Shown here in pieces: positions 1 through 52,591 of a stretch of 52,591 nt of DNA. The notes below the pieces were generated by a model. That model was given only the letters and a program-made list of their open reading frames with translations, had not been told where the DNA came from and searched no databases. The first letter of the stretch is position 1. Each line of letters opens with the position of its first letter. Position numbers and translations under genes: made by a program. Source of the DNA: Candidatus Bathyarchaeota archaeon (GTDB taxonomy: Archaea > Thermoproteota > Bathyarchaeia > Bathyarchaeales > Bathycorpusculaceae). Location: NCBI GenBank assembly GCA_029907545.1, contig JARYLR010000009.1, positions 1-52,591 of the forward strand, read 5' to 3'.

Positions 1-25
1 GATGCGTGCTGTACGCTTTACCTCC

Positions 26-35
26 CTTATAAATA
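26..35 (+). promoter_or_regulatory. TATA-box-like element
   Basis: CTTATAAATA is a good archaeal TATA match on the plus strand. It lies about 120 bp before the ATG at 154, so it would give a leader of roughly 100 nt. Whether it serves that gene is inferred. Confidence 0.35.
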
Positions 36-153
36 GGGTTTGGACGTGTGTGCTTTTTGTATACTGTTTTGTTGTGTATCGGTTTTGGGAATATTTCGCT
101 TGAGAAAGAACTGATTTATTAAGACATGCGATATGTTGTTATGAGGAAATGGC

Positions 154-393
154 ATGAGAATCATAAAAAACAAAAAAGCAAAGAAAATTGATCTTCTTGA
201 AATGTCTGAAGCAGAGAAACAAAAAGTGATAGCAAGAATCAAGGAAGTTTTGCAGCAGAAAGTTGCAGAGACAAAGATGTGGCAATCGTTTTTTGATGCT
301 GAGAACCTGACAATAAACGGAAACGCCATTCACTGCAACGAAAACGAGTTAACAGGGTTTTCGCTTAAGGCAGACTTGCTGAAAGGCATGTAA
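154..393 (+). CDS. Small hypothetical protein, 79 aa
   Basis: I do not recognise the family. The protein is short, rich in Lys and Glu and mostly helical in its first 45 residues, with no membrane segment or Cys motif. The ATG at 154 is preceded by GAGG about 8 nt upstream, a good Shine-Dalgarno site, which supports translation. It converges on the LigB-type gene, with 10 bp between the two stops. The antisense reading frames over it have no ribosome-binding site and look like shadows. Confidence 0.6.
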   Translation: MRIIKNKKAKKIDLLEMSEAEKQKVIARIKEVLQQKVAETKMWQSFFDAENLTINGNAIHCNENELTGFSLKADLLKGM

Positions 394-403
394 CACTTTC
401 TGT

Positions 404-1255
404 CTACTTCTTTTTGCTTTGGCATCTGGACTTGGATGGCATGTAAGCGGCACAAAGCATGCCGTAGTAAGTAGGAACTTCGTAAGACAGCAAACGAGGT
501 TTCATCGGAACCCGATTTAGGAGTCCTTGAAGCATCGCGAGTTGCCACAAGCTGTCGGGTTTGGCGTCGTCAATAAACTTTGAAGGTAACTTGAACAGTG
601 GCTTCAGATCATTTTCCAGAACAGCTTTTCTAACCATGTCATCAAACCTCTTTGAAGCCACGTTAAAGCCGTATGGTCCTTTAGCACTATGTGCGTGACC
701 TTGATCGGCGCTGGCGACAAAGGCAACTCTCTTTTCAAGGTGATCAGCGGTTTCCGCTATTATTTCGCCGAATTTTGTTAGGTTTTTCAGTGGAATTTCT
801 CTTGATGGAGTGACTATAACGATCTGAGGTTTCTCGCTTTCTTTTTTACAGAAGAACCATAGAGGTATCAGTGTTCCCCAGTCCATTGGCATGCATGATG
901 CTGACCCTTCGCTTGTGCCATAGTTGGCACCTACAACGGGAAGCCTCGCTTTTTTGGCGTTGCCAATAAGGGTTTTCGCCAGTTGTCTATCGCATCTGCG
1001 TCTGAGCTTTACTTGACCGCTTTCTGATCCCAGTGCTCCTTCTGCAAACTCGGAGGTGACCACGCCTATGGTTGCTTCCAAGCGCAAGTTATGCGGCGAG
1101 GCTACCACTATGGTCTGAGGCTTTTGTTTGTTTATGAACTTTGCAAGCGTTTGCATGCTTTTGCGTGATTCCGCAAACAATTCCATCTTGTCACCTGCCA
1201 GTTCGGGAATAATCTCGGCCCCGTGCGGAGCAATGCAAGCAAACACCAAGCACAT
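404..1255 (-). CDS. Class III extradiol dioxygenase-like protein (LigB/AmrB type)
   Basis: This 283-residue protein belongs to the LigB superfamily of Fe(II) extradiol dioxygenases, which includes the AmrB/MEMO proteins. Visible motifs are APHG near residue 9, SPHN near 54 and DQGHAHS near 205; in the family such His residues bind metal. Length and layout match the AmrB-like proteins that occur with AMMECR1 and the radical SAM protein AmrS. An AmrS-like gene lies about 5 kb away at 6085, but no AMMECR1 gene is in the window. The ATG at 1255 follows GGTGG at about 7 nt. The substrate is unknown; aromatic ring cleavage should not be assumed. Confidence 0.75.
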   Translation of the reverse strand: MCLVFACIAPHGAEIIPELAGDKMELFAESRKSMQTLAKFINKQKPQTIVVASPHNLRLEATIGVVTSEFAEGALGSESGQVKLRRRCDRQLAKTLIGNAKKARLPVVGANYGTSEGSASCMPMDWGTLIPLWFFCKKESEKPQIVIVTPSREIPLKNLTKFGEIIAETADHLEKRVAFVASADQGHAHSAKGPYGFNVASKRFDDMVRKAVLENDLKPLFKLPSKFIDDAKPDSLWQLAMLQGLLNRVPMKPRLLSYEVPTYYGMLCAAYMPSKSRCQSKKK

Positions 1256-1293
1256 TTTTTTCTTTCCACCACTGTTTCTTGCATATTCCTTTC

Positions 1294-1349
1294 ATGGAAG
1301 TAGGTGATTGTCTCTATAGACTAGGAAGAATGCTAGAAGAGACTTCCAT
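1294..1349. repeat. Nested inverted repeats in divergent promoter region
   Basis: ATGGAA (1294) pairs with TTCCAT (1344), and GTCTCT (1310) pairs with AGAGAC (1338). The two right arms are adjacent and the left arms are 10 nt apart. The region lies between the LigB-type gene and the protease, so it could be a bulged RNA stem or regulator sites. Confidence 0.3.
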
Positions 1350-1384
1350 AAAATTCTTATGCAGTTCGACACAATTATTTTATG

Positions 1385-1396
1385 CTCACATGTGAG
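1385..1396. promoter_or_regulatory. 12-bp perfect palindrome at the protease promoter
   Basis: CTCACATGTGAG is a perfect palindrome placed right after the TATA-like ATTATTTTATG (1373-1383) and just before the ribosome-binding site at 1402. That is where a repressor would block transcription start. An operator role is inferred from position only. Confidence 0.4.
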
Positions 1397-1413
1397 AGAA
1401 AGGAGAATTGACA

Positions 1414-4068
1414 ATGTTCACCATACCAAACATGTATTATGGAAGAGACAGAACAAAAGCGCTTCTGCTATCAGTAATCCTGATCACATCAACATTTGCA
1501 GTACTTGCACCCATGTCCGTTTCAACGATCAACAACACAACAGCAGCCGCTGCAGTTCAAAAGCTCACGACAAGCGTAGCGAAATCTCTAGCTGAGAATG
1601 CTGCAGAGATGAACGTAATCATTCAGACAACCAGCAATGTCGAAGTCAAAGCCCAAGTGGAAGCTTTAGGCGGAAGAATCACCCAGGTTTTCAAGAGCGT
1701 TGAAGCGATGGCTGTTTCCATTTCTTCAATAAACCTCTTGGAATTAGCTTCGAACAGGCATGTCATCAAAGTATTTGAAGACAAGTTGCAGAAGATAACC
1801 TACAGTGGGGCCTTCACAGAAGAACTTAAACCAAACGTCCCACGCGACCCTCTGACGGAACTCCCAATGGCAGAAACCCCTACTTCAGAAATTGAGGTTG
1901 AGCCAATAGCCATTGAGGACTTGCAGTGCGTGGAACCCAGCATATACACAAACGCGTATCTAACCCACGCCGACGTAGCTTGGGTTGACACAAACTACGG
2001 CGCTGGATCCACAGTCGTGATAATTGACACCGGCGTCTGGTCTGATTCCCCTTTGCTCAGCGGCAATGTGATTGGCGGAGTTGACATAAGCGTTGACGCC
2101 GGAGACCCCACATATGGCGGCTACAACAACCCTCTAAACCACTACCACGGAACAGCATGCGCACATCTGCTTGCTGCACACGCGCTTCTGCGGTTCTACC
2201 CCAACCATGCGTGGGGAGAGGCAATATACCGATATGACCCTGAAGGATCATGGAAGGACGCTGCTGGATACGTCTATGTAACATGTATGGGCATCGCTCC
2301 TGCGGCATCCATATATGGCATTAAAGTCTTTCCACACACTGGTGCTGGCGCGCCAACATCAACCATAATGGAAGCCATAGATATTGCTATCCAAATGAAG
2401 ATCAACGGAACCTTGGACGTTGATGTCATCAGCATGAGCCTAGGCGGTGGAGTTGGAGCAGACGGCGAAGACCCAGAAGACCTGCTTGTAGACGCAGCCA
2501 CAGCCGCAGGAATCACAGTTGTCGCAGCCGCAGGCAACGAAGGACCAGCCCCACTTAGAGTTAGCTCTCCAGCAAGCGCCAAAACAGCAATATCCGTAGG
2601 CGCCGCAATGGATCCAATCCACGAACGCGTCTGGGGAGATATCTACTTCTACCGCTATTACGGTGCTCCTCCAGGAAGCGGCTGGGGCGAACTATACTGG
2701 TATCCACACGATGAGATGTCAATAGTGGACTTCAGCAGCAGAGGGCCATCAGCAGACGGAAGAATCAAACCTGAAGTAGTCGCCACAGGCTCATGGTGCT
2801 TCCTAGGCGTCTTCGCTGACGGATACATCCGTATAGGCGGCGGAACTTCCTTCTCATGTCCACAAGTGGCAGGCGAAGCCGCGCTGCTCAATGCGTACGT
2901 GGAAATGAACGGCCTCAGCATAGGTCCACCAGAAATCAAACAGGCAATATATGACGGTGCCGAAGAAATCCCAGGCTTCACAGCGATGGAGCAGGGTGCA
3001 GGATACATTAACGTCTTGAACTCGCTAAACGTCATCAAATCCGGAACCTACGGAACAATCCCGTCAACATGGTCCCACCACATCTGCAAACCATGGTTTC
3101 CGCCAATAAGCACAAGCTTTCTCTGTGGAGGAAAACTGGTGCTGCATGACATAACACTGGAACCTGGAAAATACAAGTACGTTGCCTTCTGGACAGACAG
3201 CGAACTTGACTCTATAAAGATCACCCTCTCAGGAGTCCAGCTTGCCGACCCAAGTCAGCAGAACCCAGGCTTCGGAGACGCAGGCGTTCTCTACGTAAGC
3301 ACTCCTGAACGAGGAGGAATCGACGAATACCTATTCTACGGCGCCTACTTCACAAGTGACGGGCAAGCGTTGTACACGACGAACGTGCCATTCCAGCCAG
3401 GCGTCGTTAGGCTAGTGCTGGCAGGCGACTACTCAAGCTACGAATCAGTATTCATCAGCGAGCTCAAGATAGAGGTCACCGAAGTCTTCGTATCAAGCAC
3501 AGATAAGACTGTATACTTGCTTAACATGGGCGTCGCCACCGAAGCTCAGGTCGAGGTGTACCCAGGAAAGATCGAAAGATTCACAGGCAAGGTTAAGCAA
3601 GGTGAAACCGATATGTACACTTTCAACATACCGGACGCCAACGGCTTTGCCTTCGTGATTCTCTCCTGGTGGCGTGACTGGGCACACTGGGCAACAACAG
3701 ACTTGGACTTAATTGTCATCTTGCCTGACGGCTCGCTGAACGTTGACGGCGCAACCGCTGCATCACCAGAATCCATAATGATCGAAGGATCAGGACTATA
3801 CACTATCTTAGTGGACGGCTACCAGGTGTACTTTGATAAAACTGAGTGCTACACTTTGGAGATCGTATATTTCGCAGATGTTACACCTCTGTGGTCCTCA
3901 CCCGTCTTTCAGGTTGGGTGCTTGACCAAAGTTAAATCTCCCGTTTACGGTCTCGCTGTGGTCTGGCTACATGATACAGACTTTGACTCTTGGTACATCG
4001 CAGGCTTCCGGCAGCTGATGAAGAGTGGGTGCGGCAAAGGTGCTTCGTCTCCACACGGTTCAAACTAG
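1414..4068 (+). CDS. Secreted subtilisin-like serine protease (S8)
   Basis: A large (884 aa) secreted subtilase. The order is: N-terminal hydrophobic signal segment (about 10-35), an I9-like propeptide (about 60-125), the S8 catalytic domain (about 170-545), then beta-rich regions including a prepeptidase-C-terminal-like domain (about 690-830). The catalytic triad is visible as D205 (IIDTG), H245 (HYHGT) and S479 (GGGTS), with oxyanion Asn N375 (AAGNEG). There is no C-terminal anchor, so the product is probably released or held by the cell surface. A TTG at 1408 is in frame, but GGAG at 1402-1405 is correctly spaced for the ATG at 1414. A T-rich tract follows the stop. Confidence 0.92.
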   Translation: MFTIPNMYYGRDRTKALLLSVILITSTFAVLAPMSVSTINNTTAAAAVQKLTTSVAKSLAENAAEMNVIIQTTSNVEVKAQVEALGGRITQVFKSVEAMAVSISSINLLELASNRHVIKVFEDKLQKITYSGAFTEELKPNVPRDPLTELPMAETPTSEIEVEPIAIEDLQCVEPSIYTNAYLTHADVAWVDTNYGAGSTVVIIDTGVWSDSPLLSGNVIGGVDISVDAGDPTYGGYNNPLNHYHGTACAHLLAAHALLRFYPNHAWGEAIYRYDPEGSWKDAAGYVYVTCMGIAPAASIYGIKVFPHTGAGAPTSTIMEAIDIAIQMKINGTLDVDVISMSLGGGVGADGEDPEDLLVDAATAAGITVVAAAGNEGPAPLRVSSPASAKTAISVGAAMDPIHERVWGDIYFYRYYGAPPGSGWGELYWYPHDEMSIVDFSSRGPSADGRIKPEVVATGSWCFLGVFADGYIRIGGGTSFSCPQVAGEAALLNAYVEMNGLSIGPPEIKQAIYDGAEEIPGFTAMEQGAGYINVLNSLNVIKSGTYGTIPSTWSHHICKPWFPPISTSFLCGGKLVLHDITLEPGKYKYVAFWTDSELDSIKITLSGVQLADPSQQNPGFGDAGVLYVSTPERGGIDEYLFYGAYFTSDGQALYTTNVPFQPGVVRLVLAGDYSSYESVFISELKIEVTEVFVSSTDKTVYLLNMGVATEAQVEVYPGKIERFTGKVKQGETDMYTFNIPDANGFAFVILSWWRDWAHWATTDLDLIVILPDGSLNVDGATAASPESIMIEGSGLYTILVDGYQVYFDKTECYTLEIVYFADVTPLWSSPVFQVGCLTKVKSPVYGLAVVWLHDTDFDSWYIAGFRQLMKSGCGKGASSPHGSN

Positions 4069-4084
4069 AAGTACGTAGAACTGT

Positions 4085-4110
4085 CTCTTTTTCTCCCTCT
4101 TTTTTTGTGT
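4085..4110 (+). terminator. T-rich terminator after the protease gene
   Basis: A pyrimidine stretch with a run of seven T residues starts about 17 bp after the protease stop. Archaeal RNA polymerase terminates at oligo-T tracts on the coding strand. It also separates the protease from the convergent tRNA gene. Confidence 0.5.
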
Positions 4111-4137
4111 TCAACCGAAAAAAGCAAGCAATTGTTT

Positions 4138-4216
4138 TGGTAGCGGGGAGTAGATTTGAACTACTGATCTCTGGGTTATGAGCCCAGCGGGTTAATCCTG
4201 GCTACCCCACCCCGCT
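4138..4216 (-). tRNA. Initiator tRNA-Met (CAT)
   Basis: On the minus strand the sequence folds as a full cloverleaf: acceptor AGCGGGG/CCCCGCT, D stem GGGT/ACCC, anticodon stem CTGGG/CCCAG with loop CTCATAA, T stem AGTAG/CTACT with loop TTCAAAT, discriminator A and an encoded CCA (4138-4140). The A1-U72 end pair and the three stacked G-C pairs next to the anticodon loop identify an initiator rather than an elongator tRNA. The body is 76 nt without CCA and no intron is seen. Confidence 0.95.
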
Positions 4217-4343
4217 TCCGCTTAAGTTTGAGAGGTTTGGTGTCTGGCTGAGGTAGTAAATGTTGAGCTACCGTATATTAGTATTCTTGTCGGTAAAAGC
4301 ATTTTAGTAACCCTGTTCTTTTATGCGTCTGAGAGATGTGTGA

Positions 4344-4988
4344 ATGGATAGGTCATATTTCCATCAGACGCGTAAGGCTGCTTTGAAGAATCCTGTTTTT
4401 GTGCAGGGTCTTCCAGGCTTTGGGAACGTTGGAAAGATTGCGGCGAATCTTTTGGTGAAGTTTTGTGGGGCTAAGCCTTTTATGGAGCTGTATTCGCCTT
4501 CGTTTCCTGATTACGTTTCTGTCAGTTCTAAGGGGGTTTGTATATTGCCGCGCTACGAGTTTTATGCAGCGTCGATGGAGAAGGGTGACTTTTTAATAAT
4601 GACTGGAGACACGCAGCCCTCTTTTGATGATGTTGTCTCTCACTATGTGCTCTGCGGGGAGGTGCTGGACTTCGTGGAGAAACACCAGTGCAAATTCGTT
4701 ATAACCATTGGCGGTGTGCCGATTACTGAGGAGAAAGCACAGGTTTACGTGGCGGGAACTACGCCGAAGATAGCGTTGGAGTTTATGGAGAAAGGCGCGG
4801 TGATCTACGGCAAGGGCAGAGTAGTCGGAGCCACAGGACTTATGCTTGGCCTTGCAAAAGAACGCAGCCTAGACGGGTTATGTCTTCTGGGCGCGACGAC
4901 GGGCTTTCAGGCTGATCGGGGTGCAGGGTTTGCTGTTTTTAAGTTTCTGATGAAAGCGCTGGGGTATGATACAAAGGAAGGGTTATAA
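4344..4988 (+). CDS. PAC2-family protein (proteasome assembly chaperone-like)
   Basis: This 214-residue protein matches the archaeal PAC2/PbaA-PbaB family related to eukaryotic proteasome assembly chaperones. Signatures include QGLPGFGNVGKI near residue 19, the FPDY segment near 52, TGDTQPS near 81 and IGGVP near 127. Archaeal PbaB acts as a proteasome-associated chaperone; whether this paralogue does so cannot be told from sequence. The ATG at 4344 is the first in frame. A small membrane protein follows after 34 bp and may be co-transcribed. Confidence 0.88.
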   Translation: MDRSYFHQTRKAALKNPVFVQGLPGFGNVGKIAANLLVKFCGAKPFMELYSPSFPDYVSVSSKGVCILPRYEFYAASMEKGDFLIMTGDTQPSFDDVVSHYVLCGEVLDFVEKHQCKFVITIGGVPITEEKAQVYVAGTTPKIALEFMEKGAVIYGKGRVVGATGLMLGLAKERSLDGLCLLGATTGFQADRGAGFAVFKFLMKALGYDTKEGL

Positions 4989-5022
4989 GTAGAATCGCAG
5001 ATTTTAAGGTCAATGTTGGAAC

Positions 5023-5274
5023 GTGAAGGCTATGGCTGAAGAGGAGAAGACTGGTGTAACCTCGGAAAGGGCGGGTACGGAGTCACGTTTCCGAAAAATA
5101 CTGCTTGTCATTGTGGCGGCGTTTTTGACTTTTGCAGGTCCAACGTATGTCGTATATGTTCTTCTGAATATTCTTAAGATTGACTATTTTATTTCAATGG
5201 GATGCGGGTTTGTCCTGTTTATGATCGGCATGGTGCTTATCTGGTACTTGATTAGAAGGAAAAGCATCACGTAA
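5023..5274 (+). CDS. Small two-helix membrane protein
   Basis: The 83-residue product has a charged N-terminus (about 25 residues) and two hydrophobic helices (about 27-50 and 56-77) ending in a short basic tail, RRKSIT. I do not recognise a family. The frame can start at GTG 5023 or ATG 5032; no strong ribosome-binding site decides between them. It lies 34 bp after the PAC2-like gene in the same direction. Confidence 0.55.
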   Translation: MKAMAEEEKTGVTSERAGTESRFRKILLVIVAAFLTFAGPTYVVYVLLNILKIDYFISMGCGFVLFMIGMVLIWYLIRRKSIT

Positions 5275-5420
5275 ACTTTTGTTTAGGTAGTGGCCGCGTT
5301 TTTTGCCTCAGATACCCCAGGGTACATCACGGTCTCAGGTAAATGGCCTCTTCATCGGCGTTTTTAGAATACTTTTGGCGGGTATTAAGAGTTGTTGAAG
5401 CGTTTGGGGTTTTGTAGTAA

Positions 5421-5429
5421 CGCATATAA
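5421..5429 (+). promoter_or_regulatory. TATA box before the RHH/V4R-like gene
   Basis: CATATAAGA is TATA-like. Transcription would begin about 25 bp downstream, near 5450. This argues for translation from ATG 5454 rather than the in-frame ATG at 5433. Confidence 0.45.
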
Positions 5430-5453
5430 GATATGCTGAGGGATATACCTGCT

Positions 5454-6047
5454 ATGCAAGAAGAAAAGGCGAAGAGACTCGAAGAAATCATGGCAAAAAA
5501 CGGGCAATCAGCCAAGAGAACAACGATAATACTTGACAAGGAAGAAAGAGAGTTCATCGATTCCCTCATCCGAGAGGGCAAGGAACCTGGAATCAAGCCT
5601 TTGATTTCCAAGATGCTTGATGTCTACCGAAGCATGATGATTTACGATTGGCGTTTTCCAGGCGAGTACTATTGCGGGATAAGCCGTGTGGCTTTTGTAA
5701 ACGTGGAGCTCGTTAATATTTTGATTCACCAGATTCCCGTAGAGAAGTGGCGTGGTATTGGCCGAAGTATGGGAGAGGCGGCTAAAGTTTCTGTGGAGGC
5801 GACAATCGGCATCCAAACGTCTACTTCTGACAGTTGGCCAGATATTTTCAAGAGGCTAAGGGTTCAGGGGTTCGGGGACTTTTATCTGAAAGACAAGTAC
5901 ATCCTCGTAAAGGCTCCTTTCATCAACGAGGCTGAGATTGCTGCAGGCTTTATCGAGGGGCTGCTTGGTATAGAATTGAATGTCAAGACTGCAACACCGC
6001 CTTTTGTGTTTGAGATCAAAGAGAAGCCTGATGCAACAAGCAAATAA
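5454..6047 (+). CDS. Ribbon-helix-helix protein with V4R-like C-terminal domain
   Basis: Residues about 15-55 look like a ribbon-helix-helix DNA-binding unit: a short strand (RTTIIL) followed by two helices. The C-terminal 110 residues resemble the V4R/4VR small-molecule-binding fold (FGDFYLKD, PFINEAEIAAGFIEGLLGI) but lack the Cys pair often seen at its end. A ligand-controlled DNA-binding role is therefore plausible but inferred. I placed the start at ATG 5454 (197 aa) from the TATA position; ATG 5433 would add seven residues. The AmrS-like gene follows after 37 bp and could be in the same operon. Confidence 0.6.
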   Translation: MQEEKAKRLEEIMAKNGQSAKRTTIILDKEEREFIDSLIREGKEPGIKPLISKMLDVYRSMMIYDWRFPGEYYCGISRVAFVNVELVNILIHQIPVEKWRGIGRSMGEAAKVSVEATIGIQTSTSDSWPDIFKRLRVQGFGDFYLKDKYILVKAPFINEAEIAAGFIEGLLGIELNVKTATPPFVFEIKEKPDATSK

Positions 6048-6084
6048 ATGCTGACGTAGGTAGATTGCATTGGAGCGGGGTTCA

Positions 6085-7140
6085 ATGTCGCTGCATGAGG
6101 CTATGCTCTACGAGAAACTGGAAAAGAAGAAGGTCAAGTGTTTTCTTTGTGGAAGAAGATGCATCATAAACAAGGATGGAACAGGCTTCTGCCTTGTTAG
6201 AAGAAACGAGGAAGGCGTGCTATATTCTCTTGTCTACGGAAAGGCTATATCTGCTGGGATAGATCCAATTGAGAAGAAGCCGCTTTCACATTTTAATCCC
6301 GGTTCTTTGGCGCTGTCGGTTGCCACGGTTGGCTGCAATTTCCGTTGCCAGTTCTGCGACAACTGGATGATAAGTCAAGAAAAGAAGATGGCTGGCAAGG
6401 ATTTTCCTCCAGGCGAGGTGGTTAAGGCTGCGAGGGATCACGGGTGCCAAGGGATAAGCTACACGTACACTGAGCCCACGATTTTTTTTGAGTACGCTTT
6501 TGACACGGCGAAGCTTGCGCGTCAAGTTGGGTTTTTTAATACTTTTGTTACGAATGGGTATATGACTCCTGAAGCGGTGAAGGCGATTGCGCCTTATCTT
6601 GATGCGGCAACGGTTGACTTTAAAGGTGGTGGGGATCCAGAGTTTTACAAGGTTTTTTCTTCTGTGCCTTCTGTTGAGCCGATTTATGCGGCTTTGAGGG
6701 AGATGAAGAGGAATGATATTCATGTCGAGATTACGAATTTGATTGTGCCGAAGACTGGGGACTCGTTGGAGCAGATAGGCGGTTTGGCTTCTTGGATTAG
6801 AGACGCTTTGGGCAGGGATACTCCGTTTCATCTTCTCCGTTTTCATCCAGACTATCAGATGACAACGATTCAAGCTACACCTATCGAGACGTTGGAGAAG
6901 GCTTACATGGTGTCGAAGGAGGCTGGGCTTAACTATGTGTACATTGGCAATGTGCCTGGGCATCCGTGCGAGAGTACTTACTGCCCGAACTGTAACGAGT
7001 TGGTTGTGAAGCGCTTCGGATTTGAGATTACTAAGTGGAGTTTGACGAGGGATATGCGTTGTCCGGTGTGTGGTCACCAGATCCCAATTCGGGGAAGCTT
7101 GCATGCTGGTGGACGTAGCTACCCGTTTGCGCTATTCTAG
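6085..7140 (+). CDS. AmmeMemoRadiSam system radical SAM enzyme (AmrS-like)
   Basis: A radical SAM enzyme of the AmrS family. The 4Fe-4S site is CNFRCQFC (C84, C88, C91), preceded by a Cys-rich N-terminal region (C19, C22, C26, C36) and followed by a C-terminal zinc-ribbon-like part with CPNC and CPVC pairs. The family occurs with AMMECR1 and MEMO/LigB-like proteins; the reaction is not established. A TTG at 6070 is in frame, but GGAG at 6072 is well spaced for ATG 6085, giving 351 aa. A LigB/AmrB-type gene lies at 404-1255 and a second related radical SAM gene at 8067. Confidence 0.88.
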   Translation: MSLHEAMLYEKLEKKKVKCFLCGRRCIINKDGTGFCLVRRNEEGVLYSLVYGKAISAGIDPIEKKPLSHFNPGSLALSVATVGCNFRCQFCDNWMISQEKKMAGKDFPPGEVVKAARDHGCQGISYTYTEPTIFFEYAFDTAKLARQVGFFNTFVTNGYMTPEAVKAIAPYLDAATVDFKGGGDPEFYKVFSSVPSVEPIYAALREMKRNDIHVEITNLIVPKTGDSLEQIGGLASWIRDALGRDTPFHLLRFHPDYQMTTIQATPIETLEKAYMVSKEAGLNYVYIGNVPGHPCESTYCPNCNELVVKRFGFEITKWSLTRDMRCPVCGHQIPIRGSLHAGGRSYPFALF

Positions 7141-7764
7141 ACTCGATGCTGTGCGGGAAAAATTTTGTCTGGTGCAAGATTTTTACCCCCCTTATATACA
7201 CTCCTATTTTGCAGTCTGTGGAGTTAGGTAAAACTCCATTATGAAGTCTCAATATGAGCCTTGGATATCCTACATGCGCTCGACTAGTAGAAGAAGAAAG
7301 AGATTTGAAAATCTGTGTTACCTCAGTGGACTCCGGCAGATCCTTTTGTTTTGCTAGAATGACAGTGTAGGTTGCGACTGGCAAAATCTGCAGTTCTCCA
7401 AAAAAGCATAGCCAAACTAATATTGTCTCACTTGATAACCATGATATTCCTGAGAACAGCAAGATCAAGGGTATGCCAACTCCCAGTGACGGTATTGTGA
7501 TTCTATACCTGAGAGATCTTTTTTTGAGAAACCCATCTACCGTTATATACGCTAGAGCTAAATGACCGAGCCCCCATAGGATGCTTATTATCCATGGAAA
7601 TCCATAGGTGCTAAGTGGCATATAACTGACATTCATCACGAACATATCAAAGTCGTAATCGAGTATTTTCCATAAAGCAAAACGCTGAATCCAAGTAATG
7701 CAACATAATCAACAAGCAACGCTGCGAAGCCCTTGTTGGCGAACACCCGCTTCGCCTTTTCCAC
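7031..7764 (-). pseudogene. Frameshifted 2TM-domain membrane protein gene
   Basis: Two frames together encode a 2TM-domain-like protein. Frame one starts at GTG 7764, just after an AGGAGG ribosome-binding site and a TATA box near 7800, and runs through KRVFANKGFAALL and a first hydrophobic helix. It stops soon after 7640. Frame two carries on with natural-looking sequence (RFALWKILDYDFDMFV, then STYGFPWIISILWGLG, the second 2TM helix) and two further helices. The frame change lies near 7660-7700. Beyond about 7300 frame two has no family features and runs on to 7031, antisense to the amrS-like gene, so the true end may also be lost. A sequencing error is the alternative to real decay. Confidence 0.6.
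7186..7238 (+). promoter_or_regulatory. C-tract TATA element followed by a hairpin
   Basis: A run of six C residues precedes TTATATACACT, a TATA-like plus-strand element. About 20 bp further on, TGGAGTT (7219-7225) and AACTCCA (7232-7238) form a 7-bp hairpin with a 6-nt loop. No convincing plus-strand gene follows, apart from a 38-codon frame starting at ATG 7241. This could be the start of an untranslated RNA. A similar C-tract TATA element occurs near 18590-18610. Confidence 0.3.
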
Positions 7765-7796
7765 GGTCCTCCTCTTCCAACGATTTCTTCTGATGG

Positions 7797-7811
7797 ATGC
7801 ATTTATAAAAC
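7797..7811 (-). promoter_or_regulatory. TATA box of the 2TM gene
   Basis: On the minus strand CGTTTTATAAATGC holds TTTATAAA about 35 bp before the GTG start at 7764. Transcription would start near 7775, just ahead of the AGGAGG site at 7765-7773. This is why the ATG at 7821 was rejected as the start. Confidence 0.5.
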
Positions 7812-7821
7812 GATAATGCAT

Positions 7822-8066
7822 TTAAATTTTATGTATATGACAGCCTGCAATTCTGGATCTAATCCAATGTGTGAACTTTTTCGAGATCACAACCATTTTC
7901 ACAGCTTGACTTTCACGAACAGACCAATTTCGGATAGTGCTGATCCACACAACGAGGCTGGGTTTATCCTTCTTAGGCGACAGCGATTTCAACATGGGGC
8001 CATTAAATTAAAGTGTTCTGCGTCTTGTTTTAATATTTCCTTACCCATGAACTGTGTTGAAGTATA
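7822..8066. other. Intergenic region between divergent genes
   Basis: Besides the copy of the operator-like motif at 7848-7866, I see TTTTAATATTTCC (about 8029-8041), a plausible TATA region for the radical SAM gene starting at 8067. A plus-strand open frame covers 7816-8067 but has no ribosome-binding site, overlaps both promoters and resembles no protein, so it is not called. Confidence 0.4.
7848..7866. promoter_or_regulatory. Operator-like motif, copy 1
   Basis: CAATTCTGGAT followed by CTAATCCA matches the motif at 13946-13965 except for one missing T in the centre. It lies about 40 bp upstream of the TATA box of the 2TM membrane gene. Here the palindrome is imperfect (TGGAT/ATCCA arms). 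Confidence 0.45.
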
Positions 8067-9155
8067 ATGTGGAGACTTCTCCGCTCAGACGCTGTCACAG
8101 TGTTAGACGATAGGCGTGTGCAAAGAAGCCTAGCCAGATACCTTGCCGTCATGCAGGATGAGAAACCAGCAAAGTTTCTGGTAGCCAAAGCACTTCAAGC
8201 AAGTTTCAGCAAACAAGACTCTTTAGAAAAGCTCTGGCAGGAACACGCGCGGCTTACAGAAGCGTTTCCAAGCTTTGAAGCAGAAACTGACGCGAAAAAG
8301 AAAGAACTCCAATCGCCGTGTCCTGAAAAGTCATATCTGGATTTGAAGATAGAAATCGCAGACAGAATCCTTCGTGAATGCTGCTTTTGCACTCGCCAAT
8401 GCAGAGTCAACAGAACAGAAGGGAAACTGGGCTACTGCGGATGCGGAGACAAACCCGTGGTCTCAAGCATTTTCGAGCACATGGGCGAAGAACCTGAACT
8501 CGTGCCTTCCGGCACCATATTCACGATGGGCTGCACAATGCGCTGCAAACACTGCCAGAACTGGACAATTTCTCAGTGGCAGGAAAAAGGAGAAATCTAC
8601 CAGCCCCAGCAGCTTGCCCAAGAAGTCGAAAACCTCCGCGCAGACGGCTGCAGAAACGCGAACCTCGTAGGCGGAGAACCCACGCCGTGGCTTAAGCATT
8701 GGCTCGAAACATTCAAACACGTCAACGTCAACATTCCCGTGGTCTGGAACTCAAACAGCTACTACAGCCCCGAAACCGTGCATCTGCTCGCCGGCTTCGC
8801 AGACATTTACCTTCTAGACTTCAAGTACGGGCCGGGAGACTGCGCTGCAAGAATTTCTGATGCACTCGGCTACTGGGAGGTTTGCACACGCAATCACCTT
8901 GAAGCCAAGAAACATGGAGAGCTGATAATTCGCGTCCTTGTCCTGCCTAGTCATTTGGAATGCTGCTCAAAGCCCATTTTGGACTGGATAGCGGAAAACC
9001 TAGGCGTAGAAACCCGTGTCAACATAATGTTTCAATACCGTCCAGAATGGAAGGCACACGAGATTTCTGAGTTACGCAGAAAACTTACACGAGACGAGAT
9101 GGAGAAGACTTTGCAGCTTGCCCGAGACGCGGGGCTAGTTAACTACCTAACTTGA
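8067..9155 (+). CDS. Radical SAM protein related to AmrS / PflA-like activases
   Basis: The 362-residue protein has an N-terminal helical extension (about 1-95), a Cys-rich segment (C105-C112, C124) and a radical SAM core with CTMRCKHC (C156, C160, C163), followed by a VGGEPTP motif near 185. This is the family often labelled putative pyruvate formate-lyase activating enzyme (PflX-like), but no formate-lyase gene is nearby and the substrate is unknown. It resembles the AmrS-like protein at 6085 in the core but differs in the N-terminal extension and lacks the C-terminal zinc ribbon. ATG 8067 has no clear ribosome-binding site, so the message may be nearly leaderless. A small Zn-ribbon gene follows. 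Confidence 0.85.
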   Translation: MWRLLRSDAVTVLDDRRVQRSLARYLAVMQDEKPAKFLVAKALQASFSKQDSLEKLWQEHARLTEAFPSFEAETDAKKKELQSPCPEKSYLDLKIEIADRILRECCFCTRQCRVNRTEGKLGYCGCGDKPVVSSIFEHMGEEPELVPSGTIFTMGCTMRCKHCQNWTISQWQEKGEIYQPQQLAQEVENLRADGCRNANLVGGEPTPWLKHWLETFKHVNVNIPVVWNSNSYYSPETVHLLAGFADIYLLDFKYGPGDCAARISDALGYWEVCTRNHLEAKKHGELIIRVLVLPSHLECCSKPILDWIAENLGVETRVNIMFQYRPEWKAHEISELRRKLTRDEMEKTLQLARDAGLVNYLT

Positions 9156-9213
9156 CTGTGCAAGCGAAACCTATTTCACAGAGCCCATCCACTTCTAGAA
9201 GACAAAGTGAACA

Positions 9214-9423
9214 ATGATGACCTACTGCCCTGAATGCGGCGGAGAAATGCAGTACATGATAGCGACAAAGCACTATGTTTGCAAAAGTTGCGGGCTCTCA
9301 GTGACACAGCAGGAACTAATGGAACTGCGGGAGAAGCTGCGGCCCTCTTTCGAGACAGAAGAGGACGAACAGCAGAAGCGTAAAAAAGAATACCTCAAAT
9401 GGTGGCTAAGCAAGAAAAAATAG
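9214..9423 (+). CDS. Small zinc-ribbon protein, 69 aa
   Basis: The N-terminus carries CPEC (from residue 5) and CKSC (from residue 23), a four-Cys zinc ribbon, followed by a charged helical tail rich in Glu and Lys. Such proteins often bind nucleic acid or protein partners, but no specific function can be assigned. Two adjacent ATG codons (9214, 9217) could start it. It lies between a radical SAM gene and the CinA-type gene in the same direction. Confidence 0.7.
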   Translation: MMTYCPECGGEMQYMIATKHYVCKSCGLSVTQQELMELREKLRPSFETEEDEQQKRKKEYLKWWLSKKK

Positions 9424-9506
9424 GCAGAAAACCCGGCTTTTCAAACAAGAACCTAGCAAATAGCATAAAAGACCTCTCTTCTAACACTACAATGGAGAAA
9501 ACGCAC

Positions 9507-10355
9507 ATGAGCAGACACGCGGAAATACTCTGCATAGGCAACGAGCTTCTCATCGGAAAAACTGTCAACACCAACGCAACATGGCTGGCAAAGCAGGCTA
9601 CATCGCTTGGAATAACGGTCAAACGAGTAACCGTAATCGGAGACAACATCACCGAAATCGCAGCCGCAGTAAAAGAAGCACTGGCACGAAAACCTCGCTT
9701 CCTCATTACGACAGGAGGACTCGGACCAACTTTTGACGACATGACCTTAGAAGGAATCGCCAAAGTTCTCGGTATCAAGCTAAAAGTCAACACGCAAGCC
9801 TTGAACATGATAAAAGCAAAGTACGAAGCCTACTGCAGAGAAAAACGGATACCCACTGCTGAACTGACACCACCGAGAGTGAAGATGGCAACGCTTCCAG
9901 AAGGCGCTGAACCTCTGAGAAACAGCGTGGGCACCGCGCCTGGCGTGAAACTGAAAGCTGGGCAAACGCTCATATTCATTCTGCCTGGGGTTCCTCCTGA
10001 GATGGAGGCTATTTTCGAGGAGTCTGTGGCGCCTATCCTGAGAAAGTTAGCTGGAGAGGGCGCTTTTTTTGAGAAAAGCATGTTCGTTGGCAATATTGTT
10101 GAGTCGTCTCTGGCTCCGCTGATTGACCGCGTCATGCTTGAAAACCCGCACGTGTACGTTAAATCGCACGTTTATACAAAAGGCGTGGTGGCTGGCGAGA
10201 ACGGCCACAGGTTAATAGAGCTTCATCTTTCAACAAAAACAAGGAACCAAAGGATGGCGCAAAGGTTTCTTGAGCAAGCGGCAAACGAACTGGCGAAACT
10301 TGTAGCGGAAAATGGTGGCAAAGTGGAAAGTTTTCCATGTTTCGTCAAGTCTTAA
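9507..10355 (+). CDS. CinA-type molybdopterin-binding-domain protein
   Basis: This 282-residue protein is the MoCF/CinA N-terminal domain type, with GNELLIGKTVNTN near residue 11, TTGGLGPTFDD near 68 and an LPGVPPEM segment near 158. Bacterial CinA proteins with this domain have ADP-ribose pyrophosphatase activity and many carry a C-terminal NMN deamidase domain; that second domain is absent here, so NMN deamidation should not be assumed. The frame is open from 9399, but family homology begins at SRHAEILCIGNE, and GGAG at 9494 is correctly spaced for ATG 9507. Confidence 0.85.
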   Translation: MSRHAEILCIGNELLIGKTVNTNATWLAKQATSLGITVKRVTVIGDNITEIAAAVKEALARKPRFLITTGGLGPTFDDMTLEGIAKVLGIKLKVNTQALNMIKAKYEAYCREKRIPTAELTPPRVKMATLPEGAEPLRNSVGTAPGVKLKAGQTLIFILPGVPPEMEAIFEESVAPILRKLAGEGAFFEKSMFVGNIVESSLAPLIDRVMLENPHVYVKSHVYTKGVVAGENGHRLIELHLSTKTRNQRMAQRFLEQAANELAKLVAENGGKVESFPCFVKS

Positions 10356-10384
10356 ATAGGTTACACAGCACAGTTTATAATACC

Positions 10385-10708
10385 ATGAGAACAATAGAAG
10401 TTTACATCAAAAGCGAAGAAAAACTCAAACCCTTCGCCGATGGAGACTACTCCGTGTACGACGCGCATCCATGCTGGGCGAAGTACAACGTTGAAAAACA
10501 TCTTTCTTCTACTGACCGAGAAGCCTTAGAAGCTTTGATTACAGCAGCCAAGGAAAAAGGTTTCCGTGTTAGAACTTATGACATTAAAACAAGGAAAGGC
10601 CGATTGATCGCGGCTTTGAAAGGCATAAAAAATGTACCTGCCACGGTGGTTGGAAACCGGAAGACAGACGGCATACCGGCGAAGGAAAAGCTTCTTGAAC
10701 TGCTTTGA
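10385..10708 (+). CDS. Thioredoxin-fold-like small protein, 107 aa
   Basis: The product has alternating strands and helices; its C-terminal part (NVPATVVGNRKTDGIPAKE) looks like the cis-Pro and final strand/helix of a thioredoxin or glutaredoxin fold. It has a single Cys (HPCW), so no CxxC redox pair. I do not recognise a named family. The start is ATG 10385, after a TATA-like TTTATAATA; the upstream in-frame ATG at 10337 lies inside the CinA-type gene. Its role is unknown. Confidence 0.6.
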   Translation: MRTIEVYIKSEEKLKPFADGDYSVYDAHPCWAKYNVEKHLSSTDREALEALITAAKEKGFRVRTYDIKTRKGRLIAALKGIKNVPATVVGNRKTDGIPAKEKLLELL

Positions 10709-10822
10709 TGGACTTGTTTTGAGCCTTTTTTGCTGATTAATCGCTAAACTGTCTTCCTACTACTGATTAAAGCTTCATAAACGCCATAAATCAGGCTAGA
10801 AACAGTATTTCCGCGACTAGAA

Positions 10823-11956
10823 ATGAGGTCGTTCCGTTTAGGAATACTGTTGGCAGCTTTGATTTTTCTAGCCGTTTTTTGTTTTCAGCCACCCTGCCGT
10901 GCCGACAGCGCAGTTTCTTACCAGCTTCTAGATCGCTTGGAGGGCTCTACCTATTATAGGCTGAACGTGGCAGTTTCACAGTCGCTTTATGACTACTATG
11001 CTGGGAAGACGCATAGGCTTAGCTCCTACATGGACTATGACAAGCTGGTTACGCCATACGCTTTGAAACCCATCGCCGACTGCTTAAGAGAAATATACGC
11101 AGATGATGAGGATTTTGCCAACGGCGCCCTCACGATTGTTCATCAGATTCCCTACGAGGTCACGGGACCTGTTAAGTACCCGGTTGAGACCATTGTTGCC
11201 AACAAAGGCGATTGCGATCTCTTTTCGGCAGTTGCGGCTTCGATTCTGAAAGGAGGAGGCATAGATGTTGTGCTGCTGTACTATGAGGAGGAAGCGCATA
11301 TGAACATCGGTGTCAGTCTGTCGCAGCCGCCGCAGAATGCAAGAACCAGAGCTTACTACGTGACATACAGCAGTGTCAGATACTATATTGCAGAGTGTAC
11401 GGGAGAGGATTGGCAGAACGGTTGGAGAGTTGGAGAGTGCCCGGAAGAGCTGAGAGACGCCACGCCTAAAGTGGTGCCTCTTGAAGACTTTGAGCAAGAA
11501 GCGTTCGGGCAAGTTTCCGCAAGCTACAAGACGCTGATGGCTGCAACCTTGTCGCTGGCTGCTTCGCCCATGTTTCTCATCGAAAAAGGGACTGTTACGC
11601 TTTCAGGTCAGCTTTCTGCGGCGCAAGCAGATGCCACAATCACCTTTTATGTCAGCGTAAACAATTCGCCATGGAAAGTAATGGGCACAGCAAGCACCGA
11701 TTCTGCGGGAAGATTCACCTACTACTGGGATACAGACGTTTCAGGCATATGCAATGTTCGGGCAAGCTGGTCTGGAAACGAAAACTACGCTGGAGCAGAC
11801 AGCTCAGTCTTAACGGTGACCGTGCTGTCATTGCTGTTTGTAATATTAATAGCCGCTGTCGGCGTCTTAGCCATCGTTGGGCTGGCGACGTTTATCATGT
11901 CAAAACGTGCGCCTCAAGGCGTCGCCGAACCGCAGCCTCCAGATGTCTCTTACTAG
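10823..11956 (+). CDS. Membrane-anchored transglutaminase-like protein with Ig-like domain
   Basis: Layout: signal segment (about 5-27), a transglutaminase-like papain-fold domain (about 80-225), a beta-sandwich Ig-like domain (about 250-330) and a C-terminal helix (about 333-358) with a short cytoplasmic tail. The candidate triad is C131 (KGDCDLFS), H159 (EEAHMNIG) and an acidic residue in the YYIAECTGE segment (about 191-195). The catalytic domain would lie outside the cell, held by the C-terminal helix. Transglutaminase-like folds include proteases and crosslinking enzymes; the activity here is not predictable. It ends about 65 bp before the GTPase gene. Confidence 0.8.
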   Translation: MRSFRLGILLAALIFLAVFCFQPPCRADSAVSYQLLDRLEGSTYYRLNVAVSQSLYDYYAGKTHRLSSYMDYDKLVTPYALKPIADCLREIYADDEDFANGALTIVHQIPYEVTGPVKYPVETIVANKGDCDLFSAVAASILKGGGIDVVLLYYEEEAHMNIGVSLSQPPQNARTRAYYVTYSSVRYYIAECTGEDWQNGWRVGECPEELRDATPKVVPLEDFEQEAFGQVSASYKTLMAATLSLAASPMFLIEKGTVTLSGQLSAAQADATITFYVSVNNSPWKVMGTASTDSAGRFTYYWDTDVSGICNVRASWSGNENYAGADSSVLTVTVLSLLFVILIAAVGVLAIVGLATFIMSKRAPQGVAEPQPPDVSY

Positions 11957-12021
11957 CAGAAAAAGCTTTTACCAGCCGGCAGAAGTTTAGTAGCCCAGAA
12001 CTCGGCTTGAGGAAAAACTCA

Positions 12022-12783
12022 ATGTTAATCGTGTTCATCATAGGAACCGCAGGCTCTGGAAAAAGCCTACTCACCGCCGCTTTCAACGAGTGGCTAAAAC
12101 TCTCAAAACAAACCACGGCCGTGGTCAATTTAGATCCTGGCGCCACGGTTCTGCCTTACACTCCACATGTGGATGTCCGTAACTACGTGGATGTTGAAGC
12201 TTTGATGGGCGAATATGGGCTGGGTCCGAACGGCGCGCTGGTGATGGCTTCTGATCTGATTGCTGATGAAATCGGCGAAATCTCGAAGGAGATTGAGGAA
12301 ATCGGCTCAGACATAGTCCTCGTGGACACGTCTGGACAGATGGAATTGTTTGCGTTTAGGGCAAGCGGACCCTACATTGCCAACGAGTTAACTAAAGAGC
12401 CTAAAGCCATCGTGTACCTTTTTGACGCTGTTTTCTGTGTTAATCCGCAAAACTATGTTTCAAACCTGTTTCTCTCCGTAGCTGTTCATAACCGCTTTGT
12501 TCAGCCGCAAATTCATGTGCTCTCTAAATGTGATCTTCTCCCAAAGGAAGAGGTGAACAAGATCGTCAACTGGTCAGCAAATCCGCCTACGCTGGAAGCC
12601 TCCATAGAAGAGAAGTTGGAGGGAACTAAACGTCTGCTAAATAGGAGGCTGGTTCAAGCGATAAATCAGCTTGGCTTAAGGCTGCCGTTGACTCCAGTGT
12701 CGGCTAAGACGAACGAGGGAATGATTAACTTTAACATGTTTCTGGAGCGCATACTTGCAGGCGGAGAAAAATACACGTACTAA
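12022..12783 (+). CDS. GPN-loop GTPase
   Basis: A 253-residue GPN-type GTPase. Motifs: P-loop GTAGSGKS (8-15), the defining GPN loop GLGPNG with G68-P69-N70, the DTSGQ switch, and SKCD for guanine recognition. Eukaryotic relatives (Gpn1-3) help RNA polymerase II assembly; the archaeal role is not settled, though one dimeric archaeal structure is well known. The frame is open from 11671 through the end of the transglutaminase-like gene, but homology starts at ATG 12022 and a TTGAGGA site lies about 9 nt upstream. Confidence 0.92.
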   Translation: MLIVFIIGTAGSGKSLLTAAFNEWLKLSKQTTAVVNLDPGATVLPYTPHVDVRNYVDVEALMGEYGLGPNGALVMASDLIADEIGEISKEIEEIGSDIVLVDTSGQMELFAFRASGPYIANELTKEPKAIVYLFDAVFCVNPQNYVSNLFLSVAVHNRFVQPQIHVLSKCDLLPKEEVNKIVNWSANPPTLEASIEEKLEGTKRLLNRRLVQAINQLGLRLPLTPVSAKTNEGMINFNMFLERILAGGEKYTY

Positions 12784-12789
12784 CGCTTC

Positions 12790-13413
12790 TCAGCTGTCTA
12801 GAAGTGTCCATGCGGCTGCTAGTGTGCCGTACTCTGCTTTTGCCGGCGTATCTGCGCTTCCTACAATTACTACGTCGTTGTCTTCGGGCTTGAGAAGCTT
12901 GAGTATCTGTTCAGCTGCTTTCGGGTAGTCTTTGGCTAAGTCATCGCTGACTGAGGGAATAACTAGGCGCTTCTTTTTGCATAGGATTGTTGTAGCGCTT
13001 TTTGCGCCAGCGATCATTGCTGCATCTCTCTGTTCAATGCCGAGCTTGACGCGTGTAAGCCTGTTTTTGACGAGGATGGCATAGTTGTAGTCTGCAAGGC
13101 TTAACTCGTTTTTCTCCATCCTTGCTTTAGTAATGGCCGAGTTGTATTCTTTCCAAAGCGCTGTACCCTTGCTTGTGAGTCTGCATCCTGCTCTTGAGGT
13201 GGCGATAAGTCTTGCGGATTTCAGCCTATCTATAATTGTTCGCACTGTTCCCTCTCCGACGTTCAGAGAAGCCGCCAATGCAGCTCGGCCGATCGGTTTC
13301 GCGGCGATGATCTCTATTACGGATATGAGATGGAATACTGTAAACGCGGCTGCCGGACCTTGAGGTCTTTCGCTTGCGATTTTTTCCAAAATTTGTTTGA
13401 ATCGGTGAGGCAT
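12790..13413 (-). CDS. Winged-helix regulator (possible DUF4443 protein)
   Basis: Residues about 20-85 form a winged helix-turn-helix (RAALAASLNVGEGTVRTIIDRL then a wing). The remainder, with KLGIEQRDAAMIAGAKSAT and NDVVIVGSAD, resembles the archaeal DUF4443 C-terminal domain as I remember it. It probably regulates transcription in response to an unknown ligand. Its stop lies 7 bp from that of the convergent GPN GTPase. A helix-rich N-terminus suggests dimerisation. Confidence 0.65.
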   Translation of the reverse strand: MPHRFKQILEKIASERPQGPAAAFTVFHLISVIEIIAAKPIGRAALAASLNVGEGTVRTIIDRLKSARLIATSRAGCRLTSKGTALWKEYNSAITKARMEKNELSLADYNYAILVKNRLTRVKLGIEQRDAAMIAGAKSATTILCKKKRLVIPSVSDDLAKDYPKAAEQILKLLKPEDNDVVIVGSADTPAKAEYGTLAAAWTLLDS

Positions 13414-13491
13414 AGCTTTTCAAGCGTACTGTTACAATTTCAGCTAATAAATTGTTCACATAAAAGAAGTATATGACCAGGGAAACAGTGG

Positions 13492-13905
13492 CTAGGGTCT
13501 GGTTCTAGCATAGTATTCTCTCACGATACCCGCTGTGAGAGCCACTAACCCAACTGCCAGCAGATAGACCAGTGGATAGACGAAAATCGAAAGCAGCGCC
13601 TCATACGTGGCTTGAGGCGGTATCTGCGGAGTGAAGAACACTGTGATCCACATTATGATGAATGTCGCGATGCATCCCAGTCCAAGCCCAACCGAGAGAC
13701 CGTGAACAAAGGATGCACTTCCCGCACTTTGCTCTTTAGGTTGAGAATTCTGCTTCTCCTCTGTTTTTTCAGATGCGTCTTCGGGAGCCGCATAGTACTG
13801 TTCGTCTTCCTCTGCAACCTGTTCTTGACGGGCAATGTTTACCTGCGCTTCGTCGGCAGAAGAGGTGCCTAAGTGTATTTCTTGTCCAGCTTCCAAGGGT
13901 TTCAC
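13492..13905 (-). CDS. Small membrane protein with acidic cytoplasmic N-terminus
   Basis: The 137-residue protein has an acidic, Gln/Glu-rich low-complexity N-terminus of about 65 residues, then two hydrophobic helices (about 68-90 and 105-128) and a basic end (REYYARTRP). No family is recognised. The start is GTG 13905. A perfect 22-bp palindrome lies 43-64 bp upstream and matches a motif before the 2TM gene near 7848, so the two small membrane genes may share a regulator. Confidence 0.65.
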   Translation of the reverse strand: MKPLEAGQEIHLGTSSADEAQVNIARQEQVAEEDEQYYAAPEDASEKTEEKQNSQPKEQSAGSASFVHGLSVGLGLGCIATFIIMWITVFFTPQIPPQATYEALLSIFVYPLVYLLAVGLVALTAGIVREYYARTRP

Positions 13906-14137
13906 CTTTTGTGTTTTCTTGTCTGGGTAAACTAATAAGATTATTCAATTCTGGATTCTAATCCAGAATACGAATTCAAAATAAACTGAAAACAGAAACA
14001 TCATTGGCTCTCTCGCAGGCACGCTCGCCAAGCTTGTCTTCGCTATCACCATATGCTTTTTAATGGACGATACCATTCAGCAGTGGCTTGAAATCAGTCA
14101 TTCGCGTGCAGTAATGCTCAGAGCCGCCAATCTAGGG
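13906..14137. other. Intergenic region with palindrome and possible gene remnant
   Basis: Next to the minus-strand gene this region holds the palindrome described separately. Further on, a plus-strand frame is open from 13985 to a TGA at 14144 (53 codons) with a hydrophobic then helical composition, but the only start is an ATG in its second half and there is no ribosome-binding site. It may be a remnant of a larger gene or chance. Confidence 0.35.
13946..13969. promoter_or_regulatory. 22-bp palindrome, operator-like motif copy 2
   Basis: ATTCTGGATT (13948-13957) and AATCCAGAAT (13960-13969) are perfect 10-bp inverted arms with a CT spacer. The element lies just upstream of the promoter of the membrane gene starting at 13905. 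Including the preceding CA, it matches 19 of 20 bases at 7848-7866. Confidence 0.6.
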
Positions 14138-14416
14138 CTATGTTGAACCAAGCTTCGGCGCAAGCTGCTCTATAGCGTTCTTCAGTTTGTTCCATTCCTC
14201 GAGGTTTCTGACGTTAAATTTGTGCTTCCGCTTCCACACTTCTTGATTCTTCTCTCTGTCCAGTTTCTTCCACCAAAGATACAGGCCTATTGACTTTTTC
14301 CCGCCAGACTCGAAAACAACTACTGCTTCCCACCATTTCTGGCTCTTGAATATCGTAACATAATCTACGACCTTGTAAAACTCGGATATCGGCAACTTTT
14401 CTGCTTGTTCGGACAT
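14138..14416 (-). CDS. Hypothetical protein, 92 aa
   Basis: A small soluble, Lys- and Trp-rich protein (WWEAVVVFES, LYLWWKKL) with a strand-rich centre and a C-terminal helix. No family is recognised. ATG 14416 has a TATA-like TTTAAATCA about 40 bp upstream and a 15-bp palindrome between the two, which supports a real, regulated gene. The base content is like its neighbours. Confidence 0.6.
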   Translation of the reverse strand: MSEQAEKLPISEFYKVVDYVTIFKSQKWWEAVVVFESGGKKSIGLYLWWKKLDREKNQEVWKRKHKFNVRNLEEWNKLKNAIEQLAPKLGST

Positions 14417-14431
14417 GATTTTCAGCCTTAT

Positions 14432-14446
14432 AGCTAGATTCTAGCT
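14432..14446. promoter_or_regulatory. 15-bp palindrome between TATA and start of the 92-aa gene
   Basis: AGCTAGA and TCTAGCT are perfect 7-bp arms around a single T. The element lies 16-30 bp upstream of the ATG at 14416 and just downstream of the TATA-like sequence (14452-14460), the usual position of a repressor site. Confidence 0.45.
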
Positions 14447-14477
14447 TTTAGTGATTTAAACCTTTAAGAGTGCTGTG

Positions 14478-15500
14478 TCACGTTTTTGCGAAGGCGCCGT
14501 TAACGAGAACTGTCTTGCTCGTTCCGTCTTTTTCGAAAGCTTTCACAGTCGGTTTTGACATTAACAGGTCCATATGGTTTTTCGAGAGGTTTTTGCCACC
14601 TGGCATGTCGGAGTTGTTTCCAAAAGCAATGTGGATTGTGCCGAGCACTTTTTCTGCTTCAAGAAACTCTTCTACAAATCTGGCTTTCGGATTTATGCCG
14701 AAGGCAAACTCACCTACCTTGTTCGAATTCTTATCCGCGTCCAACGAGTCCTTAACACGTTTCGCAACCTTCTGATCTTCTGAAACCAGCTTCTGCACAA
14801 CACCATTCTTTACTTCGAGGGTGACTGGAGCCTTCAGAGGCCCAATGCCGCCTATTGCCATGTCGCAGATAAGTCTGCCTTCCAGAGAGTCTTCTATGGG
14901 CGCAACTATAACCTCGCCTGTGGGCAGATTCATCCATTTCATCGTCTTCCAATCAATCACCGTGTCAGTGAAAAACGGTCTTCCTTCGACACTTACCGAA
15001 AGCTTAGTGCCTGCGGGATTAGAGATTTCCAGCCTCACAGTGTTTTTCAGCTTCTCTACGAGTTTGAAGGCAAAATCCTGCATTTTTCTATGCTCAGAGG
15101 CTTTTAACCCCAAAGCTCCCTCTGTGAGCATGTTCAGCGTCACGCCGGGGCAGTGTCCTAAGCGTTCTTTTTTGCTTTTGGTCTCCATGTGGATAAGCTG
15201 TATCCTGAAAGGTGTTTCCTCGCGAACTCCACGAAGCAAGTTAATGTAGATGTCAGGCGTTTGTTTCTCAATGATTTTGGCAACGTTGGGCGGAACCTCT
15301 TTTCTGATTATGTTGTTTTTGCTGTCAAGCTGAACCAAGCGTGTCTGAAGCCCAAGTCTAAGGGCTCCTACTGCGAAGGCTTCGCCGACATCCGTTTTTT
15401 CGCGGTCGCAGAAAATGGCTATCTTTTCGCCTTCCTTCGCCTCTAAAACGCATTCTAACGCGTTTTTCGCGGCTTCCCAAGCTTGCATCTCAATCCACAT
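14478..15500 (-). CDS. Aminopeptidase-like metalloprotein (M29 type)
   Basis: The 340-residue sequence resembles thermophilic M29 aminopeptidases. Segments typical of the family are NLPTGEV near 198 followed by PIEDSLEG, GEFAFGINPKA near 265 and HIAFGNN near 290 with HMDLLM near 310, which include Glu and His residues used to bind metals. It is somewhat shorter than the usual 370-410 residues, mostly at the N-terminus. It probably trims peptides in the cytoplasm. ATG 15500 is used; ATG 15488 is an alternative. Confidence 0.75.
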   Translation of the reverse strand: MWIEMQAWEAAKNALECVLEAKEGEKIAIFCDREKTDVGEAFAVGALRLGLQTRLVQLDSKNNIIRKEVPPNVAKIIEKQTPDIYINLLRGVREETPFRIQLIHMETKSKKERLGHCPGVTLNMLTEGALGLKASEHRKMQDFAFKLVEKLKNTVRLEISNPAGTKLSVSVEGRPFFTDTVIDWKTMKWMNLPTGEVIVAPIEDSLEGRLICDMAIGGIGPLKAPVTLEVKNGVVQKLVSEDQKVAKRVKDSLDADKNSNKVGEFAFGINPKARFVEEFLEAEKVLGTIHIAFGNNSDMPGGKNLSKNHMDLLMSKPTVKAFEKDGTSKTVLVNGAFAKT

Positions 15501-15507
15501 CCTCGGA

Positions 15508-15535
15508 ACAAGATGATAAAGACAAGATGATAAAG
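15508..15535. repeat. Perfect 14-bp tandem duplication in a promoter
   Basis: ACAAGATGATAAAG occurs twice in direct succession. It lies directly upstream of the aminopeptidase-like gene, and on the gene's strand each copy contains CTTTATC, a weak TATA-like core. Confidence 0.7.
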
Positions 15536-15543
15536 CTTTGTAA

Positions 15544-16653
15544 CTAGTCGCGGCTAACCCTTCGCATCACCATGTACAGTGGAATGAGAAAGGGCAGAAT
15601 AAGCGCCAGCAGCCTGAAGTAGGTTGCGTAGTCTGCGACTGATACAAGCATATACGTTGGCAAAAGATTCAGAACCCTGCCGATCATCAAGCCTGTTTCC
15701 ATCAAAACAAGTATGCTTGCATAGCTGTGTTTCTCAAAAGAATCTCCATAAAAGGCAAACCACGATATGCTAAAGGCACCTCCGAGACCAGAAACCATTG
15801 ACAAGGCAACAACTTCATAGGTTGTAGAGGCAAAGGAGAGTGCAGCGTACCAAGCTGCGTTCAGTGCAACGCCTATTATGGCAAAAACCACGCGGGCTCT
15901 TTTGATGTCAGAAAGCCAGTTTACCAAAAACGTGACCATTGAGATGATGATTGCGCTGAGTGCTAACACTAAGCCCATGTTAAAAATGGTTCCAGAAACG
16001 CTGAGAATGAACAAGGGGTAAGCAACCCAATAAGATTCTGTTAAGCCGAGAAGAACAAAGGAGACGAAAAAGACCGCGAATTTTTTGCTTCGCGGAACAG
16101 AGAACCCACAAGCTTCTCGGCCGAAGCGTATGCGCACTGATAGGAGGAAGGCGACGAGATAAAGTGCCACGGCAACGGCGAAAAGTGCATGAAACTCAAA
16201 AGACTCTATTATGAAGCCTCCCACAGCCGGTCCTATGATGCTTGCCAGTGAAGGAATAACTGAGGAGAATAGGCTTATCGTTCTTGCACGCACTTTTGTC
16301 TCGCTTAACCGGAACTGTAGCAGATTGAAGCTAGGCCAAAAGGTTGCTATGCTGAGCCCGTAAGCGATTCCTAGTACTACTGGGTTTTTGACGAACGAAA
16401 GAATGATGTAGAAAAGCATCGTGAAAAAGATTCCCCAGCTTATGATTCTTTCAAAATTTCTGATTTTTCTGAGCAGCAAGATCGGCAGCAGTCCTATGAG
16501 CGGGAACGTGAAGAGGAGAATTGCGGCAATTTCGGCAATGCTCAATCCCAGCTCTTGTTTATAGTAGACGGTGAGAAAGGTTCCGGATAGATTGTTTGTG
16601 AAGAAGAAGATGCTGACGAGTATTGCCAGAGTTTTAGGTGAGCTTGTTTGCAC
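15544..16653 (-). CDS. Major facilitator superfamily transporter
   Basis: A 369-residue polytopic membrane protein with about 11-12 predicted helices, evenly spaced in two halves, and a basic loop after helix 6 (about residues 175-190) as in MFS carriers. Near residue 60 a short RKIRNFER loop joins helices 2 and 3, the place of the MFS loop motif. The substrate cannot be inferred; the neighbours (aminopeptidase, S-adenosylmethionine synthetase) give no clear clue. It lies 43 bp from the aminopeptidase-like gene, in the same direction. Confidence 0.85.
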   Translation of the reverse strand: MQTSSPKTLAILVSIFFFTNNLSGTFLTVYYKQELGLSIAEIAAILLFTFPLIGLLPILLLRKIRNFERIISWGIFFTMLFYIILSFVKNPVVLGIAYGLSIATFWPSFNLLQFRLSETKVRARTISLFSSVIPSLASIIGPAVGGFIIESFEFHALFAVAVALYLVAFLLSVRIRFGREACGFSVPRSKKFAVFFVSFVLLGLTESYWVAYPLFILSVSGTIFNMGLVLALSAIIISMVTFLVNWLSDIKRARVVFAIIGVALNAAWYAALSFASTTYEVVALSMVSGLGGAFSISWFAFYGDSFEKHSYASILVLMETGLMIGRVLNLLPTYMLVSVADYATYFRLLALILPFLIPLYMVMRRVSRD

Positions 16654-16716
16654 TTTTGTGCCTCAAGAATTATAGAGCATGAGGAAAACATTAAGAAGTT
16701 GGTGTGTAGAGCGAAT

Positions 16717-17925
16717 TTAAGGTGTCGTTATCTTTCCCTCTGCCAGTTGTAGACAGAACTTCTCAATGTGTTCAAGCTCATAGTCCAGCAGGTTATTTAT
16801 CTTCTGTTTGACTGCGGCCAAGTCGTTTTTGTCTTTCATGACAACCTGCGCGGCTGCGACCGTTGGATGGTCGATGGGGCTGCCTATTTTGCTAAGCAGC
16901 CATATGTAGACTTCCTCCAGCTCTGGAATTTCATCGCATAGGCGTTGGGCTATTTTGTAGGTTAGAAAGTTGTATATCTTGCCCACGTGGCTGACGGAGT
17001 TCTTGCCGGCTGCAGCTTCGGAGCAGAACGGCCTGTTCAGGGATATTAGCCCGTTTACACGGTTGCCGCGTCCAACCTGTCCCGAGTCTCCGCTGTCTGC
17101 GCTTGTTCCTAGAACTGTTAGGTATAAGCCTCCTAATCCTCTGCCACGCACGTCTAACGTGTTAAGTTTCACGTCAACGCTCTCAAAGTCAGTGTTAACA
17201 GCTACAAACCGGTGGATTTCGTCGAGGATTTTTTCTTTTTTCTCGAAATAGTCATCTTCACTCTGTATGTAGCGGTCGACGAACGCCATGGCCACGGTAA
17301 GCTTGAGGTCGTTGTTGTTTCTGAAGGCCATGACCTTGATGTCTTCGCCAGATTCGGGAAAGCGTTTTTTGAAATTCTTCGAGTTCAGGTATTGCTCTGT
17401 TTTGAGAACTATTTTTTCAGTCCGGGTCATCGGCGCATAGCCTACCGCTGCAGACGTGTCATTGGCTCCTAGGACATGGCCCTTTCTCTTAAAGATGTCT
17501 GTGAGGCCTACGGAGCCTGGTTTGAGTTCGCTTTGATATTTTACGTGGTTTTCAGGGTCGATGAAGCGCATGTTTTTTTTCAGCCAGTTTTTGGCTGCTT
17601 TAATCGCGATTTCTTCAACATCTATTGTTTCGCCGTCTATCCTGTTGGTTGCTCGGTCTCCGAAGACAAACAGCATTGGCTGTTTCACGGTGCCTCCTCC
17701 AAATTTCGGCTCGATTTCTCCTGCTGCAAGCAGGGATTTGTCAACATTGTGGTGCAGTACTGCACCTGCTTTTTCGAGGTAGACCTTGCTTAGCTGTATG
17801 GAGATCTGATCCATTACGGCGTCGCAGATGTAGTCAGGGTGTCCTAGTCCTTTTCTTTCAACGATTTCTATTCGCTGTTTTTCCAGCGGGGTTTGTTTTA
17901 AGTTGTCTACGATTATGTTTCTCAT
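16717..17925 (-). CDS. mat: S-adenosylmethionine synthetase, archaeal type
   Basis: This 402-residue protein is the archaeal methionine adenosyltransferase, which makes S-adenosylmethionine from methionine and ATP. Family signatures are [13 protein letters not shown] near residue 23, HHNVDKSLL near 58, FGGGTVKQP near 75, [12 protein letters not shown] near 155 and [10 protein letters not shown] near 281. Length matches the family (about 400). It is divergent from an HTH-CBS regulator, with 100 bp between starts. Its product supplies the methyltransferases and radical SAM enzymes in the window. Confidence 0.95.
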
Positions 17926-18025
17926 TGTCTAGCTTCCGGCTCTGGTTTTTTGCGGATTATGGTTGGGTAAGGAATATATACTTTGCTATATGACTTTATA
18001 AATTGACATAACTGGTGGTTATATA
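17926..18025. promoter_or_regulatory. Divergent promoter region, mat / HTH-CBS gene
   Basis: This 100-bp AT-rich gap holds TATA-like sequences for both directions: CTTTATAAA near 17994-18002, about 27 bp before the TTG at 18026, and the same or TATATATTCC on the minus strand for mat. Overlapping promoters would let one regulator bound here affect both genes. Confidence 0.5.
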
Positions 18026-18568
18026 TTGGCGATTTCGGGTGCGCTGATTAGGAAGCTGCGGGTGGAGGTCGGTTTGACTCAGGAAAGGCTAGCACGGCTT
18101 GTAGGCGTGTCGCAGGCGCATATCGCAAAGATAGAGCGAGGCGTTGTCGATCCTAGGCTTTCAACTGTCAACCGTATCTTGCAGGTGCTAGACGGCTGGA
18201 AAAGCAGGCGGTGCAGAGACATAATGAGTAGTGGAGTTATTTTTGCAAGACTTAAGGACAGAGTTTTAGATGTTAGTGACAAGATGGTTAAACATTGTAT
18301 TTCGCAGGTTCCGGTGATTGAGCGAGGCAGGGTTGTTGGAACCGTAACTGAAGAATCAATTATGAGGCGGCTGGGCTCAGATGTTGATAAACGAACCGTG
18401 AAGGAAGTGATGGTTTCACCGTTACCCATTGTAAGCGAGGAGACAGACGTGGAAAAGATTAAGGGGCTTTTGAAAAGCTATCAAGGGGTTCTAGTTTCTA
18501 GAGGAATGCGAATAGTCGGCATTATAACGCGTTCGGATCTTCTGAAATTTCTATGTGAGCCAGCTTAA
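18026..18568 (+). CDS. XRE-type HTH regulator with paired CBS domains
   Basis: Residues about 6-55 are an XRE helix-turn-helix (LTQERLARLVGVSQAHIAKIERG). Two CBS motifs follow (about 62-118 and 123-178: DIMSSG...VPVIERGRVVGTVTEESI, then VMVSPL...IVGIITRSDLL). CBS pairs bind adenosine-containing ligands such as AMP, ATP, S-adenosylmethionine or methylthioadenosine. Being divergent from S-adenosylmethionine synthetase suggests a regulator that senses such a ligand; that is inference. The start is TTG 18026 with GGTGG about 7 nt upstream. Confidence 0.85.
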   Translation: MAISGALIRKLRVEVGLTQERLARLVGVSQAHIAKIERGVVDPRLSTVNRILQVLDGWKSRRCRDIMSSGVIFARLKDRVLDVSDKMVKHCISQVPVIERGRVVGTVTEESIMRRLGSDVDKRTVKEVMVSPLPIVSEETDVEKIKGLLKSYQGVLVSRGMRIVGIITRSDLLKFLCEPA

Positions 18569-18590
18569 CACTTTAAGGTCTCGGAGGAAT

Positions 18591-18610
18591 TTTATCCCCC
18601 TTATATATAC
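18591..18610. promoter_or_regulatory. C-tract TATA-like element in a convergent gap
   Basis: TTTAT, a run of five C residues and TTATATATAC lie between two convergent gene ends (18568 and 18662), where no gene needs a promoter. It resembles the element at 7186-7200. It may drive an untranslated or antisense RNA. Confidence 0.3.
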
Positions 18611-18661
18611 TGGAGAGATGTGCAACCAGTGGCGTGGTTTTTCTGGTTTTTCATTGTTTTC

Positions 18662-19429
18662 TTATGCACTTATTTTTGGAGGGGGCTGAAGCTTCCTGCC
18701 AAGTTTCACGCGAAGCGCGACACGGTATAGTTTCCGAAGCGACTTAACAAGCTGCTCGACACTAGGCAAATCCGAGTATACTAGAGGGATTTGATCATAC
18801 TCTGCAAGGCGCATTGACTGCTCATCGGGACGCGCTCCGTGGAAAACTACAAGTCTAGGTTTCAGATTGCTGACGCGCACAATCATCATCGGCAGGTTGC
18901 CATTTTCTACATTGGTAAAAATCAGTGCTCTATCAGTTGAGCCTCCAAGAAGTTGCGAATACTCCAAGCCTGAAAGAGCCTCAACAGCCTTTTCGCTGTC
19001 CACAACCGTGTAGCCCAAAACTTCCTTGATGTTTCTGCTTGAGGTTGGTATGATCTCGCCTCTGATGGCTTTACAGAGATATTCTACTCTGACCGGAATG
19101 GGAAACTCGCGCAGATCCAATATAGCCATGCTAGGCGAACTTGTTAAACGTGCAAACTCTCGAATGAAGCGGCTTCCCCTTTCCTCATCAAGTTTCAGTA
19201 AAGCCCAGACAAACCGGCGAACAAAACGTGTGCCTGGGCTCTTGCGTCTTCCACTCTCGTAGTCACTGATGACCGAAGAGGAAACCATCATCTTTTCTGA
19301 AAGGCTTATCTGCGAAACCGCGAAGAGCTCCCGCCATCTTCGCATTGTAGCGCCAGGTTTGCCTGAAAGAATGATCTCGCCAGCAACCCTTCTTGCAAGG
19401 ACTTCGCGGACGCTTGGAGACACCGACAT
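18662..19429 (-). CDS. HTH transcriptional regulator, 255 aa
   Basis: An N-terminal XRE-like helix-turn-helix (about 35-70: ISLSEKMMVSSSVISDYESGRRKSPG) is followed by a long conserved archaeal domain with no assigned ligand (ALIFTNVENGNLPMMIVRVS, VVFHGARPDEQS). It belongs to the predicted archaeal regulators with a C-terminal sensor-like domain. A TATA box (TTTTTATA near 19480) places transcription start near 19455, so I used ATG 19429 (MSVSPSVREVL) rather than ATG 19465. No target can be named. Confidence 0.75.
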   Translation of the reverse strand: MSVSPSVREVLARRVAGEIILSGKPGATMRRWRELFAVSQISLSEKMMVSSSVISDYESGRRKSPGTRFVRRFVWALLKLDEERGSRFIREFARLTSSPSMAILDLREFPIPVRVEYLCKAIRGEIIPTSSRNIKEVLGYTVVDSEKAVEALSGLEYSQLLGGSTDRALIFTNVENGNLPMMIVRVSNLKPRLVVFHGARPDEQSMRLAEYDQIPLVYSDLPSVEQLVKSLRKLYRVALRVKLGRKLQPPPKISA

Positions 19430-19508
19430 TAGTCTTTCTCGCCAGCAAGTTCCCCTTAAGAACATTATGCACTATAAAAACCTTATAGACGGCAAAAGCA
19501 CAGTTTCC

Positions 19509-20404
19509 CTAGAGTAGGAATATTAAAGCAATTCCTGCCACAACCATTATCGAGCCAAGCACAGTTTTCTTCCTAGGCTTTTCTCGCAGAAAAGCCATGG
19601 CTGCCAACGTTGAGAACAGAGGAGTTGTTGAAGAGATCGGGACTGCGCGTGATTCAAGAGTTTCCATCAAGCTGTAAGTCAGGAAAAACCATCCAAGACC
19701 AAGAGCAACAACTCCTCCCAAAACAAGCGCGATTAAAGAGGTCTTTCCAGTTCTTCTCATGCTGATGTTTTTTCCTATAACCGGTGAAACAGCAAGAAAC
19801 ACGATGGCAATCCCCAGCACTCGCACAGTGTTTATAGTCAAAGCTTGACTTAGCCCAAATGCCTCCTTCACCGACGCATTCATCACCGTTATGCTGATGG
19901 ACCATGCCATAGCGGTGGCAAGAGCGTAGGCTACTCCCCTGTACCGCGTGGCTTCTGATTGGCCATCTTCGGTTGCCGCGTCTTTCTCGTAGCTGAGCAA
20001 GATTATTCCACAGACTATCGCGAAAGCGCCTAAGGCAACCTGAAGGTGATGAGCTTCATCATGAGCAAGCGCGCCCATAGCAAGCTGAACAAGGGGTAAG
20101 TGCACGTTATTGAAACCGCCCGCCCTACACCTATGTCCTTCAAACTCAACATGTACAACGTATCGCCAATTCCCAAGCCGACAATGCCGCTGATACATGC
20201 AAACGCGATGGCATACTGTGGAAGAGAGAACATGACTACGAAATTGCCTGTCAATGCTAGAAAAACAAGCAAAATCACGCCTGTACATGCAAGGCGCACC
20301 ATGTTCGCCTGAAACGGCTTGGTGTCTCTCAAGGCTTTCTTGTAAAGTACGGCAGACAAAGCCCAGCTTAAAGCTGCGCCTAAGGCCGCAAGTTCGCCTA
20401 GCAT
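19509..20404 (-). pseudogene. Frameshifted EamA/DMT-family transporter
   Basis: Two frames cover one ten-helix EamA transporter. The first (from ATG 20404) encodes helices 1-4 (LGELAALGAALSWALS through RAVSITCTYPLFSLLWA) and stops at 20030. The second carries on (VALGAFAIVCGIILLSY, then helices 6-10 with the second EamA repeat) to 19509. The span is 896 nt, one base short of 299 codons, as expected for a single-base deletion; the break lies near 20040-20080. Length and order otherwise fit an intact protein of about 298 residues. A recent mutation or an assembly error would both explain it. Confidence 0.75.
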
Positions 20405-20481
20405 GGCTCTGACTATTGACGCGGCTTGTGGAAAAGGTTTTGCTTGAATAGGAATTTAATAGCTAAAGCTTCACACTCTGA

Positions 20482-21195
20482 ATGGGATGTGCATCCGACA
20501 TGGAGATAAGCGTCGAATGGAGTCTCGAAATTCAAAAGAATTTCTCAAACCTCAGCGTGTGCATAGGTGACATACGTGATATCCATGTTGAAAAACATAA
20601 TACTGTTCTCGAAGACCTTAAAAAAACCGTTTATGACGAAGTAAAAGCAAGTTACAATATTGAAAACCTCAAAGACAACCCGACTGTGAGAGCGTACAGA
20701 GACTTTTACTGGAAGCTCGGCATGGACCCCACAAAGATCAGACCGTCCGGAGAGGCATTGCTGAGACGAGTGCTTAACGGGAATGAGTTGCCAAATATCT
20801 CAACGGCAGTAGACGCTTACAATCTAGCCTCTTTGAAGATGATCATCCCAATAAGCGGGTTCGACAAAAACGCTCTACAGCCACCTTTGAAGGTTCGCCA
20901 GTCACAGGACGGAGAATCCTTCAAGGGGATAGGTATGGACAAGCCTGTCTCCCTCACTGGAAGCATGCTGGTTCTAGTTGACATGGAAAAGGTTCTCTGC
21001 ATTTATCCGTACAGAGATTCTGACCACTCCAAGATAACTGCTGCAACACGGGACGCAGTCATTCTCGGCTACGGTGCTCCAAACGTGCCAGAAACCAAAC
21101 TTGTTCAAGCCGTGGAAACCGCACTGAACTACATCAAGCAGACCTCAAGCGGGCAAATTGGGTCAGTAAAAGTTTTTAGCCTATCACCTAAATAG
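20482..21195 (+). CDS. B3/B4 tRNA-binding-domain protein (PheRS-beta-like)
   Basis: The protein resembles the B3/B4 domain of the phenylalanyl-tRNA synthetase beta chain, here as a stand-alone 237-residue form. Typical segments are VRAYRDFYWKLGMDPTK near 74, PNISTAVDAYNLASL near 104 and RDAVILGYG near 196. In PheRS this domain edits mischarged Tyr-tRNA; stand-alone copies may act in trans or on other amino acids, which is not known for this gene. ATG 20482 or ATG 20500 could start it; a TATA-like ATTTAATA near 20454 allows either. OMP decarboxylase follows after 16 bp. Confidence 0.8.
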   Translation: MGCASDMEISVEWSLEIQKNFSNLSVCIGDIRDIHVEKHNTVLEDLKKTVYDEVKASYNIENLKDNPTVRAYRDFYWKLGMDPTKIRPSGEALLRRVLNGNELPNISTAVDAYNLASLKMIIPISGFDKNALQPPLKVRQSQDGESFKGIGMDKPVSLTGSMLVLVDMEKVLCIYPYRDSDHSKITAATRDAVILGYGAPNVPETKLVQAVETALNYIKQTSSGQIGSVKVFSLSPK

Positions 21196-21211
21196 AAAGT
21201 GGTGCCTGAAA

Positions 21212-21982
21212 ATGACTTTTTCCGTCCAGTTGGAGCTAACAGCAACACGCAAAAAATCAAACATAATCCTCGCTCTGGATTTCCCCTTCGAAAAAGCTGA
21301 GCAACGCCGACAACTGCTTTCCACAGCGCAAAGAGTCCTAGGAGCAGCCTACCCATTTCTATGTGCCGTAAAAATCAACCACCATTTAACCCTCCCACTA
21401 GGCTTATTCGACGGGGTTCAAAGTCTTGTGCAGAAGGCTCATGACCTTGGGCTATTAGCCATTATGGACTGCAAGGTCAACGACATCGGTGCCACAAATC
21501 AAGTTATAGCGGAATACTACTATTCCGCTGGCTTTGATGCTTTAATTGCCAATCCCTTCATAGGCTGGGAAGAGGGGCTGAAGCCAATATTCGATGTTGC
21601 GGGCAGAACGCAACGCGGAGTAATCCTTCTCGTTTACATGAGCCACAAAGGCGCTCTGGAAGGCTACGGACAAACCGTAGTTGACGCTGAAACCGGCGAA
21701 AAAACACCTCAATACATCACATTTGCGAAAAAAGCTCTGCAATACAAGGCCGGCGGCGCCATTGTAGGCGCAACCTACCCTGAAAAGATAAGGGAAATAC
21801 ACCATATACTGAAAGAAAAAGTGCCCATCATTTCGCCCGGAATAGGCGCGCAGGGCGGAGAAGTCGAAGCAGCAATCAAAGCAGGCGCAAGGTATTTGAT
21901 TGTCGGCAGAGCCGTCGCACAAGCAGCTGACCCAGCAGCAGCGGCAAAAGCTTTCAGAGACTCAGCCAAGCAAGCACTTTAA
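21212..21982 (+). CDS. pyrF: Orotidine 5'-phosphate decarboxylase
   Basis: It converts orotidine monophosphate to UMP, the last step of pyrimidine synthesis. The catalytic array DCKVND is seen at D86, K88 and D91, with ALDF near residue 21 as the other Asp and PGIGAQGG near 212 plus VGRAV near 231 for phosphate binding. The 256-residue length fits the longer archaeal form. ATG 21212 follows a GGTG site. Dihydroorotase is far away at 48600, so the pyrimidine genes are not clustered here. Confidence 0.93.
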   Translation: MTFSVQLELTATRKKSNIILALDFPFEKAEQRRQLLSTAQRVLGAAYPFLCAVKINHHLTLPLGLFDGVQSLVQKAHDLGLLAIMDCKVNDIGATNQVIAEYYYSAGFDALIANPFIGWEEGLKPIFDVAGRTQRGVILLVYMSHKGALEGYGQTVVDAETGEKTPQYITFAKKALQYKAGGAIVGATYPEKIREIHHILKEKVPIISPGIGAQGGEVEAAIKAGARYLIVGRAVAQAADPAAAAKAFRDSAKQAL

Positions 21983-21991
21983 GCGAAGCGC

Positions 21992-22144
21992 CTATTTTCT
22001 CTGTTTCTCCCAGAGCTCTTTTTTCAGCAGATCTCTGACTGCTGATCTTATCGCTGAGCTTCTGCTCGGATACATATTCGCCCTAACCAACTCGTCTAGT
22101 CCTTCAAGATAAGCTTCAGGAAGCAGCACGGTTACAAGTTTCAT
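21992..22144 (-). CDS. Small ribbon-helix-helix (CopG/Arc-like) DNA-binding protein, 50 aa
   Basis: A 50-codon gene on the minus strand. It starts with a strand (MKLVTVLLPEAYLEGL), then a helix, an SRSSAIRSAVRDLL second helix and a basic tail, the classic ribbon-helix-helix layout. ATG 22144 is preceded by GAGGTGA, a near-perfect ribosome-binding site, about 6 nt upstream. An inverted repeat lies in the promoter, so it may regulate itself. No toxin gene is adjacent, so an antitoxin role is not indicated. Confidence 0.8.
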   Translation of the reverse strand: MKLVTVLLPEAYLEGLDELVRANMYPSRSSAIRSAVRDLLKKELWEKQRK

Positions 22145-22157
22145 GTCTCTCACCTCA

Positions 22158-22178
22158 ACATATTATGCTTTAGTATAT
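22158..22178. promoter_or_regulatory. Imperfect inverted repeat upstream of the RHH gene
   Basis: CATAT at each end of a roughly 21-bp segment (CATATTATG on the left, AGTATATG on the right) forms an imperfect palindrome next to the ribosome-binding site. Ribbon-helix-helix proteins often bind such sites in their own promoters. Confidence 0.35.
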
Positions 22179-22220
22179 GCCTCAAATATAAAATTTGATC
22201 CCGTAACCGGCTAACCTTTT

Positions 22221-22559
22221 TTAGAGGTCAACGTGCTCCTTTGTAACGCGAAGACTTTTCATGGTTTTCTGGAACGTCGTGTAAACGTCGTCAACATGCA
22301 GGGTCTGCCGTTTGATCCCTTCCTGAACCACGCCCGCGGCAACCATTGCTGTGCCTAGAATGTCGCTTATGGTGGGGTCTGGAAAAGCAATTAACGCCAA
22401 ACCGACTTTTATCAACCACGGCTTTTTTCCCTTGCGCCAAAGCTTTCTCGCGGTCTCAGCCTCTCGGGCTGTACCTTTGAGGGCTTGCGCTAGTTCTGCA
22501 TAGCTTTCACTTATCTCGTTCGCCGCATCGATCATGTCCTTTACTTCTTCAGTTTTCAT
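22221..22559 (-). CDS. Hypothetical protein, 112 aa
   Basis: The N-terminal half (about 1-45) is a charged amphipathic helix likely to form a coiled coil. The middle (about 48-80) is more hydrophobic (LIKVGLALIAFPDPTISDILGTAMVAAG), a short membrane-associated or buried segment. No family is recognised. The coding strand agrees with codon patterns of its neighbours. There is a 228-bp gap upstream in which I see only a GGATT/AATCC inverted repeat at 22673-22685 and promoter sequence of the next plus-strand gene. Confidence 0.6.
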   Translation of the reverse strand: MKTEEVKDMIDAANEISESYAELAQALKGTAREAETARKLWRKGKKPWLIKVGLALIAFPDPTISDILGTAMVAAGVVQEGIKRQTLHVDDVYTTFQKTMKSLRVTKEHVDL

Positions 22560-22787
22560 CAGGCATGCACTGGCATTACTAAAGATGAGTTAAGGCAGCA
22601 AAAAAGCTTTAACGAAGCGAAACCACGTGGATGCATGTTTTTTCAAAGAGAAACTAGGTTAAATGTTTAAAAAGGATTGATAATCCGCCTCGACCGGCTT
22701 GCTGCTTTTTGCCGTTGTCAGTGAAAACCTTCCGCGCATAGAAAACGTATAAGTGCTTCTAGACAATTTTAGAATGCGGGTCAGCTT

Positions 22788-23114
22788 ATGTTCCGTGTCA
22801 GAGTCAACAAAATTGAATCCATACGTGACCTTGACGGCAACCTTGGAAAGCGAATAGAACTCCTTGAAGACCGCGACATCCCACAGTTCGCTATCAGACC
22901 GCAAACAGAAGAAGCGAAAGTCGTTCAAGATGTAATGCAGGCGCTACAGCAGCAGTTTCCCATGTTTCCAGGAAGAGGGCAACTTGCTGTGCCGAAGATC
23001 ATTCTTTTCCTCACCGAACAAGAGTATGAAAGCTTGGGCATACAGTTCGATGTTAATCAAGTCTACGATATAGTGCTGGAAAACCAAGTCATAAAGTTCA
23101 GGAAAACAGCATAA
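22788..23114 (+). CDS. Conserved hypothetical protein, 108 aa (possibly arcadin-1-like)
   Basis: A small soluble protein with strands at the N-terminus (FRVRVNKIESI) and a Gln-rich helix (about 48-65). The short size and layout recall arcadin-1, a partner of the archaeal actin crenactin, but I can support that only weakly and no crenactin gene is in the window. A TATA-like ACGTATAAG lies about 40 bp upstream. Its last 17 bp overlap the convergent gene. Confidence 0.6.
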   Translation: MFRVRVNKIESIRDLDGNLGKRIELLEDRDIPQFAIRPQTEEAKVVQDVMQALQQQFPMFPGRGQLAVPKIILFLTEQEYESLGIQFDVNQVYDIVLENQVIKFRKTA

Positions 23115-23445
23115 CTTCGCGTCTCAAACTCTTAAGAGCCGTGTACTTCGGGTGAAAAGATAGGACAAACATCATCTTTCTCAAAGCTTCATAGACGTCA
23201 TCAATGTTTGATCTCTCCTCGTTGTTGCAGTAAAGGGGAACAGGGTCTTCTTCACCGCTTTTGTAGTAGACGTATATTGATCTGAACTTTTTTCGGAAAG
23301 TCACCACGTCAACTTTCAGTTTCATCAGCTTCGCAACTTTCTCCGCGGCTAAGCTTACTGGTTTTAGCCTTTTTTCTCGGGAAGCAAAACTTGAGACATA
23401 AATCAGCAGTTTTCCATTCGAATCACCTAGCACACTAAACACCAT
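23098..23445 (-). CDS. Hypothetical protein, 115 aa
   Basis: The sequence has alternating strands with basic patches (RKKFRSIYVYYKSGEEDPVPLYC) and a C-terminal helix. No family is recognised. The tail overlaps the convergent 108-residue gene by 17 bp, which is common in this genome. It could be a small strand-rich domain with a binding role, but nothing specific can be said. Confidence 0.55.
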   Translation of the reverse strand: MVFSVLGDSNGKLLIYVSSFASREKRLKPVSLAAEKVAKLMKLKVDVVTFRKKFRSIYVYYKSGEEDPVPLYCNNEERSNIDDVYEALRKMMFVLSFHPKYTALKSLRREVMLFS

Positions 23446-23521
23446 TAACGGCTAGTTTTCAAGCATTAAAAAGGGCAGTGATGAACCGGATTCTACGGCA
23501 CTTGGAGAGAGATAGGTTAAA

Positions 23522-23824
23522 ATGAAGAACGAGTGTTCAGTGAAAAACATGAAAGTCCGCGTCCACGTGCTTGTAAGCGGCAGAGTGCAAGGAGTATTCT
23601 ATCGCTCAGAAGCAAGCAAAGAAGCCAGAAAACTTGGAGTGACTGGCTGGATCCGCAATCTGCCTGACGGTAGGGTTGAAGCCGTTTTTGAGGGAGAAGA
23701 AGAAAACGTGAAAGCGCTTGTGGCTTTCTGCAGACGCGGACCTGCGGGCGCCAGAGTTGACAGAGTCGAAGTTAAGAATGGATCTTACGCTGGGGAGTTC
23801 AGAAGTTTTGAAATAAGATACTAA
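23522..23824 (+). CDS. acyP: Acylphosphatase
   Basis: This hydrolyses acyl phosphates such as carbamoyl phosphate. The catalytic pair is visible: R28 in GRVQGVFYR and N46 in GWIRNLPDG, followed by [11 protein letters not shown]. At 100 residues it is slightly longer than the usual 90; ATG 23549 ([13 protein letters not shown]) would give the usual length. No operon partner is obvious. Confidence 0.93.
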
Positions 23825-23861
23825 ACCTTCACAGCAGCTAGTTGACGTGTCCTTTTGCAAG

Positions 23862-24269
23862 TCACGTAGCTTTCTTTGGAATTTTGAAATGTGATGCTTT
23901 CCCAGCGCTGATGTATTCCCCACCTATTCCGCGTACGGTCGAAGCGATTTTCGCAAAGTTCTCTGAACCTAAGAACTGCCTAGGCTTGACTATTACGCAG
24001 TCATCTCTTTCCTCAAAGCTAAGCAGGCTCTCCAGCTCCTCTGGAAACATCATCTTGATGTCTTCTATGGCCTTGGACTTTTCTTGTCCTTGTGGCGCGG
24101 CAAGTGAAGGCGGCACAGCCGCTGCTATGGGCTTCGTGAACTGGGAAACTGTCAGTGATTTCAGTGAGCCTGAAACCTGTCGCAGATCCTCCATTATCCC
24201 TGTTAAGATGACAACGAGTTCGTCAACCTTCTTAGTCAGCAGCTCAATTCTTTCTCTTTCTTCCTCCAT
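23862..24269 (-). CDS. Coiled-coil conserved hypothetical protein, 135 aa
   Basis: Residues 1-45 form a heptad-like coiled coil (ERERIELLTKKVDELV), followed by an Ala/Pro/Gln linker and a compact C-terminal domain (about 75-130) with KPRQFLGSENFAKIAS and GGEYISAG. The layout, oligomerisation helix plus small domain, is typical of a nucleic-acid or partner-binding adaptor, but no function is known to me. It is divergent from the RNA cyclase gene. Confidence 0.65.
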   Translation of the reverse strand: MEEERERIELLTKKVDELVVILTGIMEDLRQVSGSLKSLTVSQFTKPIAAAVPPSLAAPQGQEKSKAIEDIKMMFPEELESLLSFEERDDCVIVKPRQFLGSENFAKIASTVRGIGGEYISAGKASHFKIPKKAT

Positions 24270-24356
24270 TGTTCTCAGCCTTCCATACTAGTAATGCTTG
24301 ATGCATTTATTAATGATTTCCACCTCATTCAGATGCAGGCGCAGGAGGTGGCAGGG

Positions 24357-25394
24357 ATGGTTGAGGTTGACGGAAGCCAAAAAAGCGGAAGCGGGACAAT
24401 TCTGCGGCTGTCAATCGCTCTTGCCGCCATCTCGGGCAAGCTGCTGCACATCTACAATATACGGCAAAATCGTCCGCAGCCCGGGCTGAAGCCTCAGCAT
24501 CTTGAAGCTGTTTTGACTGCGGCTAAGCTTTGTGATGCCGAGTTGAGAGGGGTGCATCTTAATTCAAGAGAACTGTGGTTTGCGCCTAAAGGTGTCAGAG
24601 ACGGAAGATTTGAGGCGGAAATCGGTACTGCTGGAAGTATTTCCATGCTTTTGGTGACGGTTCTGCCAATCTGCGTTTTCGCTGAGGAGACGGTTCGGCT
24701 GCACGTTGCGAATGGCGGCACGGATGTCCCTCACTCGCCCACGATTAACTATCTTAGGTTCGTGTTCTTGCCCTTGCTGGAGCGCATGGGCGTGCATTCA
24801 GAGCTTATCGTTAGAAAATATGGGTACTATCCCAAGGGCATGGGAGAAGTGGATCTTATGGTTGAGCCATGCAAGCATTTGAAACCATTGCGATTTGAGG
24901 CATTTGGCAACATTAAAGACGTTAAAGGGGTTTCAGTTTGTACGTTCCTTGCTGACAGGAAAGTGGCGGAACGCCAGGCAAAAGCCGCAAGTTCTTATCT
25001 GAAGGAGAAGGGATGCTCAGTCACCATTCAGGTTGTAAATGACAGTTCAAACTCGTTTCAGAAAGGCAGCTCAATCATTCTCTGGGCTGAGACTGACACG
25101 GGCGCTGTTGTAGGTGCGGACTCTATCGGCGAGCTGGGGAAACCAAGTGAAACTGTGGGAAGAGAGGCAGCTGAAAAATTGTGGAGAGAGATCTCTGCGA
25201 AGCCTACGGTTGACGTGCACATGGCTGACCTGCTGATCCCCTATGCGGCGTTGGCTCAAGGAGGCTCCGTGTATTCAACGCGTGTGCTTTCTGAGCACCT
25301 TCTTACGAACATTTGGCTTGCAGAAACACTTCTTGACGTGAAGTTCGATGTTAGAAAGATGGGCAACGTTTACTTGGTTGAAAAACGTGGCTGA
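24357..25394 (+). CDS. rtcA: RNA 3'-terminal phosphate cyclase
   Basis: The enzyme turns RNA 3'-phosphate ends into 2',3'-cyclic phosphates through an enzyme-AMP intermediate. The N-terminus EVDGSQKSGSGTILR and the NRPQPGLKPQH segment near 42 are diagnostic, and the C-terminal SEHLLTN (about 304) contains the position of the nucleophilic His. The frame is open from 24294, but GGAGGTGG at 24344-24351 is ideally placed for ATG 24357, giving 345 residues, the family's usual length and N-terminus. No RtcB ligase gene is nearby. Confidence 0.93.
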   Translation: MVEVDGSQKSGSGTILRLSIALAAISGKLLHIYNIRQNRPQPGLKPQHLEAVLTAAKLCDAELRGVHLNSRELWFAPKGVRDGRFEAEIGTAGSISMLLVTVLPICVFAEETVRLHVANGGTDVPHSPTINYLRFVFLPLLERMGVHSELIVRKYGYYPKGMGEVDLMVEPCKHLKPLRFEAFGNIKDVKGVSVCTFLADRKVAERQAKAASSYLKEKGCSVTIQVVNDSSNSFQKGSSIILWAETDTGAVVGADSIGELGKPSETVGREAAEKLWREISAKPTVDVHMADLLIPYAALAQGGSVYSTRVLSEHLLTNIWLAETLLDVKFDVRKMGNVYLVEKRG

Positions 25395-25419
25395 CAGCGA
25401 AGGCTAGACAGTCTTAGAC

Positions 25420-26232
25420 TTAAGCCATCTCCTTTTTCCTGAAGACCCACATACTCAAAGCCAGCGTAGCCACAGAATATGATGCCAACACCGCAAAATC
25501 AATCGGGAACTTTGGATAGAAGCTATAGATTTTTATCGGGCTACCTGGGAATTCCTGAACAATATCTTGTTGTGGATTTATGACTTGTATTATGCTTCCA
25601 AAGGGGTAGTCTGGCATGAACCATGGCTCAGTTCCAGTTAATGCGATAACTTGTCTTAGCGTTGAAAGTATCAGGAGGAACATGAAGAAGGACAGCAGTG
25701 TTGCGCCCATACTGCCTCTGATCAGGGAGCTGAAAAGAAAAGTAAAGCCTAGAACCACGCATATTGCTAGAACTGCATAAGCGAAGGAAGCGGCGATTTC
25801 CAGCGGAACGAAGCCGTAGATGCCTAGTAACCCGCCAACTCCTATAGCATAGTAGAACCCTATTGCCAACAGCGCGGAAAACAAAGCAGCAGCGAACTTG
25901 CCAAGCATCAATAACAGCCGACTTATCGGGTTTGGAAAGATAACGTAGCCTGTTCTAAGTTCAAACTCTGATGCGATAGCGTCTCCGGCGAAAAAAGTGC
26001 CCACAATGATCACTAGAAAGCTTGTGAAGCTGAAAAAGCCAGACGCCCAAACCGTGGCTTGAGTTGGAAAGCCCAGGTTATAGATCACAGGCACAAAAAG
26101 CTGAAGTGCCCCAATCAAAGCGGCAATGATGAGCACGGCATATATGCGCTTTCTCCTCAGATGTTTCAAAAGCTCATATCTGACGACTATGCCGATCTGC
26201 CTGAAACTGCTTAGTTCCTCAGCTTTCTGCAT
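25420..26232 (-). CDS. ABC-2-type transporter permease
   Basis: A 270-residue membrane protein with six predicted helices and a cytoplasmic N-terminus (QIGIVVRYELLKHLRRKRIYA), the usual ABC-2 permease layout. It starts 2 bp after the stop of the ATPase gene, so the two form one operon and one exporter. The substrate is unknown. Confidence 0.88.
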   Translation of the reverse strand: MQKAEELSSFRQIGIVVRYELLKHLRRKRIYAVLIIAALIGALQLFVPVIYNLGFPTQATVWASGFFSFTSFLVIIVGTFFAGDAIASEFELRTGYVIFPNPISRLLLMLGKFAAALFSALLAIGFYYAIGVGGLLGIYGFVPLEIAASFAYAVLAICVVLGFTFLFSSLIRGSMGATLLSFFMFLLILSTLRQVIALTGTEPWFMPDYPFGSIIQVINPQQDIVQEFPGSPIKIYSFYPKFPIDFAVLASYSVATLALSMWVFRKKEMA

Positions 26233-26234
26233 CT

Positions 26235-27167
26235 CTAGTTGCCCTCCTTGATGAGTTGAAGGTAAATCTCTTCCAGCGCTTCCAAAGAAGGCTTGAAAGA
26301 CACAACAGGAACCTCTAGATCCTTGACAAGTGACGTCAACAACCGCGCTTGCTCGGTCTCATTTCCATCGAAACTTACTGTCAGACATTTCTCTTCGGCT
26401 GTTACTGCCTTCACGTGATCAAGTTTCTCAAGCTTAGCAAGCTTACCTTGCGCAATAGGCTGGAGAAGCTGAACGTGAATTTTGTTTGCTCGGAAAAAGT
26501 TTTCCAGCTTTTCCAAGCGGTCATATGCAAGGAGTTTTCCCTTGTTGATCAACGCAACGCTGTCAGCTACTTCCTGAATCTCACGCAACATGTGCGACGC
26601 CAGAAAAACTGTCTTGCCTTCCTTTACTGCCGCCTTTATTATTTCTCTGATCTCGTACATTCCACGAGGATCCAGACCTAAGGACGGCTCGTCCAGTATC
26701 ATCACAGGAGGATCATGCAGCAACGCTTGAGCTATGCCGAGTCTCTGTTTCATTCCCCGCGAGAACTTGCCGATCCGCGTGCCCGCCCACTCCGAAAGCT
26801 TCACAATCTCAAGCACTTTGTCAATTCTTGCTTTCAAATCTGCTTCTCCGATGCCACGAAGCCTGCCGAGGTAACTTAACATTTCAAGAGGAGTCAGATA
26901 AGAATAGAACTCCGGAGTTTCCACCATGGCACCAACATTTCGCAAAGCTTTTGCAGGCTCTTTAACAGCATCGTGACCGTTAACGTAGGCTTCTCCTTTC
27001 GTGGGCTGAATTAGGTTACACAGAATTTTTATCGTTGTTGTTTTTCCAGCACCGTTCGGACCAAGAAACCCGACGCAACGTCCCTTTTCAATTTTCAGGT
27101 CTAGCTCGTTTAAAGCCAGAATATTTCCGTAGTATTTGGTTAATCCTTTGGTGACAATTGCCTCCAA
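26235..27167 (-). CDS. ABC transporter ATP-binding protein
   Basis: The 310-residue ATPase has Walker A GPNGAGKT (36-43), a Q-loop, signature FSRGMKQRLGIAQALL and Walker B VMILDEPSLGLD, with H-loop ASHM. The C-terminal about 90 residues form the extension found in CcmA/DrrA-like exporters. It drives the permease at 25420-26232. Export of a drug, lipid or protein cannot be distinguished. Confidence 0.92.
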   Translation of the reverse strand: MEAIVTKGLTKYYGNILALNELDLKIEKGRCVGFLGPNGAGKTTTIKILCNLIQPTKGEAYVNGHDAVKEPAKALRNVGAMVETPEFYSYLTPLEMLSYLGRLRGIGEADLKARIDKVLEIVKLSEWAGTRIGKFSRGMKQRLGIAQALLHDPPVMILDEPSLGLDPRGMYEIREIIKAAVKEGKTVFLASHMLREIQEVADSVALINKGKLLAYDRLEKLENFFRANKIHVQLLQPIAQGKLAKLEKLDHVKAVTAEEKCLTVSFDGNETEQARLLTSLVKDLEVPVVSFKPSLEALEEIYLQLIKEGN

Positions 27168-27273
27168 ACAGCAAGACCCCGCGTTTTATCGACTTGTATT
27201 AACCATGGTTCTGGTTAAGTGTTGCGGTTTATGAAAACACGGAAAATACAAATGCTTGCGACACACTCCATAT

Positions 27274-27289
27274 ACTCTTTGATCAGAGT
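27274..27289. promoter_or_regulatory. Palindrome upstream of the methyltransferase gene
   Basis: ACTCT and AGAGT flank TTGATC, with TGATCA overlapping the centre. It lies between the TATA-like CATATACTC (about 27269) and the ATG at 27301. Position suggests an operator; not shown. Confidence 0.35.
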
Positions 27290-27300
27290 GAAAGATACAA

Positions 27301-28101
27301 ATGAGCAATATCGCCCGTAAAAAGATCATCCGAGACTACTATTCACAAAGAGCCAAAGACTATGACCGACAGAAACAAAGAACGTGGAAATCAAGCTCTG
27401 GTTTTGGAATCGACGTTACTCGCCAACTACTTCGCGCATTAAGAGGGCACACTGGCAAACGTGTGTTAGAGGTTGGCGTTGGCAGTGGCAGAAATGCATT
27501 ACCAATCATGGAGGAAATTAAGCCTTGGCTCGTTGGAGTAGACTTGTCAAAAGAAATGCTGAAAGTGGCAAAAACAAAAACGGCCAATTTTGCAGAGAGC
27601 ATTGATCTTGTTTTAGGAGACGCTGACCACTTGCCCTTTGCGGACAATGCCTTTGATGCCGCAGTTATCATGAGCACGATGCATTATTTCGGTTCCCCAC
27701 CCCACGTCTTGAGGAAGCTTCAGAAAACGTTAAGAAGAAAAGGGGTTCTCGTGTACGGTGACGTGTCAGAACACAAATCAGACGATAACGAGTTTCTGGA
27801 AACACTTGAGAAAACACTTTCAAAAGCGCACGTGGGATACTACAAGCCCTCTGAAATGAGAAAACTACTTGAAACAAGCGGATTCAACGTTTCTAAGTCA
27901 AGAACTCTTGCATACAGAAAATCCTATCAAGCGCTTATCGAGGACAAGGGATGTTATTTTGGCGTTAAACCTGAAGCGTTCTACGCGCTAGTCCAAGAAA
28001 CCGACATCTCCACCAGAAAGCACTACGCTTTAACCAGCGCTGAGCTAACATTGTATTACACAATAATCGTCGCAGCCAAAAGTAACAATGTTCCGGAGTG
28101 A
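27301..28101 (+). CDS. Class I SAM-dependent methyltransferase
   Basis: The protein has a standard seven-strand methyltransferase core: motif I VLEVGVGSGRN near residue 56, GVDLSKEML near 80, the GDADHLPFADNAFDA segment near 107 and a C-terminal accessory part. This resembles the UbiE/small-molecule subfamily, but no substrate can be named. Its last codons are next to the Trm5 gene, so the two are probably co-transcribed. TATA and start are about 30 bp apart, suggesting a leaderless message. Confidence 0.9.
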   Translation: MSNIARKKIIRDYYSQRAKDYDRQKQRTWKSSSGFGIDVTRQLLRALRGHTGKRVLEVGVGSGRNALPIMEEIKPWLVGVDLSKEMLKVAKTKTANFAESIDLVLGDADHLPFADNAFDAAVIMSTMHYFGSPPHVLRKLQKTLRRKGVLVYGDVSEHKSDDNEFLETLEKTLSKAHVGYYKPSEMRKLLETSGFNVSKSRTLAYRKSYQALIEDKGCYFGVKPEAFYALVQETDISTRKHYALTSAELTLYYTIIVAAKSNNVPE

Positions 28102-28105
28102 GGAA

Positions 28106-29173
28106 ATGACAAGAAACTCAATATGCATCAAAGTCCCAAAACAGCATGCTGAACAAGCTCTGGCAATGGCTCATAAGCTAAATCTGCTTAACAAGGGGCT
28201 TCAGATCAATAGAGATGAAAACTTCGTCTACATCCCCCTATGTCACAAACCAACCAAAACCGAACTAGAGAAAACCAAAGAGCTATCATCAGCAATCGAG
28301 CTTTCAACTCGTCTTTTCCTTGAAAAAAAGAAAAACATTTCTTACACCGAGTTGCTTGAAAAAAAGTTGCCTCCTCACTTGCTGGCAAGCCTACCCCGCG
28401 CCATGGACATTATCTGTGACATATGCATAGTTGAAATCCCGCCGGAACTCGACGCTTATCGCCAAGAAATAGGCACAGTGATCTTGAAGACCAACAGAAA
28501 TGTGCGTACCGTGCTTGCGAAGGCAAGCGCCGTAACTGGCATGTACCGCCTAAGAAAATTTGCTGTCATTGCTGGAGAGCCAAAAACCGAGACCGTCCAC
28601 AAGGAATACACATGCAAATTCCACGTAGATGTTTCCAAAGCCTACTTTTCGCCAAGGCTTTCAGCTGAACACAGCAGAATTGCACATCTTGTTAAAGAAG
28701 GCGAAACCGTTCTGGACATGTTCGCAGGCATCGGCCCCTTTGCAGTACAGATCGCAAAAAAACATGAAAACGTGAAGGTTTACGCAGTAGACGCTAACCC
28801 TGATGCAGTTGAATTCCTGAAAAGGAACGCTAGGCTTAACAGAGTCGAAGAAAAAATAACCGTTTTCCTCGGAGACTCCAGAAAAGTAATCAAAGAGAAA
28901 CTGGTGGGCGTAGCTGACAGGGTGATTATGAATCTGCCCGAGAAGTCGCTAGAGTATGTTGACGTGGCATGCCAAGCACTTCGTTCTGCTGGCGGCGTAA
29001 TACATTTTTACAGTTTCATAAAACGCGGCAATACACTCAGAGATGCAGAGGTCTGCTTGGCAGAAACCGTAGCGTACGCTGGGCGAAAAGTTGAAAAAGT
29101 TCTGTTCTCGAGATTTGTCCGCGAAACTGCGCCTCACCAGTGGCAAGCAGTGACTGACGCAAAAATAGTCTAA
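28106..29173 (+). CDS. trm5: tRNA (guanine(37)-N1)-methyltransferase Trm5
   Basis: Trm5 puts the N1-methyl group on G37 next to the anticodon, preventing frameshifts. Motifs: SAM-binding VLDMFAGIGPFAVQIA (about 209), AVDANPDAVEFLKRNARLN (about 228) and the NLP active-site motif MNLPEKS near 274. The N-terminal part is the archaeal D1/D2 tRNA-binding region. The frame is open from 28088, but GGAG at 28094 fits ATG 28106, giving 355 residues. Confidence 0.92.
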   Translation: MTRNSICIKVPKQHAEQALAMAHKLNLLNKGLQINRDENFVYIPLCHKPTKTELEKTKELSSAIELSTRLFLEKKKNISYTELLEKKLPPHLLASLPRAMDIICDICIVEIPPELDAYRQEIGTVILKTNRNVRTVLAKASAVTGMYRLRKFAVIAGEPKTETVHKEYTCKFHVDVSKAYFSPRLSAEHSRIAHLVKEGETVLDMFAGIGPFAVQIAKKHENVKVYAVDANPDAVEFLKRNARLNRVEEKITVFLGDSRKVIKEKLVGVADRVIMNLPEKSLEYVDVACQALRSAGGVIHFYSFIKRGNTLRDAEVCLAETVAYAGRKVEKVLFSRFVRETAPHQWQAVTDAKIV

Positions 29174-29613
29174 AACACCACCGTCAGCTTGATGCTCACT
29201 TCTTGGTTTGGATCCGATAACTTTTCAACAAGCTTCCTAGAAAAGTCACAAGCTGCTTTATCTGCCTGAACAGCTAACGTTCGGTCACAAACGTATCTGC
29301 TTTTTCTCACCACCATGTCCGTAGGATGAGTCAAGACAAGGTCACGGCTTCCCAAAGCGTTCACCGTCTCTATGATCCCGTTTGCCTCGATCTGGATGGT
29401 TAACTTGGCCTTTTCACTGCGTAAAGCGTTTTTAAACTGCCAACTGAGGTCGTTTAAGGCTTTGTTGGCTGAAACAGCAATGATACACGTGCCTCTTTTG
29501 GAGAGGTATGATTCCTTCGTGACTTCAAAAGTTGTCTCATGCGTCGCCAGAATGTTCTCGTTGCCGCGGGCAAGAACTGTCTCGCGTCTCTGCACATTGT
29601 CACGCTTCCGCAT
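29170..29613 (-). CDS. DUF371 protein
   Basis: The 147-residue sequence matches the archaeal DUF371 family: ARGNENILATHETTFEVTK near 15, GTCIIAVSANKALNDL near 42 and VVRKSRYVCDRTLAVQADKAA near 100. The function of the family is unknown. A TATA-like TTTATAGA near 29652 puts transcription start near 29628, supporting ATG 29613 rather than GTG 29643. Its stop overlaps the Trm5 stop by 4 bp on the other strand. Confidence 0.85.
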   Translation of the reverse strand: MRKRDNVQRRETVLARGNENILATHETTFEVTKESYLSKRGTCIIAVSANKALNDLSWQFKNALRSEKAKLTIQIEANGIIETVNALGSRDLVLTHPTDMVVRKSRYVCDRTLAVQADKAACDFSRKLVEKLSDPNQEVSIKLTVVF

Positions 29614-29658
29614 TCCACATTTTTCTTGAAACAACAGCGCCACATAGTGCTCTATAAA

Positions 29659-30624
29659 CTATTCTAGGATCTCAATTGAGTCAACTTTGCCGTCGCCATC
29701 CATGTCAAAGCCCTGTATAACCCGCGCAAAAATAGAATCGCCATCATATTCCTTCAACGTCTTTTTCCAAAAGTTCGTCAAAGCCAAAACACACGCTTTG
29801 GTTCCCACAGCCTTGTTTCCCGCTAAGACAATGACTCGTTTCTCACTGTTCCATGGATTAACAATCTTTGCAACCAACCCCACCGCATCTGCCGTGAACA
29901 CGCGTGAACTCTTCTTAGAAAACAAGCCGCCGAAAAGGTAGCCTTGATCCGAGGGCTGCATGTTGAACCGTATGGGAAGAAACTCGTTAACTTCCTGCGT
30001 CAACAGGTTCGTGCCTGGTCCTCCGACGAGGATAAGGTTGTTTTTCTCCTCTTTCTCTGCTTTGACGTCAACATCAAGTTTTATGGCAAATTCGTCGGGC
30101 ATTTTAGAGAACTGCCCTAGGAAAAACGTGAGGTACGCCGCGTAATGTCCGTCTCTAGCGCTTGTCTTGAACGGCCCATGCGGTGTAGGGCTTCCAACAA
30201 CAATTTTGCCTTCAAACACGCTGTCTTCGAAAAGGAATTCCTTGAAAAATTTCTGAATCCTTTTGTCAATGCTTAGGACTGAAACAGTTTGCATTGTCCT
30301 ATATTGCAAAGGAAGTTCAATTCCAAAAGCTTCCGACACGGGCTTGTAGTACCTAGCTGTCGCACCCTTTTTTATCTCTTCGCGGCTTACAGTTATGGCT
30401 CCTGCCTTTGCAAGCTTTCGTATATGGTAGTAGACTTTTTGTTCGTGAACACCCAGCTTTTTGGCGACTTCCAGCGGGTACATTTCCTTTTCAGAAAGCA
30501 TGACTAGAATCTTCCAGCTTAACTTGTTAAGCATCATTTTAAGTTTCTGCGGTTCTTTGATCACCGCGATTTCCTTGACTAGGTGTGTTTTGTCTTCTTG
30601 ATGGAGCAACAGTTTTTTGTCCAT
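29659..30624 (-). CDS. Winged-helix regulator with C-terminal EF-hand loop
   Basis: Residues about 32-77 form an ArsR-type winged helix (LSWKILVMLSEKEMYPLEVAKKL). The middle (about 90-300) is a conserved archaeal domain with GSPTPHGPFKTSARDGHYAAYLTF and ILVGGPGTN. The C-terminus ends in an EF-hand-type loop with D307, D309, D311, D315 and E318 at positions 1, 3, 5, 9 and 12, the canonical calcium ligands. No signal sequence is present, so it is cytoplasmic. ATG 30624 fits a TATA box near 30660; ATG 30657 and 30708 are upstream alternatives. A calcium-responsive regulator is an inference. Confidence 0.75.
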   Translation of the reverse strand: MDKKLLLHQEDKTHLVKEIAVIKEPQKLKMMLNKLSWKILVMLSEKEMYPLEVAKKLGVHEQKVYYHIRKLAKAGAITVSREEIKKGATARYYKPVSEAFGIELPLQYRTMQTVSVLSIDKRIQKFFKEFLFEDSVFEGKIVVGSPTPHGPFKTSARDGHYAAYLTFFLGQFSKMPDEFAIKLDVDVKAEKEEKNNLILVGGPGTNLLTQEVNEFLPIRFNMQPSDQGYLFGGLFSKKSSRVFTADAVGLVAKIVNPWNSEKRVIVLAGNKAVGTKACVLALTNFWKKTLKEYDGDSIFARVIQGFDMDGDGKVDSIEILE

Positions 30625-30738
30625 TTTTCTTCGAGCGTGCATAGAGTTCTGATCCATTATAAAAATCTTTGTTATGGTTTGGGTTCGCAACTCATAAATC
30701 TCAAACACCAGTATGCTTCATCAGCGAAAGGATAACAA

Positions 30739-31725
30739 ATGATCGGCTGCTACGCAACAGGCATATTTCCACGCCCAGAAGAACTCATCAAGACTACCCA
30801 AAGATACGTCCGCGAGAAAATTGAAGCAGCGAAACTTGAAGAAGCTTTTGAAAGGGCGACCGCTGAAATCGTGGATGCACAAGTTCACGCAGGCTTCGCG
30901 TATGTTTCCGATGGCATGATGAAGTGGCAAGATCTGCTGAGGCCTTTCACTGAGAATCTAGAAGGAGTTAGAAGCGGTGGCTTGACGCGGTGGTTCAGCA
31001 ACAACACTTTTTACAGAAAACCAGTCATAATTGGTGAATTACGCCGAACGAAATGTGTGACCGAGAAAATAACGTTGGCTCAGCTTTTGCCGAAGAATTT
31101 GCCTTGGAAAGCTATTCTGCCCGCCCCATACACGTTGGCTCAGCTTTCAGAAAACCTCTATTACAAAGACAAGTCAGAGTTGCTCTTCAGCTATGCCAAA
31201 ATGCTGAGAGAAGAAATAAGAGACCTCGCTAGACTTGGGTTCAAGTATTTCCAGCTAAGCGATCCAGCACTAGTCTGCAGACTAGACAACCAGCCAATTA
31301 CGGCAGATGAGATGAACCTGATAGCTGAGGCGTTAAAGGTAGTGGTCAAAGGGATTTCTGCAAAGACCTGCCTGCAAACGTTTCATGGCGACTTCTCTCA
31401 GATCATGCCCGCGGCACTTGATTTTCCAGTTAACCATTTAGGAGTCGACCTCTATGAAACCAAATTTGACGCAGTTAAGGAATATAGCTTCACTAAGGGC
31501 GTTGCGTTGGGCTTGGTGGATGCTCGTAGTTCACTTATCGAGAGCTCAAAAGAGTTAGTCAACATCGCCAAGAGAGTCTTCGAATTTACATGTGCCTCGG
31601 GAAAAGACGAATGTTTCATTTGCCCGAACTGTGATCTAGAATATGTGCCTTGGAAGAGAGCGAAGAAGAAAATGGCGGTTCTCCGCCGCGTTGCAGAGCG
31701 CTTGAGAGAGGATTTGCGTGAATAA
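30739..31725 (+). CDS. MetE N-terminal-barrel-like protein
   Basis: The 328-residue protein resembles the N-terminal barrel of cobalamin-independent methionine synthase, with GIFPRPEELIK near 8 and TRWFSNNTFYRKPV near 85, the counterpart of the MetE WFDTNYHY segment. The zinc-binding HxC of the catalytic barrel reads HGD here, and the following Glu reads Asp, so it probably does not hold the catalytic zinc, although a PNCDLEY Cys remains. It overlaps the catalytic-type gene by 8 bp. Together the pair replaces a single MetE. Confidence 0.75.
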   Translation: MIGCYATGIFPRPEELIKTTQRYVREKIEAAKLEEAFERATAEIVDAQVHAGFAYVSDGMMKWQDLLRPFTENLEGVRSGGLTRWFSNNTFYRKPVIIGELRRTKCVTEKITLAQLLPKNLPWKAILPAPYTLAQLSENLYYKDKSELLFSYAKMLREEIRDLARLGFKYFQLSDPALVCRLDNQPITADEMNLIAEALKVVVKGISAKTCLQTFHGDFSQIMPAALDFPVNHLGVDLYETKFDAVKEYSFTKGVALGLVDARSSLIESSKELVNIAKRVFEFTCASGKDECFICPNCDLEYVPWKRAKKKMAVLRRVAERLREDLRE

Positions 31726-32869
31726 GCTTTTTCCCACTCAAGAAATAGGAAGCCTATCTAAGCCTGCGTGGAGAGTCAAAGGCTGCAGAGGCTTGAGTCT
31801 GACAAAAAGGGAAATTAAGGAAGCTTTAGAGTGGGGCAGAAAGCTCGGCATAGAGAATTTGGACAAGCTGGCAAAACTGCTAAGCGAAAAAGACTCCATC
31901 CACAAACGCCAGGTGGTTCTCGAATGGTCTGCGCGATACGCGATCAAGCTTCTAGAGTTCGCGGGGCTGGACATAGTTTTCGACGGCGAGCAGTGGCGGT
32001 CAGAAATGTATGAGCATGTCGCCAGAAGCGTGAGAGGCTTCAGCTTTCTCGGAATGGTAAAATCCTTTGATTTCAGATACTACAACAAGGCCGTCTGCGT
32101 AGGCAAGCCCCGTCACGTACAAGACATCTATTTGGAGGAGTTTCTTTTCACAAGGAAAAACACGGATAAAATCGTCAAAATTCCTTTTACAGGGCCATAC
32201 ACGCTTGCTTGCTGGACATTTAATGAATACTATGAGAGAGAACAAGCTAAGAAAACCGGCAATCTTAAGCAGAGAAAGTTGGAGGCGAAGCAAGCATTCC
32301 TCCTTGACCTCGTTAAAAATGTTGTACGGCCAGAAATTCGAAAGCTCATAGACGCGGGTGCGCGGTGGATTCAAATCGACGAGCCTGCTGCTACCACTTT
32401 TCAAAGCGACGAAGAGATGACGCTTTTTGTTGACTCTTTCAATGAGACTGTGAAGGGCTTTAATTCCATTTTCAGCCTGCATAACTGCTACAGTAACTAC
32501 AAAATTCTGGCAAAATATGCTGGCAAACTGCGGAACTGCAATCAACTGGCGCTTGAGTTTGCGAATCGCGATGATGGGCAGATTGGCAGACGCGAAAGAA
32601 GTGGTTACTGCGATCTGCAGCTCTTTGAAAAATATGGATTTCGAGGGAACTATGGGGTAGGCGTTATAGACGTTCATACCGATCTCGTGGAGTCACCAAA
32701 GCTTGTAAGAGAGAGAATACTGTATGCTGCAAAAATGGTCGGCGATCCAAGCAGAATATACGTCAGTACCGATTGCGGTCTAAGAACGAAGACGTGGAAA
32801 ACGAGCTATGAGAAATTGCGGAACATGGTGTTGGGAGCAGAAATGGCTCGGCGGCGTGTGAGCATGTAA
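31718..32869 (+). CDS. metE: MetE-type methionine synthase, catalytic barrel
   Basis: The 383-residue protein is the C-terminal-type barrel of MetE. Zinc ligands are visible as HNC (HxC) near residue 253, Glu in LALEFANRD and Cys in STDCGLRTK near 351; WIQIDEPAA near 218 is also conserved. It makes methionine by methyl transfer to homocysteine; the methyl donor in archaea with such split or core forms may not be methyl-folate. It starts at GTG 31718 inside the end of the previous gene, a sign of translational coupling. Confidence 0.85.
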   Translation: MNKLFPTQEIGSLSKPAWRVKGCRGLSLTKREIKEALEWGRKLGIENLDKLAKLLSEKDSIHKRQVVLEWSARYAIKLLEFAGLDIVFDGEQWRSEMYEHVARSVRGFSFLGMVKSFDFRYYNKAVCVGKPRHVQDIYLEEFLFTRKNTDKIVKIPFTGPYTLACWTFNEYYEREQAKKTGNLKQRKLEAKQAFLLDLVKNVVRPEIRKLIDAGARWIQIDEPAATTFQSDEEMTLFVDSFNETVKGFNSIFSLHNCYSNYKILAKYAGKLRNCNQLALEFANRDDGQIGRRERSGYCDLQLFEKYGFRGNYGVGVIDVHTDLVESPKLVRERILYAAKMVGDPSRIYVSTDCGLRTKTWKTSYEKLRNMVLGAEMARRRVSM

Positions 32870-33058
32870 CATTTACAAAATTTTTGTTAAAGCTTCCCCA
32901 GAACTCGCAGTGATTTTCCAACAAAAGCGGCTCCGACCATGGAAAACTCTTCCAAAAATCTTTTACAAGTGGAAATTTTCTCTCAAAAAACGCTTATTAG
33001 CCGCAAAGAAGCTTGAATACGGCTCACCAGAGCTTAAGCCAGAAAAACGGGGACAAAA

Positions 33059-34888
33059 ATGTGTGGCATATTCGGATGTATATTGAAAGATCAAAACGCG
33101 GCACCAGTTATACATGCAGCATTAAAAAGACTTGAGTACCGAGGATACGACTCAGTAGGGGAAGCCACGGTACATGATGGTAAACTCTACATAAAGAAAG
33201 ACCAAGGCAAAATAGATGAAGTTCACTTGACGCGAAACTTAGATGACTTGCCTGGAAATCTGGGCATTGGGCATACAAGGTGGGCTACCCATGGGGCGCC
33301 CTTAGAAGTCAACGCGCATCCTCATTCTGATTGTAGCGGACAAATGGCAGTTGCCCATAATGGTATAGTTGAGAATTTTGCTGAATTAAAAGCTGAGCTG
33401 GAAAACCGTGGACACGTTTTTAGATCAAAAACAGACACTGAAGTCATAGTTCATCTCGTGGAAGACGCGCTTAAAAACAGCCCTGCGCTGAGCCTTACAG
33501 AGGCGGTTCTGGAAAGCGCAAGAAGACTTGACGGCTCATATGCTATTGCCGTTATTTCCGCAAAGGAGCCAGACAAGATAGTATGTGCAAGAAAAGAAAG
33601 CCCTCTTGTAGTCGGAATAGGCGAAAACGCGATTTTCTGTGCATCTGATATTCCGGCATTTCTGCCTCTAACAAATAAGGCAGTAATCATAGACGATGGC
33701 GAGCTTGTCACCCTTTCCTTGAAAGGCTGGGAAATCAGAAAAATCGCAGATAGCGCCCCTGTTACAAGGGAGATAAAGGTAATTGACTGGGCTCCAGAAA
33801 TGGCTGTGAAACAGGGGTACCAGCACTTTATGCTGAAAGAGATTCACGAGCAGCCAACCTGTTTACGTAACACTTTGAGGCTGCAGGAACATTATCTTGA
33901 CTTGATGTCAACGTTCCTTGACCGCGCCCGCGAAGTCTTTCTTATAGCATGCGGAACATCTTACCACGCCTGTTTGGGTGCGTCCTACATGTTTTCCAAG
34001 CTGGCGTTTCTTGCAACTTATCCTGTTATCGCTTCGGAATTCATTGAGCAGCATGGAAAATCAGTAAGTGTTGACAGTGCCATCCTTGCCGTAAGCCAAT
34101 CAGGCGAAACAGCAGACACCCTAGCGTCCGTGAATGCAGCGAGACAGAGAGCCGCAACAATCCTTGGATTAACCAATGTCATAGGCTCAACGCTAACGCG
34201 TGTCTCAAGAGTTTACATCGGTCAGCAGTCAGGTCCAGAAATAGGAGTGGCAGCAACCAAGACATTTACTTCCCAGCTTTCCGTGCTAGCCGAACTTGCT
34301 TTGAGACTGGCAAAGAAAAGAGGCAAAGTTTCACAGGACGAGATGGATTACCTGGCTGATAAACTGAAAAAGCTTCCCGACATAGTAGAAACCATAATTC
34401 GAACCCAAGAAGCAAAAATACGCGAGCTGGCAAAGAAATACAAAGACGCCAAAACCTTCTTCTTCCTAGGAAGAGGAATAAGCACAGCCACAGCCTATGA
34501 AGGCAGACTCAAGCTTATGGAAATCGCCTACGTCCCAGCCATCGCTTTCCCTGCAGGCGAAAGCAAACACGGCCCAATAAGCCTAGTAGAGCAAGGCTTC
34601 CCAGTGATTTTTATCTGTCCAAAGGATGAGACGCATAAGACCTTGATTGGCAACATTATGGAAATGAAGGCGAGAGGCGCATCAATCATCACGATTGTTG
34701 AAGAGGATGATGAAGAAGTGAAAAGGCTGTCTGATGATTACGTTGAGATACCTAAAGGGGTTCCCGACGTGTTGTCGCCGATACCCTTCGTTATTCCATT
34801 GCAGCTGTTTGCATACTACATGGCGGTTGAAAGGGGACATAATCCTGACATGCCGAGAAATCTGGCGAAATCCGTCACAGTGAAATAG
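33059..34888 (+). CDS. glmS: Glutamine-fructose-6-phosphate aminotransferase
   Basis: The enzyme makes glucosamine 6-phosphate, the first step of amino-sugar synthesis. The N-terminal glutaminase begins MCGIFGC with nucleophilic Cys2, and GHTRWATHG lies near residue 74; two SIS isomerase domains follow (CGTSYHA, SQSGET, GRGIS, PAGESKHGP) and the C-terminus PRNLAKSVTVK is typical. The 609-residue length fits. ATG 33059 is preceded by a 189-bp gap with a TATA-like CTTATTAG near 32993. No ribozyme-like element is seen. Confidence 0.95.
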   Translation: MCGIFGCILKDQNAAPVIHAALKRLEYRGYDSVGEATVHDGKLYIKKDQGKIDEVHLTRNLDDLPGNLGIGHTRWATHGAPLEVNAHPHSDCSGQMAVAHNGIVENFAELKAELENRGHVFRSKTDTEVIVHLVEDALKNSPALSLTEAVLESARRLDGSYAIAVISAKEPDKIVCARKESPLVVGIGENAIFCASDIPAFLPLTNKAVIIDDGELVTLSLKGWEIRKIADSAPVTREIKVIDWAPEMAVKQGYQHFMLKEIHEQPTCLRNTLRLQEHYLDLMSTFLDRAREVFLIACGTSYHACLGASYMFSKLAFLATYPVIASEFIEQHGKSVSVDSAILAVSQSGETADTLASVNAARQRAATILGLTNVIGSTLTRVSRVYIGQQSGPEIGVAATKTFTSQLSVLAELALRLAKKRGKVSQDEMDYLADKLKKLPDIVETIIRTQEAKIRELAKKYKDAKTFFFLGRGISTATAYEGRLKLMEIAYVPAIAFPAGESKHGPISLVEQGFPVIFICPKDETHKTLIGNIMEMKARGASIITIVEEDDEEVKRLSDDYVEIPKGVPDVLSPIPFVIPLQLFAYYMAVERGHNPDMPRNLAKSVTVK

Positions 34889-34974
34889 TGGCTTACTTTT
34901 ATCTTTCATCTTTCTTCTGAATGCAGATACGTTAAAAGTGTGCAGCACACCAAATACTACTTGGTGCCCGAAAG

Positions 34975-35652
34975 GTGGAAAACAGCAACTGGGAAAGGCT
35001 CATTCAAAATCTCACCAAGGAAGGCATCCTCCGCACTCCCAAAGTCACTAAAGCCATGCTAGCAGTACCTCGCAAAGCATTCCTTCCAGAAAGCATGCAA
35101 CAGTATAGCGCTGTAGACACGCCACTTCCAGTAGGATACGGGCAAACGATCTCCGCACCTCACATGGTTTCAATAATGAACGAAGCCTTAATGCTTGAAA
35201 CGGGCCACAAAGTCCTTGAGGTCGGCGCGGGATCGGGATGGCATGCCGCGACCGTGGCAGAAATAATCGCGCCCAGCAGCGCCCCGAGAACGGAACATGG
35301 TCACGTTTACACTGTGGAGATAGTTCAAGAGCTCGCCGAGTTTGCAAGAAGAAACATCATGAAAGCAGGATACGGCGACCGCGTCACCATAATCTGCGGA
35401 GACGGATCGCTTGGACACCCTGAAAAGGCACCGTTCGACAGGGTTTTTGTAACGGCTGCTGCTCCAGAAATACCTAAGCCACTGATTGACCAACTTAAGC
35501 CTGGCGGAATAATGCTGGTTCCCGTGGGAAACGTTTCTCTGTTCCAGAATCTTTTGAGACTTACAAAGGGATCGGATGGAAAGGTCAAAGAAGAGAATCT
35601 TGGCGGAGTGGCGTTTGTTCCCTTGACGGGCCGCTATGGCCAAGACGTCTGA
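34975..35652 (+). CDS. pcm: Protein-L-isoaspartate O-methyltransferase
   Basis: It methylates L-isoaspartyl residues to begin their repair. Features: YGQTISAPHMVSIM near 54, motif I LEVGAGSGWHAATVAEI near 81 and a DRVFVTAAAPEIP segment near 154. The length (225) fits. GTG 34975 follows AAAGG closely. It fits the protein-quality theme of the window. Confidence 0.92.
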   Translation: MENSNWERLIQNLTKEGILRTPKVTKAMLAVPRKAFLPESMQQYSAVDTPLPVGYGQTISAPHMVSIMNEALMLETGHKVLEVGAGSGWHAATVAEIIAPSSAPRTEHGHVYTVEIVQELAEFARRNIMKAGYGDRVTIICGDGSLGHPEKAPFDRVFVTAAAPEIPKPLIDQLKPGGIMLVPVGNVSLFQNLLRLTKGSDGKVKEENLGGVAFVPLTGRYGQDV

Positions 35653-35664
35653 GCCATTACTCTT

Positions 35665-36972
35665 TTACTGAATTCCAAGTTTTTCTCGGTATGCGTCTAG
35701 GTCTAGCCACCCATGCCCGCTTATGTTCATGCAGATTACTTTTTCTACTCCTGCCTTCTCAGCTTTCAATGCCTCGTCGATTCCGGCACGGACTGCGTAG
35801 CTGGACTCTGGTGCAGGCAGCCATCCCTCAGTTTGAACAAATATTCTTGCGGCCTCAAAGATTGCCTTTTCATCCGGAGGATACGTGACCGCTTTGACAA
35901 TGTTGTTTTTTCTCAGCAGGCTTATGATTGGTCCTGCAGCGTGGTAGCGCAGGCCATCCGCCTTTATAGGGGTCATCTCTACTTTATGTCCCAAAGTGTA
36001 CATCTTTAACAGGGGTGTATGCTCTCCTACATCGCCAAAGTCATATCGATATTCTCCCTTCACCAAGTTGGGTGCTGCTTGAGACTGCGAAGCTAGAAAC
36101 TCGCATTCCCGCTTACCCTTGAGAACTTCGCCGATGAAGGGCAGAGCGATGCCGCCGAAGTTGGATCCCCCACCTAAGCATCCAACAATCAAGTCCGGCT
36201 TATCATCAATCATTTCAAACTGCTTGATAGTTTCCAACCCTATAACCGACTGATGCATCATGACATGGTTAAGAACCGAACCTAGGCAGTAGACGCTGTT
36301 GGCATGGGTTTCAGTGTACTCCAGTCCCTCTGAGATCGCGATGCCAAGTGAGCCGGGGCTGTTAGGATTTTTGGAAAGGGTATCTCTGCCCGTCTTTGTT
36401 TCTTTGCTTGGTGAAGAATATACTTTGGCGCCTAGGAGCTTCATCATGATTCTTCTATCTGTTTTCCAGTCAAATACTGACTTAACCCAGAAAACTACGC
36501 ATTCAAGCTTCAACAAGCTAGCCGCGTAGGCCAGCGCTGTCCCCCATTGGCCTGCACCTGTCTCCGTGCTTAGAGTAGTTTTTCCCTCTTTAGCAGCGTA
36601 ATATGCTTGTGCGATTGCGGTGTTTGTTTTGTGTGATCCAGTAGGGGATAGGTCTTCACGTTTGTAGTAGAGCCTCACTTTCTTCAGTCCAAGGCTTTTT
36701 TCTAGACGTTTGGCGCGGTAGAGCGGTCTGGGTCTGCCCATGTGAATGTATAATTCACGGATTTCTTCGGGGATTGTGACCCATCTTTGATCTGACATTT
36801 CTTGTCCCAAACATTCTTTAATCATGGCCCTAGATAGAAACTCCATTCTCGACGGTCCAGTTTCAGGCTCTTTCGGTGGAGGTAGCGGCTCCGGCAGGTC
36901 AGGTATAATGTTGTACCATTTTGTTGGAAACTCGTCTATTGAGAGAGTGATTTGATCCTTCTCCATAATCAT
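35665..36972 (-). CDS. TrpB2-type tryptophan synthase beta chain-like protein
   Basis: The protein is of the long (about 430-450 aa) TrpB2 class of PLP enzymes. PLP-binding Lys is in GSHKTNTA (about residue 114), preceded by the substrate loop KREDLSPTG; ETGAGQWG (about 139) and the phosphate-binding GCLGGGSNF follow. No trpA is nearby, and TrpB2 proteins often work without TrpA, making tryptophan from serine and indole or acting as serine deaminase. Convergent with pcm. Confidence 0.9.
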   Translation of the reverse strand: MIMEKDQITLSIDEFPTKWYNIIPDLPEPLPPPKEPETGPSRMEFLSRAMIKECLGQEMSDQRWVTIPEEIRELYIHMGRPRPLYRAKRLEKSLGLKKVRLYYKREDLSPTGSHKTNTAIAQAYYAAKEGKTTLSTETGAGQWGTALAYAASLLKLECVVFWVKSVFDWKTDRRIMMKLLGAKVYSSPSKETKTGRDTLSKNPNSPGSLGIAISEGLEYTETHANSVYCLGSVLNHVMMHQSVIGLETIKQFEMIDDKPDLIVGCLGGGSNFGGIALPFIGEVLKGKRECEFLASQSQAAPNLVKGEYRYDFGDVGEHTPLLKMYTLGHKVEMTPIKADGLRYHAAGPIISLLRKNNIVKAVTYPPDEKAIFEAARIFVQTEGWLPAPESSYAVRAGIDEALKAEKAGVEKVICMNISGHGWLDLDAYREKLGIQ

Positions 36973-37040
36973 TCACCGTTTTTGAGTTCCGATAGTATGA
37001 CATGCTCCAGATTAAAGATTTACTGTAGGAAATAAGTAGA

Positions 37041-38075
37041 TTAACCGAACCATCTTTCCAGCGTAGTCTTGCCTTTTGCTTTAGTTAATTCAATCTGCAT
37101 CTTTTCCACAGCTTTCCTGACACGATCTTCGGAGAAGTCTCTTTCTCTGCAGATGAAGTTCACTATACCTTCAACGTCGGGGTCTTTCCACTCAATTCTA
37201 TAGTCCTCCCTTACTTTTGGCTTCAGGAAGATCTCCCTGATTCTCGGTAGTTCAGCCGGAAACTCCGCGTTTTTCAGATACGGCAAAGCGTTCTCTATGT
37301 TTCCATGCTCCTTAATCAGTTTCAAGGCAGTTTTCGGTCCTAGCCCCTCCACACCGTCTGGATTGAAGTCTGTTCCAATTAGTATACCTACGTCAATCAA
37401 CTGCTCATGAGTTATTCCACATTCCGTTAAAACTTGCTCCAGCTCCACCATTTCCGGTACTACGTCAATGTAGATGTTCTTGCTTGGAAGCTTTCTTCGT
37501 CCAGAAATTGTCACGTTCCTCACAAGTCTAGGCGCTCCGAAAAGCAAGCAATCATAATCTTGACTTGCACAGTAATCAGCGTCTCCACGTTTACTAAGGT
37601 ATGCTGCTTGAGCCTCGCCTTCGCTTGGAGCCTGAATCCATGGGATTCCCATGAGATCGAGGAGTTTCTTGCTGTCTTCAGCCATATAGTCTTTCAAATG
37701 CGATGTGGCTTGAGCGTACATGCGGGCGTCTTCCATTTTTCCCTCTCGCAGCGCTTGCTCGTACCTAACTAGCGCTTCTTTCTTGACTTTCATGCGTCTC
37801 TTGATTTCAACTTCCTTAAGAGCGGGAGGCGTTCCGTCAAAGACATAAATGGGTTTTATTCCCATTTCCACAAGGTTGCTAGTCCTATAGAGCAGACCGC
37901 TTAGGTGGCTTGTTACTCTGCCTGAACTATCCATCAAGGGCGTGCCATCTGGCTGTCGAATTATGGCGAGAAACTGGTACAGCGCATTGTATGCGTCTAT
38001 GGCTATGGATTTTCCTCCAAGATCTTCAAGTTTTATGATTGTTCTTGGAACGAGGTCGCGGAGATTTACGCCCAA
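37041..38075 (-). CDS. fen: Flap endonuclease 1
   Basis: FEN-1 removes RNA-primer flaps in replication and repair. Visible features: the N-terminal GVNLRDLVPR, metal-ligand acids in DAYNALY and VFDG, PSEGEAQAAY, ASQDYDCLLFG and GTDFNPDGVEG, and a C-terminal PIP-box-like TTLERWFG for PCNA. Length (344 aa) is right. I use TTG 38075, which gives MGVNLR, the family N-terminus whose Gly2 is at the active site; ATG 38090 would add five residues. A GGGA lies 6 nt upstream. Confidence 0.92.
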   Translation of the reverse strand: MGVNLRDLVPRTIIKLEDLGGKSIAIDAYNALYQFLAIIRQPDGTPLMDSSGRVTSHLSGLLYRTSNLVEMGIKPIYVFDGTPPALKEVEIKRRMKVKKEALVRYEQALREGKMEDARMYAQATSHLKDYMAEDSKKLLDLMGIPWIQAPSEGEAQAAYLSKRGDADYCASQDYDCLLFGAPRLVRNVTISGRRKLPSKNIYIDVVPEMVELEQVLTECGITHEQLIDVGILIGTDFNPDGVEGLGPKTALKLIKEHGNIENALPYLKNAEFPAELPRIREIFLKPKVREDYRIEWKDPDVEGIVNFICRERDFSEDRVRKAVEKMQIELTKAKGKTTLERWFG

Positions 38076-38194
38076 AAATGTCCCAGTCACATATTGTCAT
38101 GCAGGTCAAATAATAAGGTTGCGAGCTGCGAAACATAGAAGATATAAATGAGTCTTGCAACTACACAACTATCGTTGTCAAGGAAGAACCAAAC

Positions 38195-38383
38195 ATGTCG
38201 GACAAAGCAACAACAATAACCTTGGTCACATGCACAAGCTGCGGTAAACCAATACCACCGGCAGCGGAAGCAACAAAATTTCTTTGCCCAAACTGTGGAG
38301 AAATACAGATAAAACGCTGTGGAAAATGCCGAAAATTCGGAAGACCCTACAAGTGTCCAAAATGCGGCTTCGTTGGACCCTGA
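38195..38383 (+). CDS. Zinc-ribbon RNA-binding-type protein, 62 aa
   Basis: Four Cys pairs (CTSC, CPNC, CGKC, CPKC) make two zinc knuckles in this archaeal COG2888-type protein, which occurs next to translation factor genes. ATG 38195 lies about 50 bp after a TATA-like GATATAAATG. It is 21 bp before the EF-1 beta gene by the start used, so the two are likely co-transcribed. The role is probably linked to translation but has not been shown. Confidence 0.85.
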
Positions 38384-38404
38384 ACATGAATTGAGGTGGC
38401 TTAT

Positions 38405-38680
38405 ATGGGAAGCGTCGTGATCACCTACAAAATATTTCCAGAAGACGTGACAGTTGATTTTGAAGAGCTTAAGAAGAAAATTGAGGGAAACATACCGAGC
38501 TTTGCTTCAGTGACAGGATATGGCGAGGAACCTATCGCCTTCGGTCTAAAAGCCCTGTTGGCACAGATCAGGTTTCCGGAAGATCAGACTGGGTTGCTTG
38601 AAGAGTTGGAGAAAAAACTGGAGAAGATAAGTGGCGTAAGCCAAGTTCAAACAGCCATGGTGCGTAGAACGAGCAGATAG
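38405..38680 (+). CDS. ef1b: Translation elongation factor aEF-1 beta
   Basis: This 91-residue protein is the archaeal guanine-exchange factor for EF-1 alpha. The N-terminal strand (VVITYKIFPEDV), the FGLKALLAQI segment and the VQTAMVRR end are typical of the family fold. A GTG at 38396 is in frame, but GAGGTGG lies just before ATG 38405, which also matches the usual family N-terminus, so ATG is used. Confidence 0.92.
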   Translation: MGSVVITYKIFPEDVTVDFEELKKKIEGNIPSFASVTGYGEEPIAFGLKALLAQIRFPEDQTGLLEELEKKLEKISGVSQVQTAMVRRTSR

Positions 38681-38719
38681 AATGCTTTCATGATCATCCA
38701 GTGCCAAGGAGCGGCGTAA

Positions 38720-38854
38720 GTTTCGAACTGAATGAGAATGCCTTGAATTGAGATCCTGATGATACGGATCGAAGTTATGTTTGTGATTATTGTGGATGAT
38801 GATTGATCATAGTGAAAGGATTTATAGGGGAAGAACTCTTGTTTCGAACTGAAT
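38720..38854. repeat. 14-bp direct repeat in the EF-1 beta / CDC48 gap
   Basis: GTTTCGAACTGAAT occurs at 38720-38733 and 38841-38854. The second copy follows the TATA-like GATTTATAG (38818-38826) that serves the CDC48 gene. Between them are several TGATGA-type motifs. A regulator site or RNA element is possible; neither is established. Confidence 0.5.
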
Positions 38855-38872
38855 CATGTCTTAATTTGGGAA

Positions 38873-41059
38873 GTGTTTCAGTTGAGCGGTAATGAAGTGC
38901 AACTTCGCGTCGGAGACGCAAGGCAGAGAGATGTCGGCAGAGGGATAGCTCGTCTGGATCAGAAAACTATGCAGAGATTAGGAATCTCAGCAGGCGACGT
39001 AATAGAAATTACGGGTAAACGGTCAACCTCTGCCATCGCGTGGCCAGCCTACAGTGAGGATCAGAACCGTGACCTGTTGCGAATAGATGGTTTTACACGG
39101 AAGAACGCAGGAGTCGCCATAAACGAATATGTTGTTGTGCGTCCAGCAAAAGTGAAAACTGCTCTGGCTCTGACGCTGGCGCCGGTTGACATGAGACTGA
39201 ACGTGGATGAAGATTTCACGAACTTTGTGAAAAATCGGCTTATGGAAAGAACGCTTGTAGAAGGCGACACAACACTTGTCATGATGCTGGGGCACGCCAT
39301 ACCCTTTATGGTTACAAAAACCCGCCCGCACGGCATCATTAAAGTTACAACTGAAACCAGACTTACAATTTTGAACGAGCCTGCACCTGAAGGCAAAGGC
39401 TTGCCGCGCACCACCTATGAGGATATTGGCGGGCTCCATGAAGAAATCCAAAGAGTAAGAGAAATGGTCGAGCTTCCGCTCCGTCACCCAGAGCTCTTCC
39501 AGCGGCTTGGCATAGATCCTCCGAAAGGAGTACTGCTTCACGGTCCGCCTGGATGCGGCAAAACCTTGCTAGCAAGAGCGGTTGCAAATGAGTCGGAAGC
39601 CAATTTCTTCTCCATAAACGGACCCGAGATCATGAGCAAGTTCTACGGTGAATCAGAAGCTAGACTTAGAGAGATATTCCAGCAAGCCCAGCAAAACGCT
39701 CCAAGCATAATATTCATTGACGAGCTTGACGCGATAGCTCCTAAACGAGAGGAAGTAACAGGCGAAGTTGAAAGACGCGTAGTTGCCCAGCTTCTGGCGC
39801 TAATGGACGGATTATCGGGAAGAGGAAACGTCATAGTCATAGGCGCCACAAACAGGCCAAGCGCCCTAGATCCGGCACTCCGCAGACCGGGAAGATTTGA
39901 CAGAGAAATCGAGATCGCTGTACCAGATAAGCAGGGAAGATATGAGATCCTGCAGATCCACACTCGCGGCATGCCGCTTGCTGAGGATGTCGACCTCAAG
40001 AAGCTTTCCGACATGACCCACGGATACACAGGCGCGGACTTGTCTTCTCTCAGCCGAGAGACAGCTATGAAAGCCTTGCGAAGGTATCTGCCTCAGATAA
40101 ACCTTGAGGAAGAACGTATTCCGCCAAGCGTGCTGGAAAAAATGGAAGTCACGATGGAAGACTTTGTGAACGCTTACAAGGAGATAACGCCTACCGCCAT
40201 GCGGGAAGTCTACATCGAGGTTCCGACGGTGCATTGGGACGACATAGGGGGGCTGGAAGAGGTTAAACAGGAGCTTAAAGAAGCCGTTGAATGGCCTTTA
40301 AAGAACCCCGAGATTTTCAAGCGACTCGGAGTAAAACCGCCGAAAGGTATACTGCTTTATGGTCCGCCTGGTTGCGGCAAGACTTTGCTGGCGCGTGCTG
40401 TTGCAACCGAGAGCGAAGCCAACTTCATAACGATCAAGGGTCCCGAGGTCTTCTCTAAATGGGTTGGCGAGTCCGAGAAGGCCATAAGAGAAGTCTTCAG
40501 GAAAGCGCGCATGGCATCTCCTGCCGTCGTGTTCTTCGATGAAATCGACTCTCTTGTTCCCCGTAGAGGCTTAGGCTTTTCGGACAGCGGCGTCTCTGAG
40601 CGAGTCATAAGTCAGCTTCTAACCGAGATGGATGGGATTGTGACCTTGGAAGATGTCGTTATAGTTGCCGCTACAAACAGACCCGACATGGTGGATCCAG
40701 CAGTTCTTCGACCTGGAAGATTCGACAGGCTTATCTATGTGCCGGAGCCAGATGAGAAAAGCAAGATAGCGATATTCAAGATCTACACAAAGAAGATGCC
40801 TTTAGCCAAAGACGTCGATATCGCCGCTCTAGCTGCTTCTGCGAAGAACTATTCAGGCGCTGACATTGACGCGCTCTGCAGAGAAGCGGCCATGAATGCT
40901 CTGCGCAGAGATCCCAATACCGCTGAAATTACGCTTAAAGATTTTCAGGAAGCAATGAAAAAGAGCGGGCCCTCTATTACTCCGGACATGGAAAAGTGGT
41001 ATAAGAGTTTCATGCAGCAGGCGCGTCAAGTGCAGAAGCCTGCAACGCCTGTTTACTAG
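38873..41059 (+). CDS. CDC48/VCP-type AAA ATPase
   Basis: A 728-residue double-AAA unfoldase that feeds proteins to the proteasome and remodels complexes. The N-domain begins [22 protein letters not shown]1 has GPPGCGKT at 224-231 and D2 GPPGCGKT near 500, each followed by Walker B and Arg-finger regions. GTG 38873 is the first start; TTG 38882 gives a more usual N-terminus and better spacing from GGGA. The unusual start codon is notable in either case. A 79-residue gene follows. Confidence 0.93.
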
Positions 41060-41068
41060 GAGCATGTA

Positions 41069-41308
41069 ATGATGCCTGTGCCTACTAAAACTTGGAAGAC
41101 GCATCCTGCCTACTTTGTGCTTTTCGAGGTTTTGCAGAAGAAGAAAGGCGCGATGGCAGATACGGAGCTGTTTGAGGCGTTGAACGAGGAGTACGCTGAC
41201 TTGGGCTTTAAGGATTTTAACGAGTTGCTGATGCGGGGAGAGGTAAGCGGCAAAATTCGTGTTACCTCCATGTCTCGTGGAAAGCGCCGCGTGGAACTTG
41301 TGACATAG
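41069..41308 (+). CDS. Small winged-helix-like conserved hypothetical, 79 aa
   Basis: The sequence suggests three helices and a short strand pair at the end (KIRVTSMSRGKRRVELV), a winged-helix-like fold (FELLFEALNEEYADLG-type helix near 30). No family is named. It follows the CDC48 gene by 9 bp, so it is likely translated from the same message, and could relate to it; that is only context. Confidence 0.7.
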   Translation: MMPVPTKTWKTHPAYFVLFEVLQKKKGAMADTELFEALNEEYADLGFKDFNELLMRGEVSGKIRVTSMSRGKRRVELVT

Positions 41309-41337
41309 GCGTTGTTCTCCGCAACTGCGTGTAGCGC

Positions 41338-42561
41338 ATGGAAACCGTTTCAGACGTAATAGTGGTTGGAGGAGGGCCATGCGGCTCATTTGCAGCGTTC
41401 AACCTTGCAAAAAAGGGCGTTAACGTAACGGTATTTGAGGAGCACGCTGAAATCGGTGTGCCTTCTCACTGCGCAGGACACCTCAGTATCAGAGGCTTGA
41501 AGAATCTAGGGTTATATCCGCTGCCTAGCAGAGTTGTTGAAAATGTTATCTATGGTGTGGTTTTTCACTCGCCCAACGGGGAGAGTTTCTCTCTTCGTTT
41601 TGCTGCGCCAGTGACATGCTCGGTAAATAGGGTTCTTTTTGACAAACATTTGGCGAAAATGGCGGCGGACGCTGGAGCACGTTACTTTTTGCGTTCCAAA
41701 GTTGAGTCGCTGGTGATTGAGAACAGTTATGTGTGTGGTGTCTATATAAGGCAAAATAGAGTGACCGAGAAATATGCTGCAAAAATCGTTATAGACGCTG
41801 AGGGCGTCTCCCCTAGACTTCTGAGACAAGCTGGTTTGCCTGCGCCTGACCGCTCTATGGCTATGGTAGGCGTAGAAGCAGAGGTAGAGAACGTTGAAAA
41901 CATCAAAAGGGATATGGTTGAAGTTTTTCTGGGAAAAGAGTATGCTGAAGGCTTCTTTGCTTGGCTTATTCCTCAAAACAATGGGCATGCGAAGATTGGA
42001 CTGGCGTCAAAAACTGGCAACCCTCAGAAGCTTTTGCAAAAGCTAATGACCACTCATCCTGTAGCCTCTCGAAACCTGTGTCATGGAAAAATCACGCAGC
42101 TTTCTTTTCATCCTCTAAGTCTTGGGGGATCTGTCCGTCAAGCGTATTCAAACGGCTTTCTCGCTGTAGGAGATGCAGCGTCTCATGTTAAGCCTACAAC
42201 GGGCGGTGGGGTTATCCTCGGAATGAGCTGCGCAAAAATCGCTGCTGAAGTTGCATACACGGCATTGAAGAGGAGTGATGTTTCTTCTGTTTTTCTTAGC
42301 ACATATCAGAGGGAATGTGACAGCATGCTTGGTTTCGACATGTCTGTGATGCTTCGGCTGAGAAAAATGTTTAATACGCTAAGCGATAGGCAAGTTGACA
42401 AAGCTATACGATTCTGCAGAATGATAAATCTTGGCAGGTCTCTTCAGGAGGTTGAGGAAATTGATCTTCAAGGAAAAGCCATTTTTAAGCTTCTGCGGAA
42501 TCCCAGAATGCTGGCAGCGCTTTTCTACTTTCTTCGGCTCTACCTTTTTGCGAATATTTAA
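41338..42561 (+). CDS. Geranylgeranyl reductase family protein
   Basis: This FAD-dependent reductase family saturates the isoprenoid chains of archaeal lipids. The dinucleotide-binding motif VVGGGPCGSFAAFNLAKKG (about 9-27), PSHCAGHLS near 46 and the second FAD motif GDAASHVKPTTGGG near 279 are present. At 407 residues it fits digeranylgeranylglycerophospholipid reductase. It lies near a CDP-alcohol phosphatidyltransferase (44912), another ether-lipid enzyme. Confidence 0.9.
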   Translation: METVSDVIVVGGGPCGSFAAFNLAKKGVNVTVFEEHAEIGVPSHCAGHLSIRGLKNLGLYPLPSRVVENVIYGVVFHSPNGESFSLRFAAPVTCSVNRVLFDKHLAKMAADAGARYFLRSKVESLVIENSYVCGVYIRQNRVTEKYAAKIVIDAEGVSPRLLRQAGLPAPDRSMAMVGVEAEVENVENIKRDMVEVFLGKEYAEGFFAWLIPQNNGHAKIGLASKTGNPQKLLQKLMTTHPVASRNLCHGKITQLSFHPLSLGGSVRQAYSNGFLAVGDAASHVKPTTGGGVILGMSCAKIAAEVAYTALKRSDVSSVFLSTYQRECDSMLGFDMSVMLRLRKMFNTLSDRQVDKAIRFCRMINLGRSLQEVEEIDLQGKAIFKLLRNPRMLAALFYFLRLYLFANI

Positions 42562-42598
42562 AATCCGCGTCAGACAAGATGTAGACGGTTAGACAAAC

Positions 42599-42961
42599 AT
42601 GCTAGAATTTCAGTACAAGCTGGTTATCGTTTTCCGTTCCGATCTAAAGCTAAGCAAAGGAAAAACAGCGGTTCAAGCAGGGCACGCTTCGGTCTCTGCG
42701 GCAGAGGAAGCACGTAGGCACTATAGGAAATGGTGGGAAGACTGGCTTGAAGAGGGGCAGCGTAAAATAGCCGTGAAAGTCAAGACAGAAAAAGAACTGC
42801 TGGAACTGCGGGGACAGGCTGAGAGACTTGGTTTGCCGTACTCCCTTATAGTGGATAAAGGGCTAACTGAAATCCCGCCAAACACGATAACATGCTTAGG
42901 AATCGGCCCAGCTCCATCAGAAAAAATCGACAAATTAACCAGTAAACTTCCCCTTCTATAA
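42599..42961 (+). CDS. pth2: Peptidyl-tRNA hydrolase, Pth2 type
   Basis: It frees tRNA from stalled peptidyl-tRNA. The 120-residue length and segments FRSDLKLSKGKTAVQAGHA near 13 and KGLTEIPPNT near 88 (with TCLGIGPAP) are diagnostic. It lies 13 bp before truD, so both tRNA genes are probably one transcript. Confidence 0.95.
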   Translation: MLEFQYKLVIVFRSDLKLSKGKTAVQAGHASVSAAEEARRHYRKWWEDWLEEGQRKIAVKVKTEKELLELRGQAERLGLPYSLIVDKGLTEIPPNTITCLGIGPAPSEKIDKLTSKLPLL

Positions 42962-42974
42962 GAGCGTTAAGAAC

Positions 42975-44360
42975 TTGCAAATAAGCAGACTTGAAAAGCT
43001 CATGGGAATCGAAGTTTATGCGACTCACAGCCAAGGCATCGGCGGAATAATAAAGTGTACTGCTGAAGATTTCATAGTTGAAGAGCTACTTGTAGACGGA
43101 TCCAAAGCGAACGCAAAAAAAACATTAGAGATCGAAAAAGAGCTTGCACTCGGAGCAAAATCAGCCCATACTGGCTACCTGCTTTGTGTCTTAGCAAAAC
43201 GGAACTGGGATACTTTTATCGCTGTCAAGAATATTGCATCGCGTCTTGGGATAAATCCATCGAGAATCCAGATAGCTGGCATAAAAGACGCAAGAGCCTT
43301 GACTGCACAGTTTGTTACAATAGCAGATGTCTCGCCTGATAATGTTTTCCAAATATGTTTGAAAGACGTCACGATTCAGCCAGTTGGCTATGTACGTAGC
43401 CAGCTTTCCTCATACTATCTCTTAGGTAACAATTTCACCGTAGCCATCAACGACATAAGGCACACAGAAAGCAGTGTTAGAAAGCAAATAGAAGAAACTG
43501 TAGCAGAAATCGAGGCGATTGGCGGCGTGCCAAACTTTTTCGGGCATCAACGTTTCGGCACTACCCGCCCAATAACTCACTTGGTTGGCAAATATCTCAT
43601 CAAAGGAGAATTTCAAAAAGCCGTAATGCGTTTCCTAGCGAAGCCAAGTGTAAATGAGCATCCGGAATCCATGGAAGCGCGACAGAAATTACAAGCAACG
43701 CAAGACTTCGAAAAGGCGCTGAAAGAGTTTCCAAAGCAACTCCGCTATGAACGACTGATGCTAAGGCATTTAGCTCAAAAACCAAACGATTTCACGGGGG
43801 CTTTCCGGAAACTGCCTATAAAGCTTCAGCTTCTTTTCCTGCAAGCATGTCAATCTTACCTTTTTAATAGGTTCCTCAGCGCACGAATCATGAAAGGCTT
43901 GCCTCTAAATGATGTTGAGGTAGGCGACTATGTAGTGCGCATGGAGCGGACTGGGCTGCCGTCACCAACCGTGCAGACGCAGGTGAGCTCAGAAACACTG
44001 GGAGAGATCCGTAAATGCGTTCAGGAAGGCAAGATGAAGCTGGCTCTTCCGCTGATAGGTTTTAGGCAGAAAACATCCAGGGGCTTTCAAGGCGAAATCG
44101 AGCAGCAAATTCTAGACGAGGAAGGAATCCGCCCAGTAAACTTCAAGATCAAAAAGATACCCGAAATCTCTTCGAGAGGGAGGCTTCGCCTCGCCGCAGT
44201 CTCGCTGAGCAACTTCTCGCTAAGAAAGATCTTAAACGATCCAGTCACTCCTAAAAGGAGAAGAGCTGAGATTAGTTTTGCGTTGCCGCGCGGAGCATAT
44301 GCCACGATAGTTCTCAGAGAGATCATGAAGACCCGTAATCTTGTGAAGGCAGGGTTTTAA
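42975..44360 (+). CDS. truD: tRNA pseudouridine synthase TruD
   Basis: TruD makes pseudouridine 13 in tRNA (and related sites in archaea). The catalytic Asp is D105 in AGIKDARALTAQ, with NFFGHQRFG near 195 and the TRUD insertion domain between. The 461-residue length fits archaeal members. The frame begins with TTG 42975; ATG 43002 is an alternative and no ribosome-binding site decides. Follows pth2 by 13 bp. Confidence 0.93.
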   Translation: MQISRLEKLMGIEVYATHSQGIGGIIKCTAEDFIVEELLVDGSKANAKKTLEIEKELALGAKSAHTGYLLCVLAKRNWDTFIAVKNIASRLGINPSRIQIAGIKDARALTAQFVTIADVSPDNVFQICLKDVTIQPVGYVRSQLSSYYLLGNNFTVAINDIRHTESSVRKQIEETVAEIEAIGGVPNFFGHQRFGTTRPITHLVGKYLIKGEFQKAVMRFLAKPSVNEHPESMEARQKLQATQDFEKALKEFPKQLRYERLMLRHLAQKPNDFTGAFRKLPIKLQLLFLQACQSYLFNRFLSARIMKGLPLNDVEVGDYVVRMERTGLPSPTVQTQVSSETLGEIRKCVQEGKMKLALPLIGFRQKTSRGFQGEIEQQILDEEGIRPVNFKIKKIPEISSRGRLRLAAVSLSNFSLRKILNDPVTPKRRRAEISFALPRGAYATIVLREIMKTRNLVKAGF

Positions 44361-44471
44361 CAGTTGATTTCGGCAAGGTGTTGCAGCTAACAGATAGACG
44401 AAGATCTTAGTGGCGGGCATATTTCTTATCAAAGATGCATATCTCCGAGTTTCTGATGACGCAGCGGTAGG

Positions 44472-44765
44472 CTACGTCAGATGTTTCAGGGCTTCAGCTC
44501 CATTCATTCCAACGTTGACTCCAAGCTTCCGAGCGTTCGTGGTCACGGCTTTAACCTCGGCATTGAGAACATCTTCAAAGGTTTTCACCCCGCTGACCAT
44601 AGCCGCAGCTGCACCCAGTCTTTCAGCCGCCTCCATGTTCAGAAAACCACACATCACAAATCCTTTCTCAGCAATAATCACAAGTAAAGGCGGCGTCGCA
44701 GGCAGATCAATCTTCGCAGCCAAACAGTCTATGTCGCCAATTTTTACGGATTCAACGCAGATCAT
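44472..44765 (-). CDS. DUF1805 protein
   Basis: The 97-residue sequence matches the archaeal DUF1805 family (CLAAKIDLPATPPLLVIIAEKGFVMCGF and ERLGAAAAMVSGVKTFEDVL-type segment). The family's function is unknown. It is convergent with truD (111 bp apart, no other feature seen in that gap) and divergent from the phosphatidyltransferase gene. Confidence 0.85.
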   Translation of the reverse strand: MICVESVKIGDIDCLAAKIDLPATPPLLVIIAEKGFVMCGFLNMEAAERLGAAAAMVSGVKTFEDVLNAEVKAVTTNARKLGVNVGMNGAEALKHLT

Positions 44766-44911
44766 CTGATTTCACATGTCTATGTTATAGGTCTAGACTA
44801 GATAAAAATTGCACATGAAAAGCGCATGGTTCACGAAAAACTTGAGATGTCGCCATAGGAACTTATATTAGTAAGAGCAAAAGCACACCTAAAAGAGCTG
44901 GAAGACCAGAA

Positions 44912-45496
44912 TTGTTGGGAAAACTAAGAGAAAAATACGAGAAAGCCATCGCGCCTGCCGGGCGATTATTGGGAAGGCTGGGCATAACGCCTAATGCGCT
45001 CTCGGCTCTCTGCATGGTAATCAGCGTTGGGGCCTTCTGGTTTTACAGCGTAGGAAACGCCATTCTTGGAGCCGTTTTCATACTGCTTACAGGAATAGTT
45101 GACATGCTTGATGGCGCAGTCGCGCGTGCTACTGGAAAAATGACGCGGTTCGGCGCCGTATTTGATCATGTCTTAGACCGTTATGCGGAGTACCTCATTG
45201 TCATGGGGATTATGCTGGGAAATTACGTTGAATGGGTATGGGGTGTATTTGCCTTGATGGGCATGGTGATGGCGAGTTTCACTCGGGCAAAGGCTGAGTC
45301 TGTAGGCAAACTTGAACACTGCACAGTGGGAATCGCGGAAAGACAGGAGAAGCTGAGCATACTTATCTTGGGTTCACTGATTGCAGTCTACTATCCCATA
45401 GCGTTGTCTTACGCTGTGATCTTGGTAGGAATCCTATCCCATGTAACAGTGGCTCAGAGACTGGTATACACGTGGAAACAGACAAGGAGCAAATAA
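44912..45496 (+). CDS. CDP-alcohol phosphatidyltransferase (archaetidylinositol-phosphate synthase-like)
   Basis: An integral membrane enzyme that joins a CDP-activated lipid to an alcohol. The signature D-x2-D-G-x2-A-R-x8-G-x3-D-x3-D is complete from DMLDG to DHVLD (about residues 67-90). Six helices are predicted. The archaeal family includes archaetidylinositol phosphate synthase, which uses inositol 1-phosphate. TTG 44912 (or TTG 44915) starts it, with TATA-like ACTTATATTA about 45 bp upstream. The PfkB-type kinase starts right after its stop. Confidence 0.9.
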   Translation: MLGKLREKYEKAIAPAGRLLGRLGITPNALSALCMVISVGAFWFYSVGNAILGAVFILLTGIVDMLDGAVARATGKMTRFGAVFDHVLDRYAEYLIVMGIMLGNYVEWVWGVFALMGMVMASFTRAKAESVGKLEHCTVGIAERQEKLSILILGSLIAVYYPIALSYAVILVGILSHVTVAQRLVYTWKQTRSK

Positions 45497-45498
45497 GA

Positions 45499-46404
45499 AT
45501 GGTCTATGACCTCGTAGCTATTGGAAACCCTGTTTACGACGTGATCTTCACGCCCTACATTCAAACAGATGGCAGAGTACTATCGGGATGCAGTACAAAC
45601 GCCTGCCTTGCTGCAGCGAAGCTAGGCATGAAAAACGTGGCTCTGATAGGCAGCATAGGAAAAGACTACTACAGCAGATTCTTGAATGATCTCGATAAAT
45701 ACGGGATCAAGTCTCCGAAAATCAAGATTTCACAGGAAACCGGAGGCTTCAAGCTCGTCTATCCCACAGTCGGTGATCGAACACTTGAAGTGCTCGGAGT
45801 CGCGGGGAAAATAACCGCGGAAGATGTGCCTGAAGAATGCCTGGATGCGCGATACATATTAATCGGACCAATACTTCAGGAAGTCGACCTTCACCTAGTC
45901 AGATTTCTAAAAGAAAACACGAAGGCAAAAATATTCTTAGACCCGCAGGGGCTTGTGAGAAAGATAGGCTTTCAGAACCGGGTACTCTATGACAGCAGAA
46001 AAGAAACGATGAAGGAGATTGTGAGCTTGGTTGACTTTGTGAAACCAAACGAGCATGAGGCAGTAGTCATCACGGAGACCGATGACCCTGCGGCTTCAGT
46101 AAAGATCTTGTCTGAATGGGGTGCGCCCGTGGCTATTGTGACGTTAGCTGAAAGGGGCTCAATCGTACTGAGCGAAGGTGAAATTGCTAAAATTCCTCCA
46201 TACGAGACGATTGCACCAGATCCTACAGGAGCAGGCGACGTTTACGCTGGCTCATTCATATATGAACATAGCCGAACAGGAGAAGTTCTTGCCTCTTGCC
46301 TCTTTGCCTCTGCAGGGGCATCCATAATGGTTGAGCACACGGGACCAGACTTCCCGATGACTGATCAAAAAGTAAGACGAAGACTTGCAGTAATTAAGCA
46401 ATAG
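45499..46404 (+). CDS. PfkB-family carbohydrate kinase
   Basis: The 301-residue protein has the PfkB fold: GNPVYDVIF at the N-terminus, the GCSTNACLAAAKLG segment and the catalytic loop DPTGAGDVYAGSF near 245 with its Asp base. The substrate cannot be told; sugar, nucleoside or inositol kinases all use this fold. The frame opens at 45472, but ATG 45499 starts 2 bp after the phosphatidyltransferase stop, with GGAG 10 nt upstream, so the genes are coupled. Confidence 0.88.
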   Translation: MVYDLVAIGNPVYDVIFTPYIQTDGRVLSGCSTNACLAAAKLGMKNVALIGSIGKDYYSRFLNDLDKYGIKSPKIKISQETGGFKLVYPTVGDRTLEVLGVAGKITAEDVPEECLDARYILIGPILQEVDLHLVRFLKENTKAKIFLDPQGLVRKIGFQNRVLYDSRKETMKEIVSLVDFVKPNEHEAVVITETDDPAASVKILSEWGAPVAIVTLAERGSIVLSEGEIAKIPPYETIAPDPTGAGDVYAGSFIYEHSRTGEVLASCLFASAGASIMVEHTGPDFPMTDQKVRRRLAVIKQ

Positions 46405-46468
46405 AAAAAGCCGAACTCTGCGGCGACTATTGAAACAGCAAATATCTGCAAAAGGGTTCTGTATTAGT

Positions 46469-46756
46469 TTAGAATCTTCTTGGGCGTGCCCGTCTTTCTC
46501 TTTCTGCTCTAACCTTTACTACACCACGGTGAACTGCACAAGAGACGCAGTAATATTTCGTGTCAGCAGGCGCTGCAATATATGTTCCTTTTTGGCGTAG
46601 CTCCTTTGCCAGCTGTGCGTCAACGATCGAAAATCTTCGGGTTACTTTCTTAGCTTTGTCACGGGGCACGAGTTGACCGCAGCTTTGGCATTGGACAACT
46701 CCGCTGCTGCCTTTGCCTCCTTTCGATCTTCCTCGGCTTTTACGTTTAAACGGCAT
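46469..46756 (-). CDS. rps26e: Ribosomal protein S26e
   Basis: The 95-residue protein matches eukaryote-type S26: a basic N-terminus (PFKRKSRGRSKGGKG), CQSC and CVSC zinc-binding pairs (near 23 and 71) and an Arg-rich tail (RRARPRRF). In the small subunit it contacts mRNA near the exit. S26e is found in Thermoproteota and Asgard groups and eukaryotes but not in most Euryarchaeota, which supports the lineage call. Confidence 0.95.
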   Translation of the reverse strand: MPFKRKSRGRSKGGKGSSGVVQCQSCGQLVPRDKAKKVTRRFSIVDAQLAKELRQKGTYIAAPADTKYYCVSCAVHRGVVKVRAERERRARPRRF

Positions 46757-46799
46757 CCTATCTTCGCCCTCTACGTTTAGGAGTAATGGCGCCGCTTGT

Positions 46800-47690
46800 T
46801 TATATATCTGCTCTCAGCTTAAGCATATGCGCAATGTTCGCTTTAGGATCAAGCATTGGAACAATCTTGCCAGAAGATGAAGTCATCAGCGTGGTAACCC
46901 CTGGGCCGTGGCCTGCGGAGACACAGTTTGTGTGCACAATTATGCCGATTGACATGGCGCCTTCGCGGAACAGTCTTCCGTAAGAGTGGTCAGCGCCTTT
47001 GATGCCAACAAGGTCGCCGATTCTTAAATTTTCAAGCCTGTACTTTTTTATCGTGTTTTCGTCAGAAAGCTGTATGTCGTAGTCTCCTGAATACGCGTGG
47101 TTTTGCCCTAAGCCGGCACCCATAAGTGCCGCCGGAATAACGTGTGCTACAGGGACTTCTAATTTGCCGTTTCTTGGTTTCGGCTTCATCGCCTTGAGAA
47201 AGCAGGGATCAGTGTTCATTACCTTAATCTCCGGGTAGTCAAGCAGTTTCAAGCCGACGCCAAAGGCTTTCACTAGAACCTTATCGCCTAACAAAAGTTT
47301 TTCCAGAACTTGAGGCTGAAAGTCAACAAGCACATGGTCTACTCCGCCATGTTTTCCGGTAACAACCCCTTTTTTGCCTTTTGCGTTGCCTGAAATCACG
47401 GTAGCTTCATTTCCTATGCATGAAAGCACGTTGAAAGCTGTGTTGGCGCCTTGGCCGTATCGTGGGTCGTTCTCCTTGTTCTCTAGGCTTACACATGGTT
47501 CCACGTGGTCAGCTTCCCATCCACAGGCTGGATCACCTACTCTTAGGTTGTACGTGATGCCGCCGACGCCGGGCAGAACCATCGGGGTTCCTTGTGACGA
47601 GATATCATAGATTGATCGCCCTAGAACAGGGCTGGCTACTTCGCCGGCGACGGATATTTTGATTAGTTTGTCTTCGTTGGTTCTCAGCAA
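46800..47690 (-). CDS. DUF4438 protein
   Basis: This 296-residue sequence matches the DUF4438 family (NEATVISGNAKGKKGVVTGKHGGVDHV, PAALMGAGLGQNHAYSGDYDIQ, HTNCVSAGHGPGVTT). The function is unknown; the family's HGG/DYD and His-rich segments suggest metal or substrate binding. It lies 43 bp upstream of S26e in the same direction. A TATA-like AAATAAG lies about 40 bp ahead of its start. Confidence 0.85.
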   Translation of the reverse strand: MLRTNEDKLIKISVAGEVASPVLGRSIYDISSQGTPMVLPGVGGITYNLRVGDPACGWEADHVEPCVSLENKENDPRYGQGANTAFNVLSCIGNEATVISGNAKGKKGVVTGKHGGVDHVLVDFQPQVLEKLLLGDKVLVKAFGVGLKLLDYPEIKVMNTDPCFLKAMKPKPRNGKLEVPVAHVIPAALMGAGLGQNHAYSGDYDIQLSDENTIKKYRLENLRIGDLVGIKGADHSYGRLFREGAMSIGIIVHTNCVSAGHGPGVTTLMTSSSGKIVPMLDPKANIAHMLKLRADI

Positions 47691-47930
47691 TGGCTGTTTC
47701 TTCCTTCTGGCAGCTTAACGGAGCGATTAAACAACTTATTTAGATATCCCTGCTTTTGCACTTGGGTTCTTTTGCATATTAGGTTTATGAAAGCTGACTT
47801 CAGAAGATCTGACACGTTATGTTGCCGTAAAAGCATTGTTCGTCATTCATGGTTTTTTGTTAGCAAGTTTTAAATGTGTGTTGTCTTATCTGACTTGCTT
47901 GAGCCGCTTTAGAACAAAGTAGGAAGTGCG

Positions 47931-48521
47931 GTGCCACTGATGTCGGACATTGGCTTAAGATCCAAGATGCTGGTAAAGGACGTGATGAGCAGCCCAGTGG
48001 TGACTGTGGACGAAAACGCTCCGGCAAACCGAGTTGCCGAACTCATGGAAAAGCATGATCTAGGCTGCATAATTGTGACAAGCAATCAGGGAAAGCCACA
48101 GGGAATAATCACTGAAAGAGACCTTGTTGTACGGGTTCTAGCTAAAAATGCTCCTCCGGACTCTGTTAAAGCCAAGAACGTTATGACTTCACCGCTTATC
48201 ACCATAGAGCCGGATGCCACTATCAACGAAGCCGCCAGAAAAATGAGCAGGCTGAACGTTAGAAGACTAGGCGTAACATACAAGGGACAGATTATAGGAG
48301 TAGTCTCAAGTAAAGACGTTTTGGCAGTCATGCCAGAACTGCTGGAGATAATTCAAGAGAAAGCGTTGCTGGAAAGAGAAAACCGGGTTGAGGAAGAAGA
48401 GAAAGAAGCAACCTCTCTGTCTGGGCACTGCGAGCGCTGTGGAGGATGGTCTGACAACCTGCAGGAAGTTGACGGTGAACTGCTCTGCGAAGAATGTAGA
48501 ATCGAGCTAGAAAGCGAATAG
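47931..48521 (+). CDS. CBS-pair protein with C-terminal zinc ribbon
   Basis: Two CBS motifs (about 13-68 and 78-133: VKDVMSSPVVTVDENAPAN, then KNVMTSPLITIEPDATINE) are joined by a helical, Glu-rich linker to a zinc ribbon (HCERCGGW near 161 and CEEC near 185). CBS pairs bind adenosyl ligands; the ribbon may bind nucleic acid or a partner. GTG 47931 or ATG 47940 starts it; AGGA lies about 7 nt before GTG. TATA-like TTTTAAATG is about 65 bp upstream. The 240-bp gap before it holds only these promoter signals. Confidence 0.88.
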   Translation: MPLMSDIGLRSKMLVKDVMSSPVVTVDENAPANRVAELMEKHDLGCIIVTSNQGKPQGIITERDLVVRVLAKNAPPDSVKAKNVMTSPLITIEPDATINEAARKMSRLNVRRLGVTYKGQIIGVVSSKDVLAVMPELLEIIQEKALLERENRVEEEEKEATSLSGHCERCGGWSDNLQEVDGELLCEECRIELESE

Positions 48522-48599
48522 AAGGCAGCACTAACTGAAAAAGGGTAGGCTTTTAAAATTCGCAAACATACCTTATTCTAGCAGTGAGAGCGAGATAGA

Positions 48600-49958
48600 T
48601 TGGCTGTTGACCTCATTCTAACTAACGTAAAAGCCTACATAAAGAAGGAAATAGTAAACTGCAGTCTTGCAATCGAAAATGGAAGATTTCTCAAAATCTG
48701 TAAGGCGACAAATTTACCGAAGGCAGACGCCAAATATGACTTGAACGAGCTCTTAGCTCTGCCGGGGCTTATAGATGCTCATGTGCATCTTCGAGATGAG
48801 GGCAAAGCCTACAAAGAAGATTTCTACAGTGGAACAGCCGCTGCGGCTGCAGGCGGAATCACCACAGTTTTAGACATGCCCAACAACGAGCCTGTAACAA
48901 TGAGCGCAGAAGCCCTAAAAGCACGTATGCGGGAGGCTGAAAAGCGGGTTCTTGTTAACGTAGGCTTTTTCTCCGAGTTTCCACGAGACATAGACGAAAT
49001 ACAGCAGATAGTGGATCAGGGAGCTGTTGCCTTCAAACTTTTCATGGCAGAACAGGTCGGCGGACTAAACATAGATGACGACGAAGCGCTAGTTCGCGCA
49101 TTTGAGACCGCAAAGATTGCAGGAGTTCCTGTTGCAGTTCACGCTGAAGACAAGACATTGCTCCAAAACACAGCAAAAACGTTGAAGGGCAAAAATAAGA
49201 ATGACATTAACGCCTTTCTGCAGGCGCACTCTGAAAGCGTTGAGGAAACAGCGGTAAGACGAGTGTTGAAAATAGTTAAGCAGGTCCGCAACCGTTTACA
49301 CTTTTGCCACGTAAGCACGAGGAAAGCGTTGAAAGCCATAACCGAGGCTAAAAGAGCGGTTTTGCCTGTGACCTGTGAAGCTACACCGCATCACCTGTTT
49401 CTGTCAATTGTTGATCTGAAGCGTCTCGGCGCCTTGGCGGTAACGGTGCCGCCTGTTCGAGAGAAAAATAACCTCGCCGCGTTGTGGACCGGTATCAGGC
49501 AGGGCTTTGTTGATATTTTAGCGTCAGATCACGCGCCGCATGTTCTAAATGAGAAAACCGCTGAGAGCATATGGCACGTGAAAGCTGGAATCGTTGGTTT
49601 GGAAACGTTGCTTCCTCTGCTACTGACTGAGGTGAAGCGTGGGCGGCTGCTGATTTCCGACGTAGTGAGTTTGCTTGCTGAAAAGCCTACAGAGATTTTC
49701 GGACTGAAGGATAGGGGAGTCTTGAAGGAGGGAAGCTGTGCAGATTTGACTGTTGTGGATTTAAAGAGGAAATTTAGGATTGATGCTTCAGAGTTCTTTT
49801 CAAAGGCAAAATACTCTCCCTTTCATGGGCGACTTGTAGAGGGCAAAGCTGTCAAAACGTTCGTTGGCGGACGCTTGGTTTTCGATGAAGGAGAGATCGT
49901 TGCAGACGCGGGATGCGGCAAAATAATACGGGGAAACAAGCGTGAAGTTTGTTGCTGA
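48600..49958 (+). CDS. pyrC: Dihydroorotase
   Basis: It closes carbamoyl aspartate to dihydroorotate, the third step of UMP synthesis. Metal and catalytic residues are all seen: HVH (H61, H63), K146 (carbamylated Lys), H181 in VHAED, H237 in CHVST and D310 in ASDHAPH. The 452-residue length is normal for the class I type. TTG 48600 is the start; TATA-like TTTTAAAATT is near 48550. It overlaps the next gene by 17 bp. Confidence 0.93.
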   Translation: MAVDLILTNVKAYIKKEIVNCSLAIENGRFLKICKATNLPKADAKYDLNELLALPGLIDAHVHLRDEGKAYKEDFYSGTAAAAAGGITTVLDMPNNEPVTMSAEALKARMREAEKRVLVNVGFFSEFPRDIDEIQQIVDQGAVAFKLFMAEQVGGLNIDDDEALVRAFETAKIAGVPVAVHAEDKTLLQNTAKTLKGKNKNDINAFLQAHSESVEETAVRRVLKIVKQVRNRLHFCHVSTRKALKAITEAKRAVLPVTCEATPHHLFLSIVDLKRLGALAVTVPPVREKNNLAALWTGIRQGFVDILASDHAPHVLNEKTAESIWHVKAGIVGLETLLPLLLTEVKRGRLLISDVVSLLAEKPTEIFGLKDRGVLKEGSCADLTVVDLKRKFRIDASEFFSKAKYSPFHGRLVEGKAVKTFVGGRLVFDEGEIVADAGCGKIIRGNKREVCC

Positions 49959-50442
49959 CGGCATGTTGGGAAAACTGACACGCTGGCTTCGCATGCTAGG
50001 CTACGACGTAAAATACTCAAATGACCTTGACGATGCACATTTGCTTTCCCTCGTGAAAAAGGAAAAAAGAATACTGTTGACACGTGATTTTGAGCTTTAC
50101 CGACAGACAGTTGATAAAGGCTTTGAAGCCTTCTATGTTGAAGGGCAAACAAAAGAAGGCAAGCTGGCTATGCTAGCTGAGCGGTTCCATATAAAACTGG
50201 ACATAGACATGGCGAATTCGAGATGCCCAAAATGCAATACAAAAGTAAAACCGATTTCCAAAGAAGCGATAAAAGACAAGGTCGAACAAAGCACTTTGGC
50301 GCACTATGATGATTTTTGGATATGCCCCAAGTGTAAGCAGATCTACTGGCAAGGTTCGCACTGGACGAAAATCAGGAAATCACTGAAGATGGCGCAAGAA
50401 ACTTTCCAGAAACTCCAGAAAAGCGAAACACGTAACGCTTAA
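49942..50442 (+). CDS. Mut7-C RNase-domain protein
   Basis: The 166-residue protein has the Mut7-C fold (PIN-related): FVADGMLGKLTRWLRMLGYD with its Asp, then DARILLTRDFEL-type TRD near 48 and a C-terminal zinc ribbon (CPKC and CPKC). These are predicted RNases with a Zn ribbon. GTG 49942 overlaps the dihydroorotase gene by 17 bp; whether the two are linked in function is unknown. Confidence 0.88.
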   Translation: MKFVADGMLGKLTRWLRMLGYDVKYSNDLDDAHLLSLVKKEKRILLTRDFELYRQTVDKGFEAFYVEGQTKEGKLAMLAERFHIKLDIDMANSRCPKCNTKVKPISKEAIKDKVEQSTLAHYDDFWICPKCKQIYWQGSHWTKIRKSLKMAQETFQKLQKSETRNA

Positions 50443-50476
50443 AAACTGCCGTTGACCAATAGAACTGCGAGGTACT

Positions 50477-51265
50477 ATGCCTACTGTTATTCAAAAGCGT
50501 GTTCGAGAATTAACAGTTGAAGAAACTTTCTCATGGACATTTAACATATATTCAAAAAACTTTATCATATTTTTCGTTCCAATGCTTCTAGGCGGGTTGA
50601 CTTCAGAAGCCTTAAGCCATGTGATAAACACCTACTTGGCAAGCGAATTGTTGAAAATATCACTGTATTACGATTTTAGAGACGCACTTTTAGCCTTTCT
50701 TGGTATCTTTATAGTCTTGTTACTTCTCTTAATGCTAGTCTCATGGGTCGTTGGCACAATCACTCAGGGAACATGCATTAAATGCGCCTCTCTAATCGTG
50801 GAGAAAGGAGAAGGCGATTTAGCAGAAGCATTCCAGAACATGCTGCATAAACTTCCTTCTCTGCTAGTAGCCAACCTTATTGTAACGATTGCCGTAGCTG
50901 TAGGCTTGATCGCTTTGATTATACCTGGAATAATAATTTACATCATGTATTTTTTGGTTTTAGCAGTGATTTTAAATGAAAATATGGGAGTGATGAACAG
51001 CCTAGCTAGAAGCAAGAAGCTCGTTGACCGAAGATGGCTGCAAACTTTTGCTGTGATTTTGATCGTTTTCTTAGTGACTTCTCTGGTAAATTACATTGCT
51101 TCGATCTTTGCTGCGCCCCTAGGTGCTTTTTCGTGGATGGTTAGCGGTATTATATCTTCTTTTGTTACGCCGCTTGTGCCTATAACGGTCGCAGTGTATT
51201 ACTATTCGATGATTGGAAGAGAGCAAGCGCAGACGGTTCCGTTGCCTCCGCCTCCGCCGTTCTAG
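50477..51265 (+). CDS. Polytopic membrane protein, 262 aa
   Basis: The sequence has about six hydrophobic helices, an N-terminal LTVEETFSWTFNIYSKN segment and a Pro-rich tail (PLPPPPPF). It resembles membrane domains found with glycerophosphodiesterases (DUF-type, with a GIIIYIMYFL segment), but no enzyme domain is attached. The function is unknown. It is convergent with rpoK, with 7 bp between stops. Confidence 0.75.
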   Translation: MPTVIQKRVRELTVEETFSWTFNIYSKNFIIFFVPMLLGGLTSEALSHVINTYLASELLKISLYYDFRDALLAFLGIFIVLLLLLMLVSWVVGTITQGTCIKCASLIVEKGEGDLAEAFQNMLHKLPSLLVANLIVTIAVAVGLIALIIPGIIIYIMYFLVLAVILNENMGVMNSLARSKKLVDRRWLQTFAVILIVFLVTSLVNYIASIFAAPLGAFSWMVSGIISSFVTPLVPITVAVYYYSMIGREQAQTVPLPPPPPF

Positions 51266-51272
51266 AAAAAGG

Positions 51273-51524
51273 CTATTTCAAAAGCCATTTAAGCGGGATA
51301 TCTTGGTACGTGCCGTCTGGAAGTGTTCTTCTTATGGTCATAGGCAGCATGCCTGTCTCTAACTCTTTGATGGCAATGTCTATGGGACTTAAGGTTCCTT
51401 CTGAGGCATCAACAAGTATCGGTGCACCCATCGATATCTGAAGCGCTCTCGCTCCAACTATGCGTGCTTTTTCAAACCTCGTAAGCTTCGGGGGACCTAT
51501 GAGTTTCTCTTTTTCTGTCGTGTT
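51273..51524 (-). CDS. rpoK: RNA polymerase subunit K (Rpb6-like), no canonical start codon
   Basis: The frame encodes [17 protein letters not shown] and GAPILVD, then [13 protein letters not shown] and [13 protein letters not shown], which identify the small polymerase subunit K. The sense codons directly follow the thermosome's TAG in the same frame. The 83 codons between the two TAG stops contain no ATG, GTG or TTG before the ATG of SMGAP, which lies inside the conserved core. Candidate non-standard starts are ACG 51521 or ATA 51500, the latter just before GPPKLTRF. Either initiation is unusual, or the start was lost by a base error. Confidence 0.88.
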
Positions 51525-52591
51525 CTAATACTCTCCAGCACCAGGAGGCGCTCCTCCTGGCGGTGTTGGAGGCGTCTTCATTTTTCCAGCGGCTATGACA
51601 TCATCAATCTTAAGGATCATTGATGAAGCTTCGGTTGCGGATTTTATGACTTGTTTCTTGACGGCTAGTGGTTCGAAGACTCCGACTGTGCTCATGTCTT
51701 GGATTTTGCCGGAGTTGACCTCGATGCCTGTCCATGTTTCGCCTTTTTCGTGTCTAGCTCTTAGCTCTGACAGAACGTCGATTGGGTCTAGACCTGCATT
51801 TTCAGTTAATGTTATTGGGATTGCTTCAAGTGCATCGGCGAAGTTTTTGACGGCAAGCTGTTCTCTGCCTGGAAGGGTCCCAGCGTACTTTCTCAGGGTT
51901 CTTGAAATCTCGAGTTCTGGTGCTCCTCCGCCGGCTAGGACTTTTGGTTCTTCGATTATGTCTTTGACAACGCATAGGGCGTCGTGGATAGATCGTTCTG
52001 CCTCATCTACGATGCGTTCAGATCCGCCTCTTATGAGGATCGTTACTGCGCGTGGATGTTTGCAGTCTTCTATGAATGTCATTTTGTCGTCGCCGATTTT
52101 GCGTTCTTCAACCAAGCCCGCGTATCCCAAGTCCGCCGGGGTTAGGGCGTCGAGATTGGTGACAATTTTTGCGCCAGTTGCCCTCGCAAGTTTTTCCATG
52201 TCTGACTTTTTGATTCTTCGGACGGCAAGTATTCCGTTTCGCGCAAGGAAATGTTGCGCCATGTCGTCTATTCCCTTTTCACACAGAAGGACGTTTGCCT
52301 TAGTCTTCGCGATTTTGTCAACCATGTCCCGCAGTAATTCTTCTTCCTGCTTCAGAAAAGCTTCCATCTGCTCTGGGCTTTCGATGTTGATCTTGGCATC
52401 GAACTCGGTTTTTTCAATTTCCAAGGGGCAGTCTAGCAAGGCGATTTTAGCATTCTCCACGCGTTTAGGCATGCCGGAATGGGCAATTTCCTTGTCTAGA
52501 ACTATGCCCTGAATCAGTCTTGTGTCACGTATTGATTCGCCTGGCTTCTTTTCGACTTTGACGTCGTCTACGTCGGCCTTGTATTTGTTGC
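51525..52591 (-). CDS. Thermosome subunit, 5' end beyond the window
   Basis: The group II chaperonin that folds proteins in the cytoplasm. Seen in order are [28 protein letters not shown], the [17 protein letters not shown] segment, [10 protein letters not shown] and [10 protein letters not shown]-type ATPase residues, ending with a flexible [12 protein letters not shown] tail. About 355 of some 550 codons are in the window; the N-terminal ATP-binding part lies outside. It ends with TAG at 51525, followed in frame by rpoK. Confidence 0.95.

Follow-up and report, generated by a model that had tools for sequence, protein, structure and literature searches.

A candidate HTH-CBS regulator of S-adenosylmethionine synthetase in Bathyarchaeia

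S-adenosylmethionine (SAM) is required in every cell, and the control of its synthesis in bacteria is well mapped, with riboswitches, MetJ and SahR as examples. We found no archaeal regulator of SAM synthetase in the open-licence literature, judged by titles and the starts of abstracts. A 52,591-nucleotide contig of a Candidatus Bathyarchaeota archaeon (JARYLR010000009.1, positions 1 to 52,591, hereafter the window) raises the question of whether such a regulator exists. On it, the gene for an archaeal-type SAM synthetase (MAT) lies back to back with a gene for a protein that joins a helix-turn-helix domain to a pair of CBS domains (HTH-CBS; here REG1). We asked whether this arrangement is kept, whether a regulatory site accompanies it, and what the protein might sense.

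The REG1-MAT locus

The sequence-only reading of the window had described an HTH-CBS gene divergent from a SAM synthetase gene. Open reading frames together with Pfam and NCBIfam matches bear this out, and the gap between the two genes is exactly 100 bp (Table 1). The span given for the regulator, 17925-18568, contains the gene but begins too early: MAT has its first base at 17925, 17926-18025 is intergenic, and REG1 itself occupies 18026-18568. MAT scores 641 bits against NCBIfam model NF003363 (cut-off 557). REG1 carries an N-terminal HTH_3 domain (E 8e-14, 51.9 bits against a Pfam cut-off of 23) and a C-terminal CBS pair (PF00571, E 2.1e-21, 76.4 bits in two stretches); transcription regulators of this composition go by the name COG3620. 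The starts of REG1 and MAT, on both sides of the gap, are conserved across relatives. The TTG start of REG1 fits, because a 32-row alignment begins at the residue that it encodes and a GGTGG ribosome-binding-like stretch lies 8 nt upstream. The genome from which the window comes (1.46 Mb, 55 contigs) yielded one HTH-CBS match, and two further matches that span the CBS part only. The AlphaFold2 model of REG1 is confident across the CBS pair (mean pLDDT 85.6, pTM 0.63). A second HTH_3-type protein of 267 aa is encoded at 18662-19465 on the minus strand, tail to tail with REG1, and a gene 39% identical to it also adjoins REG1 at another locus (L043).

Table 1 Features of the REG1-MAT locus, in positions of the window.
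Feature	Position	Strand	Evidence or remark
MAT, archaeal-type S-adenosylmethionine synthetase, 402 aa	16717..17925	-	PF01941 E 2.4e-166; NF003363
Divergent intergenic region common to REG1 and MAT, 100 bp	17926..18025		Sequence, ORFs
Element B, A/T-rich TATA/BRE-like core with conserved extension	17973..17991		ATAYNGYAAARTATATATT on the MAT strand
Element A, palindrome ATAAC-TGGTG-GTTAT, predicted REG1 operator	18008..18022		Overlaps the REG1 ribosome-binding stretch
REG1, HTH_3 + CBS-pair regulator, 180 aa, TTG start	18026..18568	+	ORF, Pfam, AlphaFold2
REG1 HTH_3 domain, residues 8-56, recognition-helix region SQAHIAKIE	18047..18193	+	Pfam; conserved alignment columns
REG1 CBS domain 1, residues 64-116	18215..18373	+	Pfam
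REG1 CBS domain 2, residues ~124-176, GIITRSD signature	18395..18553	+	Pfam stretch; limits from model and alignment

Distribution of the divergent pair

The earlier reading had proposed conservation in relatives as a check on its claim, and the pair proved to be widely kept. Two overlapping genome sets were searched. In the first, 60 related genomes with the window's own among them, REG1 was found in 37: 36 with matches at E < 1e-47 and one (G022) with a contig-edge fragment adjoining MAT; a 33-residue fragment in G023 was excluded from the ortholog count. REG1 and MAT are divergent in 35 of these 37. The second set covered the class with 201 genomes at a threshold of E < 1e-70 and gave 54 REG1 orthologs, 26 of them new, with 23 of the new ones linked to MAT. 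Combined, 58 of the 63 sampled genomes that have a REG1 ortholog carry the divergent pair, and the arrangement is therefore not a matter of chance. The five others are G049, in which REG1 and MAT sit on different contigs, G054, where a search of the genome found REG1 and no archaeal MAT, and G193, G215 and G075. Gap lengths fall mostly at ~80-210 bp but extend to 834 bp (L040) and ~2.4 kb (L183). These whole-genome searches replaced pattern-based scanning of the GTDB contigs from a single protein, which had returned three true relatives and three HTH-only matches.

REG1 also tracks the enzyme. Of the 60 relatives, 44 encode archaeal MAT and 16 do not; REG1 occurs in 36 of the former and in one of the latter (G054; Fisher p 1.2e-7, a value that ignores relatedness). 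Ten genomes of the same order have MAT and lack REG1. The N-terminal domain of bacterial-type MetK scored above cut-off in 13 of the 60 relatives (G002, G009, G011, G013, G018, G023, G024, G026, G028, G030, G032, G041 and G054), none of which has archaeal MAT. MetK genomes and MAT genomes are intermixed inside the window's own family; MetK for MAT is an enzyme replacement inside one archaeal order. At one locus (L114:3654-6077, G021:C44), an in-frame intein with intein splicing and LAGLIDADG matches splits MAT after about residue 34.

As such, HTH-CBS proteins are common: at 1e-22, 155 of 300 genomes of the phylum have a match. Among 20 loci sampled outside the class, MAT lay beside an HTH-CBS gene within the fetched stretch in one, on the same strand. 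At L347 (G402, outside the class; positions 1549-3343), an HTH-CBS gene immediately precedes MAT in the same orientation, with a 64 bp gap.

Palindromes at the regulator and synthetase promoters

Alignment of the REG1-MAT intergenic regions yielded two conserved elements, A and B. Element A has the consensus ATAAC-N5-GTTAT, and in most rows 0 to 6 nt separate it from the REG1 start codon. An exact search for ATAACYNGNGGTTAT in the 60 genomes returned one copy per genome in 31 of them and nothing in the remaining 29; 30 of these 31 copies are located at the REG1 start (the exception is G042), and the reversed control gave three matches. This uniqueness within each genome argues for a regulator dedicated to the REG1-MAT locus. 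Among 26 REG1 genomes inspected afterwards, 22 have element A at 13/15 or better; families f15 and f21 include three REG1 genomes with no recognisable element A at REG1. The centres of the half-sites are 10 bp apart, one turn of DNA, which is the spacing expected for a dimeric HTH_3 protein. From this conservation and genome-wide uniqueness we infer that a dimer of the REG1 HTH_3 domain would bind ATAAC-N5-GTTAT between the two genes.

Element A lies within the REG1 leader with a GG-rich stretch in its potential loop, so we considered whether it acts as an RNA hairpin that hides the ribosome-binding site of REG1, in translational control, instead of as a DNA operator. Some leaders do fold (L012, -6.1 kcal/mol, z -4.6; L008, -7.3, z -2.9), but the window's own leader folds no better than shuffled sequences (z 0.31 and -0.46). 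In an alignment of 58 distinct rows, two of which (L169 and L173) were read on the opposite strand, the arm positions are near invariant (58, 58, 56, 58 and 54 of 58), compensatory changes were not found and bases outside the arms pair at about the chance level. Invariant arms without covariation point to a DNA site read by its sequence, and together with the folding result for the window's own leader they led us to judge an RNA hairpin very unlikely.

Element B behaves differently from element A. When the gap is long, element B stays with MAT, whereas element A stays with REG1 (L030, L040, L041, L183). Element B is present at 16/19 or better in 52 of 61 REG1 genomes, in eight of ten same-order genomes without REG1 and in none of 30 genomes with a second type of HTH-CBS protein (type 2, below). 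Its retention in eight of ten genomes without REG1 speaks against a second REG1 site, and element B is probably the MAT core promoter. Element A, by comparison, occurs at 13/15 or better at 53 of 61 MAT promoters of the REG1 type and at one of 30 of type 2. Upstream of MAT in G008 (L108) and G059 (L107), A-like sites matching at 14/15 and 13/15 are present where REG1 was not found beside MAT; they may be remnants of a lost regulator.

The attachment of element A to REG1 suits another account, in which REG1 only represses itself and the adjacency reflects a shared bidirectional promoter, leaving MAT unaffected. Element A overlaps the start of REG1, follows it over the long gaps and is missing from MAT where REG1 is farthest away or on another contig (L040, L183, L115, L185, L178). 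We nevertheless think this account unlikely: it does not lead one to expect REG1 to be mostly absent where archaeal MAT is absent, nor the site of a sister regulator to appear at MAT promoters to which that regulator is not linked.

This sister, type 2, is found in other families of the class, is 33-44% identical to REG1 and forms a separate clade. Its palindrome, ATTCCNNNNRGAAT (ATTCC-N4-RGAAT), precedes the type-2 gene in most such genomes; in six genomes (families f10, f18 and f23) type 2 and MAT form a divergent pair. We examined 30 type-2 genomes from eight families, chosen for family spread after sites had already been seen in several (12 had been inspected before); one of them, G103, has no HTH-CBS match at 1e-35. 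ATTCCNNNNRGAAT lies at most 250 bp upstream of MAT in 24 of the 30, mostly unlinked to the regulator, and a looser pattern matches 26 of the 30 MAT promoters; the shuffled-sequence rate for the palindrome is ~0.1%. Of the 18 genomes not inspected before, 14 have the site at MAT, where one of the 18 (G125) already had a match in an earlier listing with its position not yet assigned. The palindrome was found at the MAT promoter in none of 61 REG1 genomes. The bacterial metK locus, looked at in seven MetK genomes, gave no perfect type-2 site and only scattered one-mismatch matches. Two separate HTH-CBS lineages with different predicted operators share MAT as a target, and one of them would act on it in trans; a shared promoter could account for adjacency but hardly for operator sites at unlinked MAT genes. 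The recognition-helix stretch reads SQAHIAKIE in REG1 and SQSLIAKIE or similar in type 2, a difference consistent with the predicted change of operator. At MAT the type-2 palindrome sits 42-136 nt upstream of the start, mostly upstream of the TATA-like element, a position that again tells against a hairpin in a leader.

The type-2 target set appears to be wider in one family. In f24, a methionine-synthase-like gene (PF08267/PF01717) and the type-2 gene are transcribed away from each other, and two palindromes lie in the space that separates them; seven of the 30 genomes searched have the former gene, and six of these seven show the arrangement. Counts of the exact type-2 pattern in f24 genomes, made over both strands so that perfect palindromes score twice, exceed those of the reversed control (G084, 33 vs 0; G092, 37 vs 3; G125, 31 vs 3); in other genomes of that search the excess is small or absent, as in G134 (7 vs 12). 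Many of the matches in G084 and G092 fall inside genes and were excluded as targets. SAH hydrolase was dropped as a general type-2 target, with a site in two of 27 genomes only. A rhodanese-like sulfurtransferase gene has a type-2 palindrome ~55 nt upstream in both G084 (L233) and G092 (L266). A long ORF at L235:2229-4001 (G084) is, by eye, presumably a thymidylate synthase interrupted by an intein.

Family f9 departs from this pattern. Element A remains at REG1, and MAT bears another palindrome, TATGCA-N6-TGCATA, at a near-constant position 76-102 nt upstream of its start (e.g. L185, L040, L182). It matches at 9/12 or better in 16 of 16 f9 loci and at 10 or better in 11 of them; one of 27 loci from other families reaches 10. 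Either MAT has been taken over by another regulator in f9, or this is a second site used by REG1. This third palindrome, with the retention of element B in genomes without REG1, could be read more generally: MAT might be under an unrelated regulator acting at element B or at lineage-specific palindromes, with HTH-CBS genes nearby by accident. The type-2 palindrome, however, also occurs at the type-2 gene where that gene is unlinked to MAT, and we consider an accidental association quite improbable.

Proposed regulation, candidate ligands and comparable systems

Our main reading, to which we give a probability of roughly 0.7, is that REG1 is a dedicated, self-regulating regulator of MAT acting through element A, that its CBS pair binds an adenosyl compound, and that the type-2 sisters behave alike. 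The conserved pair, the scarcity of REG1 where archaeal MAT is missing and the sister operator at unlinked MAT genes give good support to the regulation of mat that the sequence-only reading had suggested. More broadly, to judge from genome comparison, control of SAM synthesis in this archaeal class very probably falls to HTH-CBS proteins.

The positions of the sites suggest how the two genes would respond. Element A lies downstream of the TATA-like element of REG1 and ahead of the start codon, where a bound protein should repress REG1, and the palindromes at regulator genes generally stand close upstream of the start, as in autorepression. The same site is ~16 bp upstream of the core promoter element of MAT, which makes activation of MAT likelier than repression. 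The type-2 site, judged by eye, precedes the TATA-like stretch of MAT by ~10-20 bp in families f24, f10 and f22 and by more elsewhere; such a position is more usual for archaeal activators, which favours activation of MAT combined with autorepression. On position alone, then, we lean modestly towards MAT being activated by REG1. Type-2 proteins would do the same job in other Bathyarchaeia through a different operator, and in one family would serve a wider target set that includes the methionine-synthase-like gene.

CBS pairs bind many adenosyl compounds, and the C-terminal pair of REG1 may bind one of them and thereby alter DNA binding. The likeliest ligand would be SAM or another compound of the cycle (MTA, SAH), since MAT is the one target common to both HTH-CBS types. 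The two CBS halves of REG1 differ, with GIITRSD in one and GTVTEE in the other; the former resembles the ribose-binding motif. In a PDB sequence search with the REG1 CBS pair, MJ0100 (6.4e-11; PDB 3KPB, 3KPC, 3KPD) ties with an AMPK-gamma-like protein as best match. MJ0100 is archaeal, and its matched chains, of 122-124 residues, differ from REG1 in consisting of CBS only. Its CBS pair has reportedly been found to bind SAM and MTA (Lucas et al. 2010). The top PDB matches of the REG1 model are likewise CBS proteins that do not tell ligands apart. The matches of the CBS pair do not single out SAM.

REG1 might regulate MAT and yet sense the energy state of the cell, with ATP, ADP or AMP at the CBS pair tying ATP-consuming SAM synthesis to adenylate charge. 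The best PDB sequence match, MJ1225, is described as an AMPK-gamma homolog, and AMP, ADP or ATP is present in many of the matched CBS structures. The available part of one source (PMC7028823) also describes CcpN, a Bacillus regulator which, like EF1025 of the Firmicutes and like REG1, has an N-terminal HTH followed by two CBS domains, and which differs from REG1 in having gluconeogenic genes as targets. REG1 scores 22.2 bits against the NCBIfam CcpN model (cut-off 260). The targets seen here are narrow and belong to the SAM cycle (one REG1 site per genome; type 2 at MAT and at the methionine-synthase-like gene), not to energy metabolism, and we hold energy sensing to be somewhat improbable while taking it seriously as an alternative to a SAM-cycle ligand.

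In its logic, the proposed REG1 system would resemble SahR/SamR and MetJ, built from a different protein family. SahR and SamR are ArsR-type HTH proteins; none of the Pfam or NCBIfam matches of REG1 belongs to that family. As far as the available part of the source goes (PMC4239095), SahR and SamR are self-regulating proteobacterial regulators of SAM-cycle genes with a palindromic operator, metK is among their targets, SamR is proposed to respond to SAM, and the regulon was inferred by comparative genomics. Self-regulation, a palindromic operator and a SAM-synthetase target would be shared with the HTH-CBS proteins, and the comparative-genomic route is the same; SahR and SamR differ in being bacterial, lacking a CBS pair and belonging to an unrelated protein family. 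According to the same partial source, ahcY is a core SahR target (PMC4239095), whereas the type-2 site is rare at SAH hydrolase. MetJ, the SAM-binding methionine repressor, resembles the proposed REG1 system in coupling transcription to SAM supply through a protein sensor, but it is gammaproteobacterial and, in the accessible part of its source, has a ribbon-helix-helix fold (PMC1282579), while the DNA-binding domain of REG1 is HTH_3. SAM riboswitches would play the same role, the SAM level setting SAM-synthetase expression, but they are RNA and REG1 is a protein. No SAM riboswitch was detected in the window at Rfam gathering scores, which were reached by one tRNA only.

More tentatively, HTH-CBS proteins could be the archaeal protein counterpart of SAM riboswitches: sensors of SAM, MTA or SAH placed on the MAT promoter throughout the class, each using a single short site to turn its own gene one way and MAT the other, with paralogs that have swapped operators (ATAAC-N5-GTTAT, ATTCC-N4-GGAAT and perhaps TATGCA-N6-TGCATA) and kept the target. 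We find this somewhat doubtful as a whole. If true, it would give a function and operators to a common archaeal domain arrangement, with targets predicted, and what the CBS regulators of archaea respond to would become a matter for a single binding assay.
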